The notes under the pieces are model-generated. The model was not told the origin of the DNA, did not search any database, and saw only the letters and a program-made list of their open reading frames with translations. Source: a virus. From it: a stretch of DNA of 35,506 bases. This document shows positions 1 through 35,506 of the stretch, piece after piece (the first letter of the stretch is position 1; each line of letters starts with the position of its first letter). The position numbers and the translations under genes are program-made. The DNA lies in the IMG/VR virus record IMGVR_UViG_3300032561_000943, positions 1-35,506 of that record. One strand, 5' to 3'.

Positions 1-427
1 CTCTTAACATCCAGCTATGCTTTTTATGTGCATCTTGACGGTCGGCTAAGAAATTGCTTAATCCATGATCGCCATTTTGTTCTGCCATTTCAAAAGTAAT
101 ACGGAAAATATTAGCCATTTTTTCGCTATCTTCTAGTAATTCACGCAACATTGTTTGAAAATCTGGAACTTCGTTTTCGTCACGAACATTAGTTAGCATA
201 CTAAACTTTTGTAAACTTGCAGGTGTGTATATTTGTAATGCACGTAATTGTTCTGCAAATGTATCTATGCTTCCGTATACTTCTTCGTATATAGTTCCGA
301 ATAATCCGTGTAGTTGTGTGAACAACGGACCTTCTACGTTCCAGTGGAAGTTATGTGCCTTTAGATAAAAACTAAATTCACTAGCAAATGCTGTTTTAAG
401 AGCTAAATGATACTTGTTATGTTCCAT
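1..427 (-). CDS. dps: Dps-like ferritin-fold protein, 3' end cut by window edge
   Basis: Dps proteins form 12-subunit shells that oxidise and store iron and shield DNA from oxidative damage. The ATG lies at 425-427 and the frame stays open to base 1, giving about 142 residues with the C-terminus missing (E. coli Dps has 167). The Dps core is plain: HNFHWNVEGPLF at residues 25-36, LHGLFG at 39-44 and IDTFAEQLRAL at 54-64. Ferroxidase-site residues H28, H40, D55 and E59 keep the E. coli H51/H63/D78/E82 spacing, but the position equivalent to D67 is Gly44. Its ATG overlaps the upstream stop as TAATG, so it is probably translated coupled to the packaged-protein cluster. It has no capsid-targeting-like leader of its own. 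The family call is strong. Whether it acts in the host cell or in the virion cannot be seen. Confidence 0.88.
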   Translation of the reverse strand, partial: MEHNKYHLALKTAFASEFSFYLKAHNFHWNVEGPLFTQLHGLFGTIYEEVYGSIDTFAEQLRALQIYTPASLQKFSMLTNVRDENEVPDFQTMLRELLEDSEKMANIFRITFEMAEQNGDHGLSNFLADRQDAHKKHSWMLR

Positions 428-897
428 TATATACCGTATTTGTTTCTTTTAGGTTTAGCCACTGGGCTTACTGTATTATTTTGTCCAGGTTCATCGCTAG
501 TAGGAGTTCCTAGTCTATCAACTTTAAGTCCATGTCGTTTAGCCTGTTGTACAACATAGTCGTGTTCTATAGGACTAAATGGCATGATCAGACCTTCTTG
601 ACCTAAACGGTCTTTACCTGGAATATTACGATCGCCTGCCGCAATACTAACACCTAAACGATACATACCGTAAGGGTTATTATCGATTTCAACACCGATC
701 GGTCCTGGCATAGCATTGAACTGTTCTGGATTTAGTTTATCTCGAGCACTTCCGTATTCTGTGTTACCTTCTGAACGGCTGTGAACATCATGCGGATCTC
801 CGTCGTTAGGCACTCCTAACTTTCCGTGAGTGTGATCTTTGGCCTTGTATATAACTTTTTGGCCTTTGTTTTCAGAAATAAATTCTTTTGCTCTCAT
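427..897 (-). CDS. Putative head-packaged protein, paralogue of the polyprotein C-terminal domain
   Basis: 156 residues of unknown function. The N-terminus MRAKEFISE|N resembles the T4 capsid-targeting leader (MKTYQEFIAE type), with a plausible prohead-protease cut after E9. The rest is clearly related to the last ~130 residues of the upstream 1154-residue protein. Both contain PYxxYRxG followed by a small hydrophobic stretch, then a QQA helix, and both end almost identically (VSPVAKPKRNKYGI here, ISPVAKVKRNKYGV there). The basic tail could bind nucleic acid or the capsid shell, but that is inference. The start overlaps the upstream stop as TAATG (895-899) and the stop overlaps the dps start in the same way, so the three genes form one translationally coupled unit. 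I recognise no catalytic motif. Confidence 0.8.
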   Translation of the reverse strand: MRAKEFISENKGQKVIYKAKDHTHGKLGVPNDGDPHDVHSRSEGNTEYGSARDKLNPEQFNAMPGPIGVEIDNNPYGMYRLGVSIAAGDRNIPGKDRLGQEGLIMPFSPIEHDYVVQQAKRHGLKVDRLGTPTSDEPGQNNTVSPVAKPKRNKYGI

Positions 898-1295
898 TAT
901 ACACCATACTTGTTGCGTTTTACTTTTGCAACAGGACTAATTTTATTTGTATCGGCTACTTCTTCGCTACGCATACTGCTTAATTTTTTAATTGGACCAG
1001 CTAGCGTATCTTTAGCGGCCTGTTGGATTATTTCGTATTCTTCATCTGTGAATACTGATAGCAAAGGATCTCCAGCCATAGGTCCTGCTGGAGGAATGTG
1101 GTTAGTGCCTTTACCGTCTGCAACAGCCATAGCAATACCAAAGCGATAACCTTGATAAGGACTTCCGTTAGATTTGTTTTGACTAATGCCTGGTATACTT
1201 AATCCGCCCTTGATAGCGGCAGAAGCGGCATCGGTATCCATCTTTGTAAAGTCAGCGTGTATATCACCCTCGTTAATAAAGTCTCTAGCTCTCAT
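897..1295 (-). other. C-terminal paralogous domain of the polyprotein, with its own leader and possible internal start
   Basis: From the internal Met1023 (ATG at 1293-1295) the polyprotein begins again with MRARDFINE|G, the same kind of leader found at the starts of neighbouring genes. It then continues as a homologue of the 156-residue downstream protein. This looks like a once-separate packaged-protein gene fused in frame to the enzyme above it. Either protease cleavage at E1031 or internal initiation could release it as a separate 123-132 residue product. No good Shine-Dalgarno sequence precedes the internal ATG (A-rich AGAAAA only), so cleavage seems more likely. Confidence 0.6.
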
Positions 1296-4200
1296 TTTTC
1301 TAATCCAATAATTTGCTTCTTTTATATTTAGCGGTTCTTCGGCAGGCGGATTATGAGCTGGGTGTTTAGGTTTAGCCAGACCTTTAGGACCATAATTGAT
1401 AGCATAGTCGTCATCTTTTGGACTCATATTAGTACGAACTCCGCTAGGAGAAGTGTGCGGTTTAGCAATCCCCATGCCTTTACGTGTTATGTCCATTAAA
1501 TGTAAAATCCATTCGCGACCTAATTTTTTAACATCGAACCCTTTTTCCCATAACGCTAGTTGTTGTTGTGGTGTAGCTTTAGGATCTTTAAGAATATTTC
1601 TTAATTGACTAAAACTCATACCAGTGCCGCGTGGAGTAGCTTCTAAACTAACTTTAACGTGTTCGTAGCCTTGGAATTTATTAACAGATTTCATTAATGC
1701 ATTGGCAATATTCATGCCTGCTTGATCTTCACCGACCATAATAATAATATTATCGTAACGTGGAGGTTTTCCTGGCAACGGATTAATTAATTCATGCTTA
1801 ATCTTTTGCATTAATGTACCGCCTTCGTGCGTAACAGTACTAATCTGTTTTGCATATTGCGGATACATTTTATGCCATGTTTGTACTTTTACACTTGTTG
1901 GTATTGGATCATTTTTACCTTCAGCATTTCCAATAAACAAGTATGGATCACCACCTACTTCTTGTGCTTTTTTAATCGTATAATCAAATAACTGTTCGTG
2001 TCCAATATGTCCAACAAAAGACCCGATGGCTACTACTGCTGTTTTGTTAGAATTTTCGCGAGGACGCTCTTGTCTTGCACTTGCCTTAGCGGCTAGTTTA
2101 GCACTAATAACATCTCGCTGTTCTTGACTAGTAATTTTAATAGGACCTAATCGACTATTAATAACAATACCTTCATAGTCTTTACCTAACAAGTCTTTAC
2201 CAACGATATTTGGATCGTTGATAATTGCTTTTTCTAATTCTAATTTAACAGGAGCTAGTTTTTCTTCAACTTCTTTTCTTAATTGTACACTAGCACGGTC
2301 ACGTTTGCCGTGTGTATCTGAAACAATGCGTTTAAGTTCATCAATATTATCTAGAACATTGATAATTTCAGTTACATCTAAAGGTTTATTTTGTGTAAGT
2401 GAATTACTAATGAACATTACACTTCCTTGCTGTCCAATGCTAGTAATAGTTTTAATAATCTTGCCAGCATCTGGAACATCTTCACCAGTAGTTGCATCTG
2501 CTACACGGAATGGTACTAGTGCTAATTGTACACCTTTAGGAAGTTTGTCGTAGTGTATACCTACAAATTTTAATTTGCCTTCTGGAGTTTCTGTGGCAAA
2601 TGGTAAAAACAATACTTCGCAAGTTACTTGCTTATTCATAAGCAACTCTGGGCCTGCGGCATCGTCGACTAGTTTAACTGCTTTAATCATTTCGTTAAAC
2701 AAGTCGTCAAACATTTTAGCACGGCCTAAGATTTCAGGATCTTGCGTACCTTTAGCTTGATGATATTTTAAAAAACTTGCTTCATATCGAGGAGCAGTAT
2801 TACTAGTACCCATGAAAGGCTTGCCTTCTGAGTCTTTACCAAAACGTCCACCGAATCCGTCTACTTTAACGTTTAACGGAATATTTTTTAAATGGAATTG
2901 TCCGTTACCTTGATGTAATTCGTCTACTAGATCTAAGAAGTCAATAGCTTTTAGATCTTTCATATGAGGCATATTTTTTCTAAGTTGAGCTTTAACTTCT
3001 GCCTCATTAATTTGTTCAGTTGGTTGAGCTGGACTTCTCCAGTCTGGCCACGTACCTGCGGCAATTGCGTCTTTTCTATGCTTGCCGTATTGTAACTTCT
3101 TACCAGCTTGATCTTGTGTTGGCTGATATTCACGTTTGAATTTTTCTAAATCTAAAAATTCGCCTTCATATTCTTTTGCCATTTCAACAGCAATTGGTCT
3201 TAGATTTTGTAATCCAAGTTTTTCTAACATCTGATCAACGGCAGAAAACTTAATTGCGGCATCGCCCTGTGGATCGTCACGTTCAATCATTTGAGCACCT
3301 GGCTCAAATAAAATTTCAAAGAAACGTTGTACTGTTTCTTGTTGTTCTTTTTGATTTAGATATTTTCCTATTAAATCAACAGTACCTAAAAAACTCCATT
3401 GTAATTTTAAATCTTCTGGACTAGGCTCTGCGTTAGGATTGTGTCTTAAAAACAGTTTTTTAAACTGACTTGCTAAATTTTGGTCGTATGCTCGTTCTGG
3501 TGCGGCTACTGGTTGCACCACCGGTAATTGTTGTTGCGGATTTTCTGGATGAGGTAATGTCTGGGGTTCACCAGTTTTTTCGTCATCTGCCGGTCCGTAA
3601 GGTTCGCTTAGACCACCGCCTTGCTTACCTGATACACCAAACGAATATTTTGAAACATGATCTGGTGCTACGTTTGTGACCTTAGCCTTACCACGTCCAG
3701 CAGAAGTTTTAACATGAGCGTGTACTTTAATCGCACCTGCTAATGCTCGATAAAGATATTTGTGAAATACACCTTTGACATTGTTAGTTACATCGCTCCA
3801 TTCAGAACTGTGACTAAACTTGAACCAATCATTAGGAACTCCGTTTTCGTATCCTCCAAATTCAAAGTCGATTTGAATTTTAATTGGAGGATTAGCAAAC
3901 TGGAATAGACCGTTATATTGTTCGTTACCTGCACCAAACCCTAAAAAAGTTGTATCGCCTATTTTTTTATTTGTATGTTTTGTTAAAAAATCTTTAACTA
4001 ATGGCTCTAAATCTCTATCGCATTGTGTATCGATGTCGCCAACTTTTGGTTTATGTTTAGCAAACTCTTCGTCACTAATACCTTCTGTATTAAAAAAGTG
4101 TAAACTACTTCCGCTTAGGAATTCTTTACTAGATAGTAGTTTAGGTTCCCATAAATTCTTTTTAGTTTGTTTATGGAACGCCGCATTAATGTCGTGTAGC

Positions 4201-4361
4201 AACTTATTTAGAAGTCCAACCATGTATGTACGGTTATGTACTTCTAAATTAATTTTATCTGCGTAGTGTACTGGCTCGCCTTTTTCTGCATCGCCGATAC
4301 TTAGGTTGCCGCCTTCATTGATAGCAGATGATTGACGAAAAAATAGCTCTCTTAAAAACAC
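897..4361 (-). CDS. Giant multi-nucleotidyltransferase polyprotein (Pol-beta-like + KxDG ligase-like + HxGH adenylyltransferase-like)
   Basis: 1154 residues with a GTG start (4359-4361), chosen because AAGGA sits six bases upstream; the overlapping ATG leads straight to a stop. In order, I see the following. (1) Leader MFLRELF ending in INE at 14-16. (2) A Pol-beta-type nucleotidyltransferase signature: SGSS 83-86, GDIDTQ 108-113, IQIDFE 163-168. (3) A Pro/Gln-rich linker around 260-290. (4) A covalent ligase/capping-type domain: KVDG 499-502 (nucleotidyl-lysine K499), E582 region, YEGIVI 729-734 and IKI 741-743. (5) A HIGH-type adenylyl/cytidylyltransferase domain: GHIGH 784-788 and MSFSQLR 915-921. 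(6) A C-terminal domain from M1023 paralogous to the next gene. INE|A at 451-453 and INE|G at 1029-1031 fall at domain borders. The fold assignments rest on motifs. The biochemical role (RNA repair, capping, NAD metabolism) is unknown. Confidence 0.75.
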   Translation of the reverse strand: MFLRELFFRQSSAINEGGNLSIGDAEKGEPVHYADKINLEVHNRTYMVGLLNKLLHDINAAFHKQTKKNLWEPKLLSSKEFLSGSSLHFFNTEGISDEEFAKHKPKVGDIDTQCDRDLEPLVKDFLTKHTNKKIGDTTFLGFGAGNEQYNGLFQFANPPIKIQIDFEFGGYENGVPNDWFKFSHSSEWSDVTNNVKGVFHKYLYRALAGAIKVHAHVKTSAGRGKAKVTNVAPDHVSKYSFGVSGKQGGGLSEPYGPADDEKTGEPQTLPHPENPQQQLPVVQPVAAPERAYDQNLASQFKKLFLRHNPNAEPSPEDLKLQWSFLGTVDLIGKYLNQKEQQETVQRFFEILFEPGAQMIERDDPQGDAAIKFSAVDQMLEKLGLQNLRPIAVEMAKEYEGEFLDLEKFKREYQPTQDQAGKKLQYGKHRKDAIAAGTWPDWRSPAQPTEQINEAEVKAQLRKNMPHMKDLKAIDFLDLVDELHQGNGQFHLKNIPLNVKVDGFGGRFGKDSEGKPFMGTSNTAPRYEASFLKYHQAKGTQDPEILGRAKMFDDLFNEMIKAVKLVDDAAGPELLMNKQVTCEVLFLPFATETPEGKLKFVGIHYDKLPKGVQLALVPFRVADATTGEDVPDAGKIIKTITSIGQQGSVMFISNSLTQNKPLDVTEIINVLDNIDELKRIVSDTHGKRDRASVQLRKEVEEKLAPVKLELEKAIINDPNIVGKDLLGKDYEGIVINSRLGPIKITSQEQRDVISAKLAAKASARQERPRENSNKTAVVAIGSFVGHIGHEQLFDYTIKKAQEVGGDPYLFIGNAEGKNDPIPTSVKVQTWHKMYPQYAKQISTVTHEGGTLMQKIKHELINPLPGKPPRYDNIIIMVGEDQAGMNIANALMKSVNKFQGYEHVKVSLEATPRGTGMSFSQLRNILKDPKATPQQQLALWEKGFDVKKLGREWILHLMDITRKGMGIAKPHTSPSGVRTNMSPKDDDYAINYGPKGLAKPKHPAHNPPAEEPLNIKEANYWIRKMRARDFINEGDIHADFTKMDTDAASAAIKGGLSIPGISQNKSNGSPYQGYRFGIAMAVADGKGTNHIPPAGPMAGDPLLSVFTDEEYEIIQQAAKDTLAGPIKKLSSMRSEEVADTNKISPVAKVKRNKYGV

Positions 4362-4363
4362 AT

Positions 4364-4738
4364 TTAGTCCTTATAACGTCCGTTAGAATGATGTGTTGTA
4401 TGTTCGTCATACAATTTTTCACATGCCTGGCTAAGTGTATCTTCGTTTATGTCGTCTGGAAGTTCACGAATAGGAAATTTTTTAATATAAACTTTATAAG
4501 ACTCTTCAACAGCCTTTTTAAAGATTTCGGGTTTAGGATCTTTCTTACCTTCTTTTAAATCTAAAAATTCACTTAAAGCTGGGTACAAATAACGACGATA
4601 GCAATGATCATCGTTTTCCATGAAATGTACTAGGTCTTCTGCAAGGTCATAGTTAATCTCACGGGAGCCATCTTCTCTTGGCATTACAAAGTCAGAATCT
4701 TTAAAAAAAGAACCTTCAAATAGTTCACGTATACGCAT
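4364..4738 (-). CDS. Small protein with capsid-targeting-like leader, unknown function
   Basis: 124 residues. The start MRIRELFEG matches the leader seen on the two genes downstream, and LFE|G is a possible prohead-protease site. The body is acidic and helical-looking (DLAEDLVHFMENDDHCYRRYLYPALSEF), with no enzyme motif I recognise; it ends HTTHHSNGRYKD. It is the first gene of the packaged-protein cluster. A T4-late-like box (GATAAATA) lies 46 bases upstream, and a small hairpin sits in the leader. Its stop (TAA, 4364-4366) is followed two bases later by the GTG start of the polyprotein, so co-translation is likely. It could be a scaffold or inhibitor partner of the enzyme polyprotein. That is inference from position only. 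Confidence 0.75.
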   Translation of the reverse strand: MRIRELFEGSFFKDSDFVMPREDGSREINYDLAEDLVHFMENDDHCYRRYLYPALSEFLDLKEGKKDPKPEIFKKAVEESYKVYIKKFPIRELPDDINEDTLSQACEKLYDEHTTHHSNGRYKD

Positions 4739-4762
4739 TTTTAAGCCCGTTAAAATAAATCA

Positions 4763-4776
4763 GCAGAAAACTCTGC
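4763..4776 (-). other. Small hairpin in leader of the packaged-protein cluster
   Basis: GCAGA (4763-4767) and TCTGC (4772-4776) form a perfect 5-bp stem with a 4-base loop, between the late-like box and the 4738 start. There is no uridine run right after it, so it is a weak terminator candidate. It may stabilise the mRNA leader or be chance. Confidence 0.3.
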
Positions 4777-4784
4777 GGTTAGAG

Positions 4785-4792
4785 TATTTATC
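4785..4792 (-). promoter_or_regulatory. T4-late-promoter-like box GATAAATA
   Basis: On the minus strand the sequence reads GATAAATA within AAGCGATAAATAC (4784-4796). The same 13-mer occurs at 18226-18238 upstream of a fibre gene. T4-like phages use TATAAATA-type -10 boxes for late transcription. This one lies 46 bases before the 4738 start, in the only gap in this cluster. Confidence 0.55.
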
Positions 4793-4807
4793 GCTTTTAC
4801 TACGAGT

Positions 4808-5410
4808 TTATTTTTTAACAATGCGCTCTACTTTAGCAATACTGCCGCCCAAGTGCATTTTTGCTAGTAAAAGATTGTTGTTACCTGTGATATAGAAGTG
4901 TTTTCCACCCCATGTGCGCGGTCTTAGCAAGTCCTTAATGCAACTCTTAGTGAGTTTAACTTTAGGATTTGTCTCAGCCCATTCGATAAATGCACTATGT
5001 TCTTGCGTAGTTTTGCCCAATGTAACTCTGAATTCAAAGTCCATCTTAGGCATTAGCACCGTTCCTTCTTCTAAATTACCGGCAGGAACACTGATATATT
5101 TCACATTATCTTCGCTAATCTTTGCTAGTACTTCTGTATCTTTTTTGTTGTTAGTATAGATACTGATCCAAGGACTTTCGACACGAACATCTATGTCTTT
5201 CATTTTGCTTAATGCATTATGTAGTTTAAATGCGTAGTCCAAGTCCTCTTGAGTCTTAATATGGTGAGATTTAGCAGTTAATGTAATCTTTTTTAAGGTA
5301 TCAAGCGCACTATCCAGGTCATTTCTAAAATAACTCGCGCCGGAACATACCAACACAATCTTGTATTGGTATTTTCCTCTAAATAAGCGTGTAGTGGTCT
5401 TATACTCCAT
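4808..5410 (-). CDS. Conserved phage protein of unknown function, last gene of the clpA operon
   Basis: 200 residues, soluble, basic C-terminus (SIAKVERIVKK). Features include a KYQYKIVLVCSG strand near the start, VESPWISIYTNN around 78-90, MDFEFRVTLGKTTQEHSAF in the second half, then LTKSCIKDLL and KHFYITGNNNLLLAKMHLGG. These blocks look strongly constrained. To my knowledge similar proteins occur in other aquatic phages, but no function is established that I can name. The start overlaps the end of clpA by 11 bases, so it is translated from the dnaJ-def-clpA message. An adaptor or substrate role for ClpA is possible from position alone. Confidence 0.8.
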   Translation of the reverse strand: MEYKTTTRLFRGKYQYKIVLVCSGASYFRNDLDSALDTLKKITLTAKSHHIKTQEDLDYAFKLHNALSKMKDIDVRVESPWISIYTNNKKDTEVLAKISEDNVKYISVPAGNLEEGTVLMPKMDFEFRVTLGKTTQEHSAFIEWAETNPKVKLTKSCIKDLLRPRTWGGKHFYITGNNNLLLAKMHLGGSIAKVERIVKK

Positions 5411-7688
5411 CTGGCAATGTAACTAGTTCTATAGTTGAATCAACAGTTAATAGCGGAACTTTGGGTTCTTTAGCTTTAGCAACAATAACCAACTTATCGT
5501 TATCAACTGTAATAGTAGCCCAACCACCTGATTTTAAATCGCCGAACAACATGAGTTTAGCAAGGTCACGTTTAATTTCCTTGTCAATAACACGTTGCAA
5601 TGGGCGAGCACCCATTTTGCTATCAAATCCTTTTTCAATTAACCATTCGATAGCATCTTTGTTAATCTTAATACGAATACCTTTATCTTTAACTTGATCT
5701 TTAAGCTCATCAACAAACTTGTTAACAATTTTAACCATTGTATCTTTGCCAAGTTTATTAAATGTAATAACACCGTCTAGACGATTACGGAATTCTGGAG
5801 TTAAAAACTTCTTCAAGTCTGCATCGCTGTAGTCTTTATCTTGTTTACCAAAGCCAATTGCGTTCTTCTCAGCACTTTGAGCACCAGCATTAGTAGTAAG
5901 AATAAGGATAATGTTACGGCAGTCTGCTTTCTTACCATTGCTTCCGGTAATAAAACCATTGTCCATTAATTGTAACAACACAGTCATTACATCTGGATGT
6001 GCTTTTTCAACTTCGTCTAACAACAATACAGCATTAGGAGCTTCTTGAACTTGTGTAATCAACTGTCCAGCATCTTCTTCAAAGCCAACATATCCTGGTG
6101 GGCTACCAATTAACTTACTAATACTGTGTTTCTCTTGATATTCACTCATATCAAAACGCAATAGTTTAACACCCAAGTGTTTAGCAAGCGATTTAGCTGT
6201 CTCAGTCTTACCAGTTCCAGTAGGCCCCATGAATACAAAGCTACCGACTGGTTTATTTTCAGTCTTAAGACCAGCTTGTGCAACCATAATCTTATCAACA
6301 ACTTCAGTCAATGCAAGCTCTTGCCCATAAACTTCCTTGTTTAGATTATCTTGTAGCGAAGACAAGTTGGAACTTTCTGTTTCCATAATCTTTTCTTCGG
6401 GCATGTTAACAATTTTAGAAAGTTCGTATTGAATTTCACGTTCAGTGATAATACGATCCTCTGAAAGTTTCAAATTAAAACGACTGCATGCCAAGTCGAT
6501 TAGGTCAATTGCCTTATCTGGTAACTTTTTATCTGTTTGATACTTAACTGACAATTTAATTGCGGCTTGCAATGCATCGTCTTTAATCTTAGTATTATGG
6601 AATTGTTCATAATACTTCTTAATACCTTTAAGAATTTGTAGTGTTACTTCTTGTGTAGGCTCGTCAACAGTAATGCGTTGGAATCGACGCATCAACGCAC
6701 GATCCTTTTCGAAGTGTTTACGATATTCTTCCCATGTTGTACTAGCAACAACTTTAATATTGCCCTTAGACAACGCAGGCTTCATCATATTAGCAAGGTC
6801 GTTGGCACTATTGCTTGCACTACCAGCACCGCTGATCATGTGTGCTTCATCGATAAACAAGACAGTTTTGCCCTTCTTAGCCAAAGCCTTTAGAACCATT
6901 TTAAATCGTTCTTCAAAGTCTCCACGGTACTTGCTACCTGCTAACATAGCACTGATGTCCAAGTTATAAACAGTATAATCCTTGAGGAAATCTGGAACTG
7001 CGCCCTTAACTATGTTGTATGCTAGACCTTCGGCTATAGCCGTCTTGCCTACACCAGGATCTCCAACAAGGATTACGTTGTTTTTACTACGACGCCCCAT
7101 TGCAAGTGCAATATTTTCTAATTCGTCTACTCGTCCAATCACTGGATCGATTTTATTCTTCTTAACTGCTTCGTTAAGGTTAGTTGTAAACGATGCAAGT
7201 GCTCGTCCACTACCAGCATCTCCCGGTGCTGGATCATTGCTTGCTTCGTCTTCCTCGACTGTATTGTTTAAATAGTCAGCAAACTTATCTTTATCAATGC
7301 CAGCTTGGTGAATATAAAAATATGCCCAACTACGTTTCTCGCCCATCATGGCAATAAACACATCTGTAGGTTCAATACGCTGACGTCCGTTAAACAAAAC
7401 CTGTGTAAATGCACGGTTAAGTACACGTTCGACAGCTTGCGTCTTTTTAGGTTTGATTACAACATCTTGTACAGTAATTTCTGCACATTTATTTTGTAGA
7501 TAATCTTGTAAATTAGTTTTGAGAGCATCTACGTTGCTTCCAAATCCTTTAATAATACCATTAAAATTATCTTCGCCCAACATTGCAAACAATAAATGTT
7601 CAATTGTTAAGTATTCGTGATGTAATTTTTTAGCACTATCGATAGCATTTTCGAAAACTGCTTGTAAGTTATCACTTGGTTCGACCAT
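5400..7688 (-). CDS. clpA: ClpA-type AAA+ unfoldase with ClpP-docking loop
   Basis: 762 residues, full length for ClpA. ClpA hexamers unfold proteins and feed them into the ClpP protease. In order: a Clp N-domain (about 1-145); AAA-1 with GDPGVGKT (209-216) and FIDEAH (278-283); AAA-2 with GPTGTGKT (488-495), LLLDEVEK (555-562), RNRLD (634-638) and sensor-2 GARPLQR (693-699). There is no long ClpB-type middle coiled coil. IGF at 611-613 sits exactly where ClpA/ClpX carry the IGL/IGF tripeptide that docks on ClpP. That argues for proteolysis rather than disaggregation. No clpP is in this window, so it either pairs with host ClpP or with a phage ClpP elsewhere. Its start overlaps def by 17 bases and its stop overlaps the next gene by 11. 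Confidence 0.95.
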   Translation of the reverse strand: MVEPSDNLQAVFENAIDSAKKLHHEYLTIEHLLFAMLGEDNFNGIIKGFGSNVDALKTNLQDYLQNKCAEITVQDVVIKPKKTQAVERVLNRAFTQVLFNGRQRIEPTDVFIAMMGEKRSWAYFYIHQAGIDKDKFADYLNNTVEEDEASNDPAPGDAGSGRALASFTTNLNEAVKKNKIDPVIGRVDELENIALAMGRRSKNNVILVGDPGVGKTAIAEGLAYNIVKGAVPDFLKDYTVYNLDISAMLAGSKYRGDFEERFKMVLKALAKKGKTVLFIDEAHMISGAGSASNSANDLANMMKPALSKGNIKVVASTTWEEYRKHFEKDRALMRRFQRITVDEPTQEVTLQILKGIKKYYEQFHNTKIKDDALQAAIKLSVKYQTDKKLPDKAIDLIDLACSRFNLKLSEDRIITEREIQYELSKIVNMPEEKIMETESSNLSSLQDNLNKEVYGQELALTEVVDKIMVAQAGLKTENKPVGSFVFMGPTGTGKTETAKSLAKHLGVKLLRFDMSEYQEKHSISKLIGSPPGYVGFEEDAGQLITQVQEAPNAVLLLDEVEKAHPDVMTVLLQLMDNGFITGSNGKKADCRNIILILTTNAGAQSAEKNAIGFGKQDKDYSDADLKKFLTPEFRNRLDGVITFNKLGKDTMVKIVNKFVDELKDQVKDKGIRIKINKDAIEWLIEKGFDSKMGARPLQRVIDKEIKRDLAKLMLFGDLKSGGWATITVDNDKLVIVAKAKEPKVPLLTVDSTIELVTLPDGV

Positions 7689-8178
7689 TATAGTTCCTTA
7701 TCTTTTGTTGTTTCTTACGGGCCATTGCTAATTTTAGCATACTTGTTTTTTCTGTAAAACAGATACCATCTAAGTGATCCAGTTCATGTAAAAAGCATCT
7801 AGCTGTAATACCTGTTAATGTCATTTTACACTCTTGTGCATTTTTGTCAAGAAACTCGACATCAATTGTTTTTGGACGATTAACAGTTATGAACAAATCT
7901 GGAAAACTCAAACAGCCTTCTTCGTCTGTTTGTTGTTCTTCGCTGGCTGAAACAACACGAGGATTAAACATTGCCAATCTACGACCGTTTTCTAATTTAA
8001 TAACAAAAACTCTTTTTAGCAAACCAACTTGATTTGCCGCAAGTCCTATTCCGTTATTTGCAATCATAATATCGATCATTTCGTCTTCGACTTGATCGGC
8101 ATTGGCGTCTAAGCCGAAGTCCCAATCTTCGGCACGTTGTTTTAATATGGGATCAGGTTCTTTGACTAATTTTAGCAT
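7672..8178 (-). CDS. def: Peptide deformylase
   Basis: 168 residues, the normal length for a bacterial-type deformylase. It removes the N-formyl group from nascent proteins. All three family motifs are intact: GIGLAANQ (43-50), EGCLS (87-91, metal ligand C89) and HELDH (131-135, ligands H131 and H135, catalytic E132). Unlike the very short cyanophage deformylases it keeps a basic C-terminal helix (ARKKQQKIRNYNGRTK), which in bacterial enzymes contacts the ribosome. It overlaps the end of dnaJ by 26 bases and the start of clpA by 17. It is therefore part of one co-translated proteostasis operon, likely helping phage protein maturation. Confidence 0.95.
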   Translation of the reverse strand: MLKLVKEPDPILKQRAEDWDFGLDANADQVEDEMIDIMIANNGIGLAANQVGLLKRVFVIKLENGRRLAMFNPRVVSASEEQQTDEEGCLSFPDLFITVNRPKTIDVEFLDKNAQECKMTLTGITARCFLHELDHLDGICFTEKTSMLKLAMARKKQQKIRNYNGRTK

Positions 8179-9028
8179 CTATATCTTTCAGTTGAGCTAC
8201 GATAACTGGATCAATAACAGGTGTTCCTTTAATTTTCACAGTTGTAACAAACCGTCCTCTGTACCCAGTATTTACATTTGGAAAGCCATTGCCACCGCTT
8301 GCAAATTCAGTTTCATGTTCTATACCTGCTCGTATTTCTAAATCTAACATTTGCCCTGCTAAATTGCTAACTTGTTTTTTACAACCAACCATAGCTTCGA
8401 TTGGAGTAATTTCTACAGCGTGATAAATGTCATCACCTCTACGTTCGTATCTGTGATCTGCTTGAACTAAAACAGTAACATTAAGATTACCGCGAGGTGC
8501 ACCTGGCAAACTATCGTCACCTAGTCCTGGATAACGAATGGTATCTCCGTTATTCACACCTGGCGGAATATTAATAACTACATTCTGGTTCTTTCCACTT
8601 GGTAATCGATAGTTGGCTTCTACTTGTTTACCGTTATAAGAATCTAAAAAACTTATTGTGCATTGAATGTTCAGATCTCTATTACGTTGTGGTTGTCTAA
8701 ATCCGCCCTGACGTCCGAAAATATGTTCAAATGGATGTCCTTGAGGAAATGCTCCGGCAAACGCACCTCCAAACGGATCAAAACCGCCTTGGAATGGATT
8801 CCCTGTATTAAAGTGAAATTGTTGTCCACCATACTGACGTTGATGGTCGTACTCTGCTTTCTTTTGTGCATCGCTTAAAGTTTCGTATGCAACACTAATA
8901 TCTTTGAATTTGGCTTGATCCCCACCTTTGTCGGGGTGATGCTGATTAGCCAATTTTCTATAGGCTTTTTTAATTTCGTCTGGGCTAGCAGTTTCGCTAA
9001 CACCTAGTGTTTGGTAGTAATCAGTCAT
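8153..9028 (-). CDS. dnaJ: DnaJ/CbpA-type Hsp40 co-chaperone
   Basis: 291 residues. The J-domain occupies about 1-66 with the Hsp70-activating HPD at 31-33. A Gly/Phe-rich linker follows (about 66-118, QQFHFNTGNPFQGGFDPFGG). The C-terminal substrate-binding region runs from about 119 to 291 (NLNVTVLVQADHRYERRGDD). There are no CxxCxGxG zinc repeats, so this is the type-B/CbpA architecture. It should stimulate host DnaK, since no phage Hsp70 is in the window. It is the first gene of the dnaJ-def-clpA operon, 24 bases downstream of the predicted start of transcription from a consensus sigma70 promoter. The nearest ribosome site (GGAG) is 13 bases from the ATG, somewhat far. Confidence 0.95.
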   Translation of the reverse strand: MTDYYQTLGVSETASPDEIKKAYRKLANQHHPDKGGDQAKFKDISVAYETLSDAQKKAEYDHQRQYGGQQFHFNTGNPFQGGFDPFGGAFAGAFPQGHPFEHIFGRQGGFRQPQRNRDLNIQCTISFLDSYNGKQVEANYRLPSGKNQNVVINIPPGVNNGDTIRYPGLGDDSLPGAPRGNLNVTVLVQADHRYERRGDDIYHAVEITPIEAMVGCKKQVSNLAGQMLDLEIRAGIEHETEFASGGNGFPNVNTGYRGRFVTTVKIKGTPVIDPVIVAQLKDIDAKISQRT

Positions 9029-9058
9029 AGTCGTAAAAAAGCTCCAAATAATATAGTA

Positions 9059-9087
9059 ATTATACTATCTTAAATGAAGCCTGTCAA
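9059..9087 (-). promoter_or_regulatory. Perfect-consensus sigma70 promoter for the dnaJ-def-clpA operon
   Basis: On the minus strand TTGACA (9082-9087) is followed by a 17-base spacer and TATAAT (9059-9064). Both hexamers match the bacterial consensus exactly and the spacing is optimal. Transcription would start near 9052, about 24 bases before the dnaJ ATG. It sits just past the stop of the 57-residue lysis-cassette peptide. The match implies use of host RNA polymerase, probably early in infection. Confidence 0.85.
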
Positions 9088-9096
9088 GATTTTGAA

Positions 9097-9270
9097 TTAC
9101 TTTTTCTTTGTCGGAATTGCTTCGCCTTCGAATTTTTTGTGATGTTTAACTTCTTTTTTGGCCGGAGCCTTCTTTGCGGCTACTGGTTTTTTAGCTGGTT
9201 CTGCATGTGCTACTTCGAAACATACAATACTCCAAACTACAATGTTTAACGCAATTAAAAACTTTTTCAT
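9097..9270 (-). CDS. 57-residue secreted lysine-rich peptide in the lysis cassette
   Basis: A small gene, too short for usual ORF cut-offs. ATG at 9268-9270, stop TAA at 9097-9099, with AAGGA a few bases upstream of the start. Residues 1-23 form a classic signal peptide: KK at 2-3, a hydrophobic core FLIALNIVVWSIVCF, and AHA at 21-23 for signal peptidase I. The mature part of about 34 residues is extremely basic, with 12 lysines in Ala-Lys-Pro repeats (EPAKKPVAAKKAPAKKEVK), and ends IPTKKK. It directly follows the holin gene and precedes the dnaJ promoter. A role in lysis or envelope disruption is suggested by position and charge; no family is recognised. Confidence 0.8.
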   Translation of the reverse strand: MKKFLIALNIVVWSIVCFEVAHAEPAKKPVAAKKAPAKKEVKHHKKFEGEAIPTKKK

Positions 9271-9280
9271 TTCAATTTCC

Positions 9281-9775
9281 TTATAGTGCTGGTTGTGGGC
9301 TTGCTGGGAATACTTTGTGCCCTGTACTACTAAAAGTTGGTGCTGGTACCGAACTAGTTGGTGCAGTTACAGCAGGAGCAGGTGTTGCTACTGGTGTTGG
9401 AGTTACTACAGGAGCAGGAGTTGCTACTGGAGTTATTGGTGCAGGTGGAGTATATGTTGTTCCAGCATTAGTTGGCATACTTAACCCGCCATTGTTAGCG
9501 CCATTTAATTTTTCTTGTGTACGTCCGTATGCACTTACACCAATAATTGCACCCATCGCAACGTGGAATAAACCGGCACCTTGAAGTGTTAACGGTTGCC
9601 ACTGACTATTAACTTGTCCATGCGACATCGCTTGTAACAAACTCCATAGGATTGGAAATCCTACAAAGTCCATAGTACAGACTAGCATATACATCCAGCC
9701 CATCATCGGACGCCATTTACTGTTCATCCAATCTTCTTTTTTCTTTTCGCTTTGACTCATGTGTTCTTCTGACAT
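9281..9775 (-). CDS. Holin, GTA-type transmembrane family
   Basis: 164 residues. The core WRPMMGWMYMLVCTMDFVG, LQAMSHGQ and QWQPLTLQGAGLFHVAMGAI resembles the GTA/three-TM holin family (Pfam GTA_holin_3TM) in order and spacing. It should form membrane lesions that release endolysin at the end of infection. Two hydrophobic segments are clear (about 25-48 and 67-82). The cytoplasmic N-terminus is charged (KKKEDW). The C-terminal 60 residues are a Pro/Ala/Thr/Val repeat tail (VATPAP-type units), unusual for a holin and probably extended. An AGGAG site precedes the ATG, and a T4-late-like box lies 24 bases upstream, overlapping the stop of the spanin lipoprotein gene. Confidence 0.82.
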   Translation of the reverse strand: MSEEHMSQSEKKKEDWMNSKWRPMMGWMYMLVCTMDFVGFPILWSLLQAMSHGQVNSQWQPLTLQGAGLFHVAMGAIIGVSAYGRTQEKLNGANNGGLSMPTNAGTTYTPPAPITPVATPAPVVTPTPVATPAPAVTAPTSSVPAPTFSSTGHKVFPASPQPAL

Positions 9776-9798
9776 GCTCGCTCCTAATTTTATACTAC

Positions 9799-9806
9799 TA
9801 TTTATT
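9799..9806 (-). promoter_or_regulatory. T4-late-promoter-like box AATAAATA before the holin
   Basis: The minus strand reads AATAAATA at 9799-9806, overlapping the stop codon of the lipoprotein gene and 24 bases before the holin ATG. It would allow late, separate expression of the holin. Only one base differs from the T4 late consensus TATAAATA, but AT-rich sequence makes chance matches possible. Confidence 0.45.
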
Positions 9807-10071
9807 TGACGCTATCAAATATCTTTTGTTGGGTACTATACCACTCGATCCATGCATCTATTTTAACTCTGCACTCATTGTAACTTCCATAGTTTTCACT
9901 AATTACTTCAACTGCTTCGCTCAATTTGGTAGTTCCAGGCGGAATTAATTTTATTTCTGGACAATTTTGTTTCATATCTTCTGGTACGTCTGGAAAATGA
10001 CGTTGTACAGGAACGGCCGTACTGCATCCTGCAAGTATAACAATAGACAAAATAATTAATAAACGCTTCAT
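9802..10071 (-). CDS. Outer-membrane lipoprotein, probable o-spanin (Rz1-like)
   Basis: 89 residues. Residues 1-16 form a lipoprotein signal with lipobox LAGC (C16 is the lipidated residue), and S17 favours outer-membrane sorting. The mature part is small, with two more cysteines (C37 and C68) and an aromatic C-terminal segment (WIEWYSTQQKIF). The gene follows the inner-membrane spanin-like gene, overlapping its stop as ATGA, and lies between endolysin and holin. In two-component spanins the lipoprotein joins the inner-membrane partner across the periplasm and fuses the membranes. Spanins diverge too fast for sequence certainty, so the call rests on lipobox, size and position. Confidence 0.75.
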   Translation of the reverse strand: MKRLLIILSIVILAGCSTAVPVQRHFPDVPEDMKQNCPEIKLIPPGTTKLSEAVEVISENYGSYNECRVKIDAWIEWYSTQQKIFDSVK

Positions 10072-10532
10072 TTTACATCGCCTATTTTGTTTGATGCGGC
10101 TTCGTTGAGATCTTTAACTGCTTCTGGTGCAAGTTTACATTCTGCATCTATTACTGAAGCATCATGTACAATATGTTCTTTAACAACAACTTGCACATCA
10201 TGGATCACTTTAGTTTTTCCTTTTAATGCATTGTTTAATTGTTCGTTAGCATCTTTACTTTTTTGTTCAGACACGGCTACTTTAGATTCAAGATCAGCCG
10301 CTTTCGCTTTCCATGCCATTTCGACATCATACCCGCCACGTAACCATACGCCTAAAATTACTAATGCAATTCCAATAGGTTTTAATATTCCTGCGTATTT
10401 GCCGTAGAATGGAATTAGTCTTCCAACCCAACTTGCAATCATACCTGTAAGACCTACGGCAATTATAGCCCAGTAGATCCAATTTAAAATCGCATCAGGA
10501 ATAAGACTTAACATCCATTGAAATTGCCACAT
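10068..10532 (-). CDS. Inner-membrane coiled-coil protein, probable i-spanin (Rz-like)
   Basis: 154 residues from the ATG at 10530-10532. I prefer this start over the in-frame GTG at 10541 because AGGTG lies six bases before the ATG and the ATG follows the endolysin stop at once. Two hydrophobic segments (about residues 14-35 and 49-66) are followed by a charged, heptad-rich helix (KAADLESKVAVSEQKSKDAN onward) and a KVIHDVQVVVKEHI segment facing the periplasm. This is the layout of an inner-membrane spanin, except for two rather than one membrane segment. Its partner lipoprotein gene overlaps the 3' end by four bases. Confidence 0.72.
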   Translation of the reverse strand: MWQFQWMLSLIPDAILNWIYWAIIAVGLTGMIASWVGRLIPFYGKYAGILKPIGIALVILGVWLRGGYDVEMAWKAKAADLESKVAVSEQKSKDANEQLNNALKGKTKVIHDVQVVVKEHIVHDASVIDAECKLAPEAVKDLNEAASNKIGDVK

Positions 10533-10533
10533 A

Positions 10534-11166
10534 TTAAGCACCTAGTACTTGTAATGCATGTTGTGTATGATTTGTACGTTCTGCTAGACCCAATGTACCA
10601 CCATTAATTTTTTTAGTTAATGCTAGTGTATCATTTGCATCTGCAAGTGCATTTAGGTTGTTAGCTTCCCAGAACCAGCAAGCTGATTGAATAGCACCTT
10701 CAAAAGTGCTTAAAAATTCTGGAACTTGATCTAGCGGTGTATCGATACTTTCGGCAAAACGACTATAATTGTCCTTACCAGTAATCTGAATTAGACCGCG
10801 ACCACAAAACTTCCAACCATCGCCTGACTCTTCAGGACCATTGCCCATACGATTAGCGTATGCTCTGTTAGCAATCTTTTCTGGTTGATGGCCATACTGG
10901 TTAGCTATTTCCATTGTTGGGAAATAGTGAGGCCATACTTTCATTAATGTTTCTGGACGATAGTTTAAATTCTCTTGAATTGCAGTATAGCCCGCTGATT
11001 CAACCATTGTTTGTCCTAAGAAATGTGCTACACGCATCTTGCTTGTAATATCATAATCAGGCAATACTTTGCATAACGCTTCGTGCCAATGATCAGCATA
11101 GGGGTTACGCAATACAATTTCTGAAAATTGTTGTAGTGTAAAATCGAAATCAAATGAATCTGCCAT
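10534..11166 (-). CDS. Endolysin, glycoside hydrolase family 19 (chitinase-like lysozyme)
   Basis: 210 residues, starting at MADSFDF. The TAATG overlap with the upstream gene (stop 11166-11168) decides this start over an in-frame ATG 27 bases upstream. GH19-type phage endolysins cleave peptidoglycan glycan strands. Signatures include AHFLGQTMVESAGYTAIQEN at about 47-66 with likely catalytic E56 and E65, then GDGWKFCGRGLIQITGKDNY in the middle and KKINGG near the end. There is no signal peptide, so release depends on the holin next door. It opens the lysis cassette endolysin, i-spanin, o-spanin, holin. Confidence 0.92.
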   Translation of the reverse strand: MADSFDFDFTLQQFSEIVLRNPYADHWHEALCKVLPDYDITSKMRVAHFLGQTMVESAGYTAIQENLNYRPETLMKVWPHYFPTMEIANQYGHQPEKIANRAYANRMGNGPEESGDGWKFCGRGLIQITGKDNYSRFAESIDTPLDQVPEFLSTFEGAIQSACWFWEANNLNALADANDTLALTKKINGGTLGLAERTNHTQHALQVLGA

Positions 11167-11897
11167 TATTTCCTCTCTAGTGCAACAGCCCAATCGCCGT
11201 TTTCAAATATAAATGTATCTTTGACTTTAACTATGTTATAGTTTCCGATAACTTTTGTTAAGAACATGACTTCTGCCATGTCCTTGCTTTCTAATAAAAC
11301 TGGACCTTTAATTGTGCTATGTATTACTGCTTTAGGTCCGCTTTCTAATATGTTAAATGTTACTTCACCGCTGAATTTTCTTTTAAATGTAATGCTTTCA
11401 TCAAGAACAACAATACTATCTGCAAAACTACGTTTAAAGAATTCGCTAAAATTATTTAAAGGATGTTCTTGGCTTGCTACTTTATAAGAATTTTTATCTT
11501 TAGGAACAGCCGCACTTAAATTTTCAAGGGTAGCTGGTTCGCTTTTAAAGTTTTTAAAATAGCGAAAGCGCATGTCTTCCATGCCTGTTAGTTTTTTAAC
11601 ACCTTCAATTAATTCAAAAATCTGTTTACCAATGTGACGAGTTCTTTCAAGTTCGACATAAACACGATATTTGCCGTCATCCAACTCACCAGGAGTTACA
11701 TCTGAATCTAAAACAAATGGGTAACCCATTTCAAAGAAATTTTCTAAATCTTTGGCAGGTTCTTCTGTGTCAACAGTGAAACTTAAAACACAAATGTCTT
11801 CGTCTTCACCAATTTTACTTTTGTAGGCATCGATGTCAAAAACTTTTTTAACTAAGTTTCTTAAATCACCTGCTCTTAAATTTTCATCTAACTTCAT
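11166..11897 (-). CDS. Conserved phage protein, unknown function
   Basis: 243 residues, soluble and mixed alpha/beta in appearance. The start overlaps the upstream gene's stop as ATGA (11894-11897), and the end overlaps the endolysin as TAATG. Visible blocks are CVLSFTVDTEEPAKDLENFF near the start, YRVYVELERTRHIGKQIFEL in the middle and a C-terminal half rich in strands. No catalytic or metal-binding motif is recognised. Its tight coupling with the 203-residue upstream gene suggests the two proteins act together. Marine T4-like phages carry such gene pairs, possibly as virion components; that is a guess from context. Confidence 0.72.
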   Translation of the reverse strand: MKLDENLRAGDLRNLVKKVFDIDAYKSKIGEDEDICVLSFTVDTEEPAKDLENFFEMGYPFVLDSDVTPGELDDGKYRVYVELERTRHIGKQIFELIEGVKKLTGMEDMRFRYFKNFKSEPATLENLSAAVPKDKNSYKVASQEHPLNNFSEFFKRSFADSIVVLDESITFKRKFSGEVTFNILESGPKAVIHSTIKGPVLLESKDMAEVMFLTKVIGNYNIVKVKDTFIFENGDWAVALERK

Positions 11898-12505
11898 GCC
11901 ACTGCTCCGCCTGGTGCTCCACCTGGAGTTGTTCCGCCTGGTGCTCCACCTGCTGGTGCTCCGCCTGGTGCAGGTGCTCCAGCAGGTGCTGGCGCTGGTG
12001 CTGGAGCCGGTGCTTGTTGTGTTTGAGCGGACTGATGACCTTTATCGTTAGTCAACATCTTGTCATCGCTCTTACCTTTCATCTTATGCATATAACCTTG
12101 ATAAATTTCAAATGCAATATGTTTAGGCATTTGTACTTCAACAATCCAAATAGGCTTGCGATCTAATTTACCCTTCTTACTATTAGGACGTAAATCTTGT
12201 GGGCTCTTAATTTTACGTGGTTCTAACAAATGGCTTTTTTGATATGTTACTTTGCAACCTAATTCCATTAAACGCTTACCTGCAACAGGATTAGGCATCT
12301 TATCTTTAGGCCACATAAAGCCAGCTGTGATCCAATGACGGTCTACTTTAGGGCCATATGCTAATTCACCATCGATCCAGTTTTCATATACGTATACGTC
12401 CATCTCTTCGAAAACACGTTCAAAGTCCTTTAAAACCGCAAGGCTACTGTTGTTTTCGTATAGTTCTTGTATGTTTTTAATAACATCTAATATGTCGTGG
12501 TGCAT
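11894..12505 (-). CDS. Conserved phage protein with Ala/Pro/Gly-rich tail, unknown function
   Basis: 203 residues. The first ~150 form a compact domain with VYVYENWIDGELAYGP (about 37-52), HWITAGFMWPKDKMPNP and CKVTYQKSHLLEPRKIKSP. The last ~40 are a low-complexity APAPAPAPAPAG/GGAPGG tail, probably disordered. It is the first gene of a minus-strand unit reading through a coupled unknown gene into the lysis cassette. AGGA precedes the ATG, and a CTAAATAA late-like box lies 26 bases upstream. I associate the YENWxDGE/MWPxxKMPxP block with marine T4-like phages but know no function. A structural role is possible. Confidence 0.72.
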   Translation of the reverse strand: MHHDILDVIKNIQELYENNSSLAVLKDFERVFEEMDVYVYENWIDGELAYGPKVDRHWITAGFMWPKDKMPNPVAGKRLMELGCKVTYQKSHLLEPRKIKSPQDLRPNSKKGKLDRKPIWIVEVQMPKHIAFEIYQGYMHKMKGKSDDKMLTNDKGHQSAQTQQAPAPAPAPAPAGAPAPGGAPAGGAPGGTTPGGAPGGAVA

Positions 12506-12530
12506 TTGTCAATCCTAGAGTCTTCTACAC

Positions 12531-12538
12531 TTATTTAG
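12531..12538 (-). promoter_or_regulatory. T4-late-like box CTAAATAA before the 12505 gene
   Basis: The minus strand reads CTAAATAA, 26 bases upstream of the ATG at 12503-12505. It is a looser match to TATAAATA than the GATAAATA sites elsewhere. Position at the head of a unit leading into the lysis cassette supports it. Confidence 0.35.
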
Positions 12539-12543
12539 CTGGT

Positions 12544-12571
12544 TTGAAATCATACAGTATCAGTTTATTAT
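12544..12571 (+). promoter_or_regulatory. Sigma70-like promoter for phoH
   Basis: TTGAAA (12544-12549), a 16-base spacer, then TATTAT (12566-12571). Each hexamer has one or two mismatches to the bacterial consensus. Transcription would start near 12578, placing about 90 bases of structured leader before the phoH ATG. Confidence 0.5.
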
Positions 12572-12595
12572 TTTAGGAATACGTTAAATAATAGT

Positions 12596-12658
12596 GTAGG
12601 ACCTCTGTAGTTATCAAAGGCGGTCACTACAAGTCCTACTTTTACAGTAAGAGTAGGA
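12596..12658 (+). promoter_or_regulatory. phoH leader with mutually exclusive hairpins around the ribosome site
   Basis: GTAGGAC (12596-12602) pairs with GTCCTAC (12633-12639), and nested inside it TGTAG (12606-12610) pairs with CTACA (12627-12631). Together they make a long stem closing a 16-base loop. Alternatively TCCTACT (12634-12640) pairs with AGTAGGA (12652-12658), which includes most of the AGGAG ribosome site ten bases before the ATG. The two folds share TCCTAC, so only one can form at a time. This resembles a translational switch; no known riboswitch class is recognised. Confidence 0.5.
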
Positions 12659-12668
12659 GCACAACTAG

Positions 12669-13388
12669 ATGAGTAAACAACGAGTGAAAAAGCGTTTTAC
12701 ATCAGAAGTTAACATTGTCGATTTTCCGCAATACCTTCCCCAAAAGAAGCATCGCGTGAGTTTACACCCACGAAATGCTAATCAAGCAACTTATATCCAG
12801 AAACTACAAGACGATAGTAAAAGCATAGTTTTTGCTATTGGTCCAGCCGGCACGGGTAAAACCATGCTAGCAGTTCAGCACGGTATTAAGATGTACCAAG
12901 ATGGTATCGTTGACAAAATCGTCGTGACAAGACCCGCCGTTTCCGTAGATGAAGATTTAGGATTTTTACCAGGTGACTTAAATGAAAAGATGGCACCATG
13001 GACAAGACCTATATTTGACGTCTTCTTGGATTATTATCAACAAAAAGACATTAACAAAATGCTGGAGGATGGAGTTATTGAGATAAGCCCACTTGCGTAC
13101 ATGCGTGGACGCACATTCAAAAACGCATACATCGTAGCAGATGAAATGCAAAATGCCACAGTAAATCAAATGAAGATGCTACTGACCCGTTTAGGAGAAG
13201 GGTCTAAGATGGTAGTGACAGGCGATTTAGCTCAAGCTGATAGATTAAAAGATAATGGCTTGATTGATTTTTGTAAATTATTAGATGGACATCCTGTACT
13301 AAAACATCTTGACATAGTACAATTTGATGCCAAGGACATTGAACGCCATAACGCAGTGAAGGAGGTGTTAGCTGTGTATGGAGATTGA
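12669..13388 (+). CDS. phoH: PhoH-like ATPase
   Basis: 239 residues, one of two plus-strand genes here. PhoH-family proteins are P-loop ATPases, widespread in aquatic phages; a role in RNA handling is likely but not settled. The Walker A motif is GPAGTGKT (58-65), followed by TRPAVSVDEDLGFLPGD (87-103), a Walker-B-like AYIVADEMQN (153-162) and TGDLAQ near 184. These are the standard PhoH blocks in the right order. No PIN domain is fused, so it is the short phage form. AGGAG precedes the ATG. Transcription is divergent from the 12505 gene and ends at a bidirectional hairpin terminator just past its stop. Confidence 0.95.
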   Translation: MSKQRVKKRFTSEVNIVDFPQYLPQKKHRVSLHPRNANQATYIQKLQDDSKSIVFAIGPAGTGKTMLAVQHGIKMYQDGIVDKIVVTRPAVSVDEDLGFLPGDLNEKMAPWTRPIFDVFLDYYQQKDINKMLEDGVIEISPLAYMRGRTFKNAYIVADEMQNATVNQMKMLLTRLGEGSKMVVTGDLAQADRLKDNGLIDFCKLLDGHPVLKHLDIVQFDAKDIERHNAVKEVLAVYGD

Positions 13389-13410
13389 TAGTTAACTATC
13401 CAGTCCAGTA

Positions 13411-13434
13411 AAAACCGCCTCAAGGGGCGGTTTT
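13411..13434. terminator. Bidirectional rho-independent terminator between convergent genes
   Basis: AAAACCGCC (13411-13419) and GGCGGTTTT (13426-13434) form a perfect 9-bp stem with a 6-base loop, giving U-runs on both strands. It lies 23 bases after the phoH stop and touches the stop codon of the minus-strand nuclease-like gene, so it can end both transcripts. Confidence 0.92.
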
Positions 13435-14105
13435 CATTTTGAGTAATGAGAAAATTGTAAGTAAGGACCAAACCCTGCTGTATCAATCCTAATTTCTAAT
13501 CTACGTTTTGCTATACAAATATAAGTACGACCAAATGTTGGATCTATCATAGGAATAGATACACTACGTCCGGCATGCTGTGTCATTTCTGATAAGAATT
13601 GTGCTTCGTCTAATGGATTAGTTTCTGCTTTTAATAAACCATAATGAACTCCAAGATCATCTTTAGTTCGGACAACAACTAGCAAGTGTAAATTTTTTGT
13701 ATCTTTATGTTTACCTTCTAGTGGATCGACAAAAATCTTTTTAAGAGTAACCCAATCTCTATTAGCCCATGCAGTACTATATCCGTCTGCACCTTTTGCT
13801 AAATTTTGTAAAAAACTTGCCTCTGTAGTTTCCTTACCTAATTTAGAACAACTCAGCCCTTTAACATCCAAGTCTGCCGTGGGTGCCTTAACATCGACAA
13901 CACTATTACCAGAACCTTTCCAATCGGCTCCCGGAATACTATCTGCAACACCATACTCCCAAGTTTCTTTAGCTAGCTGTATTTTACGGTTCTTTTTGAT
14001 GAAAGGAGCATAATACTCCTTCATCTCTATTTCAAAATTTGAATTAAAATCTTTGCCTAATATCGAATCGTGATCCGTAATAGGTACAGGGTAATACTTG
14101 ATCAT
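13434..14105 (-). CDS. Unknown protein, possible PD-(D/E)xK nuclease, coupled to gp44
   Basis: 223 residues. The start overlaps the gp44 stop as TAATG. In the first half, GNSVVDVKAPTADLDVKG (residues 66-83) places D71 and D80-V-K82 in an arrangement reminiscent of the PD-(D/E)xK nuclease core, with W49-E50 upstream as another possible acidic site. The second half is strand-rich (HLLVVVRTKDDLGVHYGLL, TYICIAKRRLEIRI). In T4 this position after gene 44 is held by gene 62, the small clamp-loader subunit, but I see no gp62 resemblance. The nuclease idea is tentative; it could equally be a replication accessory protein. Confidence 0.6.
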   Translation of the reverse strand: MIKYYPVPITDHDSILGKDFNSNFEIEMKEYYAPFIKKNRKIQLAKETWEYGVADSIPGADWKGSGNSVVDVKAPTADLDVKGLSCSKLGKETTEASFLQNLAKGADGYSTAWANRDWVTLKKIFVDPLEGKHKDTKNLHLLVVVRTKDDLGVHYGLLKAETNPLDEAQFLSEMTQHAGRSVSIPMIDPTFGRTYICIAKRRLEIRIDTAGFGPYLQFSHYSK

Positions 14106-15019
14106 TACAGATGACTTAATCTAACTAGTGTAGCGGCTAGGTTAATTTCTGGATCAATACATAATGTATGATCAGTTGCTCCAGCTTTGATATGCAATAT
14201 GGCTTTTTCTTGTGTAGCATCGTCACCAAAGATTTCGATGTTGTCATACAACCAGCGATAAATTTCTTCCATTTCTTCTGGACGCACTTGACCACAAATT
14301 AGTTTTCTCGCTTCGCTAATCTTGCCTGCCTTAAACAATTCAACCATTTGAATCTTATAATCAGCTTGTCCAGTGTCTCCTTTTTCAGGACTGTGCAATT
14401 TACCATCCATACTATTCATCTGTACGGTATTGATACATTTACGCAAGTCTGGATAAGTTCCTTTGACAAAAGAATCTAGTGTATCTAAATCGAAATCAAT
14501 ATTTTCTTCTACTAGGATAGTAGCAACACGAGCAGTAAACTCTGTAATGTCCACCCTTTCAATATGAAATCCTTGACATCTACTATGTAAGGCAGGAATA
14601 ATACGATTAGGATAGTTGCAAGTAAGAATAAAACGTGCAGTAGTGTGATACTCTTCCATAACTCCACGCAATGCCGCTTGAGCATTTGGAGACAAATAAT
14701 CTGCTTCATCTAGTAAGACAATCTTAAAATCACCAAACGGAATCATTTGGACAAAGTTTACAATTTTATCACGCACATCTTCAACTGAGTTAGTACGACT
14801 TGCGTTAATTTCTAAAATATCTAAATCGTTAATTTCTAATTCATTAAAGAGAATCTTAGCCAAGGTAGTTTTACCAATACCTGCATTACCGCTTAACAAT
14901 AAATGCGGAATGCTTTTATCTTTAATCCACTTTTCAATTTGTTCTTTTTGATGTGCATCTCTAAAAACATAACCGTCTATTGTTTTAGGACGATATTTTT
15001 CTACCCATAATTCTTTCAT
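14105..15019 (-). CDS. 44: Sliding-clamp loader ATPase subunit, T4 gp44-like
   Basis: 304 residues (T4 gp44 has 319). It belongs to the RFC/gp44 family of AAA+ ATPases that load the polymerase sliding clamp. The N-terminal WVEKYRPKTIDGYV is the RFC box; Walker A is GNAGIGKT (44-51), Walker B LLDEAD (102-107), sensor-1 region ILTCNYPNRI (131-140) and the arginine-finger SRC at 146-148. A C-terminal helical collar follows. It is preceded by a near-consensus sigma70 promoter and followed by a coupled unknown gene. No gp62 or clamp gene is visible in this window. In T4-like phages the clamp also activates late transcription, which fits the late-like boxes seen here. Confidence 0.95.
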   Translation of the reverse strand: MKELWVEKYRPKTIDGYVFRDAHQKEQIEKWIKDKSIPHLLLSGNAGIGKTTLAKILFNELEINDLDILEINASRTNSVEDVRDKIVNFVQMIPFGDFKIVLLDEADYLSPNAQAALRGVMEEYHTTARFILTCNYPNRIIPALHSRCQGFHIERVDITEFTARVATILVEENIDFDLDTLDSFVKGTYPDLRKCINTVQMNSMDGKLHSPEKGDTGQADYKIQMVELFKAGKISEARKLICGQVRPEEMEEIYRWLYDNIEIFGDDATQEKAILHIKAGATDHTLCIDPEINLAATLVRLSHL

Positions 15020-15039
15020 AAGATTCCTTAGTTTTCTTT

Positions 15040-15068
15040 ATTGTACAGGTGAAAACAGGACTAGTCAA
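15040..15068 (-). promoter_or_regulatory. Sigma70 promoter for the clamp-loader gene
   Basis: On the minus strand TTGACT (15063-15068), a 17-base spacer and TACAAT (15040-15045). Each hexamer differs from consensus by one base and the spacing is ideal. The start of transcription would lie near 15033, 14 bases before the ATG. The -35 hexamer sits inside a perfect inverted repeat (15055-15077). Confidence 0.75.
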
Positions 15069-15077
15069 TAGTCCTGT
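15055..15077 (-). terminator. Inverted repeat enclosing the -35 box: terminator and/or operator
   Basis: ACAGGACTA (15069-15077 read on minus) and TAGTCCTGT (15055-15063) form a perfect 9-bp stem around the loop TTGAC, followed on the minus strand by TTTT. It lies 19 bases past the GroES-like gene's stop, so it can terminate that operon. The loop and stem edge also make up the -35 hexamer of the clamp-loader promoter, so the same palindrome could be a repressor operator. Confidence 0.6.
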
Positions 15078-15096
15078 AATAGTTTGGTGAATTTAA

Positions 15097-15534
15097 TTAA
15101 AACTGCGGACCGGAGAACTGTGCAGGATCCCATTCTTGGTGTTGAACTTTTGAATGAGCACCATATGTATTCATATAGTTCTCGCCGGGCTTTTCATCGC
15201 TAACCATTAGAATGGCATTGATATCTGCACGACGAACAGTAATTTCTGAACCATCTTCTTCAACTACAGTAATACCACGTGTCCAACGACCGTGTTCTAG
15301 TAAGATCCAATCGCCGACTTTAACATCTTTTTGTTCAGGACCGATTGCATAAACACGACCCCAACGATGGCGAACACCTTCGCTCTTACCATCATCGCTT
15401 GGTAATACAAACATACCAAGTTTTCTTTCACCGAATTCCATATCGGTAATAAGAACGTTGTCACGGATTGGGATTAGTTTGCCTGTTACTTTAGGCTTGA
15501 TGCCTTCCCAACCTACACCTTTTGATTCAGCCAT
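15097..15534 (-). CDS. GroES-like co-chaperonin (T4 gp31-type analogue)
   Basis: 145 residues. The core fits the GroES fold: KLIPIRDNVLIT (19-30) as the first strand pair, a flexible loop of about residues 33-56 (EFGERKLGMFVLPSDDGKSE) in the place of the GroEL-binding mobile loop, then WGRVYAIGP (58-66) and VKVGDWILLEHGRW (71-84). Phage T4 gp31 replaces GroES so that host GroEL can fold the major capsid protein. The loop here, with its hydrophobic MFVL, could do the same. The C-terminal 35 residues (GENYMNTYG onward) extend beyond normal GroES length. Its start overlaps the upstream stop as TAATG. An inverted-repeat terminator follows. Confidence 0.85.
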   Translation of the reverse strand: MAESKGVGWEGIKPKVTGKLIPIRDNVLITDMEFGERKLGMFVLPSDDGKSEGVRHRWGRVYAIGPEQKDVKVGDWILLEHGRWTRGITVVEEDGSEITVRRADINAILMVSDEKPGENYMNTYGAHSKVQHQEWDPAQFSGPQF

Positions 15535-15824
15535 TACTCATTTCCTTCCGGATCTTGATTTGCAATATTCTTCTTTGTAGAAGCAGGTGCGGGTGTAGGT
15601 GTTGGTTCTGGACGAACGTTTACTTGGTTTGGAATGCCAGAGCCTGCGCCTTCTGCAATAATTTCTTCTCTGCGTTTGACAATTTGTCCGCCTGGGCCTA
15701 GTTTATCGCCACGGGCATTTACTTTTGCATTTCCTACAGCAACGGCCATTTCATTTTGCTTAACAAGTTTAATCATGTCGACTTCCTTGCCTCTTGCTGT
15801 TTTATAAATTTGTTTACTTGCCAT
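15534..15824 (-). CDS. Small conserved T4-like-phage protein (VNARGD motif), unknown function
   Basis: 96 residues. The first ~55 (KQIYKTARGKEVDMIKLVKQ, then AVGNAKVNARGDKLGPGG and KRREE) resemble a small protein common in marine T4-like phages, to my knowledge uncharacterised. The rest is a Pro/Thr-rich disordered tail (RPEPTPTPAPAST). A strong GAGGAG ribosome site precedes the ATG, and the stop is coupled to the GroES-like gene by a TAATG overlap. The two may therefore be expressed in fixed ratio, perhaps both for head assembly. No motif gives a function. Confidence 0.75.
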   Translation of the reverse strand: MASKQIYKTARGKEVDMIKLVKQNEMAVAVGNAKVNARGDKLGPGGQIVKRREEIIAEGAGSGIPNQVNVRPEPTPTPAPASTKKNIANQDPEGNE

Positions 15825-15847
15825 TTTAATCTCCTCGATTATAGTAC

Positions 15848-15855
15848 TACTTATC
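15848..15855 (-). promoter_or_regulatory. Weak late-like box GATAAGTA before the 15824 gene
   Basis: The minus strand reads GATAAGTA, one base from the GATAAATA boxes seen elsewhere, 24 bases before the ATG. It overlaps the end of the DnaE-like gene. It may drive the small protein and the GroES-like gene; support is weak. Confidence 0.3.
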
Positions 15856-16360
15856 TCAGGAATTCCTGCCAGTCTAAATTATATTTGACTGAATCTATTT
15901 GATGAACACCCAATAAGAATAATACAAAGCTCGCCACACTAGATCCGCGGCCTACACCCCAAACTATACCATTTTCATTACAAGTATCTACAAAATGTTT
16001 GCACCATTGCAACAACGGAAGCATACCGCGTTCATTATAAGCCGCCATTTCGTCTCGAACACGATTACGTTGCTCGTCTGTAGTACAGCGTTGCAAGCAC
16101 CAATCTTCTACATCAAAATCTCTGTACTCGGCAGGCATAAACCAATCACTTTGAAGTGCTTGATCGAAGTCTGCAATATCGATAGATTCCAACTGCTCGT
16201 TAAATCTTTGGAAAGTAAATCCAGCAGTTTGCTCTAACTGCTCAATATCCTCAGTATAATCTACTGTAAGATCTTTGAGATTGGTTAATTTACCCTGATA
16301 GAGGGCTTTGAATATATCTAATGAATTAAAAATAGGATTACCGAATTTATCTAGGCGCAT
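15851..16360 (-). CDS. Stand-alone fragment of a DnaE-type polymerase (GRGS region), no catalytic aspartates
   Basis: 169 residues. The C-terminal third, GIVWGVGRGSSVASFVLFLL then GVHQIDSVKYNLDWQEFLR, closely follows the DnaE (DNA polymerase III alpha) palm segment GPGRGSGAGSLVAYALxITDIDPLxYxLLFERFLN. The protein stops just where DnaE would continue to its PDFDVDF catalytic aspartates, so it cannot be a polymerase. The N-terminal part (MRLDKFGNPIFNSLDIFKAL) is phage-specific. I believe such short DnaE-like proteins are conserved in T4-like cyanophages, so this is probably a functional domain rather than local decay. It may bind nucleotide or DNA ends, or act with the replisome; gp44 is two genes downstream. 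Confidence 0.75.
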   Translation of the reverse strand: MRLDKFGNPIFNSLDIFKALYQGKLTNLKDLTVDYTEDIEQLEQTAGFTFQRFNEQLESIDIADFDQALQSDWFMPAEYRDFDVEDWCLQRCTTDEQRNRVRDEMAAYNERGMLPLLQWCKHFVDTCNENGIVWGVGRGSSVASFVLFLLGVHQIDSVKYNLDWQEFLR

Positions 16361-16370
16361 AGCCTGTAGT

Positions 16371-16601
16371 TTACTTGACGTTGATTAGTTTGTCAAGACT
16401 TTTATCACGGTTAGCCATCATCTTTTCCAAAGCAAGACGTTGACGCTTGCGTTGTTCTTCGCGATATGTCTCCAAAACGCTAACCATTTGAGCTTGGAGA
16501 CCAGGATTCCTAGTCATAAAATATTTTTGAGTAAGATCATTGATCTTAGCATCGATTTCGGAATCCTTCATTTCCTGTAAATCATTAACTAACGGATGCA
16601 T
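16371..16601 (-). CDS. Small helical T4-like-phage protein, unknown function
   Basis: 76 residues from the ATG at 16599-16601. I prefer this start because it overlaps the upstream stop as TAATG; a longer in-frame start at 16655 would run into the fibre gene. The sequence is highly charged and helical (MHPLVNDLQEMKDSEIDAKI, TYREEQRKRQRLALEKMM) and ends NRDKSLDKLINVK. I associate this pattern with small conserved proteins of marine T4-like phages. The function is unknown. It links the fibre block to the replication/chaperone block, and its stop lies 10 bases before the DnaE-like gene. Confidence 0.72.
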   Translation of the reverse strand: MHPLVNDLQEMKDSEIDAKINDLTQKYFMTRNPGLQAQMVSVLETYREEQRKRQRLALEKMMANRDKSLDKLINVK

Positions 16602-18196
16602 TAGTATTGTCCCATGTAACGTAGATAAACATTCGCTCCGCCATTGATGGTCCACGCTTGAACCATTTGAGTTTTTAGTTGTGTACCGCTAGTTAAAATA
16701 GCAGTAGCTTGTCCAAGAGTACCACCGCCGCCTGTAACACTAACAGTCGGTGCAACAGAAGTATAGCCATCGCCTGGGTTAGTAACAGTAATTGCACCTA
16801 ATCCGCAATTTACAGCTAGCCTTGCTCCAGAACCAGCACCTGTTAATGTAATAAATGAACGTAGGCCAGACACAGGGGTTGCTAAAGTGCCTGTTGGGAA
16901 TGAACTTAGTGTTCCGATTGGTCCTGTATTGCTAGTGTATGTAACTACAATACTACCAGAACTTGTAATAGTAGCCTGGTTACTCATAATAATCGAACCT
17001 GGGAAGCCTATGTTAATTGTTGAAATAGTAGTATTTGATGGAATACCAACACCATTAATGGCCATACCAGTGACTAAGTTAGTGAAATTGTAAATATTAT
17101 TTAAAGTAGCACTAGAAGATGTGGTTGTTGCTGTGAATGTTGTTGCCAAAGTTTCAACACTAAAGATAACACTAGTATTAGAACTTAATGCAACTAAGTC
17201 ATTGAGGGCATATCCGTTACCAGCAACACCTCCAGATATTGTTCCAGCAACACTTTGACTACCTGCCGCAGTACTAGCATAGCTTACTGAGTTATATGTA
17301 CAAGCAGTAACAATAAATGTACCGTTATAGGTAGTTGGAGTAACACCTGAAACAACAATAGTTTGTCCAACAGCGTATGGTGGTACGTTAGTTGATTGAG
17401 TATTTGCAAATGTCAATGTAGCAGTAGCGCCTGTCCCGCTTGCACCGGTTGTAGCAATAGTAGGACTTAGTGTAGAAGCCGCAGTAAAAATTCCTAAGTT
17501 AGTTGCACTTGCACCAACAACTGTATATGAAGCAGTAGCAGTTGGAGCAATAGCATTAGTTAAAGGACTTCCACCACTAAAACTAATTGTAACTAAACTT
17601 GTGTAGCCTGATCCAGCATTGGATACTGCAACAGACGCCAGACTTTCACCACCAACATTGATACCCGGTGTTCCAGTACTTGGATTAATTGGAAAACTTG
17701 TATCGTAACCAATTGTACCGCCTGTGGTAGCAAAGGTTGGAGTATAAACACCTGTGCCATCGCTTTGAATTAAAATAATTGCACTACTGTAAACTGCTGG
17801 AACACCTGTGTAGTTTGGAAAACCAGTAGTAGAACCAGTAGTTGCAAATGTTAATGTTGTGTTTCCAGACAATGTAAATTTCTGAACAGCACCTTGACTT
17901 AGGTCAATGTTAACTGCACCGCTAACTCCGCTTGCAGTATACATTGTTCCTGAAAACAATTGATATAAACCATTGCTGATAGTGCTTCCAAGTAAGTTAT
18001 TAACAACCGGAGTTGATTGTGTAGCCAAATCAGCTTTTAATAACGCTACAGATTGTAGTGCAGAAATTTCTGAAGCCGCAGTTGTAAAATTGCTAGCGAT
18101 TGCACCAAAATTGGTACGAAATCCTTGGCTTGGATTATCCTGTCCTTCTACTGGAAAGTTTGCTGAAATGGTGTTTGGTGTTATTGCACTTGTCAT
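16601..18196 (-). CDS. Tail-fibre/adhesin protein with G-x-GYT beta repeats
   Basis: 531 residues, Ser/Thr/Gly-rich, with almost no charge in the shaft. The N-terminus (NPSQGFRTNFGAIASNF, about 21-37) is a variant of the GDGxxLRxAFxKVNxNF anchor found on the three fibre genes upstream. The body carries beta units with GSGYTSLVTISFSGG and GDGYTSVAPTVSVTGGG motifs, plus a module of the type VTGMAINGVGIPSNTTIS that recurs many times in the 3876-residue protein. It ends in a short aromatic tip (GGANVYLRYMGQY). It likely attaches to the baseplate or another fibre and contacts the host surface. ATGA overlap with the gene above; late-like box 31 bases upstream. Confidence 0.78.
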   Translation of the reverse strand: MTSAITPNTISANFPVEGQDNPSQGFRTNFGAIASNFTTAASEISALQSVALLKADLATQSTPVVNNLLGSTISNGLYQLFSGTMYTASGVSGAVNIDLSQGAVQKFTLSGNTTLTFATTGSTTGFPNYTGVPAVYSSAIILIQSDGTGVYTPTFATTGGTIGYDTSFPINPSTGTPGINVGGESLASVAVSNAGSGYTSLVTISFSGGSPLTNAIAPTATASYTVVGASATNLGIFTAASTLSPTIATTGASGTGATATLTFANTQSTNVPPYAVGQTIVVSGVTPTTYNGTFIVTACTYNSVSYASTAAGSQSVAGTISGGVAGNGYALNDLVALSSNTSVIFSVETLATTFTATTTSSSATLNNIYNFTNLVTGMAINGVGIPSNTTISTINIGFPGSIIMSNQATITSSGSIVVTYTSNTGPIGTLSSFPTGTLATPVSGLRSFITLTGAGSGARLAVNCGLGAITVTNPGDGYTSVAPTVSVTGGGGTLGQATAILTSGTQLKTQMVQAWTINGGANVYLRYMGQY

Positions 18197-20748
18197 ACGG
18201 TTATCCTATCGTCTCTGAATATAAGGTATTTATCGCTTGTGTAACCGGTGACAGCAGAGATTGTAAATCTGTCTACGGTATAATCTAGCGTGTTAAAATT
18301 GAACCCGCTAAATTGGATGTTTGTTAAAATAGTGCTACTTGTACCTGGTTTACAGAAGCAAAGTGGTACACACAGCACATATCCTAGTTGAGCTTTTTCG
18401 CCGGATGGTATACTACGCATCCATAACGGTAAGTAATTGCGTTCAGTTAACCCTACATTACTTAATCTTTCTTGCCAATTAGTAATACTACTTGGGAAAT
18501 ATGTATCGGTATTTGGATTACTAGCTTGGTATCCGCTACTATCTACTGTAATTTCATACAAAGGTCTTGCATTTAGAATACTTTCGTCGACAGTAATCGT
18601 ATCTGATTCGGTACTGTTAGTTTTAAAACTTAAAGGTAAATGTTTGCCGTTTCTTTCTAACGGATCTATCATTTGTACATATACAACTTCGTAGATACTT
18701 TCTCCGGTAACAGGATCAACAGCGGTAGCAGTTTTTAATTCGCCAAATTTAAATTGTTTGCGTTTAAATCCCAATCCCATTGCACCGACATAGGCCGCGG
18801 CCACTTCGGTTTCAATCCCTGCATACACTAACATTGTTAAACTAGTCTGTACTCCAAAATTTGGATCACTAATTCTGTAAACATCACTAGGTGTAAAGAT
18901 AGTTGAATCATTAATAAATGCCTTCCATGCACTACGTTGTGTTGGTGCTAGGAACGGTTGTGTTGTAATGTTGCTATAAGGAACACTATTAGGCGCACTT
19001 AATGAAATTGTAAAAGTCTTTGGTAAAGAACTATACTGATATTGATCACTAGCAGTTACAGTAAAGGTATAAGTTGTATCTACAGTTGTTTCACCGTAGT
19101 CGAATACACACGTACCGCCGTCAAATGTTGTTAATCCTAGTTCGCCAGTACTTGGATTATAATACTGATTAGGTGTTCCTACAATTTCGCCATCTAAACT
19201 TAGTGTTAGTCCTGGAGGTAAACTTCCGCTAGTCAGTGTATAAAGAATAGTGCTGTTAGGCACATTCGTAGTTGCAGTCACACGTAAATTTGAAATGTAT
19301 GCGGCAGGAATAGTTCCTAAATTATTAGGACTAGTCCATGTAATTTGACTGGTAACACTACCAAGAACTGTAATTGTAAATGTTTTATGATTTACAACTT
19401 CGTCGTTGACGTTTGCACTTAATCTTGTAGCAGTGATAGTAAATGTATAAACTTTAGTGATAGCTGGTTGATAAGGAACTGTACCATATACTTCACCGGT
19501 GTTGATATCAAATTGTGTACCTTGGGGTAATTCACTTAGGGTACCAATATAAAATGCTATAAGATCTGGCAAACTAATTGCCAATGGGGTAGAAATTGTT
19601 AATCTATAATAACCATCGTTTAAGTTTGTAACACTGGCAATCTGATATGTTTGACTAGTTGCATTTTCAACGTAGTTATCGAATGTAAAATATTGTCCAA
19701 TACTCGGAGTAGTTGACAAATTTGTAACAGTTACGGTATAACTTCCAGCAATATTATCAGCCAATGACACACGTTTTGTTACAGCATAAACTTCACAGTT
19801 AGTTGTTTCTAAACGAAATAAAACATCTGTGTTGTCATATAGTAATACTGGAACTGTTAGATAATTATTAGCTCTAAAAATACCTAAACTAGTATCGCTT
19901 AACCAAACTGGTGTTCTTAAAAATGTGGAGTCTGCTGTAAAGTTACCTGCAAAGCCGTCATAACTTGTACTGTCTGCACGGAATTGATCACTACCGATAA
20001 CAAATATACTGAATACTCTTTGTGCAAATGCAACGCCATCTGTTACAGTAACTCTAAACTGATAATTTGCATTTAGACTTTTTGGTAATGTACTTGGCAA
20101 ATTGTAATCAAAGAATACATCATCGTATTGATAGCTATCAAAACCATCAGTAGGAATTAAAGCAAAGTCAAATCCAGCATTATCGTAATATGCTTGGTCA
20201 AATTCACCAGTACCTGCTTCTGGGGTTAAGATTAGTTGTGGTTCGACGTATCCGCTAATTAAACCTGTATTGCTTAGTGTAAGTCCTTTTGGCAATGCAC
20301 CGTCGCCAGATGCAATAAAATATTTTAAATTACTACCCAATGCTATGTTAAGATCGAACGCTTCGATTTGATAACTGACGTATGTGCTATCCAATGCATA
20401 TAATTGTTTTGAAGGACCAATTGGAAGTTTTCCAGCACTGGTTAAAAATGTTGGAGGATTTGTTCCATTTATTTTTAAATTAAATGTGCGGTCAGCAAAA
20501 TCCGTACCTTTAGTTGCTCTAATACAAAATTGATAATTTGTTGCACTACTAACTGCAAACGGATTTCCTTTAATATGATTACCGACAATTTGTAATCCGC
20601 CAGGCAAACTACCCGAAATTACAGAGTAAGTTACACCGGTATCATTAACAACCGGTAATGCAATATTCAACGCAACTTGTTCTAAAAATGGTTGCCCATT
20701 ATTACTAAATGTGTATCCAGAAGGTTGAGTCCAGATTGTTAATGGCAT
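18193..20748 (-). CDS. Large virion protein with putative Ig-like (He_PIG-type) repeats
   Basis: 851 residues. At least four units carry the SGSLPxGLxLxxxGxIxGxP signature of putative Ig/cadherin-like domains: SGSLPGGLQIVGNHIKG, GALPKGLTLSNTGLISG, ELPQGTQFDINTGEVYG and SGSLPPGLTLSLDGEIVGTP. Strands such as YTFTITATRL and YTFTVTASDQY finish them. The C-terminal ~250 residues (from about AWKAFINDS) lose the repeats and include many aromatic residues, suggesting a folded head domain. Such proteins decorate tails or baseplates and bind cell-surface carbohydrate. GGAG precedes the ATG. The 3' end codes for the late-like box of the next gene. Confidence 0.8.
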   Translation of the reverse strand: MPLTIWTQPSGYTFSNNGQPFLEQVALNIALPVVNDTGVTYSVISGSLPGGLQIVGNHIKGNPFAVSSATNYQFCIRATKGTDFADRTFNLKINGTNPPTFLTSAGKLPIGPSKQLYALDSTYVSYQIEAFDLNIALGSNLKYFIASGDGALPKGLTLSNTGLISGYVEPQLILTPEAGTGEFDQAYYDNAGFDFALIPTDGFDSYQYDDVFFDYNLPSTLPKSLNANYQFRVTVTDGVAFAQRVFSIFVIGSDQFRADSTSYDGFAGNFTADSTFLRTPVWLSDTSLGIFRANNYLTVPVLLYDNTDVLFRLETTNCEVYAVTKRVSLADNIAGSYTVTVTNLSTTPSIGQYFTFDNYVENATSQTYQIASVTNLNDGYYRLTISTPLAISLPDLIAFYIGTLSELPQGTQFDINTGEVYGTVPYQPAITKVYTFTITATRLSANVNDEVVNHKTFTITVLGSVTSQITWTSPNNLGTIPAAYISNLRVTATTNVPNSTILYTLTSGSLPPGLTLSLDGEIVGTPNQYYNPSTGELGLTTFDGGTCVFDYGETTVDTTYTFTVTASDQYQYSSLPKTFTISLSAPNSVPYSNITTQPFLAPTQRSAWKAFINDSTIFTPSDVYRISDPNFGVQTSLTMLVYAGIETEVAAAYVGAMGLGFKRKQFKFGELKTATAVDPVTGESIYEVVYVQMIDPLERNGKHLPLSFKTNSTESDTITVDESILNARPLYEITVDSSGYQASNPNTDTYFPSSITNWQERLSNVGLTERNYLPLWMRSIPSGEKAQLGYVLCVPLCFCKPGTSSTILTNIQFSGFNFNTLDYTVDRFTISAVTGYTSDKYLIFRDDRITV
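18227..18234 (-). promoter_or_regulatory. T4-late-promoter-like box GATAAATA inside a coding end
   Basis: The minus strand reads GATAAATA in the context AAGCGATAAATAC (18226-18238), identical over 13 bases to the site at 4784-4796. It lies in the last codons of the 851-residue gene and 31 bases before the 531-residue fibre start, so it can drive that gene separately. Confidence 0.55.
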
Positions 20749-20764
20749 TAATTATGCTCCATTA

Positions 20765-22129
20765 TTAGTTTCTGTACCAAGTAGTTGTACTTGCACGATA
20801 TACATATTGATATACTGTTCCTGATGTCACGTTATTAGTACCTGTAAATGGAGGTATAACTGTTGGACCGGCAGTCATGTTAAGTGTTGATATAGTATTA
20901 GATGCAACGGTAAAGCTACATAGTTGTTGGTCAACTGGACTTGGAGGCATAGTTACAGTTACAGTTAACCCTGTAGCACTTACTACTAGCACATTGTAAC
21001 TGGTTGTAGTACTCACTGCATACGTATTTGTGCTACCAACTGCAATGAAATTAACATTTCTTAATGTTAATCCAGATGTCGATATGTTAGTAAATGCCGC
21101 AGTTCCAGAAAACGATGGTCCATTGTTAAAAACAATATTACCGCTACCAGTTGCACCAGTTAACGTAACACCGCCAATAACAGGACTACCTGTTAACGAT
21201 GGCGAATTTAATGTAGCAGTATTTGAAAATACTAAGTTACCTGTACCAGTTGCGCCAGTACTAGTTATACCTTCTATAGTAGGATGTCCAGTTAACGTAG
21301 GAGCACTAATAGTAGGACTAGTAGCAAAAACAAGACTACCAGTACCGGTAGGATCTGTCATAATGCTGTACAATCCTAAACTAGTAGTATTGGCAAATTG
21401 TCCTAGGCTATTTCCTAAAGATGCAATAGTACCAGTTTGTGGTAATGTTAATTGAGAATTAGCTGAAACAGTTAATGTAAGATTATGGCCACCTGATAGT
21501 GTAAGGTTACCTGTTAACGATAATTGATGATCCTTAGCGTCTTGAATAGGATCGGAGCTAGTGTATGTTCCAAAATTAATCTTATTGTTGATTAAAGAAA
21601 ATCCAGATCCAAAATCCCAGCTATATCCGCCACTACCACCACTTGTGTAAGTAACAACAGGATTAGTTTCGTAACCAGTTGGAGAATTAAATGTACCCAT
21701 ATCAACTGTTAAGTTGTTGGTATCCATTAATAATTCTAATAATACAGTATCAACACGAGGATCATATCCGTATACAGTAGTTTTTGTATCACCGCCAAAT
21801 ATGTAATGATTGTTTAAATTGATATTACCACCAGCAGTTGGGGAAGTATCGTTAGATAATTTTGTACTTGATTCTAAATTAACGGTTGTACTTGTACTAG
21901 TAATTGCAACGCTATTACCAGTACTAGTTAGACTTTTAAATTCTAAGTTTAATAAATTCTTATCGGCCCAAATGCCAACACCTGATCCTACGTTTGTCGC
22001 GCCTGCGATTCCAGAATCAGTTTGTAATAATGCAAAATTGCTGTTAACTTTGTTAAATGCGGTACGTAAGTCATCTCCTGTGCCATCATTTGCATACGAT
22101 CCGATGTTGATTGTTTGAATTGTTGTCAT
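20765..22129 (-). CDS. Tail-fibre protein with TLTGxPxIxGxT repeats
   Basis: 454 residues. The N-terminal anchor INIGSYANDGTGDDLRTAFN runs to KVNSNFALLQ (about 6-37) and is shared with the flanking fibre genes. The middle holds tandem units of the type SAPTLTGHPTIEGITSTGAT and NSPSLTGSPVIGGVTLTGAT, each followed by GxGNxVFxN. This repeat form is typical of long phage fibre shafts. The C-terminal ~100 residues (NTYAVSTTTSYNVLVVSATG and TVTVTMPPSPVDQQ) form a likely knob. It sits downstream of the giant fibre and an 87-residue mini-fibre that share its anchor, so these may compete for or stack on one attachment point. Confidence 0.82.
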   Translation of the reverse strand: MTTIQTINIGSYANDGTGDDLRTAFNKVNSNFALLQTDSGIAGATNVGSGVGIWADKNLLNLEFKSLTSTGNSVAITSTSTTVNLESSTKLSNDTSPTAGGNINLNNHYIFGGDTKTTVYGYDPRVDTVLLELLMDTNNLTVDMGTFNSPTGYETNPVVTYTSGGSGGYSWDFGSGFSLINNKINFGTYTSSDPIQDAKDHQLSLTGNLTLSGGHNLTLTVSANSQLTLPQTGTIASLGNSLGQFANTTSLGLYSIMTDPTGTGSLVFATSPTISAPTLTGHPTIEGITSTGATGTGNLVFSNTATLNSPSLTGSPVIGGVTLTGATGSGNIVFNNGPSFSGTAAFTNISTSGLTLRNVNFIAVGSTNTYAVSTTTSYNVLVVSATGLTVTVTMPPSPVDQQLCSFTVASNTISTLNMTAGPTVIPPFTGTNNVTSGTVYQYVYRASTTTWYRN

Positions 22130-22148
22130 ATTTGCCGCTCTCTTTTAG

Positions 22149-22156
22149 TATTTACC
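22149..22156 (-). promoter_or_regulatory. Late-like box GGTAAATA before the 454-residue fibre
   Basis: The minus strand reads GGTAAATA, then CTAAAAG, 20 bases before the ATG at 22127-22129 and overlapping the stop of the mini-fibre gene. One base differs from GATAAATA. Confidence 0.4.
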
Positions 22157-22415
22157 AAGTTCCGCTTGGATATGTTTGTCGCACCCAAATATTAGCTGTT
22201 CCTGTGGTATAAGATGCTGTGCAATAGTAGATATAAGTTCCATCGAACGCCATCATACCAGCAGTATCTCCAGATTTACCTATACTGTGTGTAGGAGGTG
22301 TGGTCTGAGGATACAAATCATTAAAGTTGTTGTTTACTTTACTGAACGCAGTACGTAAAGGATCGCCTTTGCCATCGTTGGCTGTAGTTCCTAAATTGAT
22401 TGTTTGTTGTGCCAT
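22152..22415 (-). CDS. Mini-fibre: fibre anchor domain with a very short tail
   Basis: 87 residues. Residues 5-36 (INLGTTANDGKGDPLRTAFS then KVNNNFNDLY) are the same anchor as in the giant fibre and the 454-residue fibre. After it come only ~50 residues, with AFDGTYIYYCTASYTTGTAN and a terminal aromatic segment ending YPSGTW. That tail resembles the last strand pair of fibre tip domains. There is no repeat shaft, so either this is a deletion remnant or a plug/cap that fills anchor sites. The frame is clean and coupled (TAATG) to the giant fibre, which favours a working gene. Confidence 0.78.
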   Translation of the reverse strand: MAQQTINLGTTANDGKGDPLRTAFSKVNNNFNDLYPQTTPPTHSIGKSGDTAGMMAFDGTYIYYCTASYTTGTANIWVRQTYPSGTW

Positions 22416-25400
22416 TAATTTCTCCCTACAGCAACTTCAATGATTCCGGCTTCACCGTAATCTTTATCTTCTAGTGCCTTACCAATGATAGCACCTAGTG
22501 TTGGATTTAGTGCTTTAACAGCATAACCAGCTGTAGCACTTGTTGTTAACATGTCGCCTTTCTTAACACGACCAACAACCTTACATGGAACACGTCCGGC
22601 TAGTGCAACGAGATTTTTCAATCCTGGACAATCGCTATACATGACATAGGCCGCTTTTTCTGTGCTACTTACGACACCAGCTAATGCTGTATCATTGATA
22701 GTTGTTGTAGTAGTAATTTCTTTATCACCACCAAAGATAACAACAGTACCAACATCATACTCTGCATCGCCTTCGTAGTATTCTGCCAAGTCAGCTGAGT
22801 ATGTGGCAATCATTGTAGATCCACCAACTAGACTAAACTGTCCTTCGAATGTTGCCTTACCATATACACTACCAGCGTTTCCTGTTCCGCCTGGAGCAAC
22901 AGGGTTACTACTTGGGTTGGCACCACCAGCAACTATTGAGTTAACAAACAAACCACTACTTGATGATGTGTCAATGTAACCACCTGAACCAAGTTGGATA
23001 GTACCACTTGGATTAGATGAACCGCTTACACTCATGTATTGCCAGTTGTATGAACCTGGGGTAGTAAAGAATACACCAGTTGTACCACTTAATGACACAG
23101 TTGGATAACTGTTTAAATTCAAACCAGCAACGTCGATAGTGCCATCGGTACCAGTTTGAACAATACTACTTGCGGCGTGTGGATTAGAACCACCCGACTG
23201 TGTAATATTTGTTGTTGTGTAATGGTTACCTAATCCAGATACTGTCGAACCGTTGAATGTTCCTGTTGAAACACTACTAACAGTCATAATACCTGTTGAA
23301 GTAAACCATTGGTTAGTAACAGCATTACCGTTTGTTACAATATTAGCAAACGAAATTGGTTGTGGATATGTTGGATTTGCATTACCAGCAACACCTGTTA
23401 AATTACCAAGTACTGTACCTGCCGACATGAACTGTAATGCAGTTTGCGGAATACCAGTTTTGTAATTACCTGTGCCATCTCCGTTAGCATTAGAAGCATT
23501 TTGTAAGTTTACCCAACCGTTTGTTTGTGTAAACACCGCACTATTGAAACTTGCTAGGCCGTTTGCGGCCTGTATCTGTTGCGGAGTTCCTGTAGGATAT
23601 GAGCTTAGTGTAGTACCATTACTAATTACAGTTGGACTTGCACTAGCCGCAGTACTTTCAACAGTTGTTGTGTAAGTAGCGCCCGGAACATTTAACAATA
23701 ACTTACTTTGTTGGATATTAGCAGTACTAATAACCATTGAATCAACAATACTATTACTATTAATTTCACTAGTTAACGAACCACCAGCACCGCCATTATA
23801 ACTGATTGAAACACTATTACCAATGATTGTACCGTATGCAGTTAATGAACCACTTGAGTAACTGTTTGCAAATGACACACTACCTGCACTTGCGGCAGTA
23901 ACAGTAAAGATACCATTGTATGTAATTGGTACACAACCAGTTATAACTACAGTTGACCCAATTGGAAATAGTGTTGAACCTGAAGTGTAAGTAATTGTTG
24001 CAGTACCGGCAGTTGTTGAACCGCCAGTAACAGCCGAACTACCAGTACCTTGAGGAACTAAAATATTTCTCCAACGACTTGAAGTCCAAGTAAATCCACC
24101 TGAACCGCCTGTATAGTTTGCAGTAACAGCAAAAGTAGATCCATCTAATGCGGCACTTACTGTGATATTATTACCAGAAATGCCTGTAATATAATAAGTT
24201 CCGTTAGTTACACCACCTTGTGAAGTACCGGCAAATATAATAGTATCACCAACTTCTAATGTTGAAACAGTACTATTTGCACTTGCTACTAAAGTAATTG
24301 TGTTCACACCTGTAGCAGTTGCTGAAACATAACCAGTAGTTGTATCGTAAACAAGAATATTTCCAGGTACTGGATTATTGATGTTTACATCTTTTTGTTG
24401 TGCAAGATAGTTAATTGCATCAACATACTGTTTGTTTGTTGCATCAGTTGCATTGATTGGCAATCCAACGTTGTTAATAGTATTATTACCCAAGTTCAAG
24501 TTTGCACTCATTGGCAAAATACCATTCAACGGTAAGAAACCTGGTTTAATTAAGTTAGCGGCTGATACAGGAGCACCACTTTGTGTTACACCCAAACGAT
24601 AATCGACGTAACTTCGAATTGCACTTTGAACTGGAACAATACTTGTCGAGTTATCGTTCATTGTTGCGTCAGTTGAGAACTGAGTAACAACAACACCTTG
24701 TTTAAATCCTAACCCGGACAAATTACTCAACGCAATTGACGCTGAGAATGTAACAGTACCAGTACCTTGGTCAACTGTAAAGAATCGACCTACACGGAAG
24801 ATACCATTTTCGTCTGTACTTACATAGAATACACGACCCACAGTTTCTTCTAATACTTGGTTAGCAGGGTTAGCAGACAATGAAGGTGGTCCGTAAATTG
24901 TATTTGGATAGTTAGTTGTATTATAACCACCGGTACCGATACCTAAGAAGTCGTGTCCTGTTACACGGCAAGTACTAATATTAACAATAATTTGTCCAGT
25001 AGTACCAGCACTACAACCCACACGAAGTGAATTGTTTGCAGTTAAACTAAATGGTCTACCAATACCTAGTGTTGAACTAGAGCTTGTAGTTGTTTCTAGT
25101 GCTACATAAGCTGTGCCAGTGAATGATCCAGGATTACTTGGATATGTTAAAACAATAGTGTTTACACCAGTGTTAGTTGTGCTAGTACAAGGCCATGTTC
25201 CATTGAACAACGGATTACTGCTACCATAGACACGATAATAAGAACCGTTAACTACATTCATTGATGCAACAGTAAATGTTACAGCGTATGTACTTGTTCC
25301 TGAACCCGATGCACTTGCGGCACTAATTGCAAATGGAGTACCAAATGTAAACGCAGTAGCACTAAAGTTCATAGTACCAGTAGCAGTTCCAGTTGATAAC

Positions 25401-28400
25401 GGACTGAATACTGTGCCGTTTTGTGTTCCACTGATTGTAATAGAACCAACACCTACACTTAAAATGTAGTAAGGTGTTCCTGACACAAGATTACCCAATG
25501 CACTTCCATTTACCGGAGTAGTAAAGATAATTTGGTTGCCAACAGATAATCCAGAAGAACTACTTAATGTAATTACATTGCCGCTTGCCGCAACAGCAGT
25601 TGCAGTTCCAGTAATTGTATTAGATAATGTAGCAGGATATGCAACAGTAACTTGATTTACTGTACTAATTGCATTACCTGTTTCTGCGGTAATTGTCTGA
25701 CTGAATACAGTATTGCTTGATAATACTGCAAGGAATGTAGCAGTACCATAACTTGCTGTAACAGTTGGAACACCAGTATATCCAGTACCACCGTTAATTA
25801 ATGTTAGTAACGGACCGTTAACATAACCATTAGTTACAGTAGCAGTAGCAGTAGCTTGAACACCGCCATTTCCTGGAGACGCAATAGTAATAGTTGGAGC
25901 AGTTGCATATTCACCAGCACCAGCATTGATAACTTGAATACTTGCAACAGTTGTTGGGAATTGAGCAGTAATGTTTCCACCTGATGGAATCCAAACTGCT
26001 GGACTTACAGTAAATGTATAAGTGTCTAAACTTACTGATTGAACAATACAGTTAGGAGGAATAATAGCATTAGGCGTTGTACTAGATACAATCATACCTA
26101 CTGCTAATCCAGCTGTACTTGGAACTTGAATAGTTGTAACGCTAATTGCACCAACTACTTGTACCGGTAAATTAATATTATACGCATTTGTATTATTAAA
26201 TGGAGCAGATGAGCTACCACTAATTGTTAACCAGCTGTCTACGGGAGGTAAGACTGGAGTTGGAGCCGCATTGGTTTGTGTATTAGGTACATTATATGTT
26301 ACAAATTCATAACTAGTTCCATTTACACTTGTTTGTGCTCCTGCAAAAGTTAGAGCCGCAGGAGTTAAACCGTTAGACGCTAAATTAAGTGTTGAGTTTG
26401 GATCAATAATTAAATAAGCATTTGATGCAACAGGCAATCCTGTTACTGAACTTACAACTTGTGAGAAGTAGATAGTACCAGTTTGAGTTCCAGCAATGTT
26501 AGCTGTAGCACTCAATGTAATGGTTGTTTGGCCTGTTAATGAATTGTATACAGGTGTACCAACAACAGTTTGACCAGCAGTATAACCGCCGCTACTATAA
26601 ACTACCATTCCAGCAATAATAGTTCCGCCTACACTAGATACTACCAATGTAGTTGGGCTACCGCTAGTTGATGTACCACCGCTTACATAAGTTGCAGTTG
26701 CAGTTGATAACGGTCCAACATAACCCGTAATTCTGTGAACACGACCACCCCATGTAGTTACATATGATCCGTTATTGATTTGACTGATAGTTGCACTATT
26801 TGCAATAGATGTGATAGCAATCTTATTATCGCCAATAGTTGCACCTTGTGTGTAGTTAGTGAACCAAATTGGAACACCTGCCACTGGAGGTGTTGTAGTG
26901 TTTGCGGCCTTGCTTAAGGTAACAGTATAGTTACCGCCACTTGGTCCAGATACAGTTGCAACAATGTTCCCGTTTAATCCTAAACCACCAACTACTTGGC
27001 CAACAACTGGTGCTGTTGACATTGCTACAACTAATGTATAAGTTGGGCCAGCACTTACAGTATAGCTAACACAAGTGCCTTTTGCATATCCAGAAGAGTA
27101 TGCAGTTGGATCAGCGTTGATAACGTTTGCTGGGTCACTAGATAATTGGAAATAGTTAAATGAACTATCTGTTTGAATAATTGAAGTAGTTAGTGTCTGA
27201 GCTTGGAATGTATATGTTTGTCCAATAGGATTCGATCCAGGCGGACTTGTTAATGTAACTGCATAAGTTGTTCCACTTACTAGTGTTACAGCATAGACAG
27301 TATATGTACCATTTAATCCAGAACCAGTTACTAACTGGCCTATTGCAATAGTTCCAGTAGGGTTAGTTACTTGAATAACAGAACTTGATGTACTACCTGC
27401 AGAAACAACAGCAATGAAAGGAGTTCCTAAACCAACTAAAGTTTCACCTGTTGATTCGCTTAGGTTATAAGTGATAATACGATAGATACTTGCTAAGTTA
27501 CTTGAATATTGTAAACTTGTACTTGGTCGAGTTGGATGAACTGTTGCAACATTCAATACTTTCTGATTTTGAAGTACACGAATAGTTACTTGTTGTCCGT
27601 CGTAAACAGCATATTGTAAACCGGTAGCACTTGACTGACCAGTTGTACTAAATGTCAGTTGTAGTACATCCTGGCTTGTTCCGTTAACTAAAACTTCAAT
27701 GCCAGTATGTTGAATTGATGAAACTAGATATCTTGTAACGCCACCGCCTTGTAACGTATGGTCAATCTCAACTTCCGAATTGTTGTAAGGAGTATATTTG
27801 TAACCAGTTACCCAAATGCTCAATGCAGGAACACTACTAGTTGGGGTCATATAAGACAAAGTAATACCTTGTTTGTAAATTCTAGCAGTTTGCACTTGGT
27901 CATTTGCAAGAGTAACAATGTTTGGCAACTGTGTTAAATCGTAACCAGATGCACGTAAACCATAGTCACCTTGAGCGTTTGAACCAGCTACAGAGCGAAT
28001 TTGAGCACCATTCAATGCCCAATATGCAGTATGGCAATAGTATGTAAATGTTGAAACTTGTTCAGTTAAACCGTTGTTAGTAGCAAGTACACCATAACCC
28101 AAGTCGTTAACTTGTGTAAAGTCGTTAGCCAACATACTACGGTTACCAGCAGTTTCAAAATTGATTAGTAAGTTGCCACCATTAGAAATGTATGTTACAG
28201 TTGGTGTTACTAATGCAGTTGAAGCATTGCCAGTAATAGTTGTAAAGTCGGTGACAAGACCTGATGTTTGACTTGTGTAAGTAGGAACATTTCGAGTTAC
28301 AGAACCCCATGAACCAGAACTTACATAGCTACTCAATTGACTTACTAGTGTAGAAATTCTTGAAACTTCAGTAGAACTTGCCGCAGTTAAGTTTGTAATT

Positions 28401-31400
28401 TGAGCAACGTTATTACCAGCAGTTGGAGTAACTGGTGTGTTTAATAAAATTGCTTGTAGTACTGTGCTTAGACGAGCATAAGAGGCAACACAAATTGACT
28501 GTGTACCAGTTAATAACGATGTACCACTACTATAAAAACTCATAGCAGTATCGTAAGTCATACTGTTACTGTTACCACTTGAGTTATTGTACATGATGTC
28601 ATAAGTCAATGCATCGATGATATAACCAATATCGCGTTGTGATTTTGCGGCACTATAGTATGTGTTTGTACTTACATTGTAGTTTGCATTAATCCAAGCA
28701 GTAATTTCTTGTTGTACGAATGCTTTGTTTGCTTGTAAGATATTTTTAGCATTAACTTGGTAAGCAGTATTATAAGAAGTTGTTACTGGAGATGTCCAAG
28801 TAATAGTAGGAACTGCGGCAACACCATTGTTAAGAATATTAAGGATTGTACTAATATTATTTGCAACAGATGTTTGGCCGTTTGAACTAACACTTGGGCT
28901 AGTCAATCCAGCAATTAATGATCCAGTATAAGATATAGACTGTAACAACAATGCTAATTGTAAACCAGTGTAAGAATACTGAGGTTGTAATAATGTTAGA
29001 GCTTGTTTAACACTTTGATAATTTGTACTAAACACGTTATCATATGCCAATGCATTGATAAGATTGTTTAAAATTGTCTGTAATGTTGAAAAACTTCCAC
29101 CAAACGCAGTTAATGGATAGAATGGAGTTGAATTATCTAATGTAACAGTTACTTGTGGAACACTGAATGTATAAGTTCCAGCGGCTTGTGCAATTAAATT
29201 AGTAGTCAACTGAATTGTTGTACTGCCTGCTGTGTAATTTGGACTTACGTATGTCCAAGCAGGTACTCCAGTACCAGTGACTAATTGACCAGCAACAATG
29301 TTGTTTGCACTTGCAACAACAATAGTACTTGCACCACTTGCACCGCCACTTACATAAGTTGTTGTTGCAACAGTTACACTTTGTGAATAACTTGCAACAT
29401 CGTTAACTTGATAACGAATACCTTGAATAAAGAAACTGCAAGGTACTTGTGGTTTACGAACATCTAAACCAGTGTTAGCTGAACCTTGTACAGTTAAACT
29501 TGTACCGTTAGTACCAGATGCATTGGCACCAATGCTAATAATGTTACCATATAAACGACCAGAGAAACCGTCAATAAACTGTCCACCAGCAAATCTTGGC
29601 TCATTAATACTGCCACTAAAGCTAGCAGATTCTTGAGCATATGGTGATTTGGTCTTAATCTGCCCTTCGGCATCAAGTACCATCATGAATCCACCATGAC
29701 CTTGGCCGGTAATCAACTTAACGCGAGTAGCATCGTTTACCAAGAACATATCGATTTGTTTGTTGTTCAATGGTGTTGAATAGAAGTTACTTGGGTCGGT
29801 CAAGTAATGACGTCCATAAGGTAAACCGTTGTACAAGTGCCATGAACCGCCTGCTAGTACATTTGGACTTACATTAGAATTTGCAAAAGGATAACCCTGT
29901 AATACTGTACAATATAAAATATTACCACTAACGTTAGTAACAACAGCCTTGGCCGCAGTACCATACGGGTCGCTAGTTGCTACCATTAAGATTAAACCAA
30001 TCCAACTTGTTAACGCATTTGTTGTTGACAAGGTAGCTGTAATATAACCTGTTGTTGCACTGATTGTAATCGAATCACTAGATGCATAATCAACACCGCC
30101 GCGATTTAAACTTGGGAAGTTGATTTGTCCAACTAGTAAGTTATCAACAACAACATCTCTGTAGAAGAACGCACTACGCCAGTTACTTTGACTGATACGA
30201 TTTAACGGACGAATAATTGTACGACGGAAGTCATCGCCGCGAATTGTAACGTTTGCTGGAATCTTAATTGGGAAATCTTCGTAGTAAATACCGCTTTCTA
30301 CAAAAATAGTAATATTAAGATTAGCAACTGTTTCGCCAAAGTCTAATGTTTCGTTAGCTACAAAGAAACCAGGCTGTGTCATCTTAACATAGATAGTATC
30401 ATAGCTTTGTGTAGTACCAGGTGTGTATGAAACAATAACACCTTGTGCTCCACTAGTTCCGCCGATTAAAATCTTACCTGGAAGAATGTGTACGTCGCCT
30501 GGAGTACCTTGGTCAACGTAACCGCGACCACCGTTACTAAATTGAATTTGATATAGTCCATCTCCATAATTAGGAGTAGCAGGCGCACTACCATAACCAT
30601 TAGTAATAATACTGTAGAATGTGTTGTAGTTTCCAGTAATGTTTGTTATTGCACCAACTGCCGATGTCTTTGTAGAATCATAAGGTGTTTGTGTGACAGC
30701 TGATTGATAACGTAATGCTTGTGTTTGATTTAACACTTGTAGCATCAATTGAAATGAAAAGTTCAGACCATCTAATGTTTCTACTCGTTGTGTACCAATT
30801 GCAATAGTTTGTGCAGAAGCATTTTTATAATATGCTTTACCAGCGTTTACACTTTGGAAGTTAGCTGTAATACCAGCGTTTGAATCACTAGTAATAGCAT
30901 CAATAACTAATGCATCAACCAAATAGCCAACATCACGATAGCATAGCGATTGGTTGTAGTTAAATCCGCCAGTGTATTTTCCATTTAAGTAACTTACAAC
31001 TGAGCTAGCAATGGTAGCATCGTTTGATTCAATAATTAAGAATGCAGGATAAAATTCAACATTGGTGTAACTTAATACGCTTGGGAGTGCAGGAGTTGTA
31101 CTACCTGAACTGTTAATAATATTTTCAGCAATAGTTAGCAATGCACCAATTTGAGTAGAAGCATTGCTACTACCAGTAGAAGAAGTTTGTGTGTTCGTAT
31201 ATGTATATCCAGGAACTAATCCTAATACACCAGAAATACTTTGACCAGAAGCAATATCAGACACAACGTAAGACATACGATTCTTAATAGTCAAATACAT
31301 GTATGTAGCTTCTGTGCTTCCACTTGTATATAACAATGCTTGTTGTGCCGCAAATACAGTTGCCGCAGTTGAATTAACATTGCTATTTGTATATGTTATA

Positions 31401-34045
31401 TCATAAGCAATCGCTTCTGCAATATACTTCATTGCATTTTGGAATTGTGTTGCACCGATACTAGGTGCACCATATTGACTAACAAAATAGTGCCATGCAT
31501 CTTCTGCAATGAACGCAACATTTAAGTTAATAGCAGTAGCGGCCGCAACATATCCAGTAATTGCACCTAATGGTGTACTCGATAATGTTGGAGTCGGACG
31601 AGATGGGCTTCCTGTAATGGTAGTTCCGTTAGGACCATATGTTAACAATGTATTAAGTGTTGTAAACAATGTATTAAGTGTACTGGTAACGTTGGTATCG
31701 TTAATAACTGTAAAGTTTGGACTTACTAAGTCTGCACTAATTGTTAAACCACTAAATGGAACACTTGAATTTTGACTTATAATTGCATTGTAAGCAAGAA
31801 ATAATTCTGTACCACTGCCTAAGAAACTAATACTTGGGTTTGATAAATTTGCATTGTAGTAAGTTTGTGCAATAGCTTCTGATGAATCACTGATAATTGT
31901 TTGAATAGAAGCAATATTAGCAATAACACTATTAACTAAAGTATCACCAGATGTTACACCAGTTAATGTTTTGTTGATGTATTGTGGAATTGTTGTTTGA
32001 TACAATGTAGTATTAGCTGTAGTACCTAACGGACTATTGATGACAATATTATTAACAAGAGTCTTAAGGTAATTAACCGCATTAATTGTCGCAGTTAATT
32101 CAGTACTTTGAATTTGTAAAGTACCGTTGGTATAGTTGTAACCCCAGTACTGCATACCTGCGTATAAACTTTGGCTATTACCACCGTACATTACATCATA
32201 CACTAAAGACCATACAATGTATTGTACGTCACGTTGGCATGTTGTTTGACTATAAGATAAACTTGAATAGTTAGCTGTTAGATATCCAACAATTTCAGCT
32301 TGAATAAATGAAATATTGTTTAACAATAATTGTTTAATAACAACTTGCTCGGCAGTTGTATTTGAATTAGAAGGATAGGTCGGAGTACTAGCACTAACAC
32401 CACTTACTAAATTCTTAATAAGTGCAATGTTGGCTGTAATCGAATTAGCCGCATCTGGATATGCTGTTGCAAAGTTACTAGAGCCGACGGTGATTGCTAA
32501 AATTCTAGTTTGTAATTTTGTTAATGCATAGGTAATTTCAGCAGTATTCAGACCAGTACCGTAGTGGGCAAAGTTTAAACCAACCATTGTACTTTGGAAG
32601 TTGCTACCGATGGCTAGGTCGTTTTCTAATGCTGTAACAACTTGATTAATATATTTTTGAACTAGGCTACTGCTATAAGAATAAGTTCCAATCTGTGTTT
32701 GAATGTAACCAATAGCATCTGTAATTTGTGCTAATTGATTTTGAATTATGTTTTGGTTAGCAAGTGTTGGATTGAACAATGAGCTAACTTGAGTAATACT
32801 TTGGAAGTTAGAACCTAACAACAAGTCATACCCGACAGCATCGATAATATTTTTAAGAATGCTGTAGTAACCTGTACTACTGAATGTGTTAACGTACTTG
32901 CTATTGATATATGCAATAGTTTCTTGTTGAATAAATGTTCTATTTGATTCTAATAAACTTTGTGCATTAGTGTATACAGTATTGGCACTATTACCGCCAG
33001 TAGCAGTTGCAGATGTCACTAACGACTGAGTCTGACTTTGATTGATAGTATATGTAATTGTTTGGCGATATGGACCTGCTTCTAATTGTGACAAGCTGAT
33101 TAAGTTTTGTGCTTGTAATGCGGCCGCACCAACAGTCTTATAAGCATACTGCCACCCGCGTCCATTACGTCCAGCTGGTACATGAACTTGAGAATCGTCA
33201 CCACTAGTACTTACATACAAGTTTACGTTACTATAATATGTGCTATTATCTACATAATATTTTGTAGCGGCTTGCAAATCACTGCTGGTATTAATAAGTC
33301 CTTGTCCTGACAACGGTGTTGGATGGTCGCTTAGTTCTAACGGACCAGTCATTGTATCGCCGCCTCTGTATACAACATCTTTACGTTGCATAACTTCGGT
33401 AGCTAGGTAGTTACTGGTTAAACTTGAGTTATAATCTGCATCTCCAGTTTGTGGTAAACTAGGTTGAGCTCGAGTTTTCAAAGCGGCTGATACTGTGTAT
33501 GTTCCTGCTTTTGTACTATTAACACCTGATCCAACAGATACTGTTGACAAATTACTTGCTACACCGGCAACGTAATGATTAATACCATAATTAACTGTAA
33601 CTGGAAGTTGGCCAAATGAAGTATTATCAGCAGTGTATAAATTATTAAATGAATTAACAACTGCTGGGCTTGGATCTACAAAGTTACCAACATAGTTGTG
33701 CGCCACGTTCATAGACGCATTTAATGTTGGACTTGTGTCAGAAACTAATTTAGCGGCGGTAGTTGATAAGTTAATACCTGTCGAAGTAAACGCAATATTA
33801 ACAGTTCTGTCATTACTAGTTAATGTTCTTGCACTTAATTTAGTTCCGTCGGTGCTACCTGCAATCAATTGATTAGCAGTATATACTGTACCATCTGACA
33901 AACTTCCAAGAGTTAAAGCACCACCTAGACCGAAAACAGCATAAAGTTCTGTAAAATTCTGGTTAACCTTGATAAAAGATTCGCGGATACTATCGCCGGT
34001 ACCGTCATTTCCTTGGATACCTGTATTAATTACTTTTTGTGTCAT
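22415..34045 (-). CDS. Giant tail-fibre/adhesin, 3876 residues, with C-terminal Peptidase_G2-like chaperone domain
   Basis: A third of the window. The N-terminal anchor is GNDGTGDSIRESFIKVNQNF (about 12-31). Next is a GGDTMTGPLEL unit near 230. Residues ~270-1110 and ~1660-1850 carry helical modules of the form RDVGYIVDAhxYDhhxGSNxQS. At ~1240-1290 there is a pectate-lyase-like beta-helix start (YYEDFPIKIPANVTIRGDDF). The long middle (~1850-3000) is built from beta modules with AGQLVTGTG-type signatures and GxGYTGxPT units. Near 3070 is VGRVFYVSTDENGIFRVG with FSTDATMND. The last ~130 residues, starting ADLAEYYEGDAEYDVGTVV, resemble the Peptidase_G2/intramolecular-chaperone end of marine phage fibres, which may cleave itself off. 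GGAG lies just before the start. Confidence 0.85.
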   Translation of the reverse strand: MTQKVINTGIQGNDGTGDSIRESFIKVNQNFTELYAVFGLGGALTLGSLSDGTVYTANQLIAGSTDGTKLSARTLTSNDRTVNIAFTSTGINLSTTAAKLVSDTSPTLNASMNVAHNYVGNFVDPSPAVVNSFNNLYTADNTSFGQLPVTVNYGINHYVAGVASNLSTVSVGSGVNSTKAGTYTVSAALKTRAQPSLPQTGDADYNSSLTSNYLATEVMQRKDVVYRGGDTMTGPLELSDHPTPLSGQGLINTSSDLQAATKYYVDNSTYYSNVNLYVSTSGDDSQVHVPAGRNGRGWQYAYKTVGAAALQAQNLISLSQLEAGPYRQTITYTINQSQTQSLVTSATATGGNSANTVYTNAQSLLESNRTFIQQETIAYINSKYVNTFSSTGYYSILKNIIDAVGYDLLLGSNFQSITQVSSLFNPTLANQNIIQNQLAQITDAIGYIQTQIGTYSYSSSLVQKYINQVVTALENDLAIGSNFQSTMVGLNFAHYGTGLNTAEITYALTKLQTRILAITVGSSNFATAYPDAANSITANIALIKNLVSGVSASTPTYPSNSNTTAEQVVIKQLLLNNISFIQAEIVGYLTANYSSLSYSQTTCQRDVQYIVWSLVYDVMYGGNSQSLYAGMQYWGYNYTNGTLQIQSTELTATINAVNYLKTLVNNIVINSPLGTTANTTLYQTTIPQYINKTLTGVTSGDTLVNSVIANIASIQTIISDSSEAIAQTYYNANLSNPSISFLGSGTELFLAYNAIISQNSSVPFSGLTISADLVSPNFTVINDTNVTSTLNTLFTTLNTLLTYGPNGTTITGSPSRPTPTLSSTPLGAITGYVAAATAINLNVAFIAEDAWHYFVSQYGAPSIGATQFQNAMKYIAEAIAYDITYTNSNVNSTAATVFAAQQALLYTSGSTEATYMYLTIKNRMSYVVSDIASGQSISGVLGLVPGYTYTNTQTSSTGSSNASTQIGALLTIAENIINSSGSTTPALPSVLSYTNVEFYPAFLIIESNDATIASSVVSYLNGKYTGGFNYNQSLCYRDVGYLVDALVIDAITSDSNAGITANFQSVNAGKAYYKNASAQTIAIGTQRVETLDGLNFSFQLMLQVLNQTQALRYQSAVTQTPYDSTKTSAVGAITNITGNYNTFYSIITNGYGSAPATPNYGDGLYQIQFSNGGRGYVDQGTPGDVHILPGKILIGGTSGAQGVIVSYTPGTTQSYDTIYVKMTQPGFFVANETLDFGETVANLNITIFVESGIYYEDFPIKIPANVTIRGDDFRRTIIRPLNRISQSNWRSAFFYRDVVVDNLLVGQINFPSLNRGGVDYASSDSITISATTGYITATLSTTNALTSWIGLILMVATSDPYGTAAKAVVTNVSGNILYCTVLQGYPFANSNVSPNVLAGGSWHLYNGLPYGRHYLTDPSNFYSTPLNNKQIDMFLVNDATRVKLITGQGHGGFMMVLDAEGQIKTKSPYAQESASFSGSINEPRFAGGQFIDGFSGRLYGNIISIGANASGTNGTSLTVQGSANTGLDVRKPQVPCSFFIQGIRYQVNDVASYSQSVTVATTTYVSGGASGASTIVVASANNIVAGQLVTGTGVPAWTYVSPNYTAGSTTIQLTTNLIAQAAGTYTFSVPQVTVTLDNSTPFYPLTAFGGSFSTLQTILNNLINALAYDNVFSTNYQSVKQALTLLQPQYSYTGLQLALLLQSISYTGSLIAGLTSPSVSSNGQTSVANNISTILNILNNGVAAVPTITWTSPVTTSYNTAYQVNAKNILQANKAFVQQEITAWINANYNVSTNTYYSAAKSQRDIGYIIDALTYDIMYNNSSGNSNSMTYDTAMSFYSSGTSLLTGTQSICVASYARLSTVLQAILLNTPVTPTAGNNVAQITNLTAASSTEVSRISTLVSQLSSYVSSGSWGSVTRNVPTYTSQTSGLVTDFTTITGNASTALVTPTVTYISNGGNLLINFETAGNRSMLANDFTQVNDLGYGVLATNNGLTEQVSTFTYYCHTAYWALNGAQIRSVAGSNAQGDYGLRASGYDLTQLPNIVTLANDQVQTARIYKQGITLSYMTPTSSVPALSIWVTGYKYTPYNNSEVEIDHTLQGGGVTRYLVSSIQHTGIEVLVNGTSQDVLQLTFSTTGQSSATGLQYAVYDGQQVTIRVLQNQKVLNVATVHPTRPSTSLQYSSNLASIYRIITYNLSESTGETLVGLGTPFIAVVSAGSTSSSVIQVTNPTGTIAIGQLVTGSGLNGTYTVYAVTLVSGTTYAVTLTSPPGSNPIGQTYTFQAQTLTTSIIQTDSSFNYFQLSSDPANVINADPTAYSSGYAKGTCVSYTVSAGPTYTLVVAMSTAPVVGQVVGGLGLNGNIVATVSGPSGGNYTVTLSKAANTTTPPVAGVPIWFTNYTQGATIGDNKIAITSIANSATISQINNGSYVTTWGGRVHRITGYVGPLSTATATYVSGGTSTSGSPTTLVVSSVGGTIIAGMVVYSSGGYTAGQTVVGTPVYNSLTGQTTITLSATANIAGTQTGTIYFSQVVSSVTGLPVASNAYLIIDPNSTLNLASNGLTPAALTFAGAQTSVNGTSYEFVTYNVPNTQTNAAPTPVLPPVDSWLTISGSSSAPFNNTNAYNINLPVQVVGAISVTTIQVPSTAGLAVGMIVSSTTPNAIIPPNCIVQSVSLDTYTFTVSPAVWIPSGGNITAQFPTTVASIQVINAGAGEYATAPTITIASPGNGGVQATATATVTNGYVNGPLLTLINGGTGYTGVPTVTASYGTATFLAVLSSNTVFSQTITAETGNAISTVNQVTVAYPATLSNTITGTATAVAASGNVITLSSSSGLSVGNQIIFTTPVNGSALGNLVSGTPYYILSVGVGSITISGTQNGTVFSPLSTGTATGTMNFSATAFTFGTPFAISAASASGSGTSTYAVTFTVASMNVVNGSYYRVYGSSNPLFNGTWPCTSTTNTGVNTIVLTYPSNPGSFTGTAYVALETTTSSSSTLGIGRPFSLTANNSLRVGCSAGTTGQIIVNISTCRVTGHDFLGIGTGGYNTTNYPNTIYGPPSLSANPANQVLEETVGRVFYVSTDENGIFRVGRFFTVDQGTGTVTFSASIALSNLSGLGFKQGVVVTQFSTDATMNDNSTSIVPVQSAIRSYVDYRLGVTQSGAPVSAANLIKPGFLPLNGILPMSANLNLGNNTINNVGLPINATDATNKQYVDAINYLAQQKDVNINNPVPGNILVYDTTTGYVSATATGVNTITLVASANSTVSTLEVGDTIIFAGTSQGGVTNGTYYITGISGNNITVSAALDGSTFAVTANYTGGSGGFTWTSSRWRNILVPQGTGSSAVTGGSTTAGTATITYTSGSTLFPIGSTVVITGCVPITYNGIFTVTAASAGSVSFANSYSSGSLTAYGTIIGNSVSISYNGGAGGSLTSEINSNSIVDSMVISTANIQQSKLLLNVPGATYTTTVESTAASASPTVISNGTTLSSYPTGTPQQIQAANGLASFNSAVFTQTNGWVNLQNASNANGDGTGNYKTGIPQTALQFMSAGTVLGNLTGVAGNANPTYPQPISFANIVTNGNAVTNQWFTSTGIMTVSSVSTGTFNGSTVSGLGNHYTTTNITQSGGSNPHAASSIVQTGTDGTIDVAGLNLNSYPTVSLSGTTGVFFTTPGSYNWQYMSVSGSSNPSGTIQLGSGGYIDTSSSSGLFVNSIVAGGANPSSNPVAPGGTGNAGSVYGKATFEGQFSLVGGSTMIATYSADLAEYYEGDAEYDVGTVVIFGGDKEITTTTTINDTALAGVVSSTEKAAYVMYSDCPGLKNLVALAGRVPCKVVGRVKKGDMLTTSATAGYAVKALNPTLGAIIGKALEDKDYGEAGIIEVAVGRN
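28550..32850 (-). repeat. Diverged helical modules within the giant fibre
   Basis: Seven coded modules share a YD(h)h(x)GSNxQS or related core: near 32802-32850 (AVGYDLLLGSNFQS), 32590-32635 (ALENDLAIGSNFQS), 32155-32235 (RDVQYIVWSLVYDVMYGG), 31385-31440 (AEAIAYDITYTNSN), 30850-30945 (RDVGYLVDALVIDAI), 29010-29060 (ALAYDNVFSTNYQS) and 28550-28640 (RDIGYIIDALTYDIMY). They are separated by helical linkers rich in Asn/Gln/Ile. DNA identity is low, so these are old duplications at protein level. Confidence 0.7.
31644..31681 (-). repeat. Short tandem repeat (17-base unit, 21-base period) in the giant fibre
   Basis: AACAATGTATTAAGTGT occurs at 31644-31660 and again at 31665-31681. The period of 21 bases keeps frame and codes for two TLNTL heptads (TLNTLFTTLNTLLT). 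It looks like a recent in-frame slippage or duplication event. Confidence 0.8.
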
Positions 34046-34048
34046 TTA

Positions 34049-34372
34049 TTAAACTCCGAAGCTGGAACCACAGCCGCATGTTGTTGTTGCGTTAGGATTC
34101 TTTATAGTAAAACTACTGCCCATTAATTCTTCTTTATAATCTATCTCTGCACCTTGCAGATATTGCATGCTCATACTGTCTACTAGAACGCGAAATTCGT
34201 CTAAAGGAATTTCAAAATCGTCTTCGTTGACTTCTTCGTCAATGGTAAAACCGTAGCTAAATCCGCTACAGCCACCGCCTTGTACAAAAGTACGTAGTGC
34301 TACTTTGGGATTGTTTTCTTCTAGTAGAATATCTTTGATTTTTGTCTTTGCAGATTCGGAAATAGTAATCAT
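34049..34372 (-). CDS. A-type iron-sulfur cluster carrier (IscA/ErpA/HesB family)
   Basis: 107 residues from the ATG at 34370-34372, chosen because GAGGG lies just upstream and the length then equals IscA. A-type carriers receive Fe-S clusters from the assembly scaffold and pass them to client enzymes. The three cluster-binding cysteines are present: C35 in [11 protein letters not shown], and C99 and C101 in CGCGSSF at the C-terminus. The start [16 protein letters not shown] also matches the family. As a phage-carried metabolic gene it may sustain Fe-S enzymes of the host or the phage. It stands four bases before the giant fibre start and shares its transcript, with a late-like GATAAATA 18 bases upstream, so expression is probably late. 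Confidence 0.93.
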
Positions 34373-34389
34373 AATTGCCCTCGATATGA

Positions 34390-34397
34390 TATTTATC
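34390..34397 (-). promoter_or_regulatory. T4-late-promoter-like box GATAAATA before iscA and the fibre block
   Basis: The minus strand reads GATAAATA 18 bases before the IscA ATG, in the divergent gap shared with the plus-strand zinc-ribbon gene. It is well placed to drive the Fe-S carrier and the giant fibre as one late unit. Confidence 0.55.
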
Positions 34398-34431
34398 AAA
34401 GGTATTTTATAACCTTAATGTAAATACAATT

Positions 34432-34719
34432 ATGTATATTGGTACTGAATTCCGTGAAAACTTCTATGTGCGTACCAGTAAAAAGGGTAACGTACATACA
34501 TATAACCGCAAAAAAAGAGTGGTAATCTTTCGTTGTGATAGTTGCCAGGAAGTGTTTCACCGCGACAAAGGGGCGATGGATCCTAATCGTTTAAACAACA
34601 ATTATTATCATGTTTGTGGGTGCTGTGATGTTAAAAAATTTGCCCAATCAAAGGGCGTAGAATCTCGAAAAGTTTGGGATATGCCAGCAAGCAGTCTTAA
34701 GACACTTGACCAACTTTAG
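34432..34719 (+). CDS. Small zinc-ribbon protein
   Basis: 95 residues on the plus strand, against the general direction. CDSC (35-38) and CGCC (62-65) form a likely four-cysteine zinc ribbon, separated by a basic loop with HRDKGAMDPNRLNNNYYHVC. Basic stretches before it (TSKKGNVHTYNRKKR) suggest nucleic-acid binding. The end reads VWDMPASSLKTLDQL. I associate this pattern with small zinc-ribbon proteins of marine phages but no function is known. No clear Shine-Dalgarno site is visible before the ATG. Its 3' end overlaps the convergent minus-strand gene by four bases. Confidence 0.75.
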   Translation: MYIGTEFRENFYVRTSKKGNVHTYNRKKRVVIFRCDSCQEVFHRDKGAMDPNRLNNNYYHVCGCCDVKKFAQSKGVESRKVWDMPASSLKTLDQL

Positions 34720-35506
34720 CTTTTATAATCCGGATCGCCCGGATGTATTTGACTATATCCACGCTTCCATTCTTTTCTATATTGATCAGCTGGAATAAGT
34801 CCAGAAAAATCCAATTTCTTAGCAACTCTATCTTTGAGTTGCGGGTAAAGTTTTTGTATATACGCTTTATCTTTACTGCGAGGACCTATCAAGGTATAAC
34901 TTCCCGGCTCAGTTTCATAACCTACAAACCACTCGGTAGGTGCAGTCTTTCTTGGAGGATTACCGCTGGTATATCCGTTGTCATGTATTTGTAATTTTTT
35001 AGGATCTGTATAATCGTTCTGCGGTTGGGGACCAGTATCATCAGTCGATTGAGCTAAGGGATTTTTACCTTCCTTGCGCCACGGTGTAATTTTTACACCT
35101 GTCGCACGAGCATGATCAAAAAAACCTCTGGGGATTTTTAAGTCAGGATCATATTGGATTTCGACTACAAATGGTGATTTTATAGGAATAGGTTTAAATA
35201 CCTGTTCTTCTGTTTCATATTTGTAATGCATCATAGCACCGACTTTAGGAACTACTTTGTAGCCGTGCTTACGTAAAGCATTTTTATCTATAACAAATTG
35301 AGCCACACCATGCCCGTAGGGAAAATGCAAGTATTGATTACGAGTTAGACTTATGCGTGGAATAGATTCTTCACCATTTTCTTGATCCATGTCTTGATCA
35401 AAGTCAAAGGGCTCTTGAGGTTTTAAAGCACCACTTTTTAATATCTTCATCATAGTAGGACCGTCTGGCACTCCGTGATATAAGAATTGATCGTTTACAC
35501 CCTCGT
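34716..35506 (-). CDS. Possible ADP-ribosyltransferase-like protein, 5' end beyond window
   Basis: At least 263 residues; the frame is open to the window edge. A GTG at 35469-35471 could be read as a start, but upstream in-frame codons give NDQFLYHG directly before VPDGPTMMKILKSGALKP, completing a YHG-x(n)-IL-x-SGAL motif. That motif resembles the first strand-helix of ADP-ribosyltransferase or 2'-phosphotransferase folds. ISLTRNQYLHFPYG then FVIDKNALRKHGYKV follows, again like the second ART block (S/T-R-N plus VID). The C-terminal half (TEWFVGYETEPGSYTLIGPR) is unassigned and ends basic. The true start is therefore probably outside the window. The ART call is tentative; no catalytic Glu can be fixed. 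Confidence 0.6.
   Translation of the reverse strand, partial: EGVNDQFLYHGVPDGPTMMKILKSGALKPQEPFDFDQDMDQENGEESIPRISLTRNQYLHFPYGHGVAQFVIDKNALRKHGYKVVPKVGAMMHYKYETEEQVFKPIPIKSPFVVEIQYDPDLKIPRGFFDHARATGVKITPWRKEGKNPLAQSTDDTGPQPQNDYTDPKKLQIHDNGYTSGNPPRKTAPTEWFVGYETEPGSYTLIGPRSKDKAYIQKLYPQLKDRVAKKLDFSGLIPADQYRKEWKRGYSQIHPGDPDYKS

Follow-up and report, generated by a model that had tools for sequence, protein, structure and literature searches.

In the window, by which we mean the whole 35,506-nt stretch of viral DNA analyzed here, three adjacent minus-strand genes encode proteins starting with leaders of the T4 type, and the central one, a 1154-aa polyprotein, carries a further such sequence, MRARDFINE↓G (the arrow marks the predicted cut), internally at residue 1023 (Table 1); all leader sequences quoted in the original prediction were found. 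Judged by sequence, the three genes and the internal module each show the hallmark of cargo with a T4-type capsid targeting sequence (CTS), a brief N-terminal propeptide closing with [I/L]-x-E. As had been claimed, INE followed by G or A is found at residues 16, 453 and 1031 and nowhere else, and cutting there would give pieces of 437, 578 and 123 aa. Neither Pfam nor PHROGs assigned a family to the small leader-bearing proteins, including the one encoded directly upstream of the polyprotein gene, where many loci have a comparable leader-bearing ORF. The counterpart of the right-edge gene in a 120-kb relative begins MKIWELLDE↓GVNDQ. An ART assignment of this gene, suggested by an LYHG motif seen by eye, found no support in Pfam or PHROGs. 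Within the reading of the polyprotein as a three-domain precursor, the locus is very probably a head-cargo cassette of a freshwater T4-like phage.

Table 1. Features of the locus (window coordinates; residue numbers refer to the polyprotein; ↓, predicted cut)
Feature	Position	Strand	Basis
MRAKEFISE↓N leader-bearing protein, 156 aa	427..897	-	paralogue of fragment 3
Polyprotein, 1154 aa, leader MFLRELFFRQSSAINE↓G, GTG start	897-4361	-	ORF
MRIRELFE↓G leader-bearing protein, 124 aa, directly upstream of polyprotein	4364..4738	-	ORF
Capsid-targeting-like leader MFLRELFFRQSSAINE, residues 1-16, site 1 after E16	4314..4361	-	homologue conservation
Predicted mature fragment 1, residues 17-453, Pol-beta-type nucleotidyltransferase	3003..4313	-	AF2, Foldseek, motifs
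Candidate site 2, INE453↓A, in disordered variable linker	3003..3011	-	homologue alignment, X1 gene start
Predicted fragment 2, residues 454-1031 (or to 1015), ligase-type + HIGH	1269..3002	-	motifs, model, Foldseek, PHROG
Additional candidate site IKE1015↓A	1317..1325	-	NIKE↓AN in several homologues; absent from the original prediction
Internal leader MRARDFINE, residues 1023-1031, candidate site 3	1269..1295	-	separate ORF in L021/L022
Predicted fragment 3, residues 1032-1154	900..1268	-	BLASTP to separate leader-bearing ORFs, many loci
Probable further leader-bearing cargo gene, start beyond window	34716..35471	-	match in 120-kb relative

The AF2 model of fragment 1 reached a pLDDT of 89.6, falling under 50 at residues 445-453 alone, and Foldseek matched it to DNA polymerase beta/mu at probabilities of 0.96-0.99, but with a best E of 0.006. 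Its motifs are GSS(84-86), GDID(108-111) and D165, and G84 S85, GDID108-111 and D165 are invariant across 21 sequences, other phages included, as is the motif QxDxE; with the signature GS...DxD...D and the modeled fold, fragment 1 is assigned as a Pol-beta-type nucleotidyltransferase. Fragment 2 (model pLDDT 71) begins with a domain of the covalent nucleotidyltransferase type, with KVDG499-502, EGIV and KIT, of which K499VDG, E730G and K742 are invariant in homologues, and with Foldseek matches to Trl1 and DNA ligases; by its KxDG, EG and motif V lysine and by the model, this domain is of the RNA/DNA ligase type. It is followed by HIGH785-788 (H785xGH788 invariant in homologues) in a domain matched by Foldseek to PPAT, FAD synthetase and NMNAT (PPAT TM-score 0.72 by target length). 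The PHROG match of fragment 2 is a cytidyltransferase, and profile searches of the PDB returned weak HIGH-domain matches only. HxGH and the modeled Rossmann-type fold identify a HIGH nucleotidyltransferase (PPAT/NMNAT/FADS). The ligase-type and HIGH domains stay together, with no site between them. Vibrio phage pv27 CDS0281 was considered as a ligase + HIGH fusion by eye only, and profile comparison gave no homology support. Fragment 3 belongs to the small-protein family 'MRAKEF...SPVAKxKRNKYG[IV]' and, on sequence grounds, is a fused copy of this family of small CTS proteins.

In the polyprotein INE was counted 3 times, where shuffling predicts 0.24 (P=0.002), and INE[GA] 3 times, where it predicts 0.04 (0 of 5000 shuffles); for the looser [ILVM]xE[GASN], 4 were observed versus 4.3 expected by chance, so that an unusual number of loose sites was rejected. 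With the loose motif no commoner than chance, what is informative is where the sites stand and how well they are conserved, rather than how many there are; as many homologues also have h-x-E↓G (h, hydrophobic) within their ligase fold (DKLPE↓G), the motif alone is no proof of cutting. INE itself was likewise rejected as the conserved signal: relatives have LNE, LSE, IIE, LLE, VNE and others, the P2 residue is free at sites 1 and 2, and what homologues keep at these two sites is a hydrophobic residue, x, E and a small residue. It is this pattern, and not the letters INE, that is conserved. Of the 68 Glu residues examined, E16 and E453 alone have both an h-x-E retained in at least 80% of homologues and little conservation upstream (identity 0.36 and 0.09, respectively).

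At site 1, h-x-E↓GGN is kept in all 42 N-complete sequences, though residues 8-13 vary; the GGN is also conserved in its own right. Leaderless orthologues of Vibrio, Xanthomonas and Stenotrophomonas phages begin MGGN, that is, at the residue after the predicted cut, and Campylobacter phages retain a leader (MKLSELMFILE↓GGN). The NTase of Campylobacter phage IBB_35 (AEF56792) is leader-bearing. Site 2 falls in the sole segment of fragment 1 modeled below pLDDT 50, in a linker that is almost unalignable among homologues and in which E453 is the only conserved residue (43/45 sequences, with P3 I/L/V in 36/45 and P1' A in 38; about eight homologues have E or T at P1'). In Xanthomonas phage X1, Met1 of the stand-alone ligase gene aligns exactly with A454, and in X1 and Stenotrophomonas phage Mendera the NTase, ligase and HIGH domains are separate genes in unchanged order. 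Modules of longer relatives turn up again in other proteins, where they begin precisely behind V-x-E↓ (GVAE↓, SVHE↓, FVKE↓), and the inter-module site in long relatives is often a near-identical cassette, QGVAE↓G.

Site 3 is variable among homologues, and it is weaker because IKE1015↓A competes with it; the predicted INE↓G at residue 1031 is present, while the border itself may lie at 1015 or 1031. About ten relatives carry the fragment 3 module as an in-frame fusion, and in L021/L022 this module forms a separate overlapping ORF starting MRASEFTRKKLAE↓GD. The internal MRARDFINE↓G, originally taken as a leader, exists as a sequence but reads as the retained start of a fused gene.

The expected prohead protease was not found in the 35.5-kb window, itself a fragment. 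Among the largest related contigs, however, three have a gene for a gp21-type S77 protease (E about 1e-26) next to those for gp23 and the portal. The tested contigs without gp21 also lack a portal gene, and the head-gene region is therefore missing from them. From the three large relatives we infer that the window's own phage would encode a gp21-type protease as well. A gp22-like scaffold protein in three related contigs contains 11-13 sites of this kind in about 360 aa, and the proposed I/L-x-E sites in the capsid protein turned up in related contigs: the gp23 candidate sites LLE18↓G and L-x-E41↓SA are present in all three, not matched exactly to the T4 cut position.

Leaders recur on unrelated proteins of one cassette. 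In pooled loci they were found on 60/297 ORFs downstream of the polyprotein versus 6/527 opposite-strand ORFs (P=4e-22), a count over ORFs of which some are homologous to one another and some spurious; genome by genome the clustering was weak (P 0.03-0.15), and it became clear only upon pooling. The published virion proteomes of two T4-like cyanophages, S-CREM2 and S-SCSM1, both contain HIGH-domain nucleotidyltransferases detected by MS. These start MKNFSSFLTE↓A (S-CREM2) and MKSFLQFLKE↓A (S-SCSM1), a leader not described in the consulted passages of the original papers, whose authors warn that virion enzymes were possibly co-purified. In S-CREM2, our first, strict leader pattern gave no significant enrichment (P=0.27), whereas patterns built from the T4 internal-protein and window leaders gave P=0.016 and 0.003, the latter for F[FILMV]xE in 5/52 MS-detected proteins versus 1/165; this enrichment is partly post hoc because the significant pattern was drawn from T4 and window leaders after the strict one had failed.

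When applied, the refuting conditions set out with the original prediction did not overturn it. Three nucleotide-transferring domains are very probably made as one protein, tagged for the head and cut by the head protease into separate enzymes. A leader of the form M-x(2-4)-[ED]-[FL]-[FIL]...h-x-E on each cargo protein would dock the cargo on the scaffold core of the prohead, and during head maturation a gp21-type S77 protease would cut after h-x-E and free the leader. As h-x-E sites also lie between modules, three products would come from one precursor: residues 17-453 as the Pol-beta-type NTase, 454 to about 1015/1031 as the ligase-type + HIGH NTase, and 1032-1154 as a small fused cargo protein. 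Once mature, the enzymes would leave the head along with the DNA and work ahead of phage gene expression. Their most likely task, a guess from the folds, is to repair or modify the ends of RNA or nucleotide cofactors (tRNA or NAD) as a counter to host defence.

It could be argued that the CTS is real and removed while the internal INE motifs are plain linker, leaving a joined 1138-aa multi-enzyme, a classical polyvalent protein. T4 internal proteins do lose just their leader, fusions are the predicted working form of many polyvalent proteins (PMC5512222), and the ligase-type and HIGH domains are clearly kept joined. We nonetheless regard this as unlikely, in view of E453 as the sole conserved residue of its linker, the X1 gene start at A454, the modules of longer relatives starting exactly after h-x-E, and the second cut of T4 Alt by gp21 (PMC5694885). 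An origin of the C-terminal module from internal translation initiation at Met1023 would fit the gene-start-like MRARDF... and the separate overlapping ORF in L021/L022, yet the Shine-Dalgarno energy before Met1023 (-3.1 kcal/mol) is equalled or bettered at several further Met codons inside this gene, and together with the in-frame fusions this makes proteolysis the preferred source and initiation improbable. That no protease signals exist at all, with the N-terminal helix serving assembly or interaction within a cytoplasmic enzyme complex and folding accounting for the conserved E-G junctions, draws on cleavage being predicted from sequence and on the independently conserved GGN; we give it very little credence against leaderless orthologues that begin exactly at GGN, leaders shared by unrelated proteins, gp21/gp22/gp23 genes in relatives, and similar leaders on virion enzymes detected by MS in other T4-like phages.

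A polyprotein tagged and cut in the head would resemble T4 IPI-IPIII, with their 10-residue CTS, in its short N-terminal leader ending h-x-E and in its predicted core targeting and gp21 removal; according to one review, T4-like phages may use the CTS as a general device (PMC9026906). Unlike the T4 IPs, which are small, mostly single-domain and cut once, the leader here stands on a large multi-enzyme precursor with further inter-module sites. T4 Alt, an ADP-ribosyltransferase, is packaged and ejected, and gp21 processes it twice, N-terminally at ITE-6 and C-terminally at LTE-619 (PMC5694885); in contrast, three nucleotidyltransferase types are present here, and the predicted internal cuts separate enzymes rather than trim an end. 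S-CREM2 gp154 and S-SCSM1 ORF91, NMNAT/cytidylyltransferase virion proteins, share a HIGH nucleotidyltransferase with a CTS-like leader, but no Pol-beta fusion was seen. Polyvalent proteins (Iyer et al. 2017; PMC5512222) are single polypeptides, predicted to be injected, that unite several catalytic domains of unrelated kinds, Pol-beta NTases among them. The same disparity is found here (Pol-beta NTase, ligase-type, HIGH NTase), with the difference that prohead-protease sites are predicted to part the domains before ejection. The X1/Mendera module matches in domain order but consists of separate leaderless genes, with an extra gene between NTase and ligase.

Whether this extends to a modular cargo-polyprotein system in freshwater T4-like phages, shuffling enzyme modules with interchangeable h-x-E↓ sites behind a single leader, cut in the head and delivering a multi-enzyme kit at infection, is a closer call, and we lean slightly towards it. 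With the head-cargo reading of the window, the T4 capsid-targeting idea would extend from single small proteins to multi-enzyme precursors divided by the head protease, and the natural leaders and cut sites may serve for loading proteins into phage heads. This reading would also provide a sequence rule predicting which unknown phage proteins ride in the head, for which cultured cyanophages and Campylobacter phages are ready test cases; applied to T4-like genomes, this rule would single out many unknown genes as candidates for effectors injected early or for counter-defence proteins.

The three adjacent genes for which T4-like capsid-targeting leaders had been proposed do carry them, all read on the minus strand. 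Prohead-protease-type sites, from which packaging and injection of the enzymes had been proposed, likewise mark the leader and domain borders of the polyprotein as claimed, INE followed by G or A occurring after residues 16, 453 and 1031 only (sites 1 to 3; ↓, predicted cut). The INE count lies above expectation (3 versus 0.24, P=0.002); a looser site motif is not in excess in the polyprotein (4 observed versus 4.3 expected, the fourth match being IKE1015↓A), so that chance has to be weighed through position and conservation. At the right edge of the window, a gene at 34716-35471 (minus strand), its start cut off by the window end, has no Pfam or PHROG family match and matches a leader-bearing protein (MKIWELLDE↓GVNDQFLYHG...) of the 120-kb related contig G005.

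Leader-bearing genes of the window
Feature	Position	Strand	Basis
Leader-bearing protein MRAKEFISE↓N, 156 aa	427-897	-	sequence reading
Polyprotein MFLRELFFRQSSAINE↓G, 1154 aa, GTG start	897-4361	-	sequence reading
Leader-bearing protein MRIRELFE↓G, 124 aa	4364-4738	-	sequence reading

Polyprotein relatives are encoded at 55 IMG/VR loci (L numbers below), and site conservation was read from a 45-sequence alignment in which 42 sequences are countable at site 1. Here E, an I/L/V at P3 and a G at P1' are each found in 42/42, with P2 variable and leader residues 8-13 differing in kind and number. At site 2, E is kept in 43/45 and I/L/V at P3 in 36/45, P1' being A in 38 and E or T in about 8, within a linker whose upstream identity is 0.09. 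Among 68 Glu residues tested, none apart from sites 1 and 2 pairs a kept motif with such poor surroundings. Since DKLPE↓G is present within the ligase fold of many relatives, the motif by itself is insufficient and accessibility must matter.

Isolated phages, in which the fragment-1 enzyme (residues 17-453) occurs too, amount to natural experiments. The leaderless proteins inspected, from Vibrio phages pv27 and Va1, Xanthomonas phage X1 and Stenotrophomonas phage Mendera, start with MGGN, at the residue following the predicted cut at site 1, and in further Vibrio and Stenotrophomonas records the match runs from that first residue; Campylobacter phages have another leader, with a site in the same position (MKLSELMFILE↓GGN). 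X1 encodes an NTase, another gene, a ligase and a HIGH-NTase as separate genes in the order of the polyprotein domains. In BLASTP, residue 3 of its ligase pairs with residue 3 of predicted fragment 2, which puts Met1 opposite A454; Mendera is arranged as X1, with a ligase start at most about two residues from that point. Cutting as predicted would thus yield proteins that are free-standing in other phages.

A small-protein family (start MRA[KR]EF.., end SPVAKxKRNKYG[IV]) includes residues 1023-1154; several separate copies often lie downstream of the polyprotein, and in L021/L022 the module stands apart as an overlapping ORF that starts MRASEFTRKKLAE↓GD. The internal leader is thus most readily taken for the start of a once separate gene, kept after fusion. 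The Shine-Dalgarno energy does not favour production of the module by internal translation initiation. A cut at 1031 is plausible, though the case for it is weaker than for those at 16 and 453, 1015 being an alternative.

The search for a gp21-type protease, advised with the original prediction, found none in the 35.5-kb window; an S77 protease (E about 1e-26) adjoins the gp23 and portal genes in the related contigs G001 (219 kb), G002 (221 kb) and G004 (143 kb), each with a homologous polyprotein. Against the PDB, the G002 protease hits T4 gp21 (5jbl, E 2e-14). In these three contigs, the scaffold proteins, of about 360 aa, hold 11-13 such sites, and two conserved candidate sites lie near the N-terminus of gp23. 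The tested large contigs lacking the protease lack the portal gene as well; in G003 (192.8 kb, L035), gp20, gp21 and gp23 went undetected, and it is probably an incomplete genome, though its size is surprising. Small leader proteins (MKIRDILE↓SATAGATSSANIG...) at G001:202505-202762 and L027, 1060 bases beyond the polyprotein, resemble the gp23 region after the second candidate site (LAE↓SATAGATSAGN).

Leaders were counted in ORFs around the polyprotein at the fetched loci: 60/297 of those downstream on the same strand bear one, as do 18/292 upstream and 6/527 on the opposite strand, a downstream same-strand excess with P=4e-22 and 3e-7. Downstream leader-bearing ORFs include one with a transglycosylase SLT domain (L037:8239-9753, MRFREIVE↓GAKP) and one with a peptidoglycan-binding domain (L021:11156-13465, MNIRDLV), which may be entry enzymes that the head carries. 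In longer relatives, which reach 1919 aa, extra modules are set apart by separator sites, the near-identical QGVAE↓G/A standing at module borders up to 7 times per protein (L016:10258-12849; polyproteins of L024, L028, L030, L020 and L050) and being confined to cargo-region genes in four genomes scanned plus the window. Modules are found again in other proteins, beginning directly behind a V-x-E site (GVAE↓, SVHE↓ or FVKE↓). Many long relatives (L009, L015, L020, L028, L030, L033, L043, L048, L050) end in a helix-like tail with h-x-E (h, hydrophobic) a few residues from the end (for example LINKIIVNE↓AIQ, YIKLLE↓SK), possibly a C-terminal counterpart of the leader by analogy with T4 Alt. A common tail, roughly CWKGYRKAGTKMKGGKRVNNCVP, lies near the C-terminus of putative cargo proteins of different T4-like phages (L009, L015, L033; G001:36675-37301; P-HM2 gene 164).

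The AF2 model of fragment 1 (pLDDT 89.6, disorder at residues 445-453 only) resembles DNA polymerase beta/mu and poly(A) polymerases, with GS, GDID and QxDxE invariant. Fragment 2 keeps KVDG, EGIV and K invariant in its ligase-type domain and HIGH in the second; its Foldseek matches are tRNA ligase Trl1, DNA ligases, PPAT, FAD synthetase and NMNAT. Independent experimental support comes from cyanophages. Proteins with such leaders were detected in virions of the T4-like S-CREM2, among them a cytidylyltransferase (MKNFSSFLTE↓A), a SAM hydrolase (MKDFDSFLEE) and a kinase (VKRFDAFLTE), according to its published proteome (PMC10665884); leaders are commoner among its detected proteins (5/52 versus 1/165, P=0.003), and the S-SCSM1 virion contains an NMNAT (PMC9602691) starting MKSFLQFLKE↓A. 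The cyanophage authors consider co-purification of virion enzymes possible. The virion-detected S-CREM2 gp12 (OR473000), annotated as a Cas9-like nuclease, has FASFMAE↓A close to the N-terminal end, a hint that a nuclease too is packaged in the head.

Leaders, sites, conservation, coincidence with gene starts elsewhere and the protease genes of relatives are all read from sequence; the cargo enzymes would be targeted to the core, cleaved, retained in the head and eventually ejected. In T4, a stretch of 10 residues at the N-terminus of IPIII is enough for targeting and processing (PMC9026906), and Alt is cleaved at two sites (PMC5694885); the window system would work alike. The precursor also resembles a polyvalent protein (PMC5512222), but differs from this and from the T4 proteins in having several sites set between enzymes within one precursor, and in the open-access papers searched no polyprotein of this head-protease kind was found described. 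At the level of a guess, the enzymes may act early in infection to restore RNA ends or cofactors of the NAD type.
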